Origin: Natronomonas gomsonensis | GTDB taxonomy: Archaea > Halobacteriota > Halobacteria > Halobacteriales > Haloarculaceae | NCBI RefSeq assembly: GCF_024300825.1 | Contig: NZ_CP101323.1 | Location: 806,001-870,000 of the forward strand | Reading direction: 5' to 3' | Length of the DNA: 64,000 nt | In this document: in pieces, positions 1 to 64,000 of the stretch | How the letters are laid out: the number at the start of each line of letters is the position of its first letter | Numbering within the stretch: the first letter of the stretch is position 1 | Program-made: the position numbers and the translations under genes | Notes under the pieces: generated by a model | What the model saw: the letters and a program-made list of their open reading frames with translations, nothing else | Database searches by the model: none | What the model was told of the DNA's origin: nothing

Positions 1-444
1 CGATATCTCCATCGGACGAGCGTCGACGGCCGCCACACCTTTCGCTGTCTCTCGAAGGACCGCTGTGTCATCCACGAACTCATCGACGAGGGGTTTCTCG
101 TCGATTCGGTTCAGTACCGCGACGGCGTCGAGCGACACGTCGGCGCGGTCGTCGGCCAAGAGGTACTTCACGGCGTCCTCGAGGCGGCGGGAGAGGCCGT
201 CGGCGTGAAACTCGAACGAATCTCGCCGCTGGGCGACGACGGCGAGACCGCCGTCGAGACGCGCTGGAATCTGACACCGGGACAGGCCCTCGCGTTGGAA
301 ACTGCCTACGAGATGGGCTACTTCGAGGTCCCGAAAGACGTGACCTCCGCGGAGGTCGCGGCGGAACTCGGCGTTTCGAAATCCGCGTTTCTGGAGCGGC
401 TGCGGCGGGGACAGGCAAGGCTCCTTGGGGCCGTATTCTCCTAA
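1..444 (+). CDS. C-terminal part of an HTH-10 (bacterio-opsin activator-like) regulator
   Basis: The reading frame is open from the first base, so the gene starts outside the window; 147 residues are visible. The last ~55 residues (TPGQALALETAYEMGYFEVP followed by TSAEVAAELGVSKSAFLERL) match the HTH-10 DNA-binding domain of the haloarchaeal Bat/bacterio-opsin-activator family. The segment before it looks like the sensor-linked part of such proteins. Full-length members usually carry GAF or PAS domains upstream, which cannot be seen here. It lies 55 bp before a large histidine kinase on the same strand, so a sensory connection is possible but unproven. Confidence 0.85.
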   Translation, partial: RYLHRTSVDGRHTFRCLSKDRCVIHELIDEGFLVDSVQYRDGVERHVGAVVGQEVLHGVLEAAGEAVGVKLERISPLGDDGETAVETRWNLTPGQALALETAYEMGYFEVPKDVTSAEVAAELGVSKSAFLERLRRGQARLLGAVFS

Positions 445-499
445 ACCGTCGGCAAGCCTACATACCCGTTTATTACCCTGAGGTACCTCTTGAGAGTGG

Positions 500-3400
500 G
501 TGCCCAGCGAACACGTGCAGACCCCGACCGTAACCTACGTCAGTCCTCCCGAGGGGACCACAATCGAAGCCGAACTTCTCCCGGAGGTCCCGTTCGAACG
601 AGTCACGTCTGCGGCGGCCGTCGACAGCACAACCAAGTGCGTCGTCATCTCCGCCCACGACGGCTGGACCGACACTACCGAGGGCCTCCGGCGACGAATC
701 CCAGAGGTCCCGATTATCGTCACTGGAGCGGCCGACCCCGGCGTCGGAGCACTCGCCTCCAGACTCGGCGTCGAGTACGCACCGACGGAGCTGTTCACGA
801 ACGGCGACGAGACCCTCGCCGAACGGATACACGCGGTGGTCGACAGCAGCGACGCCCCGGCTGGGCGCAACGAACGGGCGTTGCGCGATTTACACTCGCT
901 TTCGACCGGCGACGGTGACTTCGAGGCGAAACTCGAACGCATCCTCGAAGTCGGCCGGGAGTATCTGGACCTCGACATCGGCTTTGCCACCTCCATCGAT
1001 ACGGGCAAGAAGACGTTGGAGATGCTCGCCGTCGCTGGCGATGCCGCGTTCGACGCTGGCGACGTGTTTCCGCTTGAAGAAGCCTATTGCAAAGCGACCG
1101 TCCGCGGAAACGGGCTGTTGGCAATCGCCGACGCGACCGACGGCTGGCAGGATGACCCGGCCTATGAATCCGGTTTGCGGTGTTATCTCGGTGGCACGCT
1201 CAGTATCGACGGCGAGGCCTACGGGACGGTGTGTTTCGGTGGGACCGAACCGAGAGCGGCCTCGTTCACAGAGTCCGAGCGGACGTTCGTCGAGTTGCTC
1301 ATCGACCGTGCAAGCTATGAACTCGAACGAGAACACCGGGAGGCGGAACTGCAGACGGCACGAGACGAGTTCGAGACCGTCTTAGAGCGCATCGACGACG
1401 GGTTCTTCGCGCTCGATACCGATTGGTGTATCACCTACGTTAACGACAGCGGATACGAGGTTCTCAGCGAGGCCGCGGCGGAGAGCTACGCAAAAAGCGA
1501 CCTCCTGGGAGAAAACCTCTGGGCGGCCATCCCGGACGCCGTTGGTGGGCTCTTCGAAGAGCACTACCGACGGTCGATGGAGACTCAAAAACCGGAGTCG
1601 TTCGAAGCGTACTACGAGCCGCTCGGCGTTCACCTTGGCGTCGAAGCGTACCCCTCCGACGAGGGACTGTCAGTGTTCTTCCGAGACGTGACCGACGAAA
1701 AGCGTCGCAAACGAGCGCTCAACGACCTTCACTCGACGACCCGAGAGTTGATGAGTGCGACCGACCGGACGGAAATCGCAGAAATCGTCAGCAGGGCCGC
1801 CGGTGATATCCTCGGACTCTCGTTTAATGCCGTCCGGTTGTACGACGAGAAGGCCGACCGACTGGTCCCCACGGCCCTCAGCGAGAAGGCCACCGAGGAG
1901 ATGGAGCCCCTCCCGGCGTACGTCCCCGGTGAGGGGTTGTCGGGGACGGCGTTCCAGCGACAACGGATTCTCGACACCGAAGAACACGACAGACCGATTC
2001 CGGACTCCTACGGCCCGATACGCGCGGCGGTCGCGATACCGCTCGGCCAGCACGGAACACTATCTATCGGCAGCGAAAATCCCGACGGAATCGACGACGG
2101 GGCACGGAGTCTCGCAAACATTCTCGCGACGAACGCGGAAGCCGCACTCGACCGCACCGAACGCGAAGCACAACTCAGACAGTACCGTGCGGTCCACGAG
2201 AGCGTCCGGGAATCGGTGTTTCTCATCGATGCAGATGGCGACTTTCGGTTGGTAACGGACCCCCTAGCCGAGACGCTCGGCGTCGACCCCGACTCGCTTA
2301 TCGGGCGCTCCGTCAAGGGATTCCTCACCGAGACCGGTTACGAGACGGGTGAGTTGCTCTTGGCCGACCTCCACCGGATGGAGACAGCGGGAAGTCGAAG
2401 CTACGAGACGGCACTTCTGACCGTCGACGGCGAGGAACTGCCCGTCGAAATCGAACTCTCGCAGTACCCCGGCGAGGAGTTCCTCGGGAGCGTCGGCGTC
2501 GTCCGCGACCGGAGCGAACTCGAAGCCGAACGGGCGCGCTTCGAGAACCTCTTCGAGCAGTCGCCCGACGCCATCACCGACGCGACGCTGACCGACGACG
2601 GACCCATCATCCGGGACGTCAACCGCTCGTTCGAGGAGACCTTCGGCGTCGAGAAGGCCGAGGCGGTCGGCCAGTCGACAAACGACCTCATCGTCCCCGA
2701 GGGCGACCGACCGGAAGCCGAACGGCTCGACGAACTCGACCCTGAAGCGTTGACCGACCCTATCGAGGTGAGTCGGCAAACGCCGAACGGGGTACGGACG
2801 TTCCTCTTCCGCGGTGTCTCCTACGGCCGGGCGACCGAGGGGCCGCGCGCGTTCGGCATCTACACCGACATCAGCGACCGGAAGGCGGACCAACGGCGCA
2901 TCAAGATGCTGAACCGGGTGTTGCGTCACAACCTCCGGAACACCATCGGCGTCGTTCAGGGGTATCTGGACCTTCTCAGAGACGACGCCGATGGTGAAAC
3001 CCTCGAATACGTCGACAGCGCGAGCGACGCCGCCGAGCAAATCGCCGCCATCACCGAGAACGTCCGTGACATCGAACGGGCGTTCGACACCGCCGGGAAC
3101 GACGTCGATCATCAGACTGTCGATCTCTCGTCGGTGGTCGAAGACGCCATCGAACGGGCACACACCCAAAACACCGAGGCGACGTTCAGAACCGACGTGG
3201 CGGGCGTCCCCGTCTACGGTGACGACCTGCTGCGGAAAGCCATCGTGGAACTCGTAGAGAACGCGGCGTTACACGGTGGCGACGCGCCCAACGTTACGGT
3301 CAGCGGGTCGGTCGACGACGAGACGGTCACCATCAGAATCGAGGACGACGGTCCCGGCGTCCCCGAACGCGAGCGGCAGGTCGTCTCCGGCGAGCGAGAC

Positions 3401-3541
3401 ATCACGCAACTCGACCACAGTCGGGGACTGGGACTGTGGCTCGCTCACTACGTCGTCGAATCTCTCGACGGCTCGCTGTCGTTCGACGATGACCACGACG
3501 GTGGCGCCGTCGTCCTGTCGCTGCCGCGCCCCGAGGCCTGA
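500..3541 (+). CDS. Multi-domain PAS/GAF sensor histidine kinase
   Basis: A 1013-residue cytoplasmic histidine kinase with no obvious membrane segment. Domains read in order: a receiver-like N-terminal fold (about 1-115), GAF (about 135-275), PAS (about 285-400), GAF (about 415-555), two PAS modules (about 560-800), a histidine phosphoacceptor helix (RVLRHNLRNTIGVVQGYL, near 815) and an ATPase domain. The N box is LVENAALHGG and the G boxes are DDGPGVPE and GLGLWLAHYVVES. The start is a GTG at 500, and the N-terminus runs straight into the receiver-like fold. The H-box with HNLRN is the usual haloarchaeal type. No response regulator lies next to it; the upstream HTH-10 gene is the nearest candidate partner. 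The input signal is unknown. Confidence 0.93.
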   Translation: MPSEHVQTPTVTYVSPPEGTTIEAELLPEVPFERVTSAAAVDSTTKCVVISAHDGWTDTTEGLRRRIPEVPIIVTGAADPGVGALASRLGVEYAPTELFTNGDETLAERIHAVVDSSDAPAGRNERALRDLHSLSTGDGDFEAKLERILEVGREYLDLDIGFATSIDTGKKTLEMLAVAGDAAFDAGDVFPLEEAYCKATVRGNGLLAIADATDGWQDDPAYESGLRCYLGGTLSIDGEAYGTVCFGGTEPRAASFTESERTFVELLIDRASYELEREHREAELQTARDEFETVLERIDDGFFALDTDWCITYVNDSGYEVLSEAAAESYAKSDLLGENLWAAIPDAVGGLFEEHYRRSMETQKPESFEAYYEPLGVHLGVEAYPSDEGLSVFFRDVTDEKRRKRALNDLHSTTRELMSATDRTEIAEIVSRAAGDILGLSFNAVRLYDEKADRLVPTALSEKATEEMEPLPAYVPGEGLSGTAFQRQRILDTEEHDRPIPDSYGPIRAAVAIPLGQHGTLSIGSENPDGIDDGARSLANILATNAEAALDRTEREAQLRQYRAVHESVRESVFLIDADGDFRLVTDPLAETLGVDPDSLIGRSVKGFLTETGYETGELLLADLHRMETAGSRSYETALLTVDGEELPVEIELSQYPGEEFLGSVGVVRDRSELEAERARFENLFEQSPDAITDATLTDDGPIIRDVNRSFEETFGVEKAEAVGQSTNDLIVPEGDRPEAERLDELDPEALTDPIEVSRQTPNGVRTFLFRGVSYGRATEGPRAFGIYTDISDRKADQRRIKMLNRVLRHNLRNTIGVVQGYLDLLRDDADGETLEYVDSASDAAEQIAAITENVRDIERAFDTAGNDVDHQTVDLSSVVEDAIERAHTQNTEATFRTDVAGVPVYGDDLLRKAIVELVENAALHGGDAPNVTVSGSVDDETVTIRIEDDGPGVPERERQVVSGERDITQLDHSRGLGLWLAHYVVESLDGSLSFDDDHDGGAVVLSLPRPEA

Positions 3542-3676
3542 CGGCGCACGACACTCGACGCCCCCGGCGCGTGAACGGAATCCGGCATGGCATACCGTGA
3601 TATCCTCGCTCGATAGTCACAACATTTGCTCATAAACCGCTAAACGTTCAAGCGGATGCCCTTCGAGGGACGGCGT

Positions 3677-4066
3677 ATGGTCGACCCGTACGCGCTCACC
3701 GAGGGCGAGACGTTCACGCACAGTCGGACGTTCACCCCTGCCGATGTCGAGCAGTTCGTCGAACTGTCGGAGGACGAAAACCCACATCACGTCGAACCCG
3801 ACGACGAGGGCCGACTGGTCGTCCACGGCCTCCTGACGGGGACGCTCCCGACGAAAATCGGCGGCGATTTGAACTACATCGCCCGGGAGTTGAACTACAC
3901 CTTCCACCGACCGGTGTACACCGGCGAGGAAATCCGCTGTGCGATGACTGTCACCTCCGTCACCGAACGCGATGACGGAGTCCGTCTCCAGACCGAGTAC
4001 GTCTGCCGCAACGAAGACGACGAGGTGGTGTTGTCCGGCGACAGCGACGGCGTGGTCTACGAGTAG
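3677..4066 (+). CDS. MaoC-like (hot-dog fold) dehydratase domain protein
   Basis: About 129 residues with a MaoC/R-hydratase-like pattern: an opening 'EGETFTHSRTFT', then 'DVEQFVELSEDENPHHV', then 'VHGLLTGTLPTKI', corresponding to the hydratase Asp/His region and the following glycine-rich helix. The family hydrates enoyl-CoA or related acyl groups; the true substrate is unknown. An in-frame ATG also exists at 3656. I prefer 3677 because a TATA-like CATAAAC at 3631-3637 would put the transcription start near 3656-3660. The gene stands alone between a kinase and the convergent aroA. Confidence 0.75.
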   Translation: MVDPYALTEGETFTHSRTFTPADVEQFVELSEDENPHHVEPDDEGRLVVHGLLTGTLPTKIGGDLNYIARELNYTFHRPVYTGEEIRCAMTVTSVTERDDGVRLQTEYVCRNEDDEVVLSGDSDGVVYE

Positions 4067-4083
4067 CGAACGCCGAGGGAGCC

Positions 4084-5394
4084 TTACTTCTCTACGTCCG
4101 CACCGAGGTCGTACAGCACCTCGAAGAACTCGGGGAACGACACGTCGACGTGTTCGGCGCCCTCGATTGTCGTCTCGCCGTCGGCGACGAGTGCAGCGAC
4201 GGCCAGCGACATGACGATGCGGTGGTCCTCGTAGCCTTCGACGGTGGCGCCTTCGAGGCCGCCGCCGTGAACGACAAGTTCGTCCTCGTACTCCTCTACG
4301 TCGACGCCCATCTTCGTCAACTCCGTGGCCATCGCGGCGACCCGGTCGGTCTCCTTCAGACGGACGTGCTCGCAGTCCGTAATCCGGGTCGCCCCCTCGG
4401 CGGCGGCGCCGAGTACCGCGATGGTCGGCAGCAGGTCCGGCGTATCGGCGACGCCGACCTCGATACCCTCCAGTTCGGATTCCGCGACCGAAATCGCGCC
4501 GTTCGCGCGGTCCCACTCGATGTCCGCGCCCATTCGTTCGAGAATGGAGACGATGGCCGAATCTCCCTGTGCGCTGGGGTAGGCCCCCTCGACGAGCAAC
4601 TCGCCGTCGGCGGCGAGAGCGCCCGCCGCCAGCAGATACGACATCGACGAGAAGTCACCGGGGACGTGGTACTCGCCGTCGGTCGGTTCGTAGGATTGCC
4701 CGCCCGGCACCCGGAAGCCCTCGGCACCCGAGGCCCGAACCTCGGAGTCGTCGCCGCCGATGACCTCGGCGTCGATGCCGAAGTCCGCGAGCACCTCCAG
4801 TGTGATGTCGACGTACGGCGCGGATTTGAGGTCGGTCGTGAGGTCGATTTCGAGTCCGCCCTCGGTGACTGCGCCGGCCATCAGCAGACCGGTGATGTAC
4901 TGTGAGGACACGTCGCCGCGGATGGACACTGCATCGCTGTCGATGCCGTCGCCGACGACGAGCGGTGCCTGTCCGTTTCGGCGGGTCGACTCCGCTCGCG
5001 CACCGAGGTCACCGAGAGCATCGAGAAGTGGCCCCTGCGGTCGCGAGCGAAGCGACGCGTCGCCGGTCAACACCGCGAGGTCCTCGAGGAGGGCGCCGGC
5101 CGCGGCCGTCAGGCGCATCGTCGTCCCGCTGTTGGCACAGTCGACGACGTTTCCGGGCGTCTCAGGCGCTCCCTCGAAGCCGACGACTTCGAGGTCGTCG
5201 TCGACGCGTTCGGTCGACCCGCCGTAGGCTTCGACGGCGCGGGCCGTCGCCTTCGTGTCGGCGCTGAAAAGCGGGTTCTTCACGAGCGCCCCGCCACCGT
5301 AACCGGCGGCGAGGATAGCGCGATGGGTATAACTCTTCGACGGCGGCGCCCGGGCGCTCCCGCGGACCCGCGAGGGCGAGATGCGAACGTCCAT
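4084..5394 (-). CDS. aroA: 3-phosphoshikimate 1-carboxyvinyltransferase (EPSP synthase)
   Basis: 436 residues, normal for the family. It transfers enolpyruvyl from phosphoenolpyruvate to shikimate-3-phosphate, step six of the shikimate pathway. Diagnostic segments are the N-terminal [14 protein letters not shown] substrate loop, '[19 protein letters not shown]' (PEP-binding NSGTT motif), '[17 protein letters not shown]', and '[17 protein letters not shown]' followed by '[19 protein letters not shown]'. The gene is convergent with the MaoC-like gene. Other shikimate and aromatic genes in the window are tyrA (6.8 kb) and aroK-aroQ (20-21 kb), so the pathway is scattered in small clusters. Confidence 0.97.
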
Positions 5395-5472
5395 ATCGGC
5401 GGGTGGTGGGCCGCCGACAAAGGCCTGCCGACAAGGGGTAGGGCTTTACTCCTCCCGCCCCCGGCATCCGGT

Positions 5473-6642
5473 ATGAACCCCGACCTCTCTGCGCTCGATG
5501 CGTTTCTCGAGGAGGCGGACCTCGACGGCTACCTCGTCGAGGCCGACGGCGAGGACTCCGACCAGCGGTACCTTTCCGGCTTCACCGCTCCCGACCCCTT
5601 CGTGACGCTGTACACCGGCGAGGCGCATCTCCTCGTCTCGGCGCTGGAGTACGGCCGCGCGAAGCGCAACGCACGCGCCGAAACCGTCGAACGCCACTCC
5701 GAGTACGACCACCGGAAGAACCTCGAAGAGTACGGCCAGACGGAGGGCGGCCACCGGACGCTCGCCGCGTTCCTCGACGCCCACGATGTCGAATCGGTCG
5801 CCACACCGGCCGACTTCCCGCTCGGTACCGCCGACGGCCTCCGCGAACTCGGCGTGACCGTCGAAGCCGACTACGACGACACCGTCGAATCCATTCGGGC
5901 GACGAAGACCGACGAGGAGGTCGAGCACATCCGGGCGGCACAGAAGGCAAACGAGGCCGCGATGGCCCGCGCCGAGGAACTGCTCGCCGAGGCCGACATC
6001 GAGGACGGAACGCTCGTTTTCGACGGCGAGGCGCTCACCTCCGAGCGCGTCAAACAGGAAATCGAAATCGAACTCCTGCGCCACGGCTGTGCGCTCGACG
6101 AGACCATCGTCGCCTGCGGGGCCGACGCCGCCGACCCCCACGACCGTGGGTCCGGCCCGCTTTCGGCCAACGAAGCCATCATCATCGACATCTTCCCGCG
6201 CTCGAAGGAGACGGGGTACTACGCCGACATGACCCGGACGTTCTGTGTTGGCGACCCCTCGGCGGAAATCGCCGAGTGGTACGACCTCACGCTGGAGGCA
6301 CAGGAGGCCGCGCTGGATGCCATCGAAGCGGGCGTCACCGGCAGCGAGGTCCACGGCGCGGTGTGTGACGTCTACGAGGACGCCGGATTGCCGACCCTTC
6401 GAAGCGACGAGACGACCGAAACCGGCTTCATCCACACGACGGGCCACGGCGTCGGTCTCGATATCCACGAGTTCCCGCGGGTCTCCGAACAGGACAACGA
6501 ACTCCAAGCCGGCCACGTCGTCACGGTCGAACCCGGCCTCTACGACCCTGCAGTTGGCGGCGTCCGCATCGAGGACCTCGTCGTCGTCACCGAAGACGGC
6601 CACGAGAACCTCACTGACTACGAGAAATCGCTCGTGTTGTAA
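5473..6642 (+). CDS. M24-family Xaa-Pro aminopeptidase/dipeptidase
   Basis: 389 residues. An N-terminal creatinase-like domain (about 1-140, with DGYLVEADGEDSDQRYLSGFT) is followed by the 'pita-bread' metallopeptidase domain. Metal ligands are visible as 'IIIDIFPRS...YYADMTRTF' (two Asp), 'HTTGHGVGLDIHEFPRV' (His), 'VVTVEPGLY' (Glu) and 'GVRIEDLVVVT' (Glu). Such enzymes cleave an N-terminal residue from Xaa-Pro peptides. The frame extends upstream to 5323, but the ATG at 5473 is preferred because the upstream translation is low-complexity and overlaps aroA's promoter region. It is divergent from aroA. Confidence 0.92.
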   Translation: MNPDLSALDAFLEEADLDGYLVEADGEDSDQRYLSGFTAPDPFVTLYTGEAHLLVSALEYGRAKRNARAETVERHSEYDHRKNLEEYGQTEGGHRTLAAFLDAHDVESVATPADFPLGTADGLRELGVTVEADYDDTVESIRATKTDEEVEHIRAAQKANEAAMARAEELLAEADIEDGTLVFDGEALTSERVKQEIEIELLRHGCALDETIVACGADAADPHDRGSGPLSANEAIIIDIFPRSKETGYYADMTRTFCVGDPSAEIAEWYDLTLEAQEAALDAIEAGVTGSEVHGAVCDVYEDAGLPTLRSDETTETGFIHTTGHGVGLDIHEFPRVSEQDNELQAGHVVTVEPGLYDPAVGGVRIEDLVVVTEDGHENLTDYEKSLVL

Positions 6643-6825
6643 TCCGGTAAGCTACAAACCCCCGCCAGTCCTACCGGCACACGGCGGCGATGATGAGGCA
6701 CCTACCCCCGCTCCGAGCCCCTTGTGACGACGCCTACTCCTGAGCCGCCATTCGACGCGACCACTGCGTACTATCGCTCGGGGCCAGACGAACGCCTTTT
6801 GACTGACGGGGAGCAATCCATCGCC

Positions 6826-7557
6826 ATGCAACTGCTCGTCGTCGGCGCGGGAGAGATGGGCCGGTGGTTCGCCCGTCACAGCGGCGCCGACGCCGTCGCC
6901 TTCGCCGACCGCGACCCCGAGGTGGCCCGAGAGGCTGCCGACGAGACGGCCGACGCCACGACAGTCCCGCTGGACACCGACGAGCGATTCGAGGTCGTCT
7001 GTGTCGCCGTTCCGATGACCGCTGTTCCCGACGTTATCTCCGAATACGCCTCAAAAGCGACCGAGGCAGTCGTCGACGTATCCGGGGAGATGCGCGATTC
7101 GGTGGCGGCGCTGTCGACACACGCCGACGGCCGCGAGCGGGCGAGTTTTCACCCGCTGTTTTCGGCGTCGAACGCCCCCGGAAACCTCCCGGTCGTCGTC
7201 GATTCGGGCGGGCCGACGGTCGATGCCATCCGCGAATCGCTCTCGGCGGCCGGCAACAGGGTCTTCGAGACGACGCCCGAAGAACACGACCGAGCGATGG
7301 AGACGGTGCAGGCGAAAGCGCACACGGCGGTGTTAGCCTACGCGTTGGCCGCCGAGGAGGTCGACCCGCGGTTCCAGACCAACCTCTCGGAACCGCTCGA
7401 TGAGTTGGTCGACAGAATCGCCGGCAACACGCCCGAGGTGTACGCCGAGATTCAGGAGCGCTTCGAGGGTGGCGACTCCGTCGCCGAGGCCGCACGCGCG
7501 CTCTCCGAGGCCGACCGCGAGTCGTTTCTGGACCTCTATGAGGAGGCGGGACGATGA
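6826..7557 (+). CDS. tyrA: Prephenate dehydrogenase
   Basis: 243 residues. It converts prephenate to 4-hydroxyphenylpyruvate in tyrosine synthesis. The protein opens with a Rossmann dinucleotide site, LLVVGAGEMGRWFA, followed by 'VAFADRDPEVARE'. Further family features are 'VVCVAVPMTAVPDVISEYA', 'VVDVSGEMRDSV', 'SFHPLFS' and the helical 'TPEEHDRAMETVQAKAH' segment. The frame is open from 6724, but the ATG at 6826 sits directly before the nucleotide-binding strand, which decides the start. Its TGA overlaps the ATG of the methyltransferase gene by 4 bp, so the two are probably translationally coupled. Confidence 0.9.
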   Translation: MQLLVVGAGEMGRWFARHSGADAVAFADRDPEVAREAADETADATTVPLDTDERFEVVCVAVPMTAVPDVISEYASKATEAVVDVSGEMRDSVAALSTHADGRERASFHPLFSASNAPGNLPVVVDSGGPTVDAIRESLSAAGNRVFETTPEEHDRAMETVQAKAHTAVLAYALAAEEVDPRFQTNLSEPLDELVDRIAGNTPEVYAEIQERFEGGDSVAEAARALSEADRESFLDLYEEAGR

Positions 7558-8975
7558 CCGACACCGACGCCATCCTCGACAACGCCCGGTATCTCCGGAA
7601 CGTCCGACCCATCGACCCCGAGGAGATTTACGAGTACGTCGACGGCCAACCGCACCCGGCGGTCGTCCGCGAGACGCTGCGCGAACACGCCTTCGAGTTG
7701 GGGGTTCGCGAGCGCGAAGACGGCACGTTCGTCCCGGTCGAAGACGGCACGATAACCCCGGCGTTCGACGGCGTCGAGCGGTTCCCCGAGGCCTACGCCC
7801 GCCGCCTCGAAGACCTCCTCGTCGATCGATACGGCCCCGGTTGGCCGAAGGGTGACAGCGGCGCCGGCCTCCGGGAGCGCATCGACCGCCTGAAGGAGGC
7901 GTACTTCGCCGACGAGGCGGTCACCTACGACGAGGACACCGCCCTCGCCTACGCCATCTACCACCTGCCGGATTACTACGCGGCGATACAGTACGTCCTC
8001 GACGAGGTGGGTCGAGCAGGGCTGCTCGGTCGCCGTCTCCGGGTACTGGAGGTCGGCGCCGGCACGGGCGGGCCGGCGCTCGGCATCCATGACTACCTTC
8101 CCGAGGGGACCCTCGTCGAGTACGACGCCGTCGAACCGAGCGCTGCCGCGGACATCCTCGAAGCGATGCTCGAGGAGACGCGCCCGGGCTTTGCGACGAT
8201 GGTCCACCGCGAACGCGCCGAATCGTTCGCCCCCGACGGCGAGTACGACCTCGTCGTCTTCGCCAACGTTCTCTCGGAGTTGGACGACCCCGTCTCGGTC
8301 GCCAAGCGATATCTGGAGTTCCTCACCGACGACGGAACGCTGGTGGCGCTGTCGCCCGCAGAGGAGCGAACGGCGACTCGGTTGCGGAACATCGAGCGTG
8401 GCCTTCTGACTCGCCGCGAGGACGCGACCGTGTACGCGCCGACGGTTCGACTCTGGCCCGAGGAGTCCCCGGAGGACCGCGGGTGGACGTTCGCCCGTCA
8501 GTCGGACCTCGAACCGCCGGCGTTCCAGAGCCGACTCGACCGGGCCGCAGTCGACGGGAACGACGACGGCCTCGCCGCCGGCGACGGGACGTATCTGAAT
8601 ACGGACGTTCAGTACGCCTATCTCCTGGTTCGGACCGACGGGAAACGGGCCATCGAATACACGCCGGACCCCGACGAGGTGGCGAAGATGGCCGAGATGG
8701 AGTCCCACGTCACCGACCGAATCGACCTCGACGCGCTGAAACTGTCGCCGAACCTCGCCGAGGAGGGCAATCCGCTGTTCAAAATCAGCGACGGTTCGGA
8801 GGCCGTCGACCACTACGCCGTCCTCACGCGGGAATCGGCGCTCAACGAATCCCTCCTCCGTGCGCCGTACGGCACGCTGCTTCACTTCGAGAACGTCCTC
8901 GTCCTGTGGAACGACGACGAGGAGGCGTACAATCTCGTCGTCGACGCCGAGACGGTCGTCGACCGGCTTAGCTGA
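7554..8975 (+). CDS. Rsm22-like SAM-dependent methyltransferase
   Basis: 473 residues. A central class I methyltransferase domain is shown by the SAM loop VLEVGAGTGGPALGIHDYL, the acidic strand 'YDAVEPSAAA', and 'YDLVVFANVLSELDDP', which matches the Rsm22/mitochondrial small-subunit methyltransferase family. The N-terminal helical region (about 60-160, with LAYAIYHLPDYYAAIQYVLDE) also fits that family, whose members are linked to ribosome assembly. The zinc or Fe-S cysteine cluster known in some Rsm22 proteins is not apparent. It overlaps tyrA by 4 bp on its 5' side, although no functional link to tyrosine synthesis is evident. Confidence 0.8.
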   Translation: MTDTDAILDNARYLRNVRPIDPEEIYEYVDGQPHPAVVRETLREHAFELGVREREDGTFVPVEDGTITPAFDGVERFPEAYARRLEDLLVDRYGPGWPKGDSGAGLRERIDRLKEAYFADEAVTYDEDTALAYAIYHLPDYYAAIQYVLDEVGRAGLLGRRLRVLEVGAGTGGPALGIHDYLPEGTLVEYDAVEPSAAADILEAMLEETRPGFATMVHRERAESFAPDGEYDLVVFANVLSELDDPVSVAKRYLEFLTDDGTLVALSPAEERTATRLRNIERGLLTRREDATVYAPTVRLWPEESPEDRGWTFARQSDLEPPAFQSRLDRAAVDGNDDGLAAGDGTYLNTDVQYAYLLVRTDGKRAIEYTPDPDEVAKMAEMESHVTDRIDLDALKLSPNLAEEGNPLFKISDGSEAVDHYAVLTRESALNESLLRAPYGTLLHFENVLVLWNDDEEAYNLVVDAETVVDRLS

Positions 8976-9031
8976 CCACTCCGAATCGGTCCGTGCGGTG
9001 AACTTTTGCGCCGCCGGTACCCACGGCTCGT

Positions 9032-9808
9032 ATGGATATTCTGCTGACGAACGACGACGGCATCGACGCCGTCGGCATCCGGGCGCTGTACGACGCCTTG
9101 GAGTCGGTGGGCGACGTGACGGTGATGGCACCGAAGGTCGACCAGAGCGCGGTCGGGCGACAGCTCTCGCAAAACGTCGAACTGACCGAGCACGAACTCG
9201 GCTACGCCGTCCAGGGAACGCCGACGGACTGCGTCGTCGCCGCCCTCGGCGCGATGGATTTCGACCCCGACATCGTCGTCTCCGGCTGTAACCGCGGGGC
9301 GAACCTCGGAGAGTACGTCCTCGGCCGCTCGGGAACCGTCTCGGCAGCCGTCGAAGCCGCCTTCTTCGGCGTCCCGGCCATCGCCGCATCCGTGTACTTC
9401 CCGGCCGGTGACATCACGTTTCAGGAGTTCACCCCCCAACCGGAGCACTTCTCGGAGGCAACACGCGCGGTCCGGTACCTCATCGAACACGCCTTCGGTG
9501 CGGGCGTCTTCGACGACGCCGACTATCTGAACGTCAACGCGCCGCTGCCGCCCGAGGAGGGCCACGCCGACATGGAAATCACCCACCCCTCACACGTCTA
9601 CGAGATGGACGCCGAAAACGAGCGCGGGACGGTGACGATTCGCGACCGCATCTGGGAGATGATGGCCGAGGGGTCCGTCCCCGACCCGCAGGGCAGCGAC
9701 CGACGCGCGGTCGTCGAGGGCCGCGTCAGCGTCTCGCCGCTGACGGCACCGCACACGACCACCCGCCACGAGGCCCTCGACGGACTGGCGGAAGCCTACG
9801 ACGGGTGA
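9032..9808 (+). CDS. surE: 5'/3'-nucleotidase SurE
   Basis: 258 residues, typical for SurE, a metal-dependent nucleoside monophosphatase. The N-terminal ILLTNDDGIDAVGIRAL carries the paired Asp metal ligands. 'VMAPKVDQSAVGRQLS' contains the family's Ser ligand region. 'VVSGCNRGANLGEYVLGRSGTVSAA' corresponds to the SG-x-N-x-G loop, here with Cys before Asn. The ATG at 9032 follows the methyltransferase stop by 56 bp, with its own short spacer, so it may have a separate promoter. Confidence 0.95.
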   Translation: MDILLTNDDGIDAVGIRALYDALESVGDVTVMAPKVDQSAVGRQLSQNVELTEHELGYAVQGTPTDCVVAALGAMDFDPDIVVSGCNRGANLGEYVLGRSGTVSAAVEAAFFGVPAIAASVYFPAGDITFQEFTPQPEHFSEATRAVRYLIEHAFGAGVFDDADYLNVNAPLPPEEGHADMEITHPSHVYEMDAENERGTVTIRDRIWEMMAEGSVPDPQGSDRRAVVEGRVSVSPLTAPHTTTRHEALDGLAEAYDG

Positions 9809-9952
9809 ACCGAACGACGAGCGTCGGGTCAAGAGTTCACTGATGAACCTTCTGGCCCGCGTTCGGCCATCAACCGTTTATGTCGCTGTCGAGTACGAAT
9901 CAACGATGCGACAGACACGGCAACGCAAACTGACGACGGAGGCCGATACGAT

Positions 9953-10828
9953 ATGAACCGACGACGATTCCTGACCGCCACGGCGGGCGCGGGAACAGCT
10001 CTCGTCGCTGGCTGTACGGGCAACGGCGGCTCCGAAAGTCCCAGTGGGAACGGCGGGAACGGTGGGTCCGCGATGGGGACGTTCCGACTGCTCATCAGCG
10101 ACCAACCGGCCGACATCGGGGACTTCGAGTCGCTGGATGTCACCCTCTCGAAAGCACGAGTGTTCCGCGCTGCCGACGACGAGGAAGACGACGATGACGA
10201 CGGAACGGAAACTCCCGAGGGAACCGAAACCGCCGAGCCGACCGAGACGGAGGAGCCGACTGAAACAGAGGAGGGGACCGAGACGGAGGAGACGGACACC
10301 GAAGACGAGGACGACGAAGACGATGACGAGGAGGACGACGAAGACGGTGAGGGCGGCTTCACCGAACTCGACCTCGAGGGCGAAACGGTCGACCTGACCG
10401 AGGTCGTCGGCGACAAGGCGATTTCCGTGCTGGAGGGCGAACTCGAAGCCGGCACCTACACGAAAATCGAGCTCCACGCCTCCGACGTGGTCGGCATCGT
10501 CGACGGCGAAGAAGTCGACGTGAAACTCCCCAGCGAGAAACTGCAAATTACCAAGACGTTCGAAGTCGAGGAGGGCGGGGAGGTGAGCTTCGTCTTCGAC
10601 ATCAACGTCGTCAAGCGAGGCCCCAACAACGGCTACATCCTCAAACCGGTCATCTCCGAGAGTGGGGTCGCCGGTGCGGATGTCGAAGTCGAGGAAGTCG
10701 ACGACGATGACGACGAGGATGGGGAAGAGGACGAAGACGACGAAGACGACGGGACCGAAACCGCCGAACCGACCGAAACGCCGGAAGCAACCGACTCGCC
10801 CGAATCGGACGGCAACGAATCGGCGTAA
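9953..10828 (+). CDS. DUF4382-type lipoprotein with acidic insertions
   Basis: 291 residues. The N-terminus MNRRRFLTATAGAGTALVAGC carries a twin-arginine motif and a lipobox Cys at residue 21, so it is predicted to be Tat-exported and lipid-anchored. A DUF4382-like beta domain starts at 'GTFRLLISDQPADIGDFESLDVTLSKARVF' and continues after an insertion at 'FTELDLEGETVDLTEVVGDKA'. The insertion (about residues 76-130) is almost wholly Asp, Glu and Thr-Glu repeats, and the C-terminus (about 245-291) is a similar acidic tail. Such runs are common on haloarchaeal surface proteins. Function is unknown; extracellular ligand or cation binding is only a guess. Confidence 0.85.
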   Translation: MNRRRFLTATAGAGTALVAGCTGNGGSESPSGNGGNGGSAMGTFRLLISDQPADIGDFESLDVTLSKARVFRAADDEEDDDDDGTETPEGTETAEPTETEEPTETEEGTETEETDTEDEDDEDDDEEDDEDGEGGFTELDLEGETVDLTEVVGDKAISVLEGELEAGTYTKIELHASDVVGIVDGEEVDVKLPSEKLQITKTFEVEEGGEVSFVFDINVVKRGPNNGYILKPVISESGVAGADVEVEEVDDDDDEDGEEDEDDEDDGTETAEPTETPEATDSPESDGNESA

Positions 10829-10864
10829 TCGACGTTCCGAAACGTAGCTACAATCGATTTTTGG

Positions 10865-10903
10865 ACGCGAATTTTCGCGTAAATTGTAACGGTTAGTGGT
10901 TAC
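10865..10903. promoter_or_regulatory. Inverted repeats upstream of the tungstate transporter
   Basis: Two dyads lie 45-85 bp before tupA. ACGCGAATTTTCGCGT at 10865-10880 is a perfect palindrome with 7-bp arms. GTAAC at 10886-10890 pairs with GTTAC at 10899-10903 over an 8-nt gap. The second has the size and spacing of an operator for a dimeric winged-helix regulator such as the ModE-like protein encoded downstream; the first could equally be a terminator stem for the preceding gene. Assignment is inference from position and symmetry. Confidence 0.4.
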
Positions 10904-10947
10904 TCCTCGGCGTAACTTACTTGATGGTCCCTGCCATCGATGTGTCT

Positions 10948-11877
10948 ATGCCGATACAACGCCGTCGATTCATCACGGCACTCGGGACAGGTGCGGTTGC
11001 CGGACTGGCTGGCTGTGCACAATTGGGCGGCAGCGAAAACGACGACGCCCCCGGCGTCGCCGGGGAAACACTGACCCTCACGACGACGACGAGCACCGAC
11101 GACACCGGACTGCTCGACGAGTTGAACGCCCCATTCGAGGAGATGTACGGCGTCACCGTCGACACCGTTGCACAGGGGACGGGTGCGGCGCTACAGACCG
11201 CCCGCGACGGCGACTCGGACGTGGTGATGGTCCACGCCCGGTCGCTGGAAGACGAGTTCATGCGCGACGGCATCGGTGTGAACCGCCGCGATTTGATGTT
11301 CAACGACTTCGTCATCGTCGGGCCGGAGAGCGACCCAGCGGGCATCGAGGGGATGGGTTCGGCGACGGAGGCGTTTGCGACCATCGCCGAATCGGAGTCC
11401 ACGTTCGTCTCCCGCGGCGACAACTCGGGGACGCACACCAAGGAACTCATCATCTGGGAGGAAGCCGGCGTCGACCCCGCCGGCGACTGGTATCGCGAGA
11501 CCGGACAGGGGATGGGGCAGGTGCTCAACATCGCCAACGAGCAGAGTGGGTACACGCTGTCGGACCGCGGGACGTACCTCTCCCAGCGGTCGGAAATCGA
11601 CCTCACGATTCTCGTCCAGGGACCCATCGAGGACGGCCCGGAAATCCTCGCGAACCCCTACGGCGTCATCGCGGTCAACCCCGCCGTCCACGACAACGTC
11701 AACTACGACCTGGCGATGGCATACATCGGGTTCATCACCAGTCCCGAGGGACAGGATATCATCGACAGCTACGAGGCCAACGGCGAACAGTTGTTCTTCC
11801 CGCGGGCGCTGTCCGAGGACCCCGACTTCCAACAGTACGTTCCGGAAGGTTGGAGTAGCGACTCCGCAGAGAACTGA
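10948..11877 (+). CDS. tupA: Tungstate/molybdate ABC transporter substrate-binding lipoprotein (TupA-like)
   Basis: 309 residues. The N-terminus [19 protein letters not shown] then LAGC gives a Tat signal and lipobox. The mature part begins [30 protein letters not shown], the signature start of TupA-type oxyanion-binding proteins, and contains '[15 protein letters not shown]', '[16 protein letters not shown]' and '[18 protein letters not shown]'. Tungstate is the expected ligand, though molybdate cannot be excluded. The ATG at 10948 is chosen because it begins the Tat signal; the frame is open a few codons upstream. It heads a tight operon with the permease and ATPase. Confidence 0.92.
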
Positions 11878-11879
11878 CC

Positions 11880-12590
11880 GTGACCACCGGGCTGGCCTCA
11901 CTCACGCTGTTGGCCGAGTTCCCCTTCGAGTCGGTGTACGTCCGCAGTATCATCTACGTCTCGCTGTACGTCAGCGTCATCGCCGTGGCGTTGAGTACGC
12001 TAGTGAGCGTCCCGATTGCGCTCGTGGTCGGCTTCACCGACCTCCCCGGAAAGCGGTTCATCAAGTCGGTCATCAACACCGGGATGGGGTTTCCGAGCGT
12101 CGTCGTCGGGTTGCTCGTGTTGTTCGCCGTCTCCAATCAGGGACCGCTCGGACCGCTCGAACTCGTCTTTACGAAGGAAGCGATGATTATGTCGCAGTTC
12201 GTGTTGGCGACACCCGCCATAACAGCGGTCAGTCTCGCCGCCGTCACGAGCGTCGAAGAGAACGTCCGCGACGCTGCCCGCAGTCTCGGCGGGACGCGAC
12301 TCGACGTGGCGCTCGTCGTCATCAAGGAGGCCCGATACGGCATCGCGACGGCGATACTGGCCGGGTTCGGACGGGCGATTAGCGAGGTCGGGTCGGTCCT
12401 CATCGTCGGCGGCAACATCGCGGGGTCGGAGGGCGTCTCGAAGACGCGGACGCTGACGACCGCAATCCAACTGGAGGCCAGACAGGGCCGCTACGAGACG
12501 GCGATGGTCCTCGGCGGCGTCCTCGTCGCCATCGTTCTCTTGGTGAACGCCATCGTCGTCCGACTCGGCGACGACAAGGTGATGGGCTGA
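11880..12590 (+). CDS. tupB: Tungstate/molybdate ABC transporter permease (TupB-like)
   Basis: 236 residues with about five to six hydrophobic helices. The cytoplasmic coupling loop '[47 protein letters not shown]' contains the EAA-type motif of binding-protein-dependent permeases. The start is a GTG two bases after the tupA stop, and the gene ends one base into the ATPase ATG (TGATG), so translation is probably coupled. It forms the membrane channel for the oxyanion bound by TupA. Confidence 0.92.
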
Positions 12591-13354
12591 TGTTGCGAGC
12601 CGACTCAGTGTCGTTGGCCTACGGCGACGAAACCGTCGTCGACGACCTCACGCTGTCGGTGGATTCCGGCGAGGTGGTTGCTGTCATCGGCCCCTCCGGA
12701 GTCGGGAAGACGACGCTGCTACGGTTGTTGTCGCTGTCTCTGGAACCCGATTCCGGCCGCGTGACCTTCGACGACACCGACGTGTGGGCCGTCGACGAGG
12801 ACGAACGGCTTGCCCTCCGCCGACGGGTCGGGATGGTGTTTCAAGAAGCCAGCCTCTTCGACGCCTCCGTCGCCCGGAACGTCGAGTACGGCCTCCGAAT
12901 CCGGCGACAGTGGCGCGAACGGTTTCGGGAGCAACTGCGGTCCGTGGTCCGGTTGAACGGCACCGCTGACGCGGTCGAAGACGCCTTGGAAGTCGTGGGG
13001 ATGACAGAGAAAATCGACCAGGATGCCCGGTCGCTTTCGGGCGGCGAGGCCCAGCGCGTCTCCTTCGCACGGGCGCTCGCGTACGACCCCGACGTGCTCC
13101 TGTTGGACGAACCGACTTCGGACCTCGACCCCCGCAACACGGCGGTCATCGAATCGGCCATCGAGACGGCACGAAACAGCGGCATCGGGGTCGTCGTCGC
13201 GACACACGACATGAACCAAGCCGAACGTATCGCCGACCGCGTCGCCGTCCTTCTCGATTCTGACTTGACCGAGGTCGGCCCGGCAAAGGCGGTGTTCGAG
13301 AGTCCCGAAGACGAACGCACCCGGAAGTTTATTTCCGGGGAACTGGTGTACTGA
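12590..13354 (+). CDS. tupC: Tungstate/molybdate ABC transporter ATPase (TupC-like)
   Basis: 254 residues. It is a standard ABC ATPase: Walker A GPSGVGKTTLL, Q-loop 'VGMVFQEASLFDASVARNVEYGL', signature LSGGEAQRVSFARAL, Walker B VLLLDEPTSDLDP and the switch His in 'VVVATHDMNQAERIADRVAVLLD'. It energises uptake through TupB. It overlaps the permease stop by one base and is followed 37 bp later by the ModE-like regulator, completing a transport-plus-regulator unit. Confidence 0.94.
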   Translation: MLRADSVSLAYGDETVVDDLTLSVDSGEVVAVIGPSGVGKTTLLRLLSLSLEPDSGRVTFDDTDVWAVDEDERLALRRRVGMVFQEASLFDASVARNVEYGLRIRRQWRERFREQLRSVVRLNGTADAVEDALEVVGMTEKIDQDARSLSGGEAQRVSFARALAYDPDVLLLDEPTSDLDPRNTAVIESAIETARNSGIGVVVATHDMNQAERIADRVAVLLDSDLTEVGPAKAVFESPEDERTRKFISGELVY

Positions 13355-13391
13355 ACCCAATGTTGCCCATCGACGGGCCGCCGGAGAACAC

Positions 13392-14081
13392 ATGACGCTC
13401 GAAAAGGGATTCGAGCCACGACTCGCACGCGAGGGCGTGACCGTCACCGGCCGGGACATCGGGATGTTGCGGACGATAGACGAACAGGGGTCGATGTCCG
13501 GCGCGGCCGACGCCCTCGGCCGGTCATATCCTCACCTCCAGCGCCGCGTCGACGAAATCGAGGGCGCCTTCGGCCCGCTGACTACCAGAGTTCGCGGCGG
13601 GAGCGACGGCGGGGGTACCGCCCTCACCGACGACGCACGAGACCTCATCCGGCAGTTCGACCGCCTCCGGGTCGAACTGTCGGGCGTCACCTCGGTTACC
13701 GAGTCCATCGTGCCGGGAACCGTCCTCGACCGCGACGGCGAGTTGGCGACCGTCGAAACCGACGCCGGAGCCGTGACCGCCCGCGTTCCCGAGGGCTCCC
13801 GGGAGGTGGAGATAGCCATCCGTTCCGACGCCGTCGTTCTCATGGACCCCGAGACGGCCAATAAGGGTCATACCAGTCTTCGAAACCAACTCTCCGGGGC
13901 GGTTTCCCGAATCGAAACCGCAGACGCAGTCTCGACGGTGACGGTGACCGTCGCCGAGGGCGTCGACATCGAGGCAGTCGTGACCGAGGAGAGCAGGGAG
14001 CGACTCGGATTGCGGGAGGGTAGAGATGTCGTCGCGGCGTTCAAGACGACCGCCGCCCGGGCGATTGCGACCGATTCCTGA
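13392..14081 (+). CDS. ModE-like molybdate/tungstate-responsive regulator
   Basis: 229 residues. The N-terminal winged helix (about 15-105) has 'GRDIGMLRTIDEQGSMSGAADALGRSYPHLQRRVDEIE', the LysR/ModE-type HTH. Two TOBE-like segments follow: about 118-165 ('TVLDRDGELATVETDAGAVTARVP') and about 168-225 ('RNQLSGAVSRIETADAVSTVTVTVAEGVDIEAVVT'). TOBE domains bind oxyanions in ModE. Its place directly after tupABC argues that it senses tungstate or molybdate and controls that operon, possibly through the dyads before tupA. It converges on the NicO-like gene with 3 bp between them. Confidence 0.88.
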   Translation: MTLEKGFEPRLAREGVTVTGRDIGMLRTIDEQGSMSGAADALGRSYPHLQRRVDEIEGAFGPLTTRVRGGSDGGGTALTDDARDLIRQFDRLRVELSGVTSVTESIVPGTVLDRDGELATVETDAGAVTARVPEGSREVEIAIRSDAVVLMDPETANKGHTSLRNQLSGAVSRIETADAVSTVTVTVAEGVDIEAVVTEESRERLGLREGRDVVAAFKTTAARAIATDS

Positions 14082-14084
14082 CGG

Positions 14085-14933
14085 TTAGAGGACGCCGAGG
14101 ACGAACCCGAGACCCATCCCGACGAGGACGACCGCCGAAAACACCGGAAGGTACGGCGCGAGGCGCTCGACGTCCTCCTCGAAGGACTCGTAGCCGGCGA
14201 TGAGCAGCATCGTCAGCGTGACGATGCCGACGATGACCGTGAGGGCGTAGGCAGTCATCAGTTCCAGACAGTGTGCGGAACCGCTGCAAAGCGCGATGAT
14301 TTCGAACTCCTCCTCGTGGGCGAAGCCGAGCAGGAACGCGAACCACGCGATTCCCAACAGGCCGCGCTCGTCGGCGCTGTCGGCGTCGTGGGCGTGGCTG
14401 TGACCGCCCACGAACGGAAGCCTCCGTTTCAGGCGTTCGAACAGGCTGTCGTGGTCATGTCTCTCCCCGTGGTCGTGTGTGTGGTCACGGCCACCGTGGC
14501 TGTGGCCGTGTTCGTGGTCATGGTGATGGACGTGTTCACCGTCGCCGTGGTCGTGGTTGTGCCCGTCGTCGGTCCCGATGCCGTGATTGTGGCCGTGGCG
14601 ATACTCACGGATGCCCAGTGCGATGAGAAGAGCGCCCGCGACGAGACTCACTGGGCCGCCGATTTCGACGCCACCGAACAGTGCGATGGGGTCGTCAACC
14701 TGCGTGAGTTCGAAATATGCTTTCGCATAGAAGAACGCAACGACCATGGCGATGCTGCTCACGAGGTGGCCGATACCGAGCAGGAGGCTGGCGGCGAAGC
14801 CGTGGACCCACTTGTATCGCTGGTCAAGGGCGTAAGAGGCCGCGACCGGCCAGCCGTGACCCGGTTCGATGCCGTGAACCGCGCCGAGGGCGACCGCACC
14901 GAACAGCAGTCCGAGCGCCTCGCCGTGTAACAT
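14085..14933 (-). CDS. NicO-family nickel/cobalt transporter with His-rich loop
   Basis: 282 residues with about six membrane helices. An N-terminal 'LGAVHGIEPGHGWPVAASYAL' matches the HxxxPGHG metal site of NicO/RcnA transporters. Between helices 3 and 4 (about 105-185) is a His/Asp/Gly-rich loop with more than 20 His residues, likely a metal-collecting segment. The protein is divergent from nikR across 139 bp, which supports nickel (or cobalt) as the cargo. The direction of transport is not settled: NicO members include both importers and RcnA-type exporters. Confidence 0.87.
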   Translation of the reverse strand: MLHGEALGLLFGAVALGAVHGIEPGHGWPVAASYALDQRYKWVHGFAASLLLGIGHLVSSIAMVVAFFYAKAYFELTQVDDPIALFGGVEIGGPVSLVAGALLIALGIREYRHGHNHGIGTDDGHNHDHGDGEHVHHHDHEHGHSHGGRDHTHDHGERHDHDSLFERLKRRLPFVGGHSHAHDADSADERGLLGIAWFAFLLGFAHEEEFEIIALCSGSAHCLELMTAYALTVIVGIVTLTMLLIAGYESFEEDVERLAPYLPVFSAVVLVGMGLGFVLGVL

Positions 14934-15007
14934 GTCGTCTCGTGTTCGGTGAAGGCCCGTCTTAGGGGTTGTTACTATCCAGACGGGGAAATCATCATAC
15001 GATTCGC

Positions 15008-15045
15008 GGTTGACGCGGGCGCTATGTGGTTGACACGGACGCTAT
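15008..15045. promoter_or_regulatory. Tandem direct repeat, candidate NikR operator
   Basis: Two 18-bp units start at 15008 (GGTTGACGCGGGCGCTAT) and 15028 (GGTTGACACGGACGCTAT). They match at 16 of 18 positions and begin exactly 20 bp apart, about two DNA turns. They lie 27 bp before the nikR GTG and about 75 bp from the transporter start, in the divergent promoter region. Position makes them candidate NikR binding sites; bacterial NikR operators are inverted GTATGA dyads, so these would be different in form. Confidence 0.5.
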
Positions 15046-15072
15046 TTGTGGCCTTGATGCGATGATACCGAC

Positions 15073-15465
15073 GTGCGAACGAGTTTCAACATCCCCGACG
15101 AGACCCTCGCGGAGTTCGACCGCGTCTGGCAGGCGGAAGGCATCGAGAACCGCTCGCGTGCCGTCCGGGAGGCGATGTCCGAGTACATCGAGTCCCACGC
15201 TCGCCTGGAAGACACCGGCGGCGAGGTCGTCGCACTATTGGGGTTCGACTACCGCCACCACGAGGTCATCGGCGAGCTCCACGCGATTCAACACGAGTAT
15301 CAAGACGTCATCCTGAACACAAGTCACACCCACCAAGGCGAGTGGTGTCTGGAGTCGCTGTTCTGTCGGGGTACGTCGGAACGCGTTCGGCAGTTGACCT
15401 ACCGTCTCCGGGACTTCGATGGCGTTCGGCGGGTGAAAACGATGATAATCCGTGACGAGGCGTAA
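15073..15465 (+). CDS. nikR: Nickel-responsive regulator NikR
   Basis: 130 residues. A ribbon-helix-helix DNA-binding domain (1-48, MRTSFNIPDETLAEFDRVW) is followed by a C-terminal ACT-like metal domain. Candidate nickel ligands His74, His85, His87 and Cys92 are present ('AIQHEYQ', 'SHTHQGEWCLE'); the spacing from the last His to Cys is one residue shorter than in E. coli NikR. The start is a GTG at 15073. Divergence from the NicO transporter points to nickel-dependent control of that gene, and perhaps of itself. Confidence 0.93.
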   Translation: MRTSFNIPDETLAEFDRVWQAEGIENRSRAVREAMSEYIESHARLEDTGGEVVALLGFDYRHHEVIGELHAIQHEYQDVILNTSHTHQGEWCLESLFCRGTSERVRQLTYRLRDFDGVRRVKTMIIRDEA

Positions 15466-15522
15466 TCGTCTTGATTCCCTCCGAAACCGATTATTGGGTC
15501 GGGGTGTATCGTTCGCTTGGTA

Positions 15523-16203
15523 ATGCACTCGACGCTCGTGGCGCTGTTGGAACACAACGCGACACACGCCTCGGAGTACGACACCGAATTCGACGACCTC
15601 CAGGACGGGCAACACCCCGAGGCGGTCACCGTCTGCTGTTCGGATTCCCGGGTCCTGCAGGACCAGATGTGGGGCAACGACGACCCCGGCTACCTCTTTA
15701 CCTGTGGCAACATCGGGAACCGTGTCATCGACCGCGCCGAGGGCGAGGAGTTCGTTTCGGGTGACGTACTCTACCCCATCGCACACACCGGAACGGACCT
15801 CGCCGTCGTCGTCGGTCACACCGGTTGTGGCGCCGTCACGGCGACCTACGACGCACTCACCGATGGCGTCTCCGAACCGCCGGGTATCGAGCGCTGTCTC
15901 GACCTTCTGAAGCCGCGTCTCGAAGACGGCGTCGAGGCGCTGCCCGACGACATCGACCGGTCCGACGCTATCAACCGCCTCGTCGAGTGCAACGTCGACC
16001 GGCAAGTGCAGTTCCTGCGTGAGAGCGACGACGTTCCCGAGGGCGTCAGCGCCGTCGGTGCCGTCTATGACTTCCAAGACGTATACGGTGGCAAGCGCGG
16101 CGAGGTCCACGTCATCAACGTCGACGGCGAGCGCAGCGTCGAGACGCTCAGGGAGGAACACCCCGAGATAGCGGGGCGCATCGACCGACTCTGGGAGTAC
16201 TGA
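15523..16203 (+). CDS. Beta-class carbonic anhydrase
   Basis: 226 residues. It interconverts CO2 and bicarbonate. Zinc ligands are visible as 'TVCCSDSRVLQDQMW' (Cys, with the Asp-Arg dyad) and 'VVVGHTGCGAVTATY' (His and Cys), and 'YLFTCGNIGNRV' corresponds to the family's R-NAGN segment with a changed first residue. The ATG at 15523 is preferred over an in-frame TTG two codons earlier. It follows nikR by 57 bp and marks the end of core-like sequence before the lower-G+C accessory region. Confidence 0.93.
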   Translation: MHSTLVALLEHNATHASEYDTEFDDLQDGQHPEAVTVCCSDSRVLQDQMWGNDDPGYLFTCGNIGNRVIDRAEGEEFVSGDVLYPIAHTGTDLAVVVGHTGCGAVTATYDALTDGVSEPPGIERCLDLLKPRLEDGVEALPDDIDRSDAINRLVECNVDRQVQFLRESDDVPEGVSAVGAVYDFQDVYGGKRGEVHVINVDGERSVETLREEHPEIAGRIDRLWEY

Positions 16204-16275
16204 GTGCAACTCACGGGCGTCGTCTGCAGCGGTAGGTCGATGAAAACAGCGACCGTTGCCGATATTTATTTGATA

Positions 16276-16284
16276 TTTTATATA
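16276..16284 (+). promoter_or_regulatory. TATA-like element of the 629-residue lipoprotein gene
   Basis: TTTTATATA within a very A+T-rich stretch (about 16258-16300). It lies about 40-48 nt before the ATG at 16324, so a transcription start near 16305-16310 and a short leader are expected. Confidence 0.5.
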
Positions 16285-16323
16285 AGAATCCTTATTGTGT
16301 GTGGAAGTTATTACCACTCATAG

Positions 16324-18213
16324 ATGAGTTCACGAAGAGTTTCTAGTTCGTCGCGAGATTTGTCGCCGTCGCCGGTTAGCCGTCGTCAGGTACTAGCGGG
16401 GAGTGGGCTAGTGGCGCTTGGTAGCCTGAGTGGCTGTCTCGGCAGCCTCGCGAGCGCGACGACTACCACGGGAGCATCGCCAGCGGCACCGTTCGCGGGC
16501 GTCGGTGAGTACACGGGACCGTCGCCAATGAACGAGCCAACCGTATACAAACTCACGCCAACAGTCTCCGCAGACATCGGGCCCGTCTCAGACGAACTCG
16601 AACTCGAAGCGTGGGTGTCCGCAACCGCTATCGGGGCCACCTGCTGCTTCGACTACAATGGAGATGAGAGTGGAAGCAACCGGGCCAACTACAATAACAC
16701 TCGGAGCAACCGCTCGGTCATCCGCGGCCCGGGCGACGCAGACTCGGACGCCGACGGACTCGACGACACGGTCGAACTCCGCTCGAAAGCTCTGGACCTA
16801 GAGAACCAGCTGCTCTCCCAGACGAAAGCAGCAACCGACTCAATCAGCAAGCGCTCCGCACGCACGGGGCGGCGCGGCATCGCAGACATGGGCGACACCA
16901 TCGAAGAGATTCAGGCGACCCTCGAACGCTGCTCCGATGACGTGTGCGTAACCGTCCGAGAGCACGCAGATGGTCGAAAGAAGCTGACTCAGCAGGCGGC
17001 CGCGCACATCGAAAACAGCGAGTGGGATGCCGCCGGCAAAGCCGTTCGAGACGTACGAGAAATCGTCGAGGGAGACATCGAGCTGCTGGAATCATCGTTG
17101 AAAGACACCTCTGAAGCGTCTCTCGGCACCCCTCGTCTACGAGAGTTGACCGGAGCGAGTGCCGAAGACATCGTTGCACTCTACGAGTACCTCGCTGGCG
17201 AACCCATACTCAGCGAGCAGTTCACCATCGCGGTCCCTGACGCTCGTCTCTCCGCTGGGAACGTCGCGCTTGTCGACGAACTCACGCCTCGTCGCCTCAT
17301 CGAGTACGTGACCGGCCGGGCTGACGACGACGGGCACGTCTACGCGTGGGGGGACAATAGGGTCTCCAACGAGAACAACGATTCCAGTCCGCTTTACGAA
17401 GGCGACGCAGTCGGTGGGGAAAGCGCGCTCAACAGGGGCCTCATGACTGACGACAATACGCTGTACGCCTCGGACACGTTCCGCTCCGCAATCTCCGGGC
17501 CAGTCGACACGGGCATCCACCTCGAAACATCAGGCGACAACGGGACAATCACGGTTCACGTGAAGAACGACCCCCCACAGGCCACAGAGACGACACCGGC
17601 CCTCGCTGTCAGTACAGACGGGTCGTCTCCCGACCGCGCCGACTTCGACGAGTGGGGTCCTGAAAACGGTGAGAGCGCGGTCACGTCAACGCTGGTGTGC
17701 CCGATTATGGTCGCGCCACCGGACTGCCCCTCGCCATTCCCCGCGCTGTTGTACGTCCGACGATGTAAGAACGCGGACCAGTACATCTACACGGGTGGCT
17801 GGGTCATCGACGATGGCAGCCTCTACGGGAACACAATCACCACCTTGCCGGTGAGTGGTCCAACAGCAGTCATCGGCGTTGGGGGTGGTGATTTAGATGG
17901 CGATGGCTACGGTGACGTGATGGCCCGTCGACTGTCGGGAGACGGAGACCATCGAGGAGCGCGGCTGTTCGATGGGACGGTATCGGATGCGGTTGCCGAG
18001 GGTGTGCTTTCAGAAACAGAAGGTGAAGACATCATCCTTCGGAAGCGACCGGGGCGAACGAAGGCCCAAAGTGAAGCCGGTGGTGAGGCGGAGAACACGT
18101 TCGTCTGCCAACCTAACCACCTGTCGGCACCAATCGTCCACTTCACGGGGGCCAGCGCCGCTGACGACGTGAAGTTCAAAGCCGGCGCCGAACTCTCAAA
18201 GAGCGTGAACTGA
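16324..18213 (+). CDS. Large Tat-exported lipoprotein of unknown function
   Basis: 629 residues. A twin-arginine signal (Arg20-Arg21, SRRQVLAGSGLVALGSLSGC) ends with a lipobox Cys at 38. The mature part contains a Cys-Cys pair (CCFDYNGDESGSN), an Asp-rich DADSDADGLDD stretch that resembles a calcium loop, a helical, coiled-coil-like region (about 150-260, with VREHADGRKKLTQQAAAHIE), beta-rich segments, and a second calcium-like GGDLDGDGYGDV near 525. I do not recognise the family. Base composition is less G+C-rich than its neighbours, which suggests lateral gain. It sits just outside the duplicated aroQ end at 18225. Confidence 0.8.
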   Translation: MSSRRVSSSSRDLSPSPVSRRQVLAGSGLVALGSLSGCLGSLASATTTTGASPAAPFAGVGEYTGPSPMNEPTVYKLTPTVSADIGPVSDELELEAWVSATAIGATCCFDYNGDESGSNRANYNNTRSNRSVIRGPGDADSDADGLDDTVELRSKALDLENQLLSQTKAATDSISKRSARTGRRGIADMGDTIEEIQATLERCSDDVCVTVREHADGRKKLTQQAAAHIENSEWDAAGKAVRDVREIVEGDIELLESSLKDTSEASLGTPRLRELTGASAEDIVALYEYLAGEPILSEQFTIAVPDARLSAGNVALVDELTPRRLIEYVTGRADDDGHVYAWGDNRVSNENNDSSPLYEGDAVGGESALNRGLMTDDNTLYASDTFRSAISGPVDTGIHLETSGDNGTITVHVKNDPPQATETTPALAVSTDGSSPDRADFDEWGPENGESAVTSTLVCPIMVAPPDCPSPFPALLYVRRCKNADQYIYTGGWVIDDGSLYGNTITTLPVSGPTAVIGVGGGDLDGDGYGDVMARRLSGDGDHRGARLFDGTVSDAVAEGVLSETEGEDIILRKRPGRTKAQSEAGGEAENTFVCQPNHLSAPIVHFTGASAADDVKFKAGAELSKSVN

Positions 18214-18224
18214 ACGACCTCCGG

Positions 18225-18257
18225 TCAGCGTGACTCACGCTGCTCAACCTTGTTCAA
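18225..18257 (-). repeat. Orphan 3' end of aroQ (candidate att site, copy A)
   Basis: On the minus strand these 33 bp read LNKVEQRESR and a stop (TGA), exactly the last ten codons of the chorismate mutase gene at 20158-20190. The two copies match at 29 of 33 bases, all four differences are synonymous or stop-for-stop, and a 26-bp core (18232-18257 against 20165-20190) differs at one base. Upstream codons (VYD instead of LIE) do not match, so this is a detached gene end. It is best explained as the scar of integration into aroQ. Confidence 0.8.
18226..18242. terminator. Perfect hairpin at the lipoprotein/element boundary
   Basis: CAGCGTGACTCACGCTG is a palindrome with 8-bp arms and a 1-nt centre, 13 bp after the lipoprotein stop. 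It overlaps the orphan aroQ end. It could serve as a transcription stop for the lipoprotein gene or form part of a recombination core; copy B at aroQ does not keep the full symmetry. Confidence 0.35.
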
Positions 18258-18359
18258 GTCATAGACTGATGTAACACGATTGCGTCTACTTTGCCGCTTT
18301 CTTCGGAGTGCAATCAGTCATCGTCGGCGGCGTACGCATGTTCACGGAAAAATAAGCTC

Positions 18360-18386
18360 GTGGGTAATAGTGGGTAAGTCTTATCC
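18360..18386. promoter_or_regulatory. Repeats before the mazEF-like operon
   Basis: TGGGTAA occurs at 18361-18367 and 18371-18377, ten bases apart, and GGGTAAGTCTTATCC (18372-18386) is an imperfect dyad. They lie 24-50 bp before the antitoxin ATG, where a toxin-antitoxin autoregulatory operator would be expected. Assignment is by position only. Confidence 0.35.
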
Positions 18387-18409
18387 AACGGTAGGCCGTA
18401 GTAGATACC

Positions 18410-18649
18410 ATGACGAAAGTGGACGCTCACGACCTGCGAACCAACGAAACCGACGACCGAGGTCGAATCTACCTCGGTACGGAGTACGCGAACAAGCGCG
18501 TGACCGTCGCGGTCGTCGAAGTCGAGTCTGAGTCACCCGACGAGGCCGAATTAGCCGCTGCGTACCGCGAGGCTTCCGAGAGCGCTGACCATCTCACTGA
18601 GGAGTGGACGGAGGCATCCGACGAGGCATGGAACGGACTCGATGAATGA
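18410..18649 (+). CDS. MazE-like antitoxin
   Basis: 79 acidic residues. The N-terminal half has 'TDDRGRIYLGTEYANKRVTVAVVEVE', which resembles the swapped-hairpin AbrB/MazE DNA-binding fold. The C-terminal half is a charged helix (ADHLTEEWTEASDEAWNGLDE) of the kind that wraps and neutralises MazF. Its stop overlaps the ATG of the MazF-like gene by 4 bp, the usual antitoxin-first order. The exact antitoxin family is not recognised; the call rests on context and on the N-terminal fold. Confidence 0.75.
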   Translation: MTKVDAHDLRTNETDDRGRIYLGTEYANKRVTVAVVEVESESPDEAELAAAYREASESADHLTEEWTEASDEAWNGLDE

Positions 18650-18999
18650 ACGATGATACAGAGATTCGGCGTGGCGATGTCGTAGTTGTTCGTCTCGACC
18701 CTGCTGAGGGCCGCGAGATGAAAAAGACTCGACCTGCGGTGATTGTGCAAAACGATATTGGAAATCGCAACTCCAGCACGACTATCGTAGCTCCGGCAAC
18801 CGGTACCCATCAAGGCTATCCGTTCGAGGTGTTGGTCGAAGCGGATGGGTCACCGTTCGACAAGGACTCCTCAGTTCGTCTGGATCAGATTCGCGTCGTC
18901 TCTGTCGAAAAACGGATTCACTCGGTTCTCGGGAGTCTGAGCGAGCCGACCATGGCCGAGGTGGACGAAGCTCTAAAACTGAGCCTCGGGCTGGATTGA
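18646..18999 (+). CDS. mazF: MazF/PemK-family toxin (mRNA interferase)
   Basis: 117 residues. Family hallmarks are 'IRRGDVVVVRLDPAEGREMKKTRPAVIVQNDIGNRNSSTTIVAPAT', which includes the RGDV start, the K-x-RPxVIVQN strand and the S/T-rich loop, and 'DQIRVVSVEKRI', which carries the D-Q-x-R-x-V motif. MazF proteins cleave RNA. The gene is intact and coupled to the upstream antitoxin. It lies inside the segment bracketed by the two aroQ ends, and may stabilise that segment. Confidence 0.9.
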   Translation: MNDDTEIRRGDVVVVRLDPAEGREMKKTRPAVIVQNDIGNRNSSTTIVAPATGTHQGYPFEVLVEADGSPFDKDSSVRLDQIRVVSVEKRIHSVLGSLSEPTMAEVDEALKLSLGLD

Positions 19000-19019
19000 G
19001 ACACGGGTTAAATACACCT

Positions 19020-19089
19020 GTTGCCGCCGTATATCGGTCTTCGCGCGGTGAGGATATTCTGTGTCTCACGTCCAGTCCTCGTCACTCAT
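19020..19089 (-). pseudogene. Decayed RelE/ParE-like toxin start
   Basis: An ATG at 19087-19089 overlaps the end of the RHH antitoxin gene by 8 bp (ATGAGTGA), the usual antitoxin-toxin junction. It reads MSDEDWT, then an in-frame TGA, then continues DTEYPHRAKTDIRR. If the TGA was once TGG, the start would read WTW followed by a helix with R-A-K-x-D-I, as in haloarchaeal RelE-type toxins. Only about 23 codons look homologous before the frame runs into the end of mazF. Short length makes the call tentative. Confidence 0.4.
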
Positions 19090-19366
19090 CGCCGTCCGTG
19101 CCGAACTGCTCCCGTGCCTCCTCGGCGCTCATGGTTCGCCCCTTGCGGATATCCTCTTCGGCTTCGAGGAGGGCAACGAGTTCGTCGCGGTCGAACGTCG
19201 GGAACTCGATTGCGTCACGCAGTGTATACCGGATGAACTCGCTCCGACTGTTGAAGCCGCGTCCCTGCCACGTCCCGTCTATCTCGTCGAGAAACGACTG
19301 GGTGACTTTGAAATTCACCGTGACGATTTCGTCCTCTCCGTCGTTTTCAGTGGTTGCTCCAGACAT
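19082..19366 (-). CDS. Ribbon-helix-helix antitoxin-like protein
   Basis: 94 residues. 'EIVTVNFKVTQSFLDEIDGTWQGRGFNSRSEFIRYTLRDAIE' is a CopG/ParD-like ribbon-helix-helix domain. The C-terminal 'RDELVALLEAEEDIRKGRTMSAEEAREQFG' matches the toxin-binding tail of RelB/ParD-type antitoxins. A functional toxin gene is missing: only a stop-interrupted remnant follows. It may now act as a lone repressor or as an anti-addiction factor. Confidence 0.82.
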   Translation of the reverse strand: MSGATTENDGEDEIVTVNFKVTQSFLDEIDGTWQGRGFNSRSEFIRYTLRDAIEFPTFDRDELVALLEAEEDIRKGRTMSAEEAREQFGTDGDE

Positions 19367-19519
19367 ACGTCCGTATTACGCTCGTCTTGCTGAATTTGTT
19401 TCGCTGGCAGATACGACTCTTCGTGAGAGGAACGAATCGACGCCAGAATCGCCAAGCCGTTGTTGCCTGAACAGAGAGATGCAAATCGGTCGATGTAGGC
19501 AAAACAGCGAGCAATCGCT

Positions 19520-20026
19520 TCACTCACGCACGGTCACCGTGACTCTCTCAGGAGCATCTCCCTGTTCGTCAGTTACGCGGATAAATAGCGAGTGGACTGA
19601 TACATCAGAGGGGGCGACTCCATCCGGTTCGACGACTTTTGCCTCGACGTGCAGGCCATAGTCCCGACGTTTGATATGTTCCAGTTCGAGTGAGGCACCG
19701 CTGGAAGCACCCATCCATTCGACCAAGATAAGATACCAACTGGCGAAATCCGTTTCCTCGATGAAATCTATCGGATCGTAGTCCTCTCGATTCGTTCGGA
19801 GTGTCAATACTGCGTCGGTTGCCTCAGAAGCGCTCGTTACAGCGATTGCAGATGGCCGTTCACGCCCTTTCGAATCAACGTGACCATCTCCCCAATGTTC
19901 CGTTTCGACAGTCATCCCGTCGGGCGTCTGTGGGGTATGTAACCCCCAGCCAGATACGCTCGAACACCCGGACAAGCCCCCAAAGACGGTTATACCGCCC
20001 AAAGCGACGAGACGACGCCGTTTCAT
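19520..20026 (-). CDS. Small lipoprotein of unknown function
   Basis: 168 residues. The N-terminus MKRRRLVALGGITVFGGLSGC has three Arg and a lipobox Cys at 21. The mature domain has alternating beta-like strands ('SAIAVTSASEATDAVLTLRTN', 'SWYLILVEWMGASSGASLELEHI', 'SLFIRVTDEQGDAPERVTVTVRE') and may be an immunoglobulin-like or similar beta-sandwich. No family is recognised. It lies within the segment flanked by aroQ ends and is less G+C-rich than core genes. Confidence 0.75.
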   Translation of the reverse strand: MKRRRLVALGGITVFGGLSGCSSVSGWGLHTPQTPDGMTVETEHWGDGHVDSKGRERPSAIAVTSASEATDAVLTLRTNREDYDPIDFIEETDFASWYLILVEWMGASSGASLELEHIKRRDYGLHVEAKVVEPDGVAPSDVSVHSLFIRVTDEQGDAPERVTVTVRE

Positions 20027-20067
20027 ACCATATACTGAAACTTCAATTTAAGAATATTTAGTGCCGG

Positions 20068-20085
20068 TTATAGATTGTTCTATAA
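20068..20085. repeat. A+T-rich inverted repeat between lipoprotein and aroQ
   Basis: TTATAG at 20068-20073 pairs with CTATAA at 20080-20085 over six bases. It sits in a 131-bp A+T-rich gap (20027-20157) upstream of the lipoprotein gene and downstream of aroQ. It could be a promoter-proximal operator or a terminator stem. The rest of the gap shows no gene. Confidence 0.3.
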
Positions 20086-20157
20086 GCAGACTCGACCCAG
20101 CGGCTAGTCAGGCCAATTTAACGTGAAAGAGAGGACTGCACAAAATCGTATTATGTG

Positions 20158-20190
20158 TTACCGAGACTCACGTTGCTCAACCTTGTTCAA
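20158..20190 (-). repeat. 3' end of aroQ (candidate att site, copy B)
   Basis: The last ten codons and stop (LNKVEQRESR, TAA) of the intact aroQ gene. It pairs with copy A at 18225-18257, in the same orientation, 1933 bp away. The copies flank the mazEF-like operon, the RHH gene, the toxin remnant and the small lipoprotein. Confidence 0.8.
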
Positions 20191-20508
20191 CTCGATGAGC
20201 AGCCGGAAAATCGCTTTCACGAGGTTGTCGTCAACGCCGAATCGCTGGGCGTTGTCGCCGGCGCGGTCCATGACGGCCTGTTCTTGGGACTCGTCGGTCG
20301 TCGGCAGTCCCTGTTCGCGCTTCACAGCGGCGATGCTCTCGGCGACGTAGGTCCGTTGGGCGATGAGTTCGACGATTTCGCGGTCGATGGTCTGTATCTC
20401 CTCGCGGAGTTCGTCGAGGTCCATTTCGGCGGGGTCGCCGCCCGTTCGAGCGGCGGCCTCGTCGTTCACTTCGTCGTCGCTCCCGTCAGTTGTGTCGTTG
20501 TCAGCCAT
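20158..20508 (-). CDS. aroQ: Chorismate mutase (AroQ class)
   Basis: 116 residues. After an acidic N-terminus of about 30 residues comes the AroQ helical domain: 'LDELREEIQTIDREIVELIAQRTYVAESIAAVKREQGLP', with catalytic-type Arg and Lys, then 'DNAQRFGVDDNLVKAIFRLLIELN'. It converts chorismate to prephenate, feeding tyrA. The ATG at 20508 lies inside aroK and gives a 43-bp overlap, so the two genes are an operon. Its last ten codons plus stop are duplicated at 18225-18257, which indicates that DNA has been inserted at this 3' end and the gene restored. Confidence 0.93.
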   Translation of the reverse strand: MADNDTTDGSDDEVNDEAAARTGGDPAEMDLDELREEIQTIDREIVELIAQRTYVAESIAAVKREQGLPTTDESQEQAVMDRAGDNAQRFGVDDNLVKAIFRLLIELNKVEQRESR

Positions 20509-21308
20509 GTGTGTCCGTCTCGTTGGTCCCAGATATCTTTCAGTCGTTCCAGTGCCTCGCGGTCGCCGACGGCGGTGTAGCTCGGTCCGGTTCCCGAAAG
20601 CGACGCGGCCGATTCCGGCATCGCCTCCACGATGGGTTCCGTCGGGTAGCCCAAGGCCGCACAGAAGGCGAGGCCGTTGACGCACATCGCTCGCTCGTAG
20701 TCGCCGTCGGACGCCAGCTCGTAAACCACGTCGGCCATCGGCGCGACGCGCTCACACCGGGCCACGTCGGCGTCGGCGGAAAACGAGCGCTCGTCGGGCG
20801 TGTAGACGAGTACGTCCCATTCGGGTTCGTCCCGTCGGATGAGCACGTCGTCGGTGTTGTCGGTGACGGTGACGCCGCCGAGCATCGACGCCGAGGCGTC
20901 GTCGAAGGCGCCCGTAATCGTCACGCCGGCGTCGCGGGCGGCCTCGACGCCGAGGCGGCAGGCGTCCTCGCGGTCCATCTCGGCGCCGAGGGCGTCCAGC
21001 GTCGCCAGCACCGTCGCGTTGGCGGCGGCGCTGGAAGATTTGAGTCCCGAGGCCATCGGAACCTCGCTTTCGGTGCGGACGTGGCCGCCCTCGCCGTCGC
21101 CGAAGCGCTCGACGACGCTCTCGACGCATCGCTCGATGAGGCGGGTGTCGGCGTCGGGCGCTTCGGCCACCTCGCCGGTGACCTCACCGGTGGCATCCAA
21201 CTCGACGGTCGCCTCGGTGTAGGCGTCGATGGCGAAAGCCGAACCGTAGCCGTTCGCCAGAGCGTTGAGTACGGTGCCCGCTGCAGGGGCGACTGCGCGA
21301 CCATCCAT
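20466..21308 (-). CDS. aroK: Archaeal shikimate kinase (GHMP superfamily)
   Basis: 280 residues. It is the archaeal, GHMP-type replacement of bacterial AroK, phosphorylating shikimate. Motifs are an N-terminal 'AAGTVLNALANGYGSAFAID', the ATP loop 'EVPMASGLKSSSAAANATVLA' (P-x3-G-L-x-S-S-x-A) and the C-terminal 'PESAASLSGTGPSYTAVGD' glycine loop. It precedes aroQ with a 43-bp overlap, which suggests coupled translation of two shikimate/chorismate enzymes. Confidence 0.93.
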   Translation of the reverse strand: MDGRAVAPAAGTVLNALANGYGSAFAIDAYTEATVELDATGEVTGEVAEAPDADTRLIERCVESVVERFGDGEGGHVRTESEVPMASGLKSSSAAANATVLATLDALGAEMDREDACRLGVEAARDAGVTITGAFDDASASMLGGVTVTDNTDDVLIRRDEPEWDVLVYTPDERSFSADADVARCERVAPMADVVYELASDGDYERAMCVNGLAFCAALGYPTEPIVEAMPESAASLSGTGPSYTAVGDREALERLKDIWDQRDGHTWLTTTQLTGATTK

Positions 21309-21363
21309 CGGCCGAACCTCGGCCGGGCGGCTACAAAGCGGTGGCGGTTAGCGCAACGGCGCA

Positions 21364-21780
21364 TTATCCTCCGAGTAGTTCGATTCGATTCCCATCGGGG
21401 TCACGGAGGAAGACGAGTCGCGTCCCGCTTTCGGTCGTCCGTGGCTCGCTGACCGTCTCGATGTCGTCGGGCAGGCCGGCGACGAAGGCGTCGACGTCCT
21501 CGACGGCGAACCCGACGTGGCAAGCCCCCGGTTGGTTGAGCGCCGAGGTGGAAGCCGGTCCCTCGGGGTCGTACTCGACGAGTTCGATGCGGACGCCGTC
21601 GGCATCGAGGTGTGCGAACGTTCCGGAGGCGCCGTCGACGTCGACGGCGGTCGCGAACGCCTCGCCGCCGACTTCGAACCGGGAGAGGACTTCGAGACCG
21701 AGCGTGTCGCGATAGAAAGCGACTGCACGGTCGAGATTCGAGACTGTCAGGCCGACGTGGTGGGCCGTGAGGTCGGTCAT
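21364..21780 (-). CDS. VOC-family (glyoxalase/dioxygenase fold) protein
   Basis: 138 residues made of two beta-alpha-beta-beta-beta modules: 'AHHVGLTVSNLDRAVAFYRDTLGLEVL' and 'CHVGFAVEDVDAFVAGL', ending in 'FLRDPDGNRIELL'. Metal ligands expected in the fold (His near the start, Glu in 'RIELVEYD', His in 'CHVGF', Glu in 'RIELL') are all present. A lactoylglutathione-lyase or methylmalonyl-CoA-epimerase-like reaction is possible; the substrate cannot be told. The start at 21780 is preferred over an in-frame start four codons upstream. Confidence 0.85.
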   Translation of the reverse strand: MTDLTAHHVGLTVSNLDRAVAFYRDTLGLEVLSRFEVGGEAFATAVDVDGASGTFAHLDADGVRIELVEYDPEGPASTSALNQPGACHVGFAVEDVDAFVAGLPDDIETVSEPRTTESGTRLVFLRDPDGNRIELLGG

Positions 21781-21858
21781 GGGTGGCACCACTCGCCGAG
21801 CGAGGAAGGCACTTCCGACGGGCGAAGACAGTTGCTGCTCGACGCCGTGGGTCGGGGC

Positions 21859-22653
21859 ATGTCACAACCGGAAATCCCAGCCCCGGGGTTCGGCACGTCG
21901 GGATTAGAGGGCGAAGAGTGCGTCGAAGCGGTCGGTGCGGCGCTCGAAGCGGGCTATCGGCACATCGACACCGCACAGATGTACGACAACGAAGCGGCGG
22001 TCGGCGAGGCGCTGGCCGAAAGCGACGTTGACCGCGAGGCGGTGTTTCTCGCGACGAAGGTACACCCCGACTCGCTCGCGCCCGATGACGTACGTCGGAC
22101 GACCGAAGCGAGTCTCGACAGACTCGGCGTCGATGCGGTCGATTTGCTGTACGTCCACTGGCCGATTCGCGCCTACGACGCCGAGACGACGCTGGCGGCG
22201 TTCGACGGACTCCGTGAGGCGGGCCTGACACGCCACGTCGGCATCTCGAACTTCACGCCCGAACTCCTCAGGGAGGCCCGCGAACTGCTCGACTCGCCAA
22301 TCCTCGCCCACCAACTGGAGTGTCATCCGCTGTTGCCCCAATCCGAGTTGGCAGATATCGCCCGCGAGACGGGCCATCGTCTCGTCGCGTACTCCCCGCT
22401 CGCACAGGGTGAGTTACTCGAACATTCCACCGTTCGGATGGTCGCCGACGACCTCGGCGTGACGCCCGCACAGGCGGTGTTGGCGTGGCACCTTGACCGA
22501 GACATCATCCCGATTCCGAAGGCTCGCGGCGAACACGTCCGGGAGAACATCGGTGCCAGAGAGGTCGCACTCACCGACGAAGCCCGGACCTGTCTCGACG
22601 GCATCGACGAACGACGACGCGTGGTCGACCCCGACGGCGCGCCGTGGAACTGA
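21859..22653 (+). CDS. Aldo/keto reductase
   Basis: 264 residues of the (beta/alpha)8 aldo/keto reductase family, NADPH-dependent. 'GYRHIDTAQMYDNEAAVGEAL' holds the catalytic Asp and Tyr, 'VFLATKVHPDSL' the Lys and 'LLYVHWPI' the His. 'IPIPKARGEHVRENIGA' is the cofactor 2'-phosphate site. The frame is open far upstream, but the ATG at 21859 begins the conserved fold. It is divergent from the VOC gene across 78 bp. Confidence 0.93.
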   Translation: MSQPEIPAPGFGTSGLEGEECVEAVGAALEAGYRHIDTAQMYDNEAAVGEALAESDVDREAVFLATKVHPDSLAPDDVRRTTEASLDRLGVDAVDLLYVHWPIRAYDAETTLAAFDGLREAGLTRHVGISNFTPELLREARELLDSPILAHQLECHPLLPQSELADIARETGHRLVAYSPLAQGELLEHSTVRMVADDLGVTPAQAVLAWHLDRDIIPIPKARGEHVRENIGAREVALTDEARTCLDGIDERRRVVDPDGAPWN

Positions 22654-22772
22654 CGGCGACAGACGCTCCGACGAAACACGGAACCGAATGCGACGGCCGA
22701 TAGAGGCCGACGGCCGACCTCCGCCGTCGCCCAACCGCCCTGCTTTTGCCGTCGCCGGCCGAAGCCCCGTCA

Positions 22773-23252
22773 ATGAGCCAGCGAAGCGACATCGCACCTG
22801 ACACCCTCTCGGTCTCGCTGGAGCCGGAGGGCGTCGAGGTGGAGTACGTCGACGGGCGGTCGGTGTTCTACCACGGCGTGCCGGCAAAGCGGGAGGGGTC
22901 GGTCGTCTGTGGCCCCGGCAAGGACGTCCACGTCCTCGTCACCTCCCCCGACGAACGGGAGGGCGTCATGGTGTACGTCAACGACCGCAACACCCACGAC
23001 GACATCCTCGAATCGACCGGCGTTGGGCGCGTCATCATCGAACGCGACGAGGAGACCTCGCTGTTTCCCGGCGTCGACGCCGAAAACCACGGCTACCGGG
23101 TCGAAGTGTCCGCAGACCCCGAAGCCGCCCGCGGGCGGGTGTTCGTCTTCGCCGAAGACGAGATGGGCGAGGCGTCCTACGAAATCGTCTCGGCGAGCAA
23201 CGACGAGGGCGAACCCGTCACCGACGGAGACGATTCAGACGGGGACAAGTGA
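22773..23252 (+). CDS. Conserved haloarchaeal protein (DUF5796-like)
   Basis: 159 residues. It opens with 'DIAPDTLSVSLEPEGVEVEYVDGRSVFYHGVP' and consists of beta-strand-rich sequence with an acidic tail (DGDDSDGDK). It resembles a haloarchaea-restricted uncharacterised family; no catalytic motif is evident. Its stop overlaps the ATG of the next small gene by one base, so both are likely one operon. Confidence 0.75.
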   Translation: MSQRSDIAPDTLSVSLEPEGVEVEYVDGRSVFYHGVPAKREGSVVCGPGKDVHVLVTSPDEREGVMVYVNDRNTHDDILESTGVGRVIIERDEETSLFPGVDAENHGYRVEVSADPEAARGRVFVFAEDEMGEASYEIVSASNDEGEPVTDGDDSDGDK

Positions 23253-23494
23253 TGCCGCTGAAGAAGGCGTGGCAACCGCTCGAACGGTCGACCGTCGGGA
23301 CGGCACCGGACCGGTACGGCGTGTACGAACTCGGAGACGGCGACGGGAACGTCCTCGCAGTCGACCACGGACCGCTCCGTGACAGCCTGAAGGAGGCCCT
23401 CGCCTACGGCGACGGCGAAGAGGTCCGGTGGCAAACGACCCAGAACCGCCAACAGGCCGAGCGACTCACCGAAGAACACCGGAACCGGTTATAG
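23252..23494 (+). CDS. Small haloarchaeal protein, possibly a reduced GIY-YIG-like fold
   Basis: 80 residues. 'TAPDRYGVYELGDGDGNVLAVDHGPLRDSLKEALAYG' recalls the first two strands of GIY-YIG domains (here YGVYEL), but the catalytic Arg/Glu arrangement is not evident, so nuclease activity should not be assumed. An in-frame GTG one codon upstream is less likely than the ATG at 23252, which overlaps the preceding stop. Confidence 0.65.
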   Translation: MPLKKAWQPLERSTVGTAPDRYGVYELGDGDGNVLAVDHGPLRDSLKEALAYGDGEEVRWQTTQNRQQAERLTEEHRNRL

Positions 23495-23503
23495 CAGAGT
23501 TCA

Positions 23504-23848
23504 TCACTCTGTTTCGACTTCCCGAATCCGCAGTTGGCCATCTGCGGCCGTGATCGCGAGGGTCGCCCCGGCCGTCTCGATTCGGAGCGCCTCGGCGTGG
23601 ATGTCCTCGGCGCCGCGGGACCGCAACAGCGTCACGAGTTGGTCGAGTTCGCCGTCCGTCGCAGTGACCGTCCGGGCGTCGCCCGGACCCGAATCGAGCG
23701 TGTCCTCCGCCGCATCCGCGATACCGACGACGTTGCCGCAGTCGACACATTCCAAAAGCGTGACGCCGGGCGCCTCGCTCGGAACCGCAGCCCCACCGCA
23801 GCGCTCACACGTCCTCTCGCTGTCGGGTCGTGACTCCTCGGAACCCAT
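23504..23848 (-). CDS. Zinc-ribbon protein of unknown function
   Basis: 114 residues. Four cysteines in CERCGGAA then LECVDCGNVV form a zinc ribbon in the first 40 residues. The second half ('TATDGELDQLVTLLRSRGAEDIHAEALRIETAGATLAIT') is an alpha/beta segment ending in a short beta hairpin. The family is not recognised. It is convergent with the small gene before it. Confidence 0.7.
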   Translation of the reverse strand: MGSEESRPDSERTCERCGGAAVPSEAPGVTLLECVDCGNVVGIADAAEDTLDSGPGDARTVTATDGELDQLVTLLRSRGAEDIHAEALRIETAGATLAITAADGQLRIREVETE

Positions 23849-24011
23849 CAAACGCGTCGCCGTCCCGATGGACAATAGAGGGTTCGGTTCCCGCGGTGAC
23901 TGACCGTTACCCGATTTCCCGGGTAGTACGTCCATACCTCACGCGCCGAACCTACGACTGCACCGCTCGGCGGCGTTGGGTACCTGTCGGGACGGGGTCA
24001 CCGTCACGCAT

Positions 24012-25193
24012 CTAGGGTGTGACGTTCTCCCCGCCACTCCCCACTCCGCTTCCGTTCTCGAAGGGTCCGAGCGAACCGTCGCTCCCGCCCTCTGACCGCG
24101 GGAAGCGAACCGTGAACCGAGTACCGTCGTTGGTGTCGGCTACGTCGATGCCGGCGTCGTAGGAGTCGGCGAGTTTCCGGACGAGGTACAGCCCCAGTCC
24201 GTCCCCGTCGCTCGATTGTCCCCGAACTTCGGGGTCGAACATGTCGTCTCGAACCGACTCCGGAATCCCCTCGCCGTCGTCGTCGATTCGCACGACGATG
24301 GCCTCGCCGTCGGTGGTGCCATCGACCGTAACCGTGAGATTCTCGGTCGGGTTGTGCGAAACTGCGTTGTCGAGAAGGTTCTTGAACAACTCGACGACGA
24401 GGTCGTCAGCCTCGACGTACAGCGGGTCGTCGATATCGGTAACGACCGTCGCTTCGGGCGCCTTCGACTGTATCAACGAACTCTGTTCCCGAAGCACGGG
24501 GGCGAGGTCGATGGGTTCGAGGTCGCGGTTTCCGGTTTCGGATTCGATAATCGCGTCGGCGGTTTCGAGCAGTTGTCGCATCGACTCGGTGCGGCCCTCG
24601 ATGTGTTCGAGGTACTCGCGGTTCTGTGCGGATTCGACCTCGCCTTCGAGGAGGTCGGCATAGCCGCCGATGGTCACGAGGTCGTGACGAACGTCGTGTC
24701 TGAGGAGTCGAAGCAGGAACAACAGCGTGTCTCGCTGGTCTTCCTTCTCCTCGACGAGCCGTCGGTTCTGGACGGCCTGGCCCCGGTTGAGGCCGATGAG
24801 GGCGCCCGCGGCGGCGCCGACCGACCCGACGACGACGAGTTCGTTGAGGATTTCGAGAGTGAACTGTCCCGCGAGGAGGTCCGGGGCCGACGCCCAGAGG
24901 ACGAACAGCGCCATGAGTCCGAACCCGCCGGCACACCACTTCGCGGCGCTGAAACACTCTGCTGTGTCAAGGTCGCTCCGGTAGATGGTCAGCCCCGACA
25001 TCACGACGATGTATCCGAAGACGACGTGGACGACGATTCCCAGTACCGCCTGATTGACCGACGACGTCCCCGGAAGTCCCCACGCGAACCAGAAGGTCAG
25101 TCCCGCGGCTGCGAGGGTCACGCCGAGGGAGATAAACACGAACCCCCACCGTCGACCGGGGCTTTCGAACATCGTCCCTTCTTCAGGCCCCAT
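24012..25193 (-). CDS. Membrane-bound sensor histidine kinase
   Basis: 393 residues. Four hydrophobic helices occupy about 15-140. A short coiled linker ('NRRLVEEKEDQRDTLLFLLRLL') is followed by the phosphoacceptor helix LRHDVRHDLVTIGGYADLL (His near 166) and an ATPase domain with N box LLDNAVSHN, G1 DDDGEGIPES and G2 GLGLYLVRKLAD. The HDVRHDL H-box is the haloarchaeal type. No receiver gene lies adjacent. An ATG seven codons downstream is an alternative start. Confidence 0.92.
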   Translation of the reverse strand: MGPEEGTMFESPGRRWGFVFISLGVTLAAAGLTFWFAWGLPGTSSVNQAVLGIVVHVVFGYIVVMSGLTIYRSDLDTAECFSAAKWCAGGFGLMALFVLWASAPDLLAGQFTLEILNELVVVGSVGAAAGALIGLNRGQAVQNRRLVEEKEDQRDTLLFLLRLLRHDVRHDLVTIGGYADLLEGEVESAQNREYLEHIEGRTESMRQLLETADAIIESETGNRDLEPIDLAPVLREQSSLIQSKAPEATVVTDIDDPLYVEADDLVVELFKNLLDNAVSHNPTENLTVTVDGTTDGEAIVVRIDDDGEGIPESVRDDMFDPEVRGQSSDGDGLGLYLVRKLADSYDAGIDVADTNDGTRFTVRFPRSEGGSDGSLGPFENGSGVGSGGENVTP

Positions 25194-25249
25194 GTTGGTA
25201 TACGTGTCGCCCGATTGTCTGAAGTCGTCCGACGGCGGCCCGCTGAGTC

Positions 25250-25435
25250 TCAGCGGTTGTCGAGAGCGATGACGACCACACAGCCGAGAAGACAGCCAAC
25301 TGCGAGAACGTAGAGCCCCCGACCGACGGCCGCCGGTGCACTCAGTTGTGTGGCCCCGAAACGGGCAAGCAGGAGCACGAGCGCCACGACTAGGAGCGTG
25401 ATTATTTGTTCGCGTGCGGTTCCGGGTACATCCAT
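25250..25435 (-). CDS. Small two-helix membrane protein
   Basis: 61 residues with two hydrophobic helices ('IITLLVVALVLLLARFG' and 'GLYVLAVGCLLGCVVVIALD'). Its ATG overlaps the stop of the larger membrane gene upstream (TAATG), so the pair is coupled. No family is recognised. Confidence 0.65.
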   Translation of the reverse strand: MDVPGTAREQIITLLVVALVLLLARFGATQLSAPAAVGRGLYVLAVGCLLGCVVVIALDNR

Positions 25436-25740
25436 TATCCGTCGTCGAAGGTTATCGACGCGTCGGCGTCGAACAGCGCGTAGAACCCGGCAAGGGCGAG
25501 CAGCGCGAGCGCGCCGATTTCGAGACCGTGGCCGAGTACATGAAGCGGTCCGTGAACGGTAATATCGAACGCCTCGGCGATGATGGCTGCCGTGCCAGCC
25601 AGCGTCGCCGAGCCGACGAGTCCGCCGACACGGGCCCACCCCTCGCGGGTGAGCGCGAACGCAACTGCGACGACAACGACTGCGAGTGCAAGTATGAACG
25701 CCGATTCGCCTGCCGGGTGACCGGAGTGTAGCGGAAGCAT
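25435..25740 (-). CDS. Small membrane protein of unknown function
   Basis: 101 residues with about three membrane helices ('AFILALAVVVVAVAFAL', 'VGGLVGSATLAGTAAIIAEAF', 'GLEIGALALLALAGFYALF'). It begins MLPLHSGHPAGESAF. It is the first gene of a two-gene membrane operon, and is divergent from the FAD oxidase. An upstream in-frame start exists at 25827 but would overlap that gene's promoter and its start. Confidence 0.65.
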   Translation of the reverse strand: MLPLHSGHPAGESAFILALAVVVVAVAFALTREGWARVGGLVGSATLAGTAAIIAEAFDITVHGPLHVLGHGLEIGALALLALAGFYALFDADASITFDDG

Positions 25741-25825
25741 ACGCGTCCACTCGGAATCGTCCGACTCAACAGTTCCGGTCGAAGCCCGCGGGGGATTTAT
25801 GCATGCGTCGCGTTCACACCACGCC

Positions 25826-27445
25826 ATGACCGAGGACCGACAGCTGAGTTTCTGGGCGTGGGGCTACGAGGACCGCCTCCCCGACGACGACGAGCGCCGG
25901 GAGTTGGCTGCCCGAATCGAGGGGATGCTCGGGTTTCCCGAACGACCCGTCATGGAGTACCCGACGCTTGCCGACATCGACATGCCAGAACCCCGCATCG
26001 ACGTGCCGGCGGAACTGGCCGACTTCGCGACGACCGACCGCCGAGCGCGGGCCAGCCACACCTACGGGAAGGGGTATCGCGACCTCGTTCGCGGTTTCCA
26101 CGGCGACTTCTCGAAGGCCCCCGACGTGGTCGCAACGCCCCGAGACGAAAGCGACGTCGAGGCGGTCATCGAATGGGCGACCGCCGACGGCGTCGCCGTC
26201 GTGCCCTTCGGTGGCGGCACGAGCGTCGTCGCCGGCATCGAGTGCGGCGGCGACGGCTACGCCGGCGTCTGCTCGCTCGACATGCGAGAGATGGACGCGG
26301 TACTGGAAGTCGACGAACACTCCCGAAGTGCGAAGATTCAAGCCGGCGCGACTGGCCCCGAAATTCAGGACCAACTGCGGGAACACGGCCTGCAGTTGCG
26401 ACACTACCCACAGTCCTACGAGTTCTCGACGTTCGGCGGGTGGGTCGCCACCCGCGCCGGCGGCCACTTCGCGACGCGATACACCCACATCGACGACTTC
26501 GTCGAGTCGGTCCGAGCGGTGACGCCCGCCGGAAACTTAGAGACGCGTCGACTGCCCACCTCCGGTGCCGGCCCCGATCCGAACCGCTTTCTTTTGGGCA
26601 GCGAGGGCGCCTTCGGCGTCATCACGGAGGGGTGGACCCGCGTCCAGCCCCGGCCGCCGCACCGTGCCCGGGCGACGATGTACTTCGACGACTACTGGGA
26701 CGCCGTCGAGGCGACGCGGGACATCGTTCAGGCGCGACTGTACCCCGCCAACTGCCGACTCCTCGACAGCAACGAGGCGATGTTGAACGAACTCGCCTTC
26801 GACGGCAGCCACCTGCTCGTGTTGGGCTTCGAGTCGACTGACCACCCCGTCGACGACGACCTCGAACGCGCGATGGCGTTGGCCGAAGCCCACGGCGGCA
26901 CCTGCCCCGAGGGACCGACGATAGAGGACCGCTCGGCCGATAGCGGCGAATCGGACAACGACCGCTCCGACTCCTCGGAGGGGTCGTGGCGCGACTCCTT
27001 CATCGAGGCGCCGTACATGTTCAACTCGCTGGTCTCGATGGGCGTCCTCGTCGACACCTTCGAGACGGCGGTGACCTGGGAGAAGTTCCCCGACCTCCAC
27101 GAGGCGCTCCAGGAGAACGTCGTCGGCGCGATGGAGGACGAATGCGGCGCCGGGTTCCTCTCGTGTCGGTTCACGCACGTCTACGAGGACGGCCCCGCGC
27201 CGTACTACACCCTGCTCGCGCCGGCCGAGGTGGGCAGAGAGCTAGAGCAGTGGAACGTCATCAAGCAGGCCGCATCGGATACGCTGATGGAGTACGGCGC
27301 GACCATCACGCACCACCACGCCGTCGGCCGGGTCCACCGCGACCACTACCACGAGGAGGTGCCGGACGGCTACCTCGACGCCCTGCAGTCGATGAAGCGG
27401 ACGCTGGACCCCGACGGCATCATGAACCCCGGCGCCCTGCTGTAG
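25826..27445 (+). CDS. FAD-linked oxidase related to alkyl-DHAP synthase
   Basis: 539 residues. The N-terminal FAD-binding PCMH domain has 'ATPRDESDVEAVIEWATADGVAVVPFGGGTSVVAGIE'. The C-terminal domain contains 'YGATITHHHAVGRVHRDHY', the His-rich loop shared by alkyldihydroxyacetonephosphate synthases and D-lactate/glycolate oxidases, and ends 'LDPDGIMNPGALL'. An ether-lipid role is tempting in archaea, but archaeal ether lipids are made differently, so a 2-hydroxyacid oxidase is equally likely. An Asp/Glu/Ser-rich insertion lies near 370-395. Confidence 0.85.
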   Translation: MTEDRQLSFWAWGYEDRLPDDDERRELAARIEGMLGFPERPVMEYPTLADIDMPEPRIDVPAELADFATTDRRARASHTYGKGYRDLVRGFHGDFSKAPDVVATPRDESDVEAVIEWATADGVAVVPFGGGTSVVAGIECGGDGYAGVCSLDMREMDAVLEVDEHSRSAKIQAGATGPEIQDQLREHGLQLRHYPQSYEFSTFGGWVATRAGGHFATRYTHIDDFVESVRAVTPAGNLETRRLPTSGAGPDPNRFLLGSEGAFGVITEGWTRVQPRPPHRARATMYFDDYWDAVEATRDIVQARLYPANCRLLDSNEAMLNELAFDGSHLLVLGFESTDHPVDDDLERAMALAEAHGGTCPEGPTIEDRSADSGESDNDRSDSSEGSWRDSFIEAPYMFNSLVSMGVLVDTFETAVTWEKFPDLHEALQENVVGAMEDECGAGFLSCRFTHVYEDGPAPYYTLLAPAEVGRELEQWNVIKQAASDTLMEYGATITHHHAVGRVHRDHYHEEVPDGYLDALQSMKRTLDPDGIMNPGALL

Positions 27446-27511
27446 GCCGCATCGACACCTCGGTCCGGGGGCCATCGCTTTCTTACCACACCGTGTCGAA
27501 CGTCCGACACC

Positions 27512-27784
27512 ATGAGCAAACTGCTCCGTGTGCTGGGCGGCCTCGTCCAGACCGTCGTCACGTTCGTCGTGTTGATACTGCTCGCCATCGCCGCCTTCTA
27601 CGTCACCGTCTTCGTCGTCTCGACGGGGGCGGGGCTGGCCGGCTACGACCCCAGCGGTGACTTCGTCGTGTTGGCGGCGGCACTGTTGGTCGTCGCGGCG
27701 CTGCTCGGCGGTGTCCCGTTCCGAGGCCTGACCGAAGCACCCGAAGAGGAGAACGCCCGCGACCCCACCACCGGCTTCGAATAG
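27512..27784 (+). CDS. Small membrane protein
   Basis: 90 residues with two hydrophobic helices ('VQTVVTFVVLILLAIAAFYVTVFVVS' and 'FVVLAAALLVVAALLGGVPF') and a short acidic tail. It has its own ATG and is convergent with the following membrane gene, with no spacer. No family is recognised. Confidence 0.65.
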   Translation: MSKLLRVLGGLVQTVVTFVVLILLAIAAFYVTVFVVSTGAGLAGYDPSGDFVVLAAALLVVAALLGGVPFRGLTEAPEEENARDPTTGFE

Positions 27785-28402
27785 TTACGTTCCGCCGAAG
27801 AGGTCGCCGATTTCCTCGCCCTCGTTTTCGCCGGGGAGGATGTCCCCGAGACCGGCGCCGAACGCGCCGGCCGTCCAGACGACGCTGATTTGACACAGGC
27901 TGAGAAACGGCTCTGCGATGTCGAGCCGCCCCCATAGCGCCATCGTCGCCGTGGCAGTCAGAAACGCGATGGCGAGGACACCGACCAGCCGTTTCGGGAC
28001 GAACCCGAAGGCGAGTTGTATCTCGACCTCCCGGAACTCCGCGTAGTACAGCAGGCCGGCCGTGATGGTGACCACGAAGACGGCGTTGGCCAAGAAGTAC
28101 ACCGGAACGCCGTACACCAGCGAGGTGGCGAAGTGGGAGCCGATTTCGAGGACGCCTCCCTCGACGACCAGCGGCAGCGAGAAGATGGTCGACCCGACGA
28201 ACGCCTCCAGTACGTCTCTGGTGGTGTATCGCTGGATGTTCCGCTCGACGTTGTCGAACGTCCGCCGCTCGAATCGGTGCATTCCCTCGGCGAGGCGGCG
28301 GATTCGACGGGCACGGCGACGCTCCTCTCCGGCCGACACCGACTCCTCGAGGGACTCCAGTCGCTCGAGCACCTCGGCGGTCGTCGGGTCCTCGTCGGCC
28401 AT
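27785..28402 (-). CDS. DUF2391-like membrane protein
   Basis: 205 residues. A charged N-terminal helix (LERLESLEESVSAGEERRRARRIRRLAEG, about 10-45) is followed by about four to five membrane segments from residue 70. The pattern 'RYTTRDVLEAFVGSTIFSLPLVVEGG' and 'FRKVEIQ'-type linker fits the DUF2391 integral membrane family, known mainly from archaea. Function is unknown. Confidence 0.7.
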   Translation of the reverse strand: MADEDPTTAEVLERLESLEESVSAGEERRRARRIRRLAEGMHRFERRTFDNVERNIQRYTTRDVLEAFVGSTIFSLPLVVEGGVLEIGSHFATSLVYGVPVYFLANAVFVVTITAGLLYYAEFREVEIQLAFGFVPKRLVGVLAIAFLTATATMALWGRLDIAEPFLSLCQISVVWTAGAFGAGLGDILPGENEGEEIGDLFGGT

Positions 28403-28701
28403 AGAGGGGCCTCGTCCACAGTGGGCAAAGAGTTGTCGCCGGTTCGGGTGGTCGCCGCGTGGGCTTCGAGTCAGTTGGCGATGTGCTCAGAAACATCGAT
28501 GCGGCGAGTCGCGTTCAGCGTCTCAAACGCACAGGTCGCAGTACTCTCGTGGACGGTGTAGGCGGTCTCAGTCTCCATGCGGTCGAGGCCAGAGAGGCCG
28601 CAACGGCTTCCGAAAATGAGTCGGCAGCGACGGGTGTCGAGGCGCTCGATTCGGTCCGTCGGAATCCAAACTTTTGACACGACGCCGAGTGAAACGACAC
28701 C
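28403..28701. other. Gene-poor gap
   Basis: 299 bp between the divergent DUF2391-like and SMP-30-like genes. Two short overlapping frames exist: plus strand 28459-28677, and minus strand 28471-28578 starting METETAYTVHESTATCAFET, which looks the more protein-like. Neither has a recognisable family or a clear promoter, so I do not call a gene. Confidence 0.4.
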
Positions 28702-29787
28702 ATGGCACTCGGATTCGTCCGACGGCATCCGCTCGCGACGGCAGGAATACTGGTCGGTGCTGTCGGCATCGCCGGCTCACGCGTCGAGTCACGACTGGAC
28801 CCGGCGGGCTGGAACCCACCGGACCCCCCTGCAATGGTCGGCCCGCTGAACTCCAATCGGAGCCTCACCGGCCGGGAGACCGTCGTGGAGTGTGAGGGGC
28901 CAGAGGACGTAGCCTTCGACGACGAAGGACGGCTGTACACCGGTACCGAGGACGGCGCGGTCGTCCGGACGACGGAACCGGTCGACGACGGGACGACCAA
29001 CGCCGAGTTGGAACCGTTCGCCGACACCGGCGGTCGCGCACTCGGCATGGAGTTCGACGGCGAAAACTTGCTCGTCGCCGCCGAAGGTGCGGGCCTGCTG
29101 TCTATCGACCCTACTGGCGAGGTGACGACCCTATCGAGTAGCGCGGACGGACGCGACATCGTCTTCGCCGACGACCTTCACGTCGCCGACGACGGCACCG
29201 TCTACTTCACCGATGCGACGGTCCACGAACTGTTCCAGGACGAACTGTTCGAACTACAGAACACCGGCCGTCTGCTGGCGTACCGTCCCGACTCCGGGGA
29301 GACGACCGTCGAACTGGCGGACCTCGGCTTCGCCAACGGCGTTTGTCCCCACGAAGACGGCGAGTCGTTGCTGATAACGGAGACCTCTCGCTATCGCATC
29401 ACGCGGTACTACGTCGAGGGCGACCGCGCCGGCGAATCCGAGGTCTTCGCCGAGAACCTCCCCGGCTACCCGGACAACATCGAGGTCGCCGGCGACGGCG
29501 ACCACTGGGTGGCGATTCCGAGCCTCCGGGACTCGACGCTGGACGGCCTCCATCGGGTGCCGTGGCTGAAGCGCCAACTCGGGAAGTTCCCCGAAGCCGT
29601 CTTAGAGCAGGTCAGCGGCGACGCCTACGGACCCGTGTTGCGGCTGGATTCCGAGGGCGATATCGTCGAGTCGCTACACGACCCCACAGGCGGCGTCTTC
29701 GGCGTCACCTCCGCGACGCCCCACGACGGCGCGCTGTATCTCGGATCGCTGTTCGGCTACCGGGTCGTGCGCTGTCCGCTGGAGTAG
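28702..29787 (+). CDS. SMP-30/strictosidine-synthase-like beta-propeller
   Basis: 361 residues. An N-terminal hydrophobic helix (about 8-25) anchors or exports the protein. The body is a six-bladed propeller with 'CEGPEDVAFDDEGRLYTGTEDGAVVR', 'ADDLHVADDGTVYFTDATVHE', 'FANGVCPHEDGESLLITETSRYRITRYYV', 'PGYPDNIEVAGDGDHWVAIPS' and 'GVTSATPHDGALYLGSLFGYRVVR'. This pattern is shared by strictosidine-synthase-like and APMAP/hemomucin proteins, usually calcium-dependent hydrolases such as lactonases. The substrate is unknown. Confidence 0.85.
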   Translation: MALGFVRRHPLATAGILVGAVGIAGSRVESRLDPAGWNPPDPPAMVGPLNSNRSLTGRETVVECEGPEDVAFDDEGRLYTGTEDGAVVRTTEPVDDGTTNAELEPFADTGGRALGMEFDGENLLVAAEGAGLLSIDPTGEVTTLSSSADGRDIVFADDLHVADDGTVYFTDATVHELFQDELFELQNTGRLLAYRPDSGETTVELADLGFANGVCPHEDGESLLITETSRYRITRYYVEGDRAGESEVFAENLPGYPDNIEVAGDGDHWVAIPSLRDSTLDGLHRVPWLKRQLGKFPEAVLEQVSGDAYGPVLRLDSEGDIVESLHDPTGGVFGVTSATPHDGALYLGSLFGYRVVRCPLE

Positions 29788-29821
29788 GTGGCCAGTTCAG
29801 TTTCACCGCGCTCTCACAAGG

Positions 29822-29826
29822 TTATA
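29822..29826 (+). promoter_or_regulatory. TATA-like box of dinB
   Basis: TTATA centred 27 nt before the ATG at 29851. This spacing predicts a leaderless transcript and supports choosing 29851 over upstream in-frame starts. Confidence 0.5.
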
Positions 29827-29850
29827 GACGACGTAGCGGCAAACCAGAAT

Positions 29851-31065
29851 ATGGCTCGGCTCCCGGGCGTATCGACGCCCGACCAGGTGGTGTGTCACGT
29901 CGATATGGACTGCTTTTATGCCGCCTGTGAGCGACTCAAGGAGCCAGGGCTGGCGGGCGAACCGGTCGTCGTCGGGATGGGCTACGAGTCGGGCGAGGCT
30001 CACGGCGCGGTCGCTACCGCCAGCTACGAAGCACGGGAGTACGGCGTGGAGTCGGCGATGGCCATCTCGGAGGCCTTAGAATTGCTCCCCCGCCGGGAAA
30101 CCGCCGAGGACGACGAGGACACCGGCGTCTACCGGCCCGTCGACATGGCGTTCTACGAGTCAGTAAGCGCCGACGTGAAGGCAGTCCTCGACGACGACGC
30201 CGAGACTGTCCGGAACGTCTCCATCGACGAGGCGTACCTCGATTTGGGCGACCTCGCGTGGGAGGAGGCCCGCGAGTTCGGCCGCGAGTTGAAAGCCGAC
30301 ATCGAAGATGAGGCCGGTGTCGTCGCCTCGGTCGGCATCGCGCCGAACATGACGACGGCGAAACTCGCCTCCGATGCCGATAAACCGGACGGACTCGTCG
30401 TCGTCGAACCAAACGAAGTCAGGGACTTTCTCGCGCCGATGGCCGTCGAGGACCTCCACGGCGTCGGGCCAGTCACCGCCCGCGAACTGCGCAAGATGGA
30501 TTTCGAGACGGCCGGCGACATCGCCGCCGCCGAGGAGACGGTGCTAGTCGACGCCTTCGGCGAACGCGGACGTGACCTCCACGCCCAAGCGCGCGGCGAA
30601 GACGACCGCGAGGTCGAACCGAAGGGCCGACCCAAGAGCCTCTCCAGCGAGTCGGCGTTCGTTGAGGCGACCGCCGACCCGGAGACGAAACGCGAGAAAG
30701 TGAGAGGGTTGGCCGAGGAGGTCGCCGACCGCGCGACTGCGAAGGGCGCGCTGTATCGCACCATCGGCATCAAGGTCGTCGAACCGCCGTTCGACGTGAA
30801 CACTCGCGCTCGGTCGCTGTCGGGACCGGTCGACGACCCGGACCTCGTGGAAGCCGTCGCGCTCGATTTGCTCTCGGAGTTCGACGACGACCGGGTTCGG
30901 AAACTCGGCGTCCGCGTCTCGAATCTCTCCTTCGACGACCGCGAACAGGCGAGTCTGGACGCGTGGGAGGACTCCGACGACGAGGTCGAGACGGACCACG
31001 ACATCCGAAAACGCCACCGGGAACGGACCCGAGGGGGACAGGTCGACCTCTCGGAGTTCCAGTAG
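29851..31065 (+). CDS. dinB: DNA polymerase IV (Y family)
   Basis: 404 residues. A translesion polymerase. The palm carries 'CHVDMDCFYAACERLKEPGLAGEPVVVG' and the catalytic 'NVSIDEAYLDLGD'. The fingers have 'AVATASYEAREYGVESAMAISEAL' and the thumb a helix-hairpin-helix 'VEDLHGVGPVTARELRKM'. The little-finger domain follows ('SLSSESAFVEATADPETKREKVRGLAEEVADRA'). The C-terminus ends in 'GGQVDLSEFQ', a plausible sliding-clamp (PIP-box-like) motif. The propeller gene ends 63 bp upstream. Confidence 0.95.
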   Translation: MARLPGVSTPDQVVCHVDMDCFYAACERLKEPGLAGEPVVVGMGYESGEAHGAVATASYEAREYGVESAMAISEALELLPRRETAEDDEDTGVYRPVDMAFYESVSADVKAVLDDDAETVRNVSIDEAYLDLGDLAWEEAREFGRELKADIEDEAGVVASVGIAPNMTTAKLASDADKPDGLVVVEPNEVRDFLAPMAVEDLHGVGPVTARELRKMDFETAGDIAAAEETVLVDAFGERGRDLHAQARGEDDREVEPKGRPKSLSSESAFVEATADPETKREKVRGLAEEVADRATAKGALYRTIGIKVVEPPFDVNTRARSLSGPVDDPDLVEAVALDLLSEFDDDRVRKLGVRVSNLSFDDREQASLDAWEDSDDEVETDHDIRKRHRERTRGGQVDLSEFQ

Positions 31066-31104
31066 GGTGGGCAGGCTTTTGGCTGTCGGGGGCGAAACGC
31101 GGGT

Positions 31105-31380
31105 ATGAACCACCTCGCCGTCGCCGGCGACGAGACGTGGCATCTGCCCCGACACGCCCACGTCATCGTCCACGAGACGCCCGACGGCAACGAGTTCATC
31201 ACCATCTACGACTGCGGGGCCGCTCAAAAGCCCCCGTCGGCACAACTCATCGGCAACCTCGTCCGCGTCGATGCCGACCACGAACTCCTGAATCAGCCGA
31301 CCGGTTACATCGCCAAACTGCGCGAGGAGTCGACACTCGAACGGCAGGCCGAAGACCACTTCGTCATCCGGGCGGAGTGA
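31105..31380 (+). CDS. Conserved hypothetical protein
   Basis: 91 residues. 'MNHLAVAGDETWHLPRHAHVIVHETPDGNEFITIYDCG' is followed by a short helix and beta segment. No transmembrane helix or known motif is seen. It follows dinB by 39 bp and may share its transcript. Confidence 0.6.
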   Translation: MNHLAVAGDETWHLPRHAHVIVHETPDGNEFITIYDCGAAQKPPSAQLIGNLVRVDADHELLNQPTGYIAKLREESTLERQAEDHFVIRAE

Positions 31381-31473
31381 TATCGACTTGAGGCCTCACG
31401 ACGGCCACGGCTAGCGAGAGACGCCCTTCGTCCTTCCAAAGTGTTATCTGACAGCCATCGGACGCACTCCCTG

Positions 31474-32694
31474 ATGCGATATTGCAGACGAACGGTTCTG
31501 TCTGCGCTCGCGGCGGGGGCAGTGGGGGTCGCCGGCTGTTCAGGTGACCAGTCCCCCGACGGGAACGGCGGAACCGACGGCGGAACACCCGCGGAGAGTA
31601 GCCCTTCTATCGGCGGCGTCACCGGTACGTGGCAAACCGCTGGAGGACCGACGAATCAGGCAAACCGCATCGATGGCGTCTCGGGCCGTGGTCCCGAACC
31701 CCCGTTCACGCGGGTGTGGTCCGATGGGGACATCAATACCGGTTTCAACCTCATCGGGCCGGATGGACGGTTCTACAATCACGACTCGTCTTCGCAATCC
31801 GGGGGAATCACGGTCGTCGACGCAGCGACGGGAAGCGACGAATGGTCGACATCTATCGACGACGGCAGCGACGCCATCGGTCGCCCGCTGTGGGTCGACG
31901 AGGATGCAGTCATCTGTTCCTACGGCGCGGTTTCCCCTTCCGATGGCAGTCGTCTGTGGGAGCGCGTGAACACCGACCGCTTCCGTGGACAGTGTGCCGA
32001 CGCGACGGGCCTGTACGGTCAGGGATTCGACGCCGGGCAGCCGAGACCGGTTCGGAAGCGCGGTGTCGATGACGGCAAACAGCGCTGGTCGTACGACCTC
32101 TCCGAGGTTCAGTCTGCTCGACCTAAGTTCGTCGCGGACGGTCGCCTCTTCGCTCGTGGGAGGGCCGACGGCGACGAGGTGACGCTCACGCTGGACGCCG
32201 AGACGGGCAGGGACTCCCGGATATTCGACAGTGGCGCTCCGGCAGCGGTCGATAACCGGTTCTACTACCTCCGCGGTGGTGGAAGCCTCAGCGCCGTCGA
32301 CCCCGACTCCGGCGAGACGGCCTGGGACGTAGCCACCGAACCCTACAACTTCGTCGTCGGTGACGAGCGGTTCTATTATCTCGACCGGTCGGCCGGAAGC
32401 ATCCTCGCCCGAGAGAAGGCAAGTGGTGACGAACTGTGGTCCGTCTCGCTCGGGGTTCGGACAGTAGCGTTCCTCTTCGGTGCCGGCGACCGAATCTACG
32501 TCAGCGGTGTCCAAGGTGGTGGAACATCCGAAGAGTCGTTAACGGCGCAGACAACGGCGCTTACGCCGAGTGGCGAGCAGGCGTGGTCGACAGACGGGTT
32601 CCTCGCTCAGTTCGTCACAGAACAGGCCGTCTACGGCAGTACCATCCAGTCGGATACGCCCGTCATGGGTGGGTACGTTCCACAGGCCGAATGA
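31474..32694 (+). CDS. PQQ-type beta-propeller lipoprotein
   Basis: 406 residues. The N-terminus MRYCRRTVLSALAAGAVGVAGC is a Tat signal with lipobox. Propeller blades of the PQQ/BamB-like type repeat as 'VDAATGSDEWSTSIDDGSD', 'SPSDGSRLWERVNTD', 'KRGVDDGKQRWSYDLSE', 'VDPDSGETAWDVATE', 'REKASGDELWSVSLG' and 'LTPSGEQAWSTDGFL'. No enzymatic residue is evident. An upstream in-frame start lacks the signal peptide. It overlaps the acyltransferase-like gene by 4 bp. Confidence 0.85.
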   Translation: MRYCRRTVLSALAAGAVGVAGCSGDQSPDGNGGTDGGTPAESSPSIGGVTGTWQTAGGPTNQANRIDGVSGRGPEPPFTRVWSDGDINTGFNLIGPDGRFYNHDSSSQSGGITVVDAATGSDEWSTSIDDGSDAIGRPLWVDEDAVICSYGAVSPSDGSRLWERVNTDRFRGQCADATGLYGQGFDAGQPRPVRKRGVDDGKQRWSYDLSEVQSARPKFVADGRLFARGRADGDEVTLTLDAETGRDSRIFDSGAPAAVDNRFYYLRGGGSLSAVDPDSGETAWDVATEPYNFVVGDERFYYLDRSAGSILAREKASGDELWSVSLGVRTVAFLFGAGDRIYVSGVQGGGTSEESLTAQTTALTPSGEQAWSTDGFLAQFVTEQAVYGSTIQSDTPVMGGYVPQAE

Positions 32695-33125
32695 ACATTG
32701 ACGAGACGGCACGTATCGAGAATTCGACGCTCGGCGACGTAGAAATCCGAGAGTACGTGACCGTACACGACTCCGAAATCGCCACCGGGTGCCGAATCTA
32801 CGAACGAACGTCCATCAAGAAATCCAACATCGACGGCCCGACAGACATCAACGCCAACGCCTACGTCGAGAACGCCCGAATCGGGACGGAGGTACAGGTC
32901 GGCCCAAACGCCGCCGTCGTCGGCGTGACTCACGACCGCGACGGCGACGGAATGACCTTCCGCGAGGACACCTTCGAGACGGTCGTACTGGAGGATGGCG
33001 CCTTCGTCGGTGCCGGCGCGGTCGTGTTGTCCGGCGTGACCGTCGGCGAGAACGCCGTCGTCGGGGCCGGCGTGACGGTGACGGAAGACGTCGCGGCCGG
33101 GACGGTCGTTCGGGACGGCCGATAG
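32691..33125 (+). CDS. Left-handed beta-helix (hexapeptide) acyltransferase-like protein
   Basis: 144 residues composed of imperfect hexapeptide repeats: 'IENSTLGDVEIREYVTVHDSEIATGCRIYERTSIKKSNI', 'INANAYVENARIGTEVQVGPNAAVVG', 'EDGAFVGAGAVVLSGVTVGENAVVGAGVTVTEDVAAGTVVRD'. Such folds are found in sugar N- or O-acetyltransferases and gamma-carbonic anhydrases; here the C-terminal 'VVRDGR' pattern resembles acetyltransferases. No conserved catalytic His is clear beyond 'VTHDRDG'. It is coupled to the lipoprotein gene. Confidence 0.8.
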   Translation: MNIDETARIENSTLGDVEIREYVTVHDSEIATGCRIYERTSIKKSNIDGPTDINANAYVENARIGTEVQVGPNAAVVGVTHDRDGDGMTFREDTFETVVLEDGAFVGAGAVVLSGVTVGENAVVGAGVTVTEDVAAGTVVRDGR

Positions 33126-33191
33126 CCGTCGCTGACCGCATGACGGTCGTCTGACGGAGAACTATGTGCGGTGGGCGTCTTCGGTTCCCCA

Positions 33192-35078
33192 ATGGGCGAG
33201 GAAACGATTACCGTCGGAGAAGTGAGTCGTGGCGACGACGCCGGGACGGGCGTCGAGTTGCCAATCGTCGATTTGCTCACCGGACGGGGATTCATCACCG
33301 GCAAGTCCGGTTCCGGGAAGTCGAACAGCGCGAGCGTCGTCGCCGAGAAACTGCTCGACCGCGGCTACAGCCTGCTCGCGGTCGACATCGACGGCGAGTA
33401 CTACGGCCTCAAAGAGGAGTACGAAATCCTCCACGTCGGCGGCGACGACGAGTGTGACCTGCAGGTCAACGAGGAACACGCCGGCAAAATCGCCGAGTTG
33501 GCGCTCGAACAGAACGTCCCGATAATCCTCGACATCTCCAGCTTTTTAGACGAATCGGAGGCACGGGATTTGCTGACGGAGGTGACCAAACACCTCTTCG
33601 CCAAGGAGAAGAAACTGAAACAGCCCTTCATGATGCTCGTCGAGGAGGTTCACGAGTTCATCCCCGAGGGTGGCGGCATGGACGAGTGCGGTCGAATGCT
33701 CATCAAGGTGGGCAAACGCGGCCGCAAACACGGCCTCGGCATCGTCGGCATCAGCCAGCGCCCCGCCGACGTGAAGAAGGACTTCATCACTCAGTGTGAC
33801 TGGCTCTGTTGGCACCGCCTGACGTGGAACAACGACACGAAAGTCGTCGGGCGCATCCTCGGCAGCGAGTACGCAGACCACATAGAGGAGATGGACGACG
33901 GGGAGTGTTTCCTGATGACCGACTGGTCGGAGGACATCCGCGTCGTCCAGTTCGAGCGCAAGCGAACTTTCGACGCCGGTGCGACACCCGGTCTCGACGA
34001 TTTCGAGCGGCCCGAACTGAAGAGCGTCTCCGGCGACCTCGTCGAGGAACTTCAGGAGATAACCGAAACCCAACAGCAACGCGAGAACCGGATCGAGGAG
34101 CTACAGCGCGAACTGAAGCAGAAAGACGAGCGGATTCAGGACCTCGAACGCCAACTGTCGGAGGCCCAAGACCTCAAGCAGATGGCCGACCGCTTCTCGC
34201 GGGCGATGATGGAACAGGTGACCGGCCGGCCGCTGTCGGCCGCGCCAGGACGACAGAGCGAACTCGAAGAAGTCGCCCGAAAACCGGTTCGCCGCGACCC
34301 CGAACTCGAAGCGGAACTGGACGCCGTCCGAAGCGGCGAGCGAGAACCCGAGTCCGGACAGGTCCCAGACGCCGCCGAGGTAGATTCCGCCGACGCAACC
34401 GACGGCGAATCCACGAGTGGCGACGACTCCGACCGAGAGGTCGACACCTCGGAGCAAGCGGAACCGGAGGCCGACCCCGTCGACGACGCCGAGGGGCCGG
34501 CGAACTTCGGGGACGCCTTCGACGGAATCGATTCGGTCGGAGCCGAAGAGCCCACCGACGACGACACGGAACCAACCGTCGCCGAGGTCGCAGAGGGCAA
34601 ACACCGCTCGCCGACGGCGACTGCGACGGAGACGGCCAGCGACCCGCTCGTCACCCGACTGCGGGACGAGATTTACTCTCTCGACGACATCGCCGTCGAG
34701 ATGCTCCGACACTACCGGGATTACGGACCGACGACGCCACAGGAGGCCCACGCCGCCGCGGGCGGGTCCGGCGACAGAACCGAATCCTACGCTGCCAACC
34801 GCGCGCTGCGCCAGCGGGGGCTCGTCGCCCACGTCGGCCGCGGGAAACACGACTACGCCCTGCCGTCGCTGGTCGCCGAGGAGTCGGTCGACCCCTTCGA
34901 GCCGAACGAGCGACTGCCCGACGACGAACGCGATGAGTTGGTCCAAGCAATCGAGGCGGCGTTCGTGGAGGGTATCGAGCCACAGACAGCGGACGAAGGC
35001 AATGGAACCGCGGCCGCCGATGGCGGCGAAGTCGAATCCGACCACGCCGATGGCGTGACGCCCTGGCCCGAAGAGTAA
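33192..35078 (+). CDS. HerA-like (DUF87) ATPase with C-terminal winged-helix segment
   Basis: 628 residues. Walker A is GKSGSGKS (37-44) after 'DLLTGRGFIT'. Walker B-type acidic residues are in 'FMMLVEEVHEFIP', and 'GIVGISQRPADVKKDFITQCDW' carries the arginine or sensor region. A coiled coil (about 285-330) and a long acidic linker (about 375-480, with many Asp/Glu) lead to a winged-helix-like domain (about 490-560, 'IAVEMLRHYRDYGPTTPQEAHAAAGG'). No NurA nuclease is adjacent, so a role in DNA translocation is inference from the HerA/FtsK family. The GTG start at 33171 is less likely than the ATG at 33192. Confidence 0.85.
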   Translation: MGEETITVGEVSRGDDAGTGVELPIVDLLTGRGFITGKSGSGKSNSASVVAEKLLDRGYSLLAVDIDGEYYGLKEEYEILHVGGDDECDLQVNEEHAGKIAELALEQNVPIILDISSFLDESEARDLLTEVTKHLFAKEKKLKQPFMMLVEEVHEFIPEGGGMDECGRMLIKVGKRGRKHGLGIVGISQRPADVKKDFITQCDWLCWHRLTWNNDTKVVGRILGSEYADHIEEMDDGECFLMTDWSEDIRVVQFERKRTFDAGATPGLDDFERPELKSVSGDLVEELQEITETQQQRENRIEELQRELKQKDERIQDLERQLSEAQDLKQMADRFSRAMMEQVTGRPLSAAPGRQSELEEVARKPVRRDPELEAELDAVRSGEREPESGQVPDAAEVDSADATDGESTSGDDSDREVDTSEQAEPEADPVDDAEGPANFGDAFDGIDSVGAEEPTDDDTEPTVAEVAEGKHRSPTATATETASDPLVTRLRDEIYSLDDIAVEMLRHYRDYGPTTPQEAHAAAGGSGDRTESYAANRALRQRGLVAHVGRGKHDYALPSLVAEESVDPFEPNERLPDDERDELVQAIEAAFVEGIEPQTADEGNGTAAADGGEVESDHADGVTPWPEE

Positions 35079-35102
35079 GCCGCTCACACGCCAGCGAAAT
35101 TT

Positions 35103-35113
35103 TTATTCTCGAT
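35103..35113 (+). promoter_or_regulatory. Promoter-like element shared by the paralogue pair (first gene)
   Basis: TTATTCTCGAT, 79 nt before the ATG at 35182, in a T-rich stretch. A near copy lies at 35872-35882 before the second paralogue, so both genes seem to carry the same promoter. Confidence 0.4.
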
Positions 35114-35181
35114 TGCGACGTTGATTCAAACGAGTCGGAAGCGACGTGTGTGTCGGTACAACCGTTCGGAGGTGAAACCAC

Positions 35182-35796
35182 ATGCACGAAGGAGAAACTA
35201 CCCTCGTTTGTCACGTCAGGGCGCCGCTCGTCGCGGACCCGGTTGAATCGCGCGTCGAAACGCTCCGTTCCCTCGAAGACGGCCCGCTCGTCGACACCGT
35301 CGTCGTCCGGAGTTGGCCAGACACCGTCCGCCTCGACGACGAAGGCGACCACGAGACCCGCGCACGATACGAGCGGTTCCGGTCGTGGGCCGACCGGCGC
35401 GGCGTCTCCATCCAGCCGCCGTTCGAGACGCGGACCCGGTCGTCGATAGTCGAAGAGGAGGGCATCGACGTGTTGGTCACGCCGACGCTGTGTCTCGCCG
35501 TCTACCGCGAAGAGCGGTTAGTGGGCGTCTTCCCCCACTCTTCGGACGGGGAGACCTACACCGTCGAGGAGGCCGTCGACGCGCTTCAGGACGGTGAACT
35601 GCCGCGCCCGCTCGGGTCTATCGAATCGAGTCCCACGGCCGAACCGCGACGCTGTCCGGACTGCGACGGCTCCCTCGTCAATGGACAGGGCGTGTTCATC
35701 TGTCCGGACTGTGCGTGGGTCGGTGCGGCCGCCTCCGACGGGTGGGAGCGGCTGTCGACGGCCGGCACCCAGGCCGCCGAAACGGCCTCGGATTGA
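35182..35796 (+). CDS. Haloarchaeal protein with C-terminal zinc ribbon (paralogue 1)
   Basis: 204 residues. The N-terminal ~125 residues form an alpha/beta domain ('TTLVCHVRAPLVADPVESRVETLRSL', 'YERFRSWADRRGVSIQPPFETRT', 'VLVTPTLCLAVYREERLVGVFPHSSDGETYTVEEAVDAL'). A linker leads to a zinc ribbon CPDCDGSLVNGQGVFICPDC near 150-175. The family is not recognised. A truncated and frameshifted paralogue follows 145 bp downstream, so the pair arose by tandem duplication. Confidence 0.78.
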   Translation: MHEGETTLVCHVRAPLVADPVESRVETLRSLEDGPLVDTVVVRSWPDTVRLDDEGDHETRARYERFRSWADRRGVSIQPPFETRTRSSIVEEEGIDVLVTPTLCLAVYREERLVGVFPHSSDGETYTVEEAVDALQDGELPRPLGSIESSPTAEPRRCPDCDGSLVNGQGVFICPDCAWVGAAASDGWERLSTAGTQAAETASD

Positions 35797-35871
35797 CGCG
35801 AAGACGGCTCTCGAACCGGGGGCGATTCCCTCATCCGCGCTAGGCGAACCACAACCACTTCGTAACTACCC

Positions 35872-35882
35872 TTATTTTCGAT
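35872..35882 (+). promoter_or_regulatory. Promoter-like element shared by the paralogue pair (second gene)
   Basis: TTATTTTCGAT, 70 nt before the ATG at 35942. It differs from the element at 35103-35113 at one of 11 positions. Confidence 0.4.
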
Positions 35883-35941
35883 ACTGGAGTAGCTTCTCTC
35901 GACGCCGGCAGCGGTGCCGGACGAACTGCGTGGGGAGAGAC

Positions 35942-36419
35942 ATGTCCAACGACACGAAAATCACGGTGCTCTGTTATGCACGAGAGCCAATCGTTTCGGA
36001 ATCGGTCGAATCGAACATCGAACTGCTGAAGCGCTGTGAGGACGGCCCGCTCGCCGACCGGGTCGTTCTCCGAGGGGGGGCCAGGGAGCGTCCGGGTGGA
36101 TGGTGAAGAGAACCCCACTCGCGAAGTCGTCCGCCAGTTCGAGCAGTTCGAAGCGTGGGGAGACCGACACGGGGTCAGCATCCGCCCGGCGTTCGAGAGA
36201 CGGACACGCTGTTCTATCGCCGACGACGAACACAGCGTTCTCGTGACGCCGCTTCTGTGTCTCGTTGTCTACCGAAATCAAGAGTTGTCGGCGGTCTTCC
36301 CACACTCCGTCGACGGGGAGACCTACACGGTCAAAGCGGCCATCGAGACGCTTCTGTCAGGGGAACTCCCGGTCCCCTCGCGGTCGGGGCGACGACCGGA
36401 CCGACTACTGTCGAAGTGA
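35942..36419 (+). pseudogene. Frameshifted paralogue 2 of the zinc-ribbon protein
   Basis: The first part (MSNDTKITVLCYAREPIVSESVESNIELLKRCEDGPLADRVVLR) and a second frame (VRQFEQFEAWGDRHGVSIRP ... VFPHSVDGETYTVKAAIETL) align end to end with paralogue 1. The frames break at a run of seven G at 36074-36080. Removing one G restores an open frame of about 158 residues. The zinc ribbon is absent, the frame ending shortly after the alpha/beta domain. It may be a true pseudogene, a phase-variable tract or a sequencing error. Confidence 0.8.
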
Positions 36420-36425
36420 CGGCGG

Positions 36426-37070
36426 TTACACCACCGGGTCGACGAGGGCTTCGAGCGCCGCCTTCGGGTCGTCTGCTTTGGCGACGCCCGAAGCGAGAAG
36501 GACGCCCTCTGCTCCGAGGCCAGCGGCTGCGTCGAGGTCTTCGCCGGTGGAGATGCCAGCACCACAGAGGACGGGCACGTCAGAGACCGAGGCGGCAGCA
36601 TCGACCGAATCAGTGACGATGTCGGGGTCGGCTTTCGACACCGGCGTTCCGGTGCCGATGAGTTCCGGCGGTTCGACGGCGACGGCGTCGGGGTCGAGTG
36701 CGGCCGCGGCCGCTATCTGTCGGGGGTTGTTCGCACAGACAACGGTTTCGAGGTCGGCGCGCTCGGCGGCCCGGAGCGAGGCATCGATGTCGGCCAGTTT
36801 CAGGCGGTTCTCCGAGTGGTTCAGAAGGGTTCCGACAGCGCCGGCGTCGGCGGCGGCCTCCGCGAGCGTCGACCCCGTGTGAGAGCCGTACTCGACGGGC
36901 GAGACGTGTTGGGCCCACGTTTCGACACCCGTCTCGGCGACGCGGTCGAGGTGTGCGGCCTGCGGTGCGACGGCGATTCGGACGCCTGTGTCGTCGGCGA
37001 CTTCGGCGGCCGCCTCCGCGACTTCGATGGGGTCACAGGGGTACGCCTTCAGGTTGACGAGGACGAACAT
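36426..37070 (-). CDS. tpiA: Triosephosphate isomerase (archaeal type)
   Basis: 214 residues, the compact archaeal form. It interconverts glyceraldehyde-3-phosphate and dihydroxyacetone phosphate. Visible active-site regions: '[10 protein letters not shown]' (Asn-Lys), 'LLNHSENRL' (catalytic His), '[11 protein letters not shown]' (catalytic Glu) and the phosphate loop '[12 protein letters not shown]'. The start at 37070 is placed directly before the first strand. It converges on the frameshifted paralogue. Confidence 0.95.
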
Positions 37071-37118
37071 AGCGGGAGGGCGGTTGCCGGCCAAAAATAG
37101 TTGTCCATGCCGGGCGCG

Positions 37119-37331
37119 TCAGCGGGCAGCGTCGAGGTCGACGAACGCGTCGGCGTCGGCGGTCAGCCACGTCGACATCCGGGCAACACCCGAGAGTCCC
37201 GGCGGATACACCGTCCGCCGGTCGGGCCGACCGTCGTACCGGACGAGGGCCGCCGTGAGGGTAATCGGCTGTGCTTGGTTTCGCGTTCGGTCCGTCCCGT
37301 CGAGTCCCTCGCCCATAGTCGTCATCGACAT
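37119..37331 (-). CDS. Small conserved haloarchaeal protein
   Basis: 70 residues. The core 'LTAALVRYDGRPDRRTVYPPGLSGVARMSTWLTADADAFVDLDAAR' looks like a small haloarchaea-specific family; its function is unknown. It precedes tpiA on the same strand, 49 bp upstream. Confidence 0.6.
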   Translation of the reverse strand: MSMTTMGEGLDGTDRTRNQAQPITLTAALVRYDGRPDRRTVYPPGLSGVARMSTWLTADADAFVDLDAAR

Positions 37332-37404
37332 CTCGAAGGCTGGTCCACCGGACCAAAACGGCTGCTAATTGCCCTCCACAGCACTATTGAGCGTTCCAGA
37401 GACC

Positions 37405-38076
37405 TCATATTCGCGTCACACGCATCACGTCGAGTCGGTCGGCGGCCGTCTCGATGCCGTTGACGACGCCGTCGAGGTTGTAGACGACGGTCCGAAGCGC
37501 GAGCGCGTCGAGACTCGGCCCGTCCTCGAAGGCGATCCGAAGAGCTGCTTGTCGGTACTCGTCGCAGTCGCTTTCGATGGAGCGGACGCGCCCGACGGGG
37601 TCGACGACGGCACTTGGGTCGCCGTCAGCGACGAGGACATCGACGTAAGCTTTCGCCGCCGCCGACAGGGCCTCGATTGCCACGATGGCGCGTTCGGCAA
37701 GGCCGACCAAGGCCCCGCGACAGTTCTCGGGGAGCGCCGGCCGTATCGCTGCGAGTTCGGTTCCGACGGTTTCGGCCCTGTTGGCGACGGCTTCGATGAG
37801 CGTGTACAAAGACACGAGGTCACCCGCCATCAGGTACAGTCCGGTCGACTCCGGCGTCACCGACTGCCCGACGGCCAACCGGAGTTCGCGGGCGGTATCG
37901 TTACACACCGACTCACGCTCTCGGAGCGTCGAGACGGTGCAGTCGAACGGTTCGCGCGCGCGACCGTACTCATCCAGCAACTTCGGGAGTAACTCGACAC
38001 ACTGGCCCACTTCCGTCAGCAACGAGTCGGTGCGCTCCCTGACGACCGCAGTCATCTCGACATCGGTCTCTGACAT
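37405..38076 (-). CDS. DUF47/PhoU-like helical protein
   Basis: 223 residues, almost wholly helical with regularly placed Glu and Asp ('ERTDSLLTEVGQCVELLPKLLDEYGRA', 'DLVSLYTLIEAVANRAETVGTELAAI', 'LALRTVVYNLDGVVNGIETAADRLDVMRV'). The pattern fits the DUF47/PhoU fold, whose members often regulate PiT-type phosphate transporters. No phosphate transporter is adjacent, so its partner is unknown. An in-frame start nine codons earlier exists at 38103. Confidence 0.75.
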   Translation of the reverse strand: MSETDVEMTAVVRERTDSLLTEVGQCVELLPKLLDEYGRAREPFDCTVSTLRERESVCNDTARELRLAVGQSVTPESTGLYLMAGDLVSLYTLIEAVANRAETVGTELAAIRPALPENCRGALVGLAERAIVAIEALSAAAKAYVDVLVADGDPSAVVDPVGRVRSIESDCDEYRQAALRIAFEDGPSLDALALRTVVYNLDGVVNGIETAADRLDVMRVTRI

Positions 38077-38173
38077 ACATCGAGAGGTCGCCCGAACCGA
38101 CAAAGACGCCTGCTATGAGCGGTCAATGGCGGTTCGTGTGGTACTTTACGTCATCCCAAACGGAATTTGGCGG

Positions 38174-38470
38174 TCACTTCATCGTGACGTAGGTGAGGAA
38201 GGCGACGGCACAGAGTTGCAGTCCGCGGAGGGTCAACAGCGCTCGTTGTGCCAAGGGGTCGCCGGCATACAGCATGTTCGTGCTGAAAAAGAAGTACAGC
38301 GCGAGGACGTTCTCCACCAACAGCACGAGGCCGAACGCCAGCAGTCCCAGCGTCAGCGACGACTTGAACGTCCGGTAGTTGCGGAGCCACACGCCGACAA
38401 GGCCCAAAAGAAGCAGGATGCTCACACCGGACAGCGCACTCGCAATCGTTAGGGTCGTGTTCATTGCCAT
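38174..38470 (-). CDS. Three-helix membrane protein of wHTH cassette 1
   Basis: 98 residues with three membrane helices: 'IASALSGVSILLLLGLVGVWL', 'SLTLGLLAFGLVLLVENVLALYFFFS' and 'ALLTLRGLQLCAVAFLTYVT'. The second and third helices match the protein at 61261-61566 (TLGL..FG..LL.EN.LA.Y.F and LTLR...FLT.VT patterns). The gene follows the winged-helix gene by 2 bp. The conserved polar Glu-Asn in helix 2 suggests a sensing or binding role. Confidence 0.75.
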   Translation of the reverse strand: MAMNTTLTIASALSGVSILLLLGLVGVWLRNYRTFKSSLTLGLLAFGLVLLVENVLALYFFFSTNMLYAGDPLAQRALLTLRGLQLCAVAFLTYVTMK

Positions 38471-38472
38471 CG

Positions 38473-38751
38473 TCAGTCCTCTATTCGGTCCGTGATTCGG
38501 TCGAACTCCTCGCGGTGGCGCTCGAAGCGGTCCGTGAGGAAGTACAGTTCACCGTAGTCGTCGCCGCCGGTTTCGACGATGTCGTGGTCGACGAGTTTTT
38601 CCAGGTGATACCGGATGGTGTTGTATTCGAGGTCCAGCGACTCGCTGAGTTGGTTCGCGTTCCGCGGGCGCTCGGAGAGTGCGTCGACGAGGCGGGCGCG
38701 GTTCTTCCCGCCCCGCGTGCCGACGAACAGATACCAGAGAGCCTTCTCCAT
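38473..38751 (-). CDS. Winged-helix regulator of cassette 1
   Basis: 92 residues. It begins MEKALWYLFVGTRGGKNRARLVDALSERPRNANQLSESLDLEYNTIRYHLEKLVDHDIV; the HTH lies at about 28-60. A beta wing 'GGDDYGELYFLT' and a C-terminal helix follow. It is closely similar to the regulator at 61623-61898. It is translated 2 bp ahead of the membrane gene and probably controls it. Confidence 0.88.
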   Translation of the reverse strand: MEKALWYLFVGTRGGKNRARLVDALSERPRNANQLSESLDLEYNTIRYHLEKLVDHDIVETGGDDYGELYFLTDRFERHREEFDRITDRIED

Positions 38752-38797
38752 CCGAACTCGCCTACGGGTTCATCGAACAGTCGTATATCTGTGGCGG

Positions 38798-40300
38798 TCA
38801 CGGGCGTACTATCCGTGAGACCCATCCAGAGGGGCCGCTCGGGAAGGCCTCGGACTCCGCTTTGGGTTGGAGAGTACCTTCGCCGTCGGTCGCCCGGACG
38901 ACCACCTCGTGTTCGCCGTCGGGTGGGTCGTAGCTGTACGTCCACTGTCGCCACACGTCATCGCCGGGAAGCGGCTCCGAGAGGGTTGCCTCCGACCACG
39001 AACCGCCGCCGTCGGTCGACACCTCCACGCGTTCGATATCTCGCGTGCCAGCGTAGGCGTGGCCCGCGACCTCGATTGTATCTTCGCCGACGTTGACGAC
39101 GTGCAGTTTCGCGACGGTGTTGACCGGGCCGGTACCGTGCCAGCCACGCTCTTCCCAGTAGCCGTCCTGTTCTTGCTCCAGCACCTCGATTTCGGTGAGC
39201 CACTTGACGTTGATTTCGCCCCAGTGGCCGGGGATGAGCGCCCGTGCCGGGTAGCCGTGGCCGCGCGGCAAGACGTCGCCGTTCATCCCGTAGGCGAGGA
39301 AGCCGTCCGACAGCGCCGGCAGTGGGAACTCCTCGTAGAACCCATCGGCCGCCCGCAGCATCACGCAACACTCCTCGGCGGGAACGGCGGGGTCGACGAG
39401 GTCCATGATGGGGACGCCGGTCCACAGCGCGTTGTCGAGTTTCTTCCCGTTGAGGCTCTCCCCGACGCAGCGAAGCGAGACGAAGCGGTTCTCCGCGGCC
39501 ATCGCTCGTATCTCGTCGTAGGTGTAGGACACCTCCTCTTCGACGGCACCGGTGACCGAAACCGACCACCCCTCGGCATCGATTGTGGGGTCCGTCGCAT
39601 TGATGTCGACCTCGTAGAACTCCTCGCTCACGAGCGGTTCCAGCCCCGACACCGCAAGCGAGTTCCCCTCGGCGTCATCGAGCAGGGAGTCGATTTCGGC
39701 CGTAATCGATTGGGAAACGTCTAGTTCGGACGTTTCCTCCGTCCCCCGAAGTCCCCCTTGCCGACCGAAAACGAAGCCGCCGACCGACAGTGCCAACGCG
39801 CTGGCGACACCGCCGAGGACCCGCCGACGGGCCGGCGAGACATCCGAATCAACTCCGGTAAACAGGTCGCTGGCGGCGAGGACGACCCCCACCGACACGC
39901 CGGCGGCTATCGACGGCAACGGCGCGGCCGTGAGGCCGAACGCGATGCCGACGCCGAAGGCTATCGAGAGAAGGACGCCGACCGGCGGTGCATCGAGACG
40001 CCGGCCGAGAGCCGAACAGCCCAGCGCAACGAGGGCGAACACGCCGACGGCGATGCCGATGGCTGCCACGACGTTGAGTTGGCTGCCGACCTCACCGAAC
40101 TGGACGATGCCGAACGTGATGATTTCGCTCGGGAGCCGTCGTGCCATCGTGCCGGCGATAGGACCGACGACGAAGGAGGGCGTGAACCCGGCGACGGCGT
40201 AGGAGCCGGCGACGCCCGCGACACCGGCGAGTACCGAGACCAAAGCCCGCCCGGCGTCAGGGAGCCGTCGGTGGACCGTTCGGAGAGACGCGGCGTTCAT
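38798..40300 (-). CDS. Membrane-anchored sulfite-oxidase-like molybdoenzyme
   Basis: 500 residues. Residues 1-185 hold about four to five membrane helices. From about 220 comes a sulfite-oxidase/YedY-type molybdopterin domain with the Mo-ligand Cys278 in 'VSLRCVGESLNGK' and the pterin pocket 'LLRAADGFYEEFPLPALSDGFLAYGMNGDVLPRGHGYPARALIPGHWGEINVKWLTEIEV'. A C-terminal dimerisation-type beta domain (about 410-500) follows. The domain is predicted to be exposed outside. No heme domain is fused, and the electron acceptor is unknown. Confidence 0.9.
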   Translation of the reverse strand: MNAASLRTVHRRLPDAGRALVSVLAGVAGVAGSYAVAGFTPSFVVGPIAGTMARRLPSEIITFGIVQFGEVGSQLNVVAAIGIAVGVFALVALGCSALGRRLDAPPVGVLLSIAFGVGIAFGLTAAPLPSIAAGVSVGVVLAASDLFTGVDSDVSPARRRVLGGVASALALSVGGFVFGRQGGLRGTEETSELDVSQSITAEIDSLLDDAEGNSLAVSGLEPLVSEEFYEVDINATDPTIDAEGWSVSVTGAVEEEVSYTYDEIRAMAAENRFVSLRCVGESLNGKKLDNALWTGVPIMDLVDPAVPAEECCVMLRAADGFYEEFPLPALSDGFLAYGMNGDVLPRGHGYPARALIPGHWGEINVKWLTEIEVLEQEQDGYWEERGWHGTGPVNTVAKLHVVNVGEDTIEVAGHAYAGTRDIERVEVSTDGGGSWSEATLSEPLPGDDVWRQWTYSYDPPDGEHEVVVRATDGEGTLQPKAESEAFPSGPSGWVSRIVRP

Positions 40301-40324
40301 GGTTTCTGTAGGTACGCCAAGGGT

Positions 40325-41140
40325 TTAGTTCTCCATGCCACCGGTGCTCACCGTCACGCGGACGACGTCGGCCGTCTCGGGGTAGTCGTAGCCGTCGTCG
40401 ACCTCACTGATACGACGGACAGTCGTGTTCTCTTCGGGGCCGGCACCCGCTTCCATCTGTCTCGGTGCCTGATTTCCGCCGACGCCGGGTTCCTCGTTTT
40501 CCTCGGTGCCGGTATCCCACAACAGCAGGCGGTCGGTCACGTCGCCTTCGATTGGTTCTCCCATCTCGTACAGCGGCATGCCAGTCGGTTCGGGCGCGTA
40601 GAACAGGTCGTTTGATTGGACGAACATCGTCGCCAGCGAGAGGCGTTGCCCGTCGGCCGCCTCGACGGTGAACTCGTAGGCCTCGCCGGGACCGATAGGC
40701 GCGGGGCCCTCGCCATCGACGGGCGTCGTCGCGGCGCCGACCGTCGCCTCGCTCATCTCCAGTTCGTTCACCAACCCCGCGGGGGAACCGTCCTCCGCGA
40801 GTTGCTCGAGGCCGGCACTCGCGGACGCGCCCGACTCGAAGAGCGCCCCCTCGGACTCGTGAACCGCGTAGGCTGTCGGTGACAGCGGGACGGCAGCCGT
40901 CCCCTCGGAGGTTTCGAGCGTCTGGCCGGTCGATACGTTCTCGATTCGGACGGTGAAGGTGGTCGTCGCGTCGCCGTCCATCCCATCGTCGCTGGTCCCA
41001 CCGTCGTCCATGCTCTCGTTGTTCATCCCGCCGTCGTTGCCGTCGTCCATCCCGCCAGCGCCGGCACAGCCGGCGACGAGGACGGCACCAGTCGTTCCCG
41101 CTGCGAGCAGTAGCTTCCGTCGAGTCGTGTCGTCCGTCAT
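40325..41140 (-). CDS. Spondin-N-domain lipoprotein
   Basis: 271 residues. A Tat signal and lipobox (TRRKLLLAAGTTGAVLVAGC) are followed by a Met/Gly/Asp-rich linker. The domain from about 65 has 'TFTVRIENVSTGQTLETSEGTAAVPLSPTAYAVHESEGALFESGASASAGLEQLAEDG', typical of the spondin_N family, and 'SLATMFVQSNDLFYAPE'. It sits upstream of the sulfite-oxidase-like gene, 24 bp apart on the same strand, so the two may share an operon. A GTG one codon upstream is an alternative start. Confidence 0.85.
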   Translation of the reverse strand: MTDDTTRRKLLLAAGTTGAVLVAGCAGAGGMDDGNDGGMNNESMDDGGTSDDGMDGDATTTFTVRIENVSTGQTLETSEGTAAVPLSPTAYAVHESEGALFESGASASAGLEQLAEDGSPAGLVNELEMSEATVGAATTPVDGEGPAPIGPGEAYEFTVEAADGQRLSLATMFVQSNDLFYAPEPTGMPLYEMGEPIEGDVTDRLLLWDTGTEENEEPGVGGNQAPRQMEAGAGPEENTTVRRISEVDDGYDYPETADVVRVTVSTGGMEN

Positions 41141-41287
41141 CACACTCGGGCGGAGAGGGTAGTGGATAAAGGAGATTTTTCAAGGTCCGTCGCAGGTTCG
41201 AGGTGAATCCGTTGGAACTCCCTCTAGAATTCGTCTCAAATCGTTATCCGGAACCGACGTCCAGATATCGAGAGCGACGGATACACG

Positions 41288-41500
41288 GTGGCGGAGTCGC
41301 TACGCAAACACATGAACGGACGCCGCGCGTGGGTGTCGGTCGACGGCGAACCGCGACTCGGGACGGTGGTCAGGTACTCGTATGCCCCGAAGACGGGGGC
41401 ACCGCTTTTGGCCGTCGAGTTGGACGACCCGGTCGGCGACACCGACGAAGTGGTCGTAAACCCACAGATTGACGACGTACTGTTCGAAAGTGAGGCCTGA
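41288..41500 (+). CDS. Small hypothetical protein
   Basis: 70 residues. 'GRRAWVSVDGEPRLGTVVRYSYAPKTGAPLLAVELDDPVGDTDEVVVNPQIDDVLF' suggests a compact beta-barrel. Function is unknown. It ends one base before the hydrolase ATG, so both are probably one transcript. Confidence 0.6.
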   Translation: MAESLRKHMNGRRAWVSVDGEPRLGTVVRYSYAPKTGAPLLAVELDDPVGDTDEVVVNPQIDDVLFESEA

Positions 41501-41501
41501 A

Positions 41502-42308
41502 ATGAAGTCTGTTGCCCTCCCCGACGGCCGCACGCTCGCCTACGAGGAGTACGGTGATGCGGACGCGCCGCCAGTCGTCTTCTGTCACGGCACGCCCGGG
41601 TCACGGCGCTCGGCCGCTGTCTTCGATGACTGCCCAGTACACGTTATCGCCCCTGACCGCCCCGGTATCGGTGGTTCTGACCCCGACCCCGGACGCGACT
41701 TCGGTTCCTGGCGCGAGGACGTTGCCGCCCTCACGGAGAAACTCGACATCGAGGAGTTCGGCGTCGTCGGCTTCTCCGGCGGTGGCCCCTTTGCACTCGC
41801 CGCTGGGGACGCACCGGGAGCGACGGCAGTGGGACTCTTCGCCCCCAGCGGTCCACCCGAGGTGAGCCCAACCGACCCGCTCACAGTGGCCGGTCGGTAC
41901 GCGCCGATACTGCTCCGGGGGCTCTTTGCGGTCCAGCGCCCAATCGTTCGCCGGAACCCGGATGCCGCACTATCGCTGTACACCGATGCTGACCCCTCCG
42001 AGTTATCGGTTCCAGAGGGCGTCGACCCGGTCGAAGTGTTCGCCGAGGACACCCTGACCGCAACCGAGCAGGGCGGCAAGTGGCCTGCACAGGAGTTAGC
42101 ACTGCTTAGTGAATCGTGGTCGGTTCCGAACCCGGAGGTTCCCGTAACCGTCTGGTACGGCGAGAATGACGAGAACGTGCCGCCGTCGGTCGCGAAGGCT
42201 GTCGCCGACGAAACTGGCGCAGAAACCGTCGCGTTATCGACGGACCACCTCGAAACGCTGTGCGAAGCGCGAGCCGACTGCGTCTCGTTCGTCAGTCCTT
42301 CCGCTTGA
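41502..42308 (+). CDS. Alpha/beta hydrolase
   Basis: 268 residues. The oxyanion and nucleophile regions are 'PPVVFCHGTPGSRRSAAVF' and 'FGVVGFSGGGPFALAAG' (Ser nucleophile in G-F-S-G-G). The acid and His are probably in 'VTVWYGENDENVPPS' and 'ALSTDHLETL'. The substrate is unknown; esterase or lipase-like activity is typical. The 3' end overlaps the convergent aMBF1 gene by 17 bp. Confidence 0.9.
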   Translation: MKSVALPDGRTLAYEEYGDADAPPVVFCHGTPGSRRSAAVFDDCPVHVIAPDRPGIGGSDPDPGRDFGSWREDVAALTEKLDIEEFGVVGFSGGGPFALAAGDAPGATAVGLFAPSGPPEVSPTDPLTVAGRYAPILLRGLFAVQRPIVRRNPDAALSLYTDADPSELSVPEGVDPVEVFAEDTLTATEQGGKWPAQELALLSESWSVPNPEVPVTVWYGENDENVPPSVAKAVADETGAETVALSTDHLETLCEARADCVSFVSPSA

Positions 42309-42825
42309 CGACGTCGCCGAGGGTCGTCCCACCCGTCGAGGACCCACCGGACCACTCGCTGTCGTCGGTCGACCCGCCCTCGGACAGCGTGATGTCGAGG
42401 GCCTTCTCGAGTTTGCGTTGAACCTTGTCGCTCGGCAGTACGTCACCGCGCTCCAGTTTCCGGATGAGGCTGGCCTTCTCGTTGAGCTGATTCGCCAGTT
42501 CCTCCTGGGTGAGGCCCTCGGATTCACGGGCGTCTCGGATTCGGTCGTCGTAGTCGGTGACGACCTCGTCCATCTCGTCGAACATGTCGCGGCGACGGCC
42601 GCCACCACCGCCGCCCGACGAGGACGACGTGGAACTGGACGACGACGAAGACGACGAGGAGGATGAAGACGACGTGGAGTACTTCGTCGACGACGAGGAC
42701 GTGTCCTGTGTCTGGACTTCCGTGCCGAAGTCCGCGCAGTCGTCGCACACGTCGAGTTCGGCCCCCTCGACCTTGACGGTCTTCGGCGACGCCGTCTCGG
42801 CGCCGCACATCTCACATTGTACCAT
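42292..42825 (-). CDS. Archaeal multiprotein bridging factor 1 (aMBF1)
   Basis: 177 residues. An N-terminal zinc ribbon ('CEMCGAE' and 'LDVCDDCADFG') is followed by a Ser-rich, Gly-rich linker (about 42-76) and a Cro-type HTH with 'RDARESEGLTQEELANQLNEKASLIRKLERGDVLPSDKVQRKLEKAL'. This is the classic aMBF1 architecture; eukaryotic MBF1 bridges TBP and activators, and archaeal forms are tied to translation. The Ser/Gly linker is unusually long and pure. Confidence 0.93.
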   Translation of the reverse strand: MVQCEMCGAETASPKTVKVEGAELDVCDDCADFGTEVQTQDTSSSSTKYSTSSSSSSSSSSSSSSTSSSSGGGGGGRRRDMFDEMDEVVTDYDDRIRDARESEGLTQEELANQLNEKASLIRKLERGDVLPSDKVQRKLEKALDITLSEGGSTDDSEWSGGSSTGGTTLGDVVKRKD

Positions 42826-42863
42826 ACTCGTCCTTACCGTCGGGGCGCAAAAGGGTTTTCCGC

Positions 42864-43493
42864 CTACTCCAGGGCGACCATCGAGTAGTAGAACCGCTGG
42901 AGTGCGGTGACGTGGCCGACGACGGCGAAGAAGACCAGCAGCCACCCGACCAGCGTCAACCCATACGGTTCGGCAGTGTAGAAGGCGGCGACGGCGGTGA
43001 CGGCGCCGATGATGGCCAGTCGGTCCGCACGGCCGACCAGACCACCGTACACTCGGTCCAAGCCGACGGCTTGGGCCTGCGTCCCGAGATACGAGGTCAT
43101 CAACACGCCGGTGACCGCGAGGAAGCCGAGTAAGTACTCTTCAGTTCCGGCGGCCAGTCCGGCGATGATGACGATGTCGGCGTACCGGTCAAGCACGTGG
43201 TCCAGGAGGTCGCCGGCTTTCGAGTCGGTCCCTTGCCGGCGGGCGAGAGCACCGTCTAAGAGGTCTAACCAGCCGTTGACGAACACGAAGGCCGCACCGA
43301 GGAGATACAGAAGCGGGTCGGGGCGCCAGATACCCGCCGCCGCTCCCGCCAATGCGTAGGCGGTGCCGGCGAAGACGGCGAACCCGAATGCGATAACGCT
43401 GACGCCGTCCGGCGACAGGCCGACGCGGTCGGCGGCAGTCACGAATGGGTCGAGCATACGGTCGGCCAGCGGCCGGAACTTATCGAGTGTCAT
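42864..43493 (-). CDS. CDP-alcohol phosphatidyltransferase (archaeal lipid synthesis)
   Basis: 209 residues with about five to six membrane helices. The family signature D-x2-D-G-x2-A-R-x8-G-x3-D-x3-D reads 'DLLDGALARRQGTDSKAGDLLDHVLDRYAD', complete. It transfers a phosphoalcohol (serine, glycerol or inositol phosphate) onto CDP-archaeol; the substrate cannot be read from the signature. Its stop region overlaps the preceding Fap7-like gene by 4 bp. Confidence 0.9.
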   Translation of the reverse strand: MTLDKFRPLADRMLDPFVTAADRVGLSPDGVSVIAFGFAVFAGTAYALAGAAAGIWRPDPLLYLLGAAFVFVNGWLDLLDGALARRQGTDSKAGDLLDHVLDRYADIVIIAGLAAGTEEYLLGFLAVTGVLMTSYLGTQAQAVGLDRVYGGLVGRADRLAIIGAVTAVAAFYTAEPYGLTLVGWLLVFFAVVGHVTALQRFYYSMVALE

Positions 43494-43996
43494 AGGTAAT
43501 CGATGAACTCCACATCTCCTGCCGACGGCGCTCGCTCGCCGGCGACGACGGCTTCGATGTCGGCGGCGACTTCTTCGGGCGTTCGGTCCGTCGTGTCGAT
43601 TTCGTACACCGAATCGAGGCCGTGAGCATCGACTGCTTCGGAGAGGATTACGTCGAGTGCCTCGGCGTCGGCGTTCTCGCGAGCTTTCTCTGCGGATTCG
43701 CCCCGCTCGGAGAGCCGTTCGTGTAACACCTCGGGATGACAGCGCAACACGACGACCCGGTCGGCGTCGAGGTGGTGTGCGAGGTGGGATTCGACGAGTA
43801 CGTCCTCGCGGTCGGCGAGTCGCTCGCGAAGCGCGTCGATGTCGGCGACGAGACTGCCGCGTTCGGGGTCCTCGCCGGTCGCCAGCCCCTCCTCGCGAAT
43901 CAGGTCGTTGAGGTGAACCACATCGAGGTCAGCGTCGAGGAGGTCGGTCGCGGTCGTCTTGCCCGTTCCAGGGGTCCCGGTGACAGCGACCCTCAT
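43490..43996 (-). CDS. Fap7/adenylate-kinase-like P-loop kinase
   Basis: 168 residues. Walker A 'VAVTGTPGTGKTTATDLL' is at the N-terminus, after which 'VVHLNDLIREEGL' and 'DADRVVVLRCHPEVLHERL' follow the adenylate-kinase-like (hCINAP/Fap7) pattern. The eukaryotic homologue acts in late 40S ribosome maturation. It overlaps hisC by 4 bp upstream and the phosphatidyltransferase by 4 bp downstream, so three genes are linked in one operon. Confidence 0.9.
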   Translation of the reverse strand: MRVAVTGTPGTGKTTATDLLDADLDVVHLNDLIREEGLATGEDPERGSLVADIDALRERLADREDVLVESHLAHHLDADRVVVLRCHPEVLHERLSERGESAEKARENADAEALDVILSEAVDAHGLDSVYEIDTTDRTPEEVAADIEAVVAGERAPSAGDVEFIDYL

Positions 43997-45060
43997 AGTA
44001 ACTCGTTCAACACCTCTACGGCGCGTTTCGTTTCCTCGCGGGTACCGCAGGTGACGCGGACACACTCGGGGAGTCCGAAAGAGGTGGTGTCGCGGACGAT
44101 GACGCCCTCGCGTTGGGCCGCCTCGGCGACCGCCGTTCCGTCGCCGACTTCACACAGCACGAAGTTCCCCGAACTCTCCCAGGTGTGACAGTCGAGTTCG
44201 TCGTACATGTACTGTCGCGCCCAGCGTGCTCCCTCGACGGTCTTCTCGACGTGGGCCGGGTCGTCCAGTGCGGCGAGGCCGGCCCGGCAGGCGATTTCCG
44301 ACGCCGCAAATGGCGTGTTCACCCGGGCGTAGGCGTCGGCCCACTCCCCGGGGACGACGGCGTAGCCGAGGCGGACGCCAGCCAGTCCGTACGCCTTCGA
44401 GAACGTCCGGAGGACGGCCACGTCGTCGCGTTCCTCGGCGAGGGCGACCGCCGATGGGGAGTCGGAGAACTCGCCGTAAGCCTCGTCGACGACCACCAGC
44501 GTCCCCTCGTCGGCCGCGTCGGCGAGTTTCTCGACTTCCGACAGCGACATCTCGCTACCGGAGGGGTTGTGCGGACTGGTGATGTAGACGATGCGCTCGC
44601 CGTCGTAGTGTTGCAGGACGCCCGCTGCGGTCTGCTCGAAGTCGTCGGATTTCCGAATCGGATACTCCGAGACGGTGCCGTGGTGATACCGGGCACTCAT
44701 CGCGTAGTAGGCGAAGCCGGGCCTGGAGACGAGGACGCCCTCGCCGGGGTCGAGCATGGCGCGGGCGAGGTAGTCCAGCGCTCCGTCGCCCCCGTTCGCG
44801 AGCCACACCTGTGAGGGCGTGACGGCCCACCGTTCGGCGAGCGCCTCCCGGAGGTCCGCCGCCGACGACTTCGGGTACGTGTGGACGTTCGGGGCGTACT
44901 CCCGAATCGCCTCGGCCGCTTTCGGCGCGGGTCCGTAGGCGTTCTCGTTGGAGGAGAGTTTCACGAGAGAGTCGGGGTCGAGACCCAACTCGCGGGCGAC
45001 TTCCTCGACGCCGCGGCCGGCCTCGTAGGCGACGTGCGCCGACAGGTCCCGTGGTTCCAT
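43993..45060 (-). CDS. hisC: Histidinol-phosphate aminotransferase
   Basis: 355 residues. A PLP-dependent class I/II aminotransferase of histidine synthesis. The PLP lysine is in 'LRTFSKAYGLAGVRLGYAV'; 'ITSPHNPSG' and 'VVVDEAYGEF' are the cofactor Asn and Asp regions; 'KLSSNENAYGP' is the substrate loop typical of HisC. It heads the operon with the Fap7-like kinase and phosphatidyltransferase and is divergent from the NuoF-like gene, 99 bp away. Confidence 0.93.
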   Translation of the reverse strand: MEPRDLSAHVAYEAGRGVEEVARELGLDPDSLVKLSSNENAYGPAPKAAEAIREYAPNVHTYPKSSAADLREALAERWAVTPSQVWLANGGDGALDYLARAMLDPGEGVLVSRPGFAYYAMSARYHHGTVSEYPIRKSDDFEQTAAGVLQHYDGERIVYITSPHNPSGSEMSLSEVEKLADAADEGTLVVVDEAYGEFSDSPSAVALAEERDDVAVLRTFSKAYGLAGVRLGYAVVPGEWADAYARVNTPFAASEIACRAGLAALDDPAHVEKTVEGARWARQYMYDELDCHTWESSGNFVLCEVGDGTAVAEAAQREGVIVRDTTSFGLPECVRVTCGTREETKRAVEVLNELL

Positions 45061-45159
45061 ACCCGACACTCTGTGCGGCGGGCCATAAGTAGGCGTCCAT
45101 CCGGTCCGGCCGAGGGGGTGCGACAACGCTTTTCACGGCGTCGTCCCACCGTCTACGGG

Positions 45160-46632
45160 ATGACGGATTCAGCCGATGGACCGACGCTCCGCGTGACGGT
45201 CTCCGAGGCCACAGACCGGGACGGTCTGGACGCCGTTTGCGACCGCGCCGAGCGAACCACGGTCATCGAAACCGGACCGACGGGCGCGCCGAACGGGCCT
45301 TACGCTTACGCCACAGTCGACGGTCGAACGGCGCTGTACGCCGCCGTCACCGACTCGACGCTCGAACGACTGCTCGACGCCTGCGAGGAGGGGTCGCTCC
45401 CGACGGCGGAAGCCGAGGCGGTCACCGACGGCGACGACCCACCGCGTCCGACCGAGGGCGCGCTGTCGGTCGGCACGCGTCGCGTCGTCGCCGGCTGTGG
45501 CTGGCACACCCCCACGACGGTCTCCGACCCTGTCGCTCCCGAGGTTCGTGCCGACCTCGAGAGTGCATTTGAGGCGGTCGAAGGAATCGGCCTGCTGGGA
45601 CGGGGGCGTGCCGACGCGGCCGCGGACGAACCGCTCGCCGAATCGTGGCGACGGATACGCGAAAGCGGCGACGACCCCGTTGTGGTCGTCAACACTGCCG
45701 ACGCCGACCCTGAGGCCCGCGGAGACCGACTGCTGGCTGCGGCCGCCGCAGGCCGACTCCACGATGCGGCACGGGCCGTCGCCGCCGTCGTCGGCGCAGA
45801 AGACGTTATCGTGTTGGCTCCTGCCGAAGACCCCCTCGTTTCCGAGCGCCTCGAAGACGCCGGCGAGTGGCACGTCGTCGCCACAGAAGACGACTTCCGA
45901 CTCGGCGAACCGACGATGGCGCTGGAGCGACTGGAGGGCAACGACCGAATCGAGGCGCGACGCCGCCCACCCGGCCCCGAGGAGTGGGGGCTGTACGGTC
46001 GGCCGACCGCCGTCCACACCCCGCGAACGCTGTTGCAGGCCGCCGAGTTGTGGCGAAATCCCGAGGCGTTCGACGCCGACGCCGCCGACCCCGGGACGCG
46101 TCTCGTCTCCGTCGGAGGGGACGTAGCCACCTCGGCGACCGTCGAGTTACAGACCGACGTGCCGCTGTCGAGGGCGCTTTCGGCGGTCGATTCGCCGGCT
46201 GACGCTCGCTTCACCGTCGGCGGCCGCTTCGGCGGCGTGACCCGTTCGCTGGACGTTCCCGTGGCTGCCCCCGCGTTGAGGGCCGCTGGGCTTGGGACCG
46301 AGGGCGTCGTCGAGGTGCTCGGTCCCGACCGCTGTATCGTCGCCAGCGTCGGCGAACGGGCGGCCTTCGCCCGCGAGGAGAACTGCGGCCGGTGTGTCCC
46401 CTGCCGGGAGGGGTCGAAACAACTCCACGAGGCGCTTCGGGCGGTGTACGACGGCGAGTTCGACGCCGCGGCGATTCGGGAGTTGAGTCGCGTGATGGCG
46501 ACGACGAGCCTCTGTGAGTTCGGCGAGACCGCCGCTCGCCCCGTCCGGACCGCACTAGAGGACTTCGAGGGCGAGTTCCGCGCCCACGCCGACGGCAGGT
46601 GTCCGGCCGGCGCCTGCGGGGGGATGCAATGA
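45160..46632 (+). CDS. NuoF-like subunit with degenerate FMN/NAD loops
   Basis: 490 residues. The C-terminal NuoF-type 4Fe-4S site is complete (Cys409, Cys412, Cys415 in 'ENCGRCVPCREGSK', Cys452 in 'TTSLCEFG'), and 'GLYGRPTAVHTPRTLLQAAELW' matches the conserved core. However, the FMN loop, usually rich in Gly (GRGGAGFP), reads GLLGRGRADAAADEP (144-158), and the GEETAL loop reads GEPTMALERLEG (249-260). NADH or FMN binding may therefore be lost or changed. The first ~115 residues resemble an NuoE-like thioredoxin fold without its 2Fe-2S cysteines. It overlaps the formate-dehydrogenase-like gene by 4 bp. Confidence 0.85.
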   Translation: MTDSADGPTLRVTVSEATDRDGLDAVCDRAERTTVIETGPTGAPNGPYAYATVDGRTALYAAVTDSTLERLLDACEEGSLPTAEAEAVTDGDDPPRPTEGALSVGTRRVVAGCGWHTPTTVSDPVAPEVRADLESAFEAVEGIGLLGRGRADAAADEPLAESWRRIRESGDDPVVVVNTADADPEARGDRLLAAAAAGRLHDAARAVAAVVGAEDVIVLAPAEDPLVSERLEDAGEWHVVATEDDFRLGEPTMALERLEGNDRIEARRRPPGPEEWGLYGRPTAVHTPRTLLQAAELWRNPEAFDADAADPGTRLVSVGGDVATSATVELQTDVPLSRALSAVDSPADARFTVGGRFGGVTRSLDVPVAAPALRAAGLGTEGVVEVLGPDRCIVASVGERAAFAREENCGRCVPCREGSKQLHEALRAVYDGEFDAAAIRELSRVMATTSLCEFGETAARPVRTALEDFEGEFRAHADGRCPAGACGGMQ

Positions 46633-49600
46633 GCGCCGACGAACCCGGACCGACGCCAGGGATACCGGACATCGAGGACCCCCGACCGTCGACGCCGCTG
46701 ACCGAGGACTTCCGGACCGGAACCGCAAACGACCCGCCGAGGCAGGGGTTCGAAACCGACAGCGCCGCGACGCTCACCGTCGACGGCGAGACGGTGGTCG
46801 TCCCGCCCGAATCGACGCTTCTGGACGCCGTCGAAGCGGCCGGCGAGGAGGTCCCGGCGCTGTGTCACTACGACCGCGACACCGACGCAGGCGAGGAAAT
46901 CGGCCCGCGCTCGACGTGTCGTACCTGCGTCGTCGAGTCCGACGGCGACCTCGTCGCCGCCTGCTCGACGCCCGCAGAGGACGGTCTCTCGGTCGAGACC
47001 ACGGCTCCGGACGCCGAGGAGGCACGAAGCGTCAATCTCGATTTGGTGCTGTCGAATCACAACCTTAGATGTACGACCTGCGGGAAGAACGGCCGCTGTG
47101 AACTGCAGGACGCCTCAATCGAGGCGGGCGTCTCCCACCCCCGCTACGGCGTCTTCGACGAACGCGGCGAGTACGAACCGCTGGACGCCTCCTCACCCAT
47201 CAACATCGACCGCAACAAGTGCATCCTCTGTAACCGCTGTGTCGAGGCCTGCAACGACGTGCAGGTCGAGGGCGTCCTCCGCGTGGAGGGCACCGGCGAG
47301 GACACCCGAATCGGCTTCCAGACCGGCGCCGAGACGATGGCCGACTCGACGTGTGTCTCCTGTGGCCACTGCGCGACGGTGTGTCCGACCGGCAGCCTCG
47401 TCGAGGAGGGACTGGTCGACGCGACGACGCTCCCGCTGCCGGGATTCTCCCAGCGGAACTCCGTTGGCGAGGTGCTGGAGCGGGACGAGGAGGATGCCCC
47501 GACTCGCGGAACGGAAGCCGAACCGGGCGTCGACGGCTTCATGCAGCGTGCAAAGCGGCAGGCGACCGACAGCACAAAGGACCTTCGCGCTCGCGTGATG
47601 AAGTTCGGCGAACACCTCGCCGAGGATATGGCGGCGACGGTCCTCTCGGAGGGACTGCTCTTCGGTATCGCAAAGCGCGTCGGCGACGCCCGACTGAAAC
47701 GCGTCGACGAAACGGAGACGACCTGCGGTTACTGTGCCGTCGGCTGTCGGTTCGACGTGTACTCGAAGGACGACTCGATACTCGGGGTCCGGGCGACAGA
47801 CTCCGAGGCCGCTCCCGCAAACGACTTCTCGACCTGTGTCAAGGGGAAGTTCGGCTACGGCTTCGTCGAACGGGATGACCGCCTGACGACGCCGCTGATT
47901 CGGGAAGACGGCGAACTTCGGGAGGCGTCGTGGGAAGAGGCCCTCGACCGCGTGGCATCGGAACTGGGCGACATCCGTGAGACGGGCGGCCCCGACTCCG
48001 TCGCGGCGTTTGCCTCCTCGAAGTGCACCAACGAGGACGACTACCTCCTCCAGAAGTTCGCCCGGACGGTACTGGAGACGCCGAACGTCGACAACTGCGC
48101 GCGACTGTGTCACTCTTCGACTGTCGCGGCGCTGCTCCAGACGGTCGGCTACGGCGCGATGTCCAACAGCATCGAGGACGTGGCCAACGCCGACGCCTAC
48201 CTACTTTCGGGGACGAACACGACCGAATCCCACCCCGTACTGGCGACGAAAATCAAGCGGAACGTCCGGGACGGCGCCGACCTCGTCGTCGTCGACCCCC
48301 GGAAAGTCGACATCGCCGAACACGCAGACCAGTACCTCCGCTCGACCCCCGGCTACGACGTGGCGTGGCTCAACGGAATGGCCCGCTACATCATCGAAGA
48401 GGACCTCTACGACGCCGAGTTCGTCGCGGAGAACGTCCACGACTTCGAGGCGCTCCGGGAGAAGGTCGATCCCTTCACACCCGAGGAAGTCCAGCGGCTG
48501 GCGGGCATCGCTCCCGACGAACTGAAGCGGGCCGCCGAAACCATCGCCGAGGCCGAATCCGTCGTCTTCGGGTGGGCGATGGGACTCACTCAACACAGCC
48601 ACGGGACGAACAACGTGCTCGCGATGGCGAACTTCGCGCTGTTGACCGGCAACGTCGGCAAACCCAACGCCGGCCTCTCGCCGTTCCGCGGCCACAACAA
48701 CGTCCAGGGCGGAGGCGGCGACATGGGGACGCTGCCGAACAAACTGCCGGGCTACGGCGACGTGACTGACCCCGAGACGGTCGACCGCTACGAGGCCGAG
48801 TGGGGCGTCCGCCCGCCCGAAGAAATCGGGCTGAAGGTCACCGAGACCTTCGAGGCCATCCACGACGGTGACGTACGTGGCCTGTTCGTGATGGGCGAGA
48901 ACCCGGCGCTGTCGGAACCCGACATCCGACACGCCGAGAGCGCCTTGGAGGAACTGGAGTTCCTCGCCGTGGTCGACATCTTCGAGACCGAAACCACCGA
49001 CCACGCCGACGTGGTGTTGCCGGCCGCCTCCTTCGCCGAGAAGTCGGGGACGTTCACCAACACCGAGCGCCGGGTTCAGAAGGTCAATCCCGCCGTCGAC
49101 CCGCCCGGTGAGGCCCGCCCCGACTGGCGTATCGTCCAGTCGCTGGCCAACCGGATGGGCGCGAACTGGAACTACGACGACCCCACCGAAATCATGGACG
49201 AAATCGCCCGCGTCGCACCCATTTACGGCGGCATCAGTCACGACCGACTCGAAGACGAGGGCGGCCTCCAGTGGCCGTGTAGAGACAGCGAGGACCCCGG
49301 AACGAAGTTCCTCTACGCCGACGGGTTCAACTTCGAAGACGGGACGGCACGATTCGTCCCCGCCGACATGGGCGAACCCGGCGAACTCCCCAGCGAGGAG
49401 TTCCCCCTGACGCTGACGACGGGGCGCGTGCTGTATCACTTCCATACGGGGACGCTCACCCGCCGTGTCGACGCGCTGACCGACCACGTCGGCGAGAGTT
49501 TCGTCGAAATCAACCCCGAGACGGCGCGTCGACTCGGCGTCACCGACGGCGAGACAGTCCGCGTCGAGTCCGAACGCGGTGACATCGAGGTCCGGGCGTG

Positions 49601-49787
49601 GGTAACGGACCGACCCGGCGACGGCGTCGTCTTCGTCCCGATGCACTTCGCCGACGGCGCGGCGAACGTCCTCACCGGCGAGCGCTACGACCCCACGAGC
49701 GGCATCCCCGAGTACAAGGTCGGGAGCGTCCGCGTGACGCCGCTCGGGAGCGACGGCGAGAGCGCGACGGCCTCCACCGATGACTGA
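46629..49787 (+). CDS. Formate-dehydrogenase-like catalytic subunit (Mo/W-bisPGD)
   Basis: 1052 residues. Domains: N-terminal NuoG-like 2Fe-2S (Cys79, 97, 100, 112), a His/Cys 4Fe-4S (His144, Cys148, 151, 157), a double 4Fe-4S ferredoxin (Cys198-208 and 242-252), a helical linker, then the formate dehydrogenase family 4Fe-4S (Cys366, 369, 373, 403) and the molybdopterin domain. At the Sec position of FdhF there is Cys494 (CARLCHSSTVA), with no selenocysteine. 'GHNNVQGGGGDMGTLPN' and the C-terminal 'LTLTTGRVLYHFHTGTLTRR' are family hallmarks. Likely a cytoplasmic, NAD- or ferredoxin-linked formate oxidase or CO2 reductase. Confidence 0.92.
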   Translation: MSADEPGPTPGIPDIEDPRPSTPLTEDFRTGTANDPPRQGFETDSAATLTVDGETVVVPPESTLLDAVEAAGEEVPALCHYDRDTDAGEEIGPRSTCRTCVVESDGDLVAACSTPAEDGLSVETTAPDAEEARSVNLDLVLSNHNLRCTTCGKNGRCELQDASIEAGVSHPRYGVFDERGEYEPLDASSPINIDRNKCILCNRCVEACNDVQVEGVLRVEGTGEDTRIGFQTGAETMADSTCVSCGHCATVCPTGSLVEEGLVDATTLPLPGFSQRNSVGEVLERDEEDAPTRGTEAEPGVDGFMQRAKRQATDSTKDLRARVMKFGEHLAEDMAATVLSEGLLFGIAKRVGDARLKRVDETETTCGYCAVGCRFDVYSKDDSILGVRATDSEAAPANDFSTCVKGKFGYGFVERDDRLTTPLIREDGELREASWEEALDRVASELGDIRETGGPDSVAAFASSKCTNEDDYLLQKFARTVLETPNVDNCARLCHSSTVAALLQTVGYGAMSNSIEDVANADAYLLSGTNTTESHPVLATKIKRNVRDGADLVVVDPRKVDIAEHADQYLRSTPGYDVAWLNGMARYIIEEDLYDAEFVAENVHDFEALREKVDPFTPEEVQRLAGIAPDELKRAAETIAEAESVVFGWAMGLTQHSHGTNNVLAMANFALLTGNVGKPNAGLSPFRGHNNVQGGGGDMGTLPNKLPGYGDVTDPETVDRYEAEWGVRPPEEIGLKVTETFEAIHDGDVRGLFVMGENPALSEPDIRHAESALEELEFLAVVDIFETETTDHADVVLPAASFAEKSGTFTNTERRVQKVNPAVDPPGEARPDWRIVQSLANRMGANWNYDDPTEIMDEIARVAPIYGGISHDRLEDEGGLQWPCRDSEDPGTKFLYADGFNFEDGTARFVPADMGEPGELPSEEFPLTLTTGRVLYHFHTGTLTRRVDALTDHVGESFVEINPETARRLGVTDGETVRVESERGDIEVRAWVTDRPGDGVVFVPMHFADGAANVLTGERYDPTSGIPEYKVGSVRVTPLGSDGESATASTDD

Positions 49788-50394
49788 CGAGCGTACCGGC
49801 GTCGTCGTCGCCGGCGGTCGCTCAGTGCGGTTCGGGGCCCGCGACAAGACGGTCGCCGACCTCGCCGGAAAGCCGTTGATTCGTCACGCCGCCGAGGGAC
49901 TCCTCGAAGCGACCGACCACCTCGTCGTCAACTGCCGGGCCGACCAGCGGGCGGCAATCGCCGAGGCGCTGTCGGGACTGGACCCGACGTTCGCCATCGA
50001 CGGGGAACCCGACAGGGGGCCGGTCGGCGGCATCGAAACGGGGCTGAGAGCCGTCGAGACGCCCTACGCGGCCGTCGCCGCCGCCGACATGCCGCTGCTC
50101 GATTCCGGCCTCTTCGAGTATCTCTTCGAGCGTGCAGCGGGCCACGACGCCGCCGTCCCGCGGCCCGGCGACTGGTTCGAGCCGCTGCACGCCGTCTACC
50201 GGCCCGAACCGATGGCCGACGCCTGTGGGGCCGCCCTCGAAGAGGAGGACACCCGAATCATCGAACCGCTGTTTTCGCTGGACCACGTCGTCGTCGAGCG
50301 AAGCGACCTCACCGCCAACGGCAGTCTCGACAGTTTCGAGAGCGTCGACACGCCCGACGATTTGCAGTGGGCCGCCGAGCGACTCCACGAGTAG
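49780..50394 (+). CDS. mobA: Molybdenum cofactor guanylyltransferase
   Basis: 204 residues. 'GVVVAGGRSVRFGARDKTVADLAGKPLIRHAAEGL' is the nucleotide-binding LAGG-type loop with Arg and Lys, and 'AAADMPLLDSGLFEYL' carries the metal-binding Asp. It adds GMP to molybdopterin to make the guanine dinucleotide cofactor used by enzymes like the formate-dehydrogenase-like protein. It overlaps that gene by 8 bp, so cofactor maturation is co-expressed with the enzyme. Confidence 0.93.
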   Translation: MTDERTGVVVAGGRSVRFGARDKTVADLAGKPLIRHAAEGLLEATDHLVVNCRADQRAAIAEALSGLDPTFAIDGEPDRGPVGGIETGLRAVETPYAAVAAADMPLLDSGLFEYLFERAAGHDAAVPRPGDWFEPLHAVYRPEPMADACGAALEEEDTRIIEPLFSLDHVVVERSDLTANGSLDSFESVDTPDDLQWAAERLHE

Positions 50395-50431
50395 GGGCCA
50401 CTCTCTTGTCACCGGAGGCCATCTGTCGGAT

Positions 50432-51142
50432 ATGTCACGAACCGCAGTTATCGCCGGTGTTGGACCCGGACTGGGTGCCTCTATCGCCGAACGATTCGCG
50501 GAGGAAGGCTGTTCGGTGGCCCTGCTGGCGCGCTCGGAGGCGTACCTCGACGGCCTCGCTACCAGACTCGACGAGCAGACAGCCGGCAAGGCGCTCGCCG
50601 TGCCGACGGACCTCGCCGAACCCACAGATATCGAGGCTGCCTTCGCAGAGACGCGCGAGGCATTCGGCGACGTTGACGTGCTCGTCAATCACGCCTCGGC
50701 CGCCTCGTGGGACGGCCTCTTGGAGCAATCGACGGATGATTTCCGGCGAGCGATGGCCGTCGGTCCGGAGGCGGCGTTCCGCTGTTCGCAGGAAGCCGTC
50801 TCCGACATGCTGGACGGCGACGGCGGAACGGTCATCTTCACGGGCGCGACGACCTCGGTCCGCGGGCGTGCGGGGTCGGTCGGCTTCAGCGCCGCGAAGT
50901 TCGCCTGTCGCGGCCTCGCACAGTCGATGGCACAGGAACTCGGCTCCGAAGGCGTCCACGTCGCCCACGTCGTTCTCGACGGCGTCATCCGACCGCCGGA
51001 GGGTGTCGAGGACGACGCCGAGTCGTATCTGGACCCCGACGCAATCGCCGAGCGATACTGGACGCTGGTCGAGCAGTCGACCGACACGATGGACTTCGAG
51101 GTTCATCTCACCAACGGCAACGGCACCGTCGAGTTCCTGTAA
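50432..51142 (+). CDS. Short-chain dehydrogenase/reductase
   Basis: 236 residues of the SDR family. 'AVIAGVGPGLGASIAERFAEEG' is the NAD(P) loop. 'NHASAASWDG' is the N-x-A-x motif, and 'GATTSVRGRAGSVGFSAAKFACRGLAQSM' holds a catalytic-type Lys; the usual Tyr before it (Y-x3-K) is replaced by Phe, with F-S-A-A-K. Loss of the Tyr suggests altered or absent redox activity. The gene starts 37 bp after mobA. Confidence 0.85.
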   Translation: MSRTAVIAGVGPGLGASIAERFAEEGCSVALLARSEAYLDGLATRLDEQTAGKALAVPTDLAEPTDIEAAFAETREAFGDVDVLVNHASAASWDGLLEQSTDDFRRAMAVGPEAAFRCSQEAVSDMLDGDGGTVIFTGATTSVRGRAGSVGFSAAKFACRGLAQSMAQELGSEGVHVAHVVLDGVIRPPEGVEDDAESYLDPDAIAERYWTLVEQSTDTMDFEVHLTNGNGTVEFL

Positions 51143-51184
51143 CCCCGTCCGAGGAACTATGCGGCTCCGCCGTCACGAACACGT

Positions 51185-51814
51185 ATGACCGAACGGACGG
51201 TCACCACGAGCGGGACGGGGAGCACAGCAGCACAACCGGACATCGCGGAAGTCCGGCTGTGGGTGGCGGGTCGAGACGATGTCGCCGAAATCGCCCACGA
51301 ACGGGCCCGCAATACCGAAGCGTCGCTCCGAACTGCACTCTCTGCGGCCGACGTTCCGGAGGACTGCATCCGTCGGACCGACGCCCAACTCGAGGACAGA
51401 GACAACGGCTTCGAGATACACACCGACGACCCCGAGTACCGAGCGGAGTTTTCGATGGTCGTCGACTGTGTCCCAGAACAGGCCGACGATATCGTGGGCG
51501 CAGTCCTCGATGCTGGCGATGGGTCGGGTATCGAACGGATTAGTTTCGACGTCGGCGACGAAGCGCGGATGCGTCTCGGCGAGGAGGCCCTCGACGACGC
51601 GATGACAGTCGCTCGCCGCAAGGCGGAAGCTATCGCGGCCGCTGAAGGCCTCACTGTCGGCGAGGTTTTGGAAGTGACGACGGACAACATGCCCAGTGGG
51701 ATGGAGAGCATCGTCGACGACGCGCTTGGCTCCTCCGAGTCGGGGTTCCACCCCAACCCTGTCGAAATCGAGGCGTCGGTCGAGGCTACCTTCGAACTCC
51801 AAGACGGCGACTGA
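51185..51814 (+). CDS. SIMPL (DUF541) domain protein
   Basis: 209 residues. 'RTVTTSGTGSTAAQPDIAEVRLWVAGRD' and 'DAMTVARRKAEAIAAAEGLTVGEVLEVTTDN' are characteristic of SIMPL proteins. No signal peptide is visible, so a cytoplasmic form is likely. Function is unknown; bacterial relatives include periplasmic stress proteins. It lies in the gap between the Mo-enzyme genes and the YqeC-like gene, which is convergent 1 bp away. Confidence 0.85.
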   Translation: MTERTVTTSGTGSTAAQPDIAEVRLWVAGRDDVAEIAHERARNTEASLRTALSAADVPEDCIRRTDAQLEDRDNGFEIHTDDPEYRAEFSMVVDCVPEQADDIVGAVLDAGDGSGIERISFDVGDEARMRLGEEALDDAMTVARRKAEAIAAAEGLTVGEVLEVTTDNMPSGMESIVDDALGSSESGFHPNPVEIEASVEATFELQDGD

Positions 51815-51815
51815 T

Positions 51816-52547
51816 TCAGGCCGTTACCACATCGACGACCCGTCGGAGGTCCATCCGGCCAAGAACGACCCGGTCGACCCGATGGTGTTCGAGCACGTCG
51901 GCAGCGATTTCTCGGGCAGTCGTCTCCAGCGACTCGTCGTCGACCATGTTCAAAAGCGGGACGACGCGGGCACCATCCGGGACTCCCTTTAGCCCGCCGT
52001 CGTCGTGCGTCAGGACGGTCACGATGTCGTTCGGATGTATCTCATCGCCGGTATCGAGGCCGGTCAGTTCGGCGACGCGTTCGGGGCGGTGGACGCGCTC
52101 GTCGGTCAGCGGTTCGCCGACCGCGCGGACGCTCGCGACGGGGACGACCACGTCGGCGGTGGCCGGTATCTGGGGTTCGTCGTCGGCCGGCGCTTTGAAC
52201 CACCGGCGTCGCGCTCCGTCCGCCTTGATGAGTATCGGCACGTCCGTCGCCTCGGCCAGTTTCTCGACCGTCTCCGTCTCATAGCCGAGATACCGCTCTC
52301 GGTCGCCGTCGCGTCCCGGGACGACGCCGAGCGGCCAGTCGCCGGGGTCGGCAGCCTCGATGGCCCCGACCGGGTCGTCGGTGACGACGAGACGACCCAC
52401 GTGGCCCTCGAACGGCGGGATGCGAACCGTCGCGGTGACGACGGCCTGGTCGAGAGCGGCCGAAAGCGCATACAGCGTCGACTTCTTGCCGCCGGCACCG
52501 ACGACGGCAACCGCACCCTCCGGGTCGAACGCCTCGATGAGGTCCAT
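51816..52547 (-). CDS. yqeC: YqeC-like putative selenium-dependent hydroxylase accessory protein
   Basis: 243 residues. The N-terminal 'GAVAVVGAGGKKSTLYALSAAL' is the modified Walker A of the YqeC family, with 'VVTATVRIPPFEG', 'LIKADGARRRWFKAPADDEPQIPATADVVVPVASVRAVGEPL' (K-A-D-G-A-R) and 'VVLGRMD' typical. In bacteria YqeC is found with selenium-dependent molybdenum hydroxylases, or with their maturation genes. Here it lies near mobA and a formate-dehydrogenase-like gene without Sec. Its role in this organism is inference. The start at 52547 is preferred over a much longer open frame. Confidence 0.88.
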   Translation of the reverse strand: MDLIEAFDPEGAVAVVGAGGKKSTLYALSAALDQAVVTATVRIPPFEGHVGRLVVTDDPVGAIEAADPGDWPLGVVPGRDGDRERYLGYETETVEKLAEATDVPILIKADGARRRWFKAPADDEPQIPATADVVVPVASVRAVGEPLTDERVHRPERVAELTGLDTGDEIHPNDIVTVLTHDDGGLKGVPDGARVVPLLNMVDDESLETTAREIAADVLEHHRVDRVVLGRMDLRRVVDVVTA

Positions 52548-52626
52548 ACCGGACCGACGGCATCCTGGCACAAAACGGCTCTGCCGCTTCGGGTGTTTAT
52601 TTGTGGTCGGCGGTCCGCCTTGGCGT

Positions 52627-53094
52627 ATGGTCTTGGATACGATTATGTACACCCTCCACACGGCCTTCGCGTCGCTGTGGGCTGGGTCAGTCCTGTTCGT
52701 CGTCGCCGCCGTCCATCCGCTCGCGATGAACGGGGATATCTCCCCCGAGAACTTCGGCAGTATCGTCTCGAAACTCCAGTGGGTGACGCGACTCAGTGTC
52801 CTCGTGACGTTCCTCACGGGCGGCCACCTCGCGGGAACGCTGTACTCCGTCGAATCGCTGACCGGAAGCGGGAGCGGCCACCTCGTCCTCACGATGCTGG
52901 CGCTGTGGCTGGCGCTCGCTGCGGTCGTCGAAATCGGCAGCGCTCGCGCACAGCGCGGTATCGAGTCGGGGAAAATCCGCGAACCGGCCCGCGACGCCCG
53001 CCCGTTCTACCTCGCCGCCGCCGTCCTCGCCGCCGGTCTGCTCGTCGTCGCCGGTCTCTTGGGTGTGGCCAGCCGATACGGCCTCCCCTTCTAG
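52627..53094 (+). CDS. Four-helix membrane protein (CopD-like)
   Basis: 155 residues with four membrane helices. 'IMYTLHTAFASLWAGSVLFVVAAVHPLA' has a His and a W-x-G-S pattern seen in CopD/DUF2269-like transporters and heme proteins. Other His residues sit at helix ends ('GGHLAGT'). Function is unknown. It is divergent from yqeC (79 bp) and convergent with the FAH-family gene, overlapping 4 bp. Confidence 0.7.
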   Translation: MVLDTIMYTLHTAFASLWAGSVLFVVAAVHPLAMNGDISPENFGSIVSKLQWVTRLSVLVTFLTGGHLAGTLYSVESLTGSGSGHLVLTMLALWLALAAVVEIGSARAQRGIESGKIREPARDARPFYLAAAVLAAGLLVVAGLLGVASRYGLPF

Positions 53095-53861
53095 GGAATC
53101 CGAACCTCGTTTTCCAGCGTTCCGACGCCCTCGACGGTCACCTCGACCGTGTCGCCGTCCTCCAACGGGCCGACGCCCTCGGGTGTCCCCGTCGAAATCA
53201 CGTCGCCCGCTTCGAGCGTTATATACGTCGTAATCTCCTCGATGAGTTCCGGCACCGAGAAGATGAACTGCTCTCGGGAGGAGTCCTGTCGGAGTTCGCC
53301 GTTGACCCGACACTGGACGGCGGCGTCCTCCGGCACCTCGTCGGGCGAGGCCACCACCGGACCGATTGGTGCAGCGTCGTCGAAGGCCTTCCCTCGGACC
53401 CAGTTGGTCTCGACGGACTGGTCGTCGCGATTCGAGAGGTCGTTCACGCAGGTGTACCCCGCGATGACCGACTCGGCGTCGTCGGCGTCGACGTTCCGAC
53501 AGCGATCGCCGATGACGACGCCCAACTCCGCCTCGTAGTCGAGTCGCTGCTTGTCGGGCAGCAACTCGACGGTCTGGCCGTGGCTGGCGACCGCGTTCGG
53601 CGGTTTGAGGAACAGAAGCGGACGGTCAGGGACCTCCTTGCCCTGTTCGGCCGCGTGGTCGGCGTAGTTGAGGCCGACGCAGACGATTTTCGAGGGGTCA
53701 CACGGCGGCAGTATCTCGACCTCGTCGGCGGTGACCGTCTCCTCGCCGAGGTCGATTCGCCCCTCGTCGACGGGGTAGGCATCGATTTCACCGCCCTCGT
53801 CGTCGGTCCATTCGCCGCGGCGCACCGTCCCTTCGGAGTCGCGGAATCGGACGTATCTCAT
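53091..53861 (-). CDS. Fumarylacetoacetate hydrolase family protein
   Basis: 256 residues. The FAH fold's metal and catalytic region is visible: 'KIVCVGLNYADHAAEQG', 'LDYEAELGVVIGDRCRN' (Glu ligands), 'GYTCVNDLSNRDDQ' (Asp), 'WVRGKAFDDAAPIGP' and the C-terminal 'LEAGDVISTGTPEGVGPLEDGD'. Typical reactions are hydrolysis or decarboxylation of acylpyruvate-like substrates. The ATG at 53861 begins the conserved fold; an upstream frame extends to 53984 but would overlap the divergent promoter. Confidence 0.92.
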   Translation of the reverse strand: MRYVRFRDSEGTVRRGEWTDDEGGEIDAYPVDEGRIDLGEETVTADEVEILPPCDPSKIVCVGLNYADHAAEQGKEVPDRPLLFLKPPNAVASHGQTVELLPDKQRLDYEAELGVVIGDRCRNVDADDAESVIAGYTCVNDLSNRDDQSVETNWVRGKAFDDAAPIGPVVASPDEVPEDAAVQCRVNGELRQDSSREQFIFSVPELIEEITTYITLEAGDVISTGTPEGVGPLEDGDTVEVTVEGVGTLENEVRIP

Positions 53862-53948
53862 GTGGGCGTCCGACGGCCGGCCGTGGCTTAAGCGTTCGCG
53901 GTTCGAGCTCGGCCCCATGCTTTTGCGGGGCGGCAACGAACGCCAACC

Positions 53949-54911
53949 ATGCGAGTCGGCCTGTTCGCGGCCCACGAACAGCACGCACCGACAACGCTGT
54001 TAGCGCACGCCAGCGCCGCCGAAGCAGTCGGCTTCGACAGCGTCTGGACGAGCGACCACTTTCACCCGTGGTGGCACACGGACGCCCACTGCGGGGCGGC
54101 ATGGCCGTGGCTCGGGGCGGCACTGGAGCGCACCGACGAAGTGGCCTTCAGCACCGGCGTCACGCCGCCAATCGGGCGGTATCATCCCGGTCTAATCGCC
54201 CAGACGTTCGCCACCCTCGGCGCGATGTACCCCGGCCGAATCCGGCTGACGCTGGCGACGGGCGAGGCGATGAACGAGAAACCGCTCGGCTACGAGTGGC
54301 CCGACTACCCCGAGCGCAAGGCGCGACTCGTCGACGCCTGCGAAATAATCGACCGGCTGTGGGACGGTGGCTTCCACGACTACGACGGCCATCATTGGAC
54401 GCTCGATTCCGCGCGACTGTACACCCTGCCCGATGAGCGCGTTCCGCTGTACGTCGCTGGGAACGGGCCACAAACCGCCGAAGTCGCCGGGCGCTACGCC
54501 GACGGGTTCCTCACCTTGGTCGACCCCGAGACGTACGAGTCCGAACTCCTGCCGGCGTTGGAACGCGGCGCGGCCGAGGCCGGTCGGGACCCCGATGACA
54601 TCGACCGGATTCGGCAGTTCACGGTCGCATACGGCGACGACCCCGAAGCCTGCCGTGAGGCCGCCGGCTTTTGGCGCGGAACGGTCGCCGTCGACTTCGA
54701 CGACGGCGTCGCGGACCCCAGGGAAATCGAACGACAGGGCCGTGAGGTACCCCTCTCGGAACTCGACGAGTGGGGACTGATTACGACAGATATCGAGGAG
54801 GTACTCGCGGAAATCGAACGGCACGAAGCGGCCGGCTTCGACGAAATCGAGTTCCTCTCGTCGTCGCCGGACCAAGAGGCGTTCATCGAGGCACTCGGCG
54901 AGTACCTGTGA
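53949..54911 (+). CDS. LLM-class flavin-dependent oxidoreductase (F420-linked type)
   Basis: 320 residues of the luciferase-like (beta/alpha)8 family. 'FDSVWTSDHFHPWWHTDAHCGAAWPWLGAALERTDEVAFSTGVTPPIGRYHPGLIAQTFATLGAMYPGRIRLTLATGEAMNE' matches the F420-dependent glucose-6-phosphate dehydrogenase-related subgroup. The substrate is unknown; the F420 preference is inferred. It is divergent from the FAH gene. Confidence 0.9.
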   Translation: MRVGLFAAHEQHAPTTLLAHASAAEAVGFDSVWTSDHFHPWWHTDAHCGAAWPWLGAALERTDEVAFSTGVTPPIGRYHPGLIAQTFATLGAMYPGRIRLTLATGEAMNEKPLGYEWPDYPERKARLVDACEIIDRLWDGGFHDYDGHHWTLDSARLYTLPDERVPLYVAGNGPQTAEVAGRYADGFLTLVDPETYESELLPALERGAAEAGRDPDDIDRIRQFTVAYGDDPEACREAAGFWRGTVAVDFDDGVADPREIERQGREVPLSELDEWGLITTDIEEVLAEIERHEAAGFDEIEFLSSSPDQEAFIEALGEYL

Positions 54912-55008
54912 CCGTCCGTCTCCGACTCCGACATCACGTTTTTCTCGTCGGCAACTGCAAGCCCCGCTGTGTAGGAGCGTTCGCCGAGTTGCTGTGTCTG
55001 GCGTTAAA

Positions 55009-55434
55009 TTACAGCGGCTTCCGCATCTCGCGGTGCGGGATACCCGCGTCTTCGAACTCCTCGCTTGTCACCTCGTAGCCGAGTCGCTCGTAGAACTCGA
55101 CGACCGGGACTTGGGCATGGAGGACGACCTCCTCGTAGCCACGGTCGGCCGCCTCCGCTTCGAGTGTTTCCATCAGCGCCCGGCCGAGGCCGGTTCCGCG
55201 GTGTGATTCGACGACGGCGACCCGTTCGGCCTTCGCCGTCGTCTCGTCGTAGGCACGCATCCGTGCCGCCCCGACCGCCGTTCCCTCGTCGGTCGCGAGG
55301 AAGTGTATCGCCTCGTCGTCTTTGCCGTCGAGTTCCCTGTGTTCGGGGACGCCCTGTTCGTCGATGAACACTTCGCGACGGACAGCGAGGGCGTCGTCCA
55401 GTTCACTGTCGGTTTCGACCCGGCGAACGTCCAT
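55009..55434 (-). CDS. GNAT-family N-acetyltransferase
   Basis: 141 residues. The acetyl-CoA loop is '[26 protein letters not shown]' (R-G-x-G-L-G), and 'FYERLGYEV' is the typical C-terminal motif. The N-terminal '[33 protein letters not shown]' resembles the ElaA-like subfamily. The acceptor is unknown. A longer open frame upstream is spurious because it covers the divergent hydrolase gene. Confidence 0.92.
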
Positions 55435-55503
55435 ACGCGAGGCGTGTGTGCCGAGCGGCCTGACGTTTCCGGTCGCCGTCTGCGACCGCGGTGGACACCC
55501 ATG

Positions 55504-55511
55504 CTTAATAC
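55504..55511 (+). promoter_or_regulatory. TATA-like box of the MBL-fold hydrolase gene
   Basis: CTTAATAC, 26-33 nt before the ATG at 55537, predicting a leaderless transcript. Confidence 0.45.
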
Positions 55512-55536
55512 GCTGACGGGAGTACTCCGAGGCGCA

Positions 55537-56256
55537 ATGGAACTCACCTGGTACGGCCACTCGACGTGGCATGTTGCGGTCGACGGAACCGACCTGCTCA
55601 TCGACCCGTTCTTCGAGAACCCGAAGACGGACACCGACCCCGAGGAGGTAGACGCCGATTACGTCCTGTTGACCCACGGCCACGCCGACCACATCGGCGA
55701 CGCCGACCGCTTCTCGGGAGCGACGCTGGTCGCCGTGCCCGAACTCGTCAGTTATGCCGAGGACAACTTCGGCTACGAGGACGCCGTCGGGGGGATGGGG
55801 ATGAACCTCGGAGGAACCGTCGAGTGCGGCGATGCGTGGGTGACGATGGTTCGGGCCGACCACACCAACGGCATCGAAACCGACTACGGTGCCTCGGCGG
55901 GGATGCCGGCCGGTTTCGTCATCAGCGACAAGAAGCCGACACAGGAGTCCGACCCCGACACCACCACGTTCTATCACGCCGGCGACACCAGTCTCATGGT
56001 CGAGATGCGCGAGGTCATCGCCCCGTTCCTCGAACCCGACTTCGCGGCACTTCCCGCCGGTGACCACTTCACGATGGGGCCGGCCCAAGCCGCCATCGCG
56101 GCCGACTGGCTCGATGTCGACTACGCCTGCCCGATGCACTACGACACGTTCCCGCCGATAGAAATCGATACGGAGGACTTCGAGCGTGAACTGAAGGCCA
56201 CGGGTGCCGGCGCCGAGGCAGTCATCCTCGACGGCGACGAGTCCTACACGCTGTAG
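55537..56256 (+). CDS. UPF0173-like metal-dependent hydrolase (MBL fold)
   Basis: 239 residues. '[23 protein letters not shown]' and the metal site '[17 protein letters not shown]' (H-x-H-x-D-H) are clear, with more ligands in 'ADHTNG' and 'FYHAGDTSL'. The family belongs to the beta-lactamase-like zinc hydrolases with unknown physiological substrate. Confidence 0.92.
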
Positions 56257-56277
56257 GCGGTCGAGCGCTACACCGAC

Positions 56278-56286
56278 TTTTTATAC
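56278..56286 (+). promoter_or_regulatory. TATA-like box of the OsmC-like gene
   Basis: TTTTTATAC, 25-33 nt before the ATG at 56311, predicting a leaderless transcript. Confidence 0.5.
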
Positions 56287-56310
56287 TCGCCGTCCGATTG
56301 TTCGTCCGCA

Positions 56311-56709
56311 ATGGCTGACATCGAGACCACTACCGTCAACGAGGAGAAGTTTCACGCACTGAGCCGAGCCGGCGATTTCGAGTTGAGCATCGACGCCACT
56401 GGGTCCGACGGCCCCACACCGAACGAGGTACTCGTCGCCGACTACGCTTCCTGTTTCAGTTTCGCCTGCCGCGCGGGCGCCCAGCGGGAACTCGACATCG
56501 ACCTCGGTAAAATCGAAGCCGAGGCCGAAGCCGCCCTCGACGACGATGACGACCTCGAATCCATCGCCTTCCACCTCCACATCGAAGCGGACCTCGACGA
56601 CGAGCAAGTCGAGAACGTCATCGAGTTGGGCGAGGAAATCTGTCACGTCCACGCGGCACTCCGAGAGGGACTCCGCGCCGATATCGACGTGACTGCCGAC
56701 GCTTTCTAA
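56311..56709 (+). CDS. OsmC-like peroxiredoxin-family protein
   Basis: 132 residues. It has the OsmC pattern 'PNEVLVADYASCFSFACRAGAQRELDIDLGKIEAEAEAALDD' with one conserved Cys, and 'IEADLDDEQVENVIELGEEICHVHAALREG' with the second Cys. The two Cys allow organic hydroperoxide reduction. No stress regulator lies next to it. Confidence 0.9.
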   Translation: MADIETTTVNEEKFHALSRAGDFELSIDATGSDGPTPNEVLVADYASCFSFACRAGAQRELDIDLGKIEAEAEAALDDDDDLESIAFHLHIEADLDDEQVENVIELGEEICHVHAALREGLRADIDVTADAF

Positions 56710-56730
56710 CGCGGCGTTCTCGGCCCCGTC

Positions 56731-56904
56731 TCAGAACTGCTTGAGATTCTGGAGGTCGTGTTCGGTTCGGGCGAACTCCGAGAGCCGTCTGCTCGCGTGA
56801 CAGTTCGGGCAGTGGAACGTCCGGCCGGGGTCGGGCAACTCGCTCGGGGAATCCTGCCAATTCTTACCACACTCGGGACACAACAGTCGGACGTACGTTT
56901 CCAT
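56731..56904 (-). CDS. Small zinc-ribbon protein
   Basis: 57 residues, below the size often annotated. METYVRLLCPECGKNWQDSP and TFHCPNCHASRRLSEF give two CxxC knuckles, then a charged C-terminal helix ending 'DLQNLKQF'. This is a typical haloarchaeal mini zinc-finger protein. The gene is convergent with the OsmC gene and precedes a predicted lipoprotein gene by 43 bp in the opposite sense of genome order. Function unknown. Confidence 0.75.
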   Translation of the reverse strand: METYVRLLCPECGKNWQDSPSELPDPGRTFHCPNCHASRRLSEFARTEHDLQNLKQF

Positions 56905-56947
56905 ACCTCCGGGAACGGCGGGCAGGTATGAAAACCTTTGTCACGAA

Positions 56948-57352
56948 TCAGTCGTCCACGACGACCGCCGGTGCGAGCGTCTCGTTGATTCGGCGGCCGT
57001 ACTCGCTTGCGTCGATATCGCCGGAGACGTAGGCGCTTGCCCACGCTGCGTCGGCATACCACGTCAGCGTTCGGTCGGCGTAGGCGATGCTGTCGAGTTT
57101 CTCGACGTTCCACCCCTCACCGACCCGTTCGGCGAAGGCAACGGCGACGGCGCCGAGGTCGTCGCCGACGCTGTCACTGTCGTACTCCACCGAGACCACG
57201 CCCGAATCCAGCGCAAGTGCCTCGAGCGTGACACCGCGGGATTCGACGTCGTCACGGAACGCCGCCCTGTGGTCGACATCGTCGCCGAGACAGCCGGCGA
57301 GGGCCGCCGTCGCCGCAGTACCCGAACCGACGATGAACTCCCGTCGTCGCAT
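56948..57352 (-). CDS. Small lipoprotein of unknown function
   Basis: 134 residues. The N-terminus MRRREFIVGSGTAATAALAGC is a twin-arginine signal with lipobox Cys. The mature part 'HRAAFRDDVESRGVTLEALALDSGVVSVEYDSDSVGDDLGAVAVAFAERVGEGWNVEKLDSIAYADRTLTWYADAAWASAYVSGDI' is an alpha/beta domain not tied to a known family. It lies between the zinc-ribbon gene and tfb on the same strand. Confidence 0.78.
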   Translation of the reverse strand: MRRREFIVGSGTAATAALAGCLGDDVDHRAAFRDDVESRGVTLEALALDSGVVSVEYDSDSVGDDLGAVAVAFAERVGEGWNVEKLDSIAYADRTLTWYADAAWASAYVSGDIDASEYGRRINETLAPAVVVDD

Positions 57353-57430
57353 ACGCTACGCTAGGGACGGTTAGTAAAAGCGATTGAAAACGTTTCACGC
57401 CGCGAATCGAGCGATGAATCCGAACCGGGG

Positions 57431-58414
57431 TTAGGCCGTAACCACGTCGCCAGCCTCCAGCAACTCCTTGTATCGGTTTCGGATGGTGACCTCGGAGATA
57501 TCGGCCACCTCGCTTACGTCGCTTTGTGTGACCTTCTCGTTGCAGAGCAGGGCGGCGGCGTACACCGAGGCGGCAGCCAGACCGACCGGCGACTTCCCCG
57601 AGAGGATGCCGTCCTCGCGGGCGGCCTCGATGAGTTCGCGGGCGCGACGTTCGACCTCGTCGGGGAGGTCGAGGTCGCTGACGAACCGCGGGATGTAGCT
57701 CTCGGGGTCCGCCGGCTTGACCTCGAGGTTCAACTCGCGGATGATGTAGCGATACGTCCGCGTGAGCTCCATCTTGTCGACGCGGGAGACGCGCTCTACC
57801 TCGTCGAGGCTGCGGGGGACGCCGGCCTGTCGGGCGGCGGCGTACAGCGACGCCGTGGCCACGCCCTCGATGGAGCGGCCGGGCAGGAGGTTGTCCTGCA
57901 GCGCTCGGCGGTAGATGACGCTGGCCGTCTCGCGGACATTCTCGGGGAGGCCAAGGGCGCTCGCCATGCGGTCGATTTCGCCGAGTGCCTGCTTGAGGTT
58001 GCGCTCCTTCGAATCCCGCGTGCGGAACCGCTCGTTCCAGGTGCGAAGTCGCTGCATCTTCTGGCGCTGACGACTCGACAGGGAGTTGCCGTAGGCGTCT
58101 TTGTCCTGCCAACCGATGTTCGTCGACAGGCCCTTGTCGTGCATCATCTTCGTCGTCGGCGCGCCGACACGGGATTTGCTGTCTTTTTCGGCCGAATCGA
58201 AGGCGCGCCACTCCGGTCCGCGGTCGATTTCGTCCTCCTCGACGACCAGTCCGCACTCGCTGCAGACTGTCTCGCCGTGTTCGGTGTCGGATTCGAGTCG
58301 GGCGCCACACTCCGGACACACTGTCGTGTCTTCGTGCTCGTGTTCGTCGGCTCGCTCGGTCGTCGTCTCGGTACTTCGCTCGTCGGTGTAGGTTCGGATG
58401 CTTGTATCGCTCAT
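57431..58414 (-). CDS. tfb: Transcription initiation factor B
   Basis: 327 residues. The N-terminal zinc ribbon (CPECGARLESDTEHGETVCSECG, near 33-55) is followed by the B-reader/B-linker region ('EWRAFDSAEKDSKSRVGAPTTKMMHDKGLSTNIGWQDKDAYGN') and two cyclin-fold repeats (about 125-215 and 220-310) with 'AARQAGVPRSLDEVERVSRVDKMELTRTYRYI' and 'QSDVSEVADISEVTIRNRYKELL'. It binds the TBP-TATA complex and BRE. Haloarchaea usually have several TFB paralogues; which one this is cannot be told. Confidence 0.96.
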   Translation of the reverse strand: MSDTSIRTYTDERSTETTTERADEHEHEDTTVCPECGARLESDTEHGETVCSECGLVVEEDEIDRGPEWRAFDSAEKDSKSRVGAPTTKMMHDKGLSTNIGWQDKDAYGNSLSSRQRQKMQRLRTWNERFRTRDSKERNLKQALGEIDRMASALGLPENVRETASVIYRRALQDNLLPGRSIEGVATASLYAAARQAGVPRSLDEVERVSRVDKMELTRTYRYIIRELNLEVKPADPESYIPRFVSDLDLPDEVERRARELIEAAREDGILSGKSPVGLAAASVYAAALLCNEKVTQSDVSEVADISEVTIRNRYKELLEAGDVVTA

Positions 58415-58706
58415 TGTGGATGGGTTACGCCCGTCTCCGGAGGTGGAAAACCCGAAGAAATCCGGTATCGGACTGTTGCTAACAGTATGTTAGTTCGAAA
58501 GGTACTTAAACCTTTCGCAGGTGTGTGGCTCGAATACACCGATATCGGGCAGTACAGGCAGTATTGTGTGTTACCGAATGTCGTGTGTTACACCTTGCCC
58601 AACGATTGTTAGTGATAAATGTTGCTACGAACGATGGGCTCCACATGAAATACGCCACGGCGGCCGGTCCGCCGTTTCCGAGTCGGACGCGGTGTCGCGT
58701 CCGTCG
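58415..58706. promoter_or_regulatory. tfb upstream region with nested inverted repeats
   Basis: The 292-bp gap between tfb and the surface-protein gene holds no gene. It has two perfect dyads. CTAACAGTATGTTAG (58479-58493) has 6-bp arms. CGAAAGGT at 58496-58503 pairs with ACCTTTCG at 58510-58517. The centre of the second reads TTTAAGTA on the minus strand, a good archaeal TATA box, about 90 nt before the tfb start. GTGTGTTAC is repeated at 58566 and 58583. The arrangement suggests regulated, perhaps autoregulated, transcription of tfb. Confidence 0.45.
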
Positions 58707-61067
58707 TCAGTTCAGTCGACGAGCGGCCAGCACCGAGCCGAGGATGGCCAACAGCGCGACGACTGCACCGAAGCCGGCGCCGTCGGCGCTGGAGTCGCCG
58801 TCGGTTTCGGTCATGTCGTCCATGCTGTCCGTCTCGCCCATGTCGTCGTCTTCGACCGTCAGCGAGGCGTCGTCGAGGACGATGTCACCGCCTTCCGTGG
58901 TGTAGGGACTGTCCTCACCGCCTTCGGTGTCGACGAAGTCGTACTCCTGATTGCCGTTCGTGTCGAGGTGCGGCATCGCGACGGCGGTGCCGTCCTCCTC
59001 GTACGGCGTATCCAGGCTGACCTCGATGTCGGAGTGGTCCCCGGATTCGAGGTACTCACTGGTGCCACGGACGCTGTCGAACGTCGCACCGTCTAGGAGC
59101 GTCCCGTCGTGAATCGTCACGAAGCCACCCTGCGAGAGGGAGGCGCTGTCGACCGTGACGGAGTTGCCGTCGGTCGTCTGGTCGGAGATGGAGACGCTCG
59201 CCTCCGGAACCGCCGTCACCGTCGCGGGAGCCACGTTAGCGCTTCCAGCGACAGTGTACGGGGCGTCGTCCGCGCCCTCACTGGTGACGAAGTCGTAGGC
59301 TTCGTTGCCGTTGGTGTCGAGGTGCGGCATCGCAACGAAGGTGTCCTCGCCGCCGGGTACCTCGTCGACGGGGACGCTGACGTTCTCGTGCGTGCCCGGA
59401 CCGAGGTACTCGCTGGTGCCGCGGACGCTGTCGAAGACAGCGCCGTCGAGTACCGTCGAGTCGTGGAGCGTGACGAAGCCACCGTTGTGCAGCGTGACGC
59501 TGTCGACGGTGACGGTGTCGGAAACGTCCTCCTGACCGGTGAACGTCACCTGTGCCTGCACGCTCGCTCGGTAGGTGTCGATAACTGCGCCGCCGTTGGC
59601 AGTGTAGGGGCCGTCCTCGGCGCCTTCACTGCTCACGAAGTCGTACTCCTCGTTATCGTTGGTGTCCCGGTGGGCCATCGGGATGGCCGTCTGGGAGGTC
59701 TTCATCGGTTCGTCCAAGGTGACCTCCACGTCGGAGTGGAACCCGGCTTCGAGGTACTCGCTGGTGCCACGGACGCTGTCGAACGTCGCCCCGCCGAGCA
59801 GCGAGGGGTCGTGAATCGTCACGAAGCCGCCCTCCGAGAGGTCGACGTGGTGGACCGTCACGGTGTTGCCGTTGGATTCCTGCTGGGAACCGGAGACCAG
59901 CGCCGAAACCGTCGCGTTGGCGGTGTCGACGACGGCGTCACCGGAGTCGGTCGTGTACGGACCGTCCTGTTGGCCCTCACTGTCCGGGAAGTCGTACGCT
60001 TCGTTGTCGTTGGTGTCCTTGTGAGCCATCGGGACGAGCGTGTCGTCCTCTTCGAGCGGCTCGTCCAGCGTCACGTGGATGTCCTTGTGCGTGCCGGGTT
60101 CGAGGTACTCGCTCGTGCCGCGGATGCTGTCGAAGACATCGCCGTCGAGCACCGTCGAGTCGTGAACCGTCACGAACCCGCCGTTCGGCAGGAACGCTTC
60201 GTCGACAACGACGAAGTTCCCGCCCGTTGAGGTGTCGTTCATCGAGACGCTGGCCTCGTCCGTCGGCGTCACTGCCGCCGTGTCGACCACAATGTCGAAG
60301 TCGGAGTTGGGGTCTTCGAACGGCCCGTCCGCGTCGCCCTCGCTGGTGACGAAGTCGTACTCGCCGTTGTCGTTGGTGTCCTTGTGCGGCATCGGGATGA
60401 TGGTGTCCTCGTTGTCGAGTTCATCGTCGAGTTCGACACGAACGTCCTCGTGGACGCCCGCAGAGAGAACGCCGCTGACGCCGCGGACGCTGTCGAAGGT
60501 GTTGCCGTCCAGAAGCGAACTGTCGTGAATCGCAACGAAGCCGCTCTCGGAGAGTTCGACGCGGTCGACGGAGACCGACGAGCCGCCGGTCGACTGGTCG
60601 GACATGGCCACCGTCGCGGTGGTGGTCACGTTCGCGCTATCGATGACGATGTCGCCGTCCTCGTTCGTCGAGGGGCCGTCTTCCTCGCCGCCGCTGGAGA
60701 CGAACTCGTAGGTTCGGTCGCCGTCGGTGTCGAGGTGCGGCATCGCGATGAGCGTCTCGTCGTCTTCGAGCGGTTCGTCCAGCGTCACGGTGACGTTGCT
60801 GTGATTGCCTGCCTCGAGGTAGCCGGACGTGCCACGAACGCTCGTGAGCACCGCCTCGCCGCCGTCGTTAAGGCTGGAGTCGTGAATCGCGACGAACCCA
60901 CCTTCGGGCAGGTACACGTCGTCGACGACGACCGTGTGGCCGCCGCTCGTCTGGTCTGAAATCGATGCTGAAGCCACGTGGTTTGCCGACACGACGCCCA
61001 CTCCCGCGGTCGCGACGCTTGCGACCATGAGCAGAGTCATGACGACTGCACCTATGCGTCGATGCAT
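58707..61067 (-). CDS. Six-repeat cell-surface protein with C-terminal anchor
   Basis: 786 residues. A Sec-type signal peptide (about 1-28, MHRRIGAVVMTLLMVASVATAG) is followed by six repeats of roughly 110-120 residues, each with a motif like 'VTVDSASLSQGGFVTIHDG', then 'LDGATFDSVRGTSEYLE.G.H', then 'AMPHLDTNGN..YDFV'. This fits the DUF7282-type repeat. An acidic linker leads to a C-terminal hydrophobic helix and Arg-rich end ('GAVVALLAILGSVLAARRLN'), like PGF-CTERM/archaeosortase-type anchors although the PGF triplet itself is not seen. It is a probable S-layer-associated or adhesive protein. Confidence 0.88.
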   Translation of the reverse strand: MHRRIGAVVMTLLMVASVATAGVGVVSANHVASASISDQTSGGHTVVVDDVYLPEGGFVAIHDSSLNDGGEAVLTSVRGTSGYLEAGNHSNVTVTLDEPLEDDETLIAMPHLDTDGDRTYEFVSSGGEEDGPSTNEDGDIVIDSANVTTTATVAMSDQSTGGSSVSVDRVELSESGFVAIHDSSLLDGNTFDSVRGVSGVLSAGVHEDVRVELDDELDNEDTIIPMPHKDTNDNGEYDFVTSEGDADGPFEDPNSDFDIVVDTAAVTPTDEASVSMNDTSTGGNFVVVDEAFLPNGGFVTVHDSTVLDGDVFDSIRGTSEYLEPGTHKDIHVTLDEPLEEDDTLVPMAHKDTNDNEAYDFPDSEGQQDGPYTTDSGDAVVDTANATVSALVSGSQQESNGNTVTVHHVDLSEGGFVTIHDPSLLGGATFDSVRGTSEYLEAGFHSDVEVTLDEPMKTSQTAIPMAHRDTNDNEEYDFVSSEGAEDGPYTANGGAVIDTYRASVQAQVTFTGQEDVSDTVTVDSVTLHNGGFVTLHDSTVLDGAVFDSVRGTSEYLGPGTHENVSVPVDEVPGGEDTFVAMPHLDTNGNEAYDFVTSEGADDAPYTVAGSANVAPATVTAVPEASVSISDQTTDGNSVTVDSASLSQGGFVTIHDGTLLDGATFDSVRGTSEYLESGDHSDIEVSLDTPYEEDGTAVAMPHLDTNGNQEYDFVDTEGGEDSPYTTEGGDIVLDDASLTVEDDDMGETDSMDDMTETDGDSSADGAGFGAVVALLAILGSVLAARRLN

Positions 61068-61260
61068 ATCACACCGTTCCGGGACGTATAAAAAGGCGTT
61101 TGCCGAACTGCCACCCAAATTCGACCCACAGCCGTCCGAATTGCGGGGTTCTGGGCCGGTTTTGATGGTGATGTGAGAACTCTCGTCGCGAGCGGGTTAG
61201 TAAAAACGTACTGGCCGAACAGCGCGAAACGTTAGATGGTCGGAGCAGGTCGGCAGTGGG

Positions 61261-61566
61261 TCAGTCCCACGTAACCCACGTGAGAAACGCGAGTCCGCCG
61301 AACTCGAAGACGCGGAGGGTTGCGAGTGCGAGTTGGGCGGGGTACGGAACCATGTTGGGGTCGTGAATCCACGCCGAGAGGCCGGCGTGGAAGATGAACA
61401 GGTACGCGGCCAGCGCGTTCTCGCCGAGGAGGAACACGCCGAACAGGACGAGTCCGAGGGTGTGTTTCGACCGGAGTTCCCACCAGTTGCCACCCCACAC
61501 GTACAGCAGGGCACCCAACAGGAGGATGTTCAGGACGGCAAACACCTGTACGATACTGACGAGCAC
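61261..61566 (-). CDS. Three-helix membrane protein of wHTH cassette 2
   Basis: 101 residues with three membrane helices ('VFAVLNILLLGALLYVWGG', 'HTLGLVLFGVFLLGENALAAYLFIF', 'LATLRVFEFGGLAFLTWVTW'). It is a paralogue of the protein at 38174-38470, keeping the LFG-x-FLL-G-EN-x-LA-x-Y segment. The start is a GTG at 61566. An A+T-rich 56-bp spacer with a TATA-like stretch on the minus strand separates it from the regulator gene, so it may have its own promoter. Confidence 0.78.
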   Translation of the reverse strand: MLVSIVQVFAVLNILLLGALLYVWGGNWWELRSKHTLGLVLFGVFLLGENALAAYLFIFHAGLSAWIHDPNMVPYPAQLALATLRVFEFGGLAFLTWVTWD

Positions 61567-61622
61567 TATGAACCACCTAACTTATCGACGTACATATACT
61601 CTTACCCAAATTCCGCCCATAC

Positions 61623-61898
61623 TCAGATTACCTTCCCGATTATCTCCTCGACGGTGTCCCAGTGGACGCGTGCGGACTCCGTCGGGAGATACACTTTCCC
61701 GTAGTCGTCGCCGCTGTCGGTGACGACGTTGTTCTCCTCGAGGACATCGAGATGGTGCCGAACCGTCTTGTAATCCAACTCGAGGTCCTCAGCCAACTGG
61801 TTGGCGTTTCGCGGCCGCTCGTCGAGTGCACGCAGAATACGGGCGCGATTGGCGCCGCCGCGCGTGCCCGAGAGTACGTACCAGAGGGCCGCCTCCAT
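61623..61898 (-). CDS. Winged-helix regulator of cassette 2
   Basis: 91 residues: MEAALWYVLSGTRGGANRARILRALDERPRNANQLAEDLELDYKTVRHHLDVLEENNVV, then a DDYGKVYLP wing. It is a clear paralogue of the regulator at 38473-38751, sharing the ALWY-x-GTRGG start and PRNANQL helix. It precedes the membrane gene. An ATG five codons upstream is an alternative start. Confidence 0.88.
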   Translation of the reverse strand: MEAALWYVLSGTRGGANRARILRALDERPRNANQLAEDLELDYKTVRHHLDVLEENNVVTDSGDDYGKVYLPTESARVHWDTVEEIIGKVI

Positions 61899-61951
61899 TA
61901 GCGACACCCACACATCCGAATGACGTAAAATAGGGGGGTATCACTTCGATG

Positions 61952-62236
61952 TCATACGGTGAAGAGATGTCCCTCGGTGGGGACCTCGAAGACGCCGATT
62001 CGGGCGCCGGCGTCCATCCAGCCGTGACCGTAGGAGAAGGAGGCCAAGGCGTTGACCAAATCGTCTTCTTCCCGGAAGTGCCGGCCGTCCTCCAGATACG
62101 ACCGAGCCATCTCCTCGAACTCCTCGCCGGCCTCGTGTAGGGGCGTCCCCTCTTGGGCGGCGATGTCGGCGGCGTCCAGCGCCGCCGCCAGCAGTTCCTC
62201 GTAACGGTTCGTCTTCTCTTCGAGGTCTGCAGCCAT
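61952..62236 (-). CDS. DUF357-like small helical protein
   Basis: 94 residues. 'LEEKTNRYEELLAAALDAADIAAQEGTPLHEAGEEFEEMARSYLEDGRHFREEDDLVNALASFSYGHGWMDAGARIG' matches the archaeal DUF357 pattern, a helical hairpin with a TPR-like second half. Function is unknown. An upstream in-frame start at 62263 is less likely. Confidence 0.8.
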   Translation of the reverse strand: MAADLEEKTNRYEELLAAALDAADIAAQEGTPLHEAGEEFEEMARSYLEDGRHFREEDDLVNALASFSYGHGWMDAGARIGVFEVPTEGHLFTV

Positions 62237-62302
62237 ACGGTGGCCGTCGCGGCGAAAGAACAAAAACGGCGAGGTCGAGGGCCGAACGTCGGTACTCGCC
62301 AG

Positions 62303-63976
62303 TTACAACTCCTCGCTTGAGCCGAGGGGGCCGCCGAGACGTTCTTCGACCTCCTCTTCGAGTTTGAACCGCTGGACCTTCTGGGTGGCCGACCGCGGCA
62401 GTTCGTCGACGAAGAATATCCGTCGTGGGTGGGCGTACGTCGCGACGTGGTCGAGGCTGAATTCGCGGAGTTCCTCCTCGCTGCGGTCGGCGCCCTCCTC
62501 AAGGACGACGAATGCGACCGGCGCTTCGCCTTTGATTTCGTGGGGAGCGCCGACGACGGCGGCCTCAGCTACGTCGGGGTGTTCGTAGAGAGCGTCCTCG
62601 ACTTCCGCCGGGTAGATGTTCTCCCCGCCGGCGATTATCATGTCGTCGGCGCGGTCGACCATCCAGAAGTAGCCGTCCTGGTCGACGCGGGCGATGTCCT
62701 CGGTGTAGAAGAAGCCCTCGTCGTCGAAGACGGCGGCGGTCTTCTCGGGGCGGTTGTAGTAGCCCTCGAAGACGGTCGCCGACCGAATCGCGATTTCGCC
62801 GGTGACCTGCTCCTCATCGGAGAAGTCGATGGCGTCGTCGGGGTTCGGTTCGAGGTCGTCCGTCGAGATGCGTGTCTCGCGGGTGTCGGGGTCGACCAAC
62901 TTGATTTCGATGTTCCGCAGCGCCGGGCCGATACAGCCGGCGGATTTCCGGACGCCGCGAGAGGGTTCGACACAGCCGGCCGGGCCTGTCTCGGTCATCC
63001 CCCAGCCTTCGGTCATCGGGACGCCCCACGCCTCCTCGATGGTGCGTCGGGTGTCGTCGGCCAGCGGTGCGGCCGCACAGATGACATCGGTCAGCGACTC
63101 CATGTCGTAGGCGTCGGGGTCCTGTCGGTACACCTGCCACATCATGTTGTACAGCGCGGGGACGCCGGCGAAGTTGGTGACGTCGTTGTCCGAGATGGTC
63201 TGCAGAATCATGTTCGGGTCCGGCCGCGGAATCATGTGCATCTCCGCGCCGTTGTAGAGGTAGGTTCCCTGAATGGCGTTGAGCGCGTAGATGTGGAACA
63301 GCGGCAACACGAGGACGATGCTGTCGTCGGGGTCGATTGGGAGTCCGCCCTTCGCGTAGGATTCGATGGTCGAAAGGAGGTTCTCGTGGGTCAGAAGCAC
63401 CCCTTTCGGCTTGCCGGTCGTGCCGGAAGTGTAGGGTTGGCAGGCCACGTCGTCGAAATCACGGTCAACGGTGTCGAACTCGTCGTCGGCCTCGGCGACG
63501 GCCTGGGAGTAGTTGACGACGCCGTCGTCGCTCACACCGGAGACGTAGACGTTCGAGACGCCAGCGTTACCGGCGAGTTCCGTCGGACCGGTGATACGCC
63601 CGTCTTCGGTGTCCATTCCGCCGGCCAACAGCGGGGAACCAATCATATGGTCTACGTCCGCGTCCTGGAGGACGAACTCCAGGGTGTTCGGGTCCATCCG
63701 GAGGTTCAGCGGAACCGGAATCGCCCCCGCTTTGATGGAACCGAAGTACGACTCGGGGAACTGGTCGGTGTTGGGGATGTAGAGGCCGACGCGGTCGCCC
63801 GGTTCGACGCCGTTGTCGACGAGCACGTTCGCGACGCTGTTGGCCGAGGCCTCCAGTTCGTTGAAGGTGGTCTCCTGACCCATGAACGTGACAGCGGTCT
63901 TCTCGCCGTAACGGTCGGCGGCCATCGAAGGGAGGTCGCCCATATTCCGCAATGGTGCACCGTTATAGTGTTCCAT
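62303..63976 (-). CDS. Acyl-CoA synthetase (AMP-forming)
   Basis: 557 residues of the ANL superfamily. The P-loop-like 'CQPYTSGTTGKPKGVLLTHEN' (A3), 'GWGMTETGPAG' (A5), the hinge 'GYYNRPEKTAAVFDDEGFFYTEDIARVDQDGYFWMVDRADDMI' (A7-A8) and the C-terminal lysine in 'LPRSATQKVQRFKL' are present, so the enzyme is complete. It activates a carboxylic acid, probably a fatty or medium-chain acid, to its CoA ester. The gene lies at the right end of the window and appears complete (ATG at 63976). Confidence 0.94.
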   Translation of the reverse strand: MEHYNGAPLRNMGDLPSMAADRYGEKTAVTFMGQETTFNELEASANSVANVLVDNGVEPGDRVGLYIPNTDQFPESYFGSIKAGAIPVPLNLRMDPNTLEFVLQDADVDHMIGSPLLAGGMDTEDGRITGPTELAGNAGVSNVYVSGVSDDGVVNYSQAVAEADDEFDTVDRDFDDVACQPYTSGTTGKPKGVLLTHENLLSTIESYAKGGLPIDPDDSIVLVLPLFHIYALNAIQGTYLYNGAEMHMIPRPDPNMILQTISDNDVTNFAGVPALYNMMWQVYRQDPDAYDMESLTDVICAAAPLADDTRRTIEEAWGVPMTEGWGMTETGPAGCVEPSRGVRKSAGCIGPALRNIEIKLVDPDTRETRISTDDLEPNPDDAIDFSDEEQVTGEIAIRSATVFEGYYNRPEKTAAVFDDEGFFYTEDIARVDQDGYFWMVDRADDMIIAGGENIYPAEVEDALYEHPDVAEAAVVGAPHEIKGEAPVAFVVLEEGADRSEEELREFSLDHVATYAHPRRIFFVDELPRSATQKVQRFKLEEEVEERLGGPLGSSEEL

Positions 63977-64000
63977 GGTAGCGTCCGCAACTCCGAAGCA

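Follow-up and report, generated by a model that had tools for sequence, protein, structure and literature searches.

Does the diaphorase-like subunit encoded beside a formate dehydrogenase (FDH) gene at this locus still pass electrons to NAD? The gene, here called beta, starts with ATG at 45160 and ends with TGA at 46630-46632 of the window (the whole stretch of DNA analysed, 64,000 nucleotides). It encodes 490 aa, and automatic annotation names this kind of subunit after NADH-ubiquinone oxidoreductase. The original prediction was that the protein keeps the cluster ligands Cys409, 412, 415 and 452, has lost the FMN/NADH loops and lacks 2Fe-2S cysteines in its N-terminal part, and the translation bears out all three points. 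The loops read GLLGRGRADAAADEP and GEPTMALERLEG, as had been quoted, with altered ligand positions. All four cluster ligands are present among the cysteines of the protein (27, 75, 113, 392, 409, 412, 415, 452, 481 and 486). The N-terminal domain has C27 and C75 as its sole cysteines, and prolines (P40 and P44) stand in place of the two cysteines conserved in HydB-type N-domains. The features are listed in Table 1.

Table 1. Features of the beta gene and its neighbours (window coordinates)
Feature	Coordinates	Strand
beta subunit: diaphorase homologue of HydB/NuoF type, 490 aa, lacking the canonical FMN/NAD loops	45160..46632	+
N-terminal thioredoxin-like domain, residues 1-105; GCxGxC of HydB replaced by GPTGAP	45160..45474	+
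Former Gly-rich FMN loop, residues 147-163; GRGGxGFPTGxKW replaced by GRGRADAAADEPLAESW, 4-residue insertion, Lys lost	45598..45648	+
Former NADEGDPGAFMDR FMN loop, residues 175-190; Asn178 retained, other positions mostly altered	45682..45729	+
Former GEETAL / PPF / INNVET region, residues 245-296, replaced by GEPTMALERLEGNDRIEARRRPPGPEEWGLYGRPTAVHTPRT	45892..46047	+
Equivalent of GGPSGG FMN loop, residues 354-359, replaced by GGRFGG	46219..46236	+
Cys392, HydB-type zinc-hinge ligand	46333..46335	+
[4Fe-4S] ligands C409, C412, C415	46384..46404	+
[4Fe-4S] ligand C452	46513..46515	+
Other zinc-site ligands His476, Cys481, Cys486	46585..46617	+
alpha subunit: NuoG/HydA-like N-terminus (2Fe-2S, His-Cys3 4Fe-4S, two 4Fe-4S) fused to FDH catalytic part (4Fe-4S, RLCH active site)	46629..49787	+
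MobA-like molybdenum cofactor guanylyltransferase; start overlaps alpha end	49780..50394	+
YqeC (PF19842), molybdenum-enzyme accessory family; recurrent neighbour of beta-alpha pair	51816..52892	-

The fold of beta is predicted to be retained (pLDDT 92; Z 46.8 to an NfnABC beta subunit). The Pfam NADH_4Fe-4S domain scores 78.1 against a cut-off of 23.5; Complex1_51K, the FMN domain, scores 28.4, below its cut-off of 31.2, and gave 31.7 in a separate whole-genome search. The best sequence and fold matches are the HydB, StnB and NfnB beta subunits (7t2r, 7p5h, 8oh5, 9bov), with which beta has in common the N-terminal thioredoxin-like domain, the SLBB domain, the four-helix bundle, the [4Fe-4S] site and a Cys3His zinc site. 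In contrast with them, beta is without the canonical FMN/NAD site, the N-terminal 2Fe-2S ligands, the C-terminal 2x[4Fe-4S] domain and the HydC partner. The protein ends 4 residues past C486 and so has no counterpart of the C-terminal ferredoxin domain of HydB.

The zinc ligands place beta in a family. The hinge of HydB is liganded by three Cys and one His (PMC9499530, PMC8880783), and among 72 haloarchaeal homologues of beta C392, H476 and C481 are present in every sequence and C486 in 71, the exception being one truncated sequence. Nqo1 has no Cys3His zinc site (PMC9499530), the FdsB examined also has none, and one aligned bacterial NuoF has three of the four ligands. The complete Cys3His zinc (or 2Fe-2S) site marks beta as a trimmed HydB-type subunit rather than NuoF or FdsB. 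The description of beta as NuoF-like therefore holds for the core fold and the N3-type [4Fe-4S] ligands (CxxCxxC...C), which are as in NuoF/Nqo1 of complex I, but not for the type. The Gly-rich FMN loop and NADH contacts of NuoF/Nqo1 are lost, NuoE is missing, and the NuoF model score is 97.6, far under the cut-off of 558.65. FdsB of NAD-dependent formate dehydrogenase (6tg9, 6vw7) resembles beta in its NuoG-FdhA fusion alpha partner, cluster-less N-domain and beta-then-alpha gene order; it differs in retaining FMN/NAD and in pairing with FdsG, a NuoE-like subunit. Since FdsB ordinarily has an N-terminal thioredoxin-like domain with no cluster (PMC7171172), this trait is not odd in beta. A whole-genome search found no second NuoF-type protein in the window's own genome. 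There is no NuoE/HydC partner there either: the sole PF01257 hit reads as a CbiX-like protein that carries a 2Fe-2S tail.

FMN/NAD contact residues were taken from PMC8880783 and PMC7171172 and counted in the 72 non-redundant haloarchaeal homologues and in 30 canonical sequences. The lysine that contacts FMN (Lys75 of Tt Nqo1) has an equivalent in 30/30 canonical sequences and in 0/72 haloarchaeal ones. Neither adenine-stacking Phe is found in any haloarchaeal homologue (0/72 and 0/72), whereas canonical relatives retain them. An intact Gly-rich FMN loop is likewise absent (0/72): at position 150 of the window protein, Gly has been replaced by Arg, Trp or Phe in 72/72, and Gly152 is Asp in 71/72. 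All 72 have Phe or Leu in place of the Ser of GGPSGG, and NNVET has become HTPRT, nearly fixed in the family. Of the six FMN/NAD side chains listed in PMC8880783 for HydB of A. mobile, a single one (Asn178) is retained in the window protein, compared with 3-6 in canonical relatives. This comparison across haloarchaeal homologues agrees with the predicted loss, and on the evidence of these residues the haloarchaeal beta has very probably lost canonical FMN/NAD binding.

We considered whether the FMN loops are specially hypervariable and dropped the idea. Positions are kept at 15/46 in the FMN loops and at 22/101 in the other conserved core, so the loops are not less conserved. As conserved positions outside the loops have changed just as much, the case for FMN/NAD loss stands on the ligand positions. 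Haloarchaeal composition drift or salt adaptation alone was ruled out as the cause because HydB encoded beside NiFe-hydrogenase genes in other haloarchaea retains its FMN loops. That HydB (L153, L154), which has FMN loops and a ferredoxin domain, adjoins HydA- and NiFe-hydrogenase-like genes in a HydABCSL-like arrangement.

The altered site is not decaying. The beta gene has a dN/dS of ~0.19, indicating purifying selection, with lower values in the motif region. Compared with the N. gomsonensis protein, to which beta is 89% identical, residues 246-300 are the most constrained stretch (dN 0.008, the lowest; dS 0.094). The replacement residues D152, H286, T287, R289 and F/L357 are nearly invariant in the 72 homologues. 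Replacements as fixed as the originals, together with the lowest dN at 246-300, indicate that the site has been rebuilt. A frameshift or pseudogene was ruled out by the open frame, the clade-wide motif and the low dN/dS.

An alternative is that a flavin or F420 still binds in the re-shaped pocket, where NAD(P) or F420 would be reduced. Fixed replacement residues would be expected of such a working site. Additionally, Asn178 is retained in 67/72 homologues and Glu or Asp is present at 181 in 66/72, so an altered flavin mode is possible, and GExT and RPPxP are present in most haloarchaeal homologues. However, the Lys and the adenine-stacking Phe residues are lost throughout, bulky residues occupy the flavin-contacting Gly and Ser positions and the NuoE/HydC partner is missing. 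We regard this alternative as improbable. Residual flavin binding is unlikely on these residues, and the site losses point to a beta without bound flavin.

How widespread is the family? We sampled 392 genomes of the order and found a beta match in 161. In 14 of these the match was weak (E worse than 1e-35), and those examined (L017/L018, which are L154/L153 in context) are HydB with intact loops; the window's beta family is thus present in about 147/392 sampled genomes. Outside the order, three genomes of a phylum-wide sample matched, weakly. Weak genome matches to residues 375-462 (0.3-kb stretches in ORFs of ~350-650 aa), were taken as zinc alcohol dehydrogenases with a common CGxCxPCR motif and not as relatives. 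The architecture had been expected to be uncommon among formate dehydrogenases; it is common in haloarchaea. In a quick tree the haloarchaeal family forms a single clade with support of 100 and a long stem. Altered residues common to the whole clade reflect neither chance nor sequencing error. One strongly reduced beta paralogue (L024 / L163) has ~19 residues missing, including the RPPxP motif.

The partner of beta had been predicted to be a formate-dehydrogenase-like subunit, and this is well founded. The alpha start overlaps the beta stop (ATGA), which implies translational coupling, and alpha scores 848.8 against TIGR01591 (metal-dependent FDH alpha), over the curated cut-off of 666.25. Each of the 18 full-length alphas examined, which cover both types of beta described below, retains its full set of cluster ligands and the RLCH active site with its catalytic Cys-His. 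The MobA-like protein is a probable maturation factor. FdhD (PF02634) was found in 0/146 genomes of the order, including the window's own, and in 8/14 controls, three of them archaea. M. extorquens needs FdhD for its formate dehydrogenase (PMC13197769); FdhD is a maturation factor of characterised members and no part of the enzyme. Its absence makes cofactor maturation in the usual way less certain and leaves the assignment of alpha standing. YqeC and MobA are frequent at haloarchaeal FDH loci, without FdhD, and are a possible alternative route of FDH maturation. In some species (loci L161 and L162, of G027 and G028, L039 and L046) the NuoG-like alpha N-terminus is a gene apart from the catalytic part; G027 and G028 also have a second FdhA-like gene downstream. 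In Haladaptatus halobius (L040, 10001-13164) an intact type B beta adjoins an alpha cut to ~101 codons.

Among PDB entries, alpha matches ForC (YjgC) best. ForCE of Bacillus is, as here, a two-subunit FDH with a NuoG-like alpha N-terminus, and in B. subtilis this related FDH is able to reduce menaquinone with its ForE subunit (PMC8808070). The complex studied here could similarly reduce menaquinone through an unrecognised membrane partner. ForE, however, is unrelated to beta; ForC has Gln in place of the active-site His, a change absent from the alphas here; and alpha, MobA and YqeC are the only conserved partners seen near the loci. We therefore consider a menaquinone-linked enzyme very unlikely.

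The 72 homologues fall into two types. Type A, that of the window, has 54 members, of which 50 have all four cluster cysteines; C415G alone occurs in the other 4, in two separate tree lineages. Type B has 18 members, all with both C409S and C415G, and is one clade nested within type A. MobA, YqeC and AOR genes lie near both. Betaine and one-carbon neighbours (FolD, PabA/B, RidA, BCCT transporters, SHMT, dimethylglycine-oxidase-like) were found at 13/17 type B loci and 1/54 type A loci, counts that ignore shared ancestry; they are also seen by NCBI annotation beside type B in Haloarcula marismortui and Haladaptatus. This suggests that the type B formate dehydrogenase takes part in betaine and one-carbon oxidation.

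Judged by its ligands, the beta [4Fe-4S] cluster of type B has probably been lost or changed, so that beta may serve as a scaffold while electrons may exit from alpha. This bears on the possibility that beta is in general a structural or assembly subunit and that one of the alpha clusters, the 2Fe-2S or the His-Cys3 4Fe-4S, passes electrons straight to the acceptor. The fixed C409S and C415G changes of type B, with the predicted fold the same as in type A and the zinc site and intact alpha kept, are consistent with it, as is the loss of Cys415 alone in 4 further sequences. Four cysteines in 50/54 type A sequences would nevertheless be needless in a purely structural part, and for beta as a whole we think a structural role possible but doubtful. 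The purely structural relay that had been proposed thus fits type B best, where beta may be mainly structural, and does not suit the type A protein of the window.

Our preferred reading, to which we give a probability of about 0.55, is that the pair forms a cytoplasmic two-subunit Mo/W FDH in which beta is a flavin-less descendant of HydB that delivers electrons to a one-electron carrier. The ancestor of beta would have been a HydB-type NAD/flavin subunit, which would have lost its canonical FMN and NAD(H) sites, N-terminal 2Fe-2S ligands, C-terminal ferredoxin domain and HydC/NuoE partner while retaining the [4Fe-4S] site and the structural Cys3His zinc site. We infer a path through the clusters of both subunits: formate electrons would pass from Mo/W-bisPGD through the alpha clusters to the beta [4Fe-4S], which would hand them singly to a soluble carrier, most likely a haloarchaeal 2Fe-2S ferredoxin. 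Because the flavin and NAD sites are lost, electrons probably go to an acceptor other than NAD, as the original prediction had proposed. With formate at about -420 mV and the halobacterial 2Fe-2S ferredoxin at about -345 mV, electron transfer from the one to the other is feasible, and in haloarchaeal cells this ferredoxin works with the 2-oxoacid oxidoreductases. The window's own genome has genes for POR/KOR-type ferredoxin enzymes and for complex I (49-kDa) and no NuoE. The beta-alpha locus has no linked ferredoxin gene; ferredoxin-family AOR genes flank 14/71 loci. Ferredoxin is a plausible acceptor, with the chances about even. Three complex-I 49-kDa (NuoD-type) ORFs are present near 0.64, 1.27 and 1.41 Mb of C1 in this genome, against the single NuoF-type protein.

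Literature searches found no published report of this FMN/NAD-site loss, and the haloarchaeal cytoplasmic FDHs treated in PMC5437934 and PMC6176080 are presented in those papers as single catalytic subunits. Beta is a real, conserved variant of known diaphorase-type subunits, absent from the literature found. A HydB-type module may have been stripped stepwise, first of its flavin/NAD site and then of [4Fe-4S] ligands, and kept fixed in FDH, an NAD-linked or bifurcating unit becoming a ferredoxin-docking or architectural subunit, with subfamily B for betaine and one-carbon oxidation; we hold this history to be evenly balanced. Taken at face value, annotation under the NADH-ubiquinone oxidoreductase name would make formate oxidation NAD-linked in more than a third of the sampled haloarchaeal genomes. 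If flavin is absent, haloarchaeal one-carbon and betaine oxidation would instead feed another pool, probably ferredoxin, and then the NuoEFG-less complex I. The family also offers a natural cofactor-loss series, with 4, 3 and 2 cluster cysteines, useful for dissecting diaphorase modules and for re-wiring formate dehydrogenases to other acceptors.
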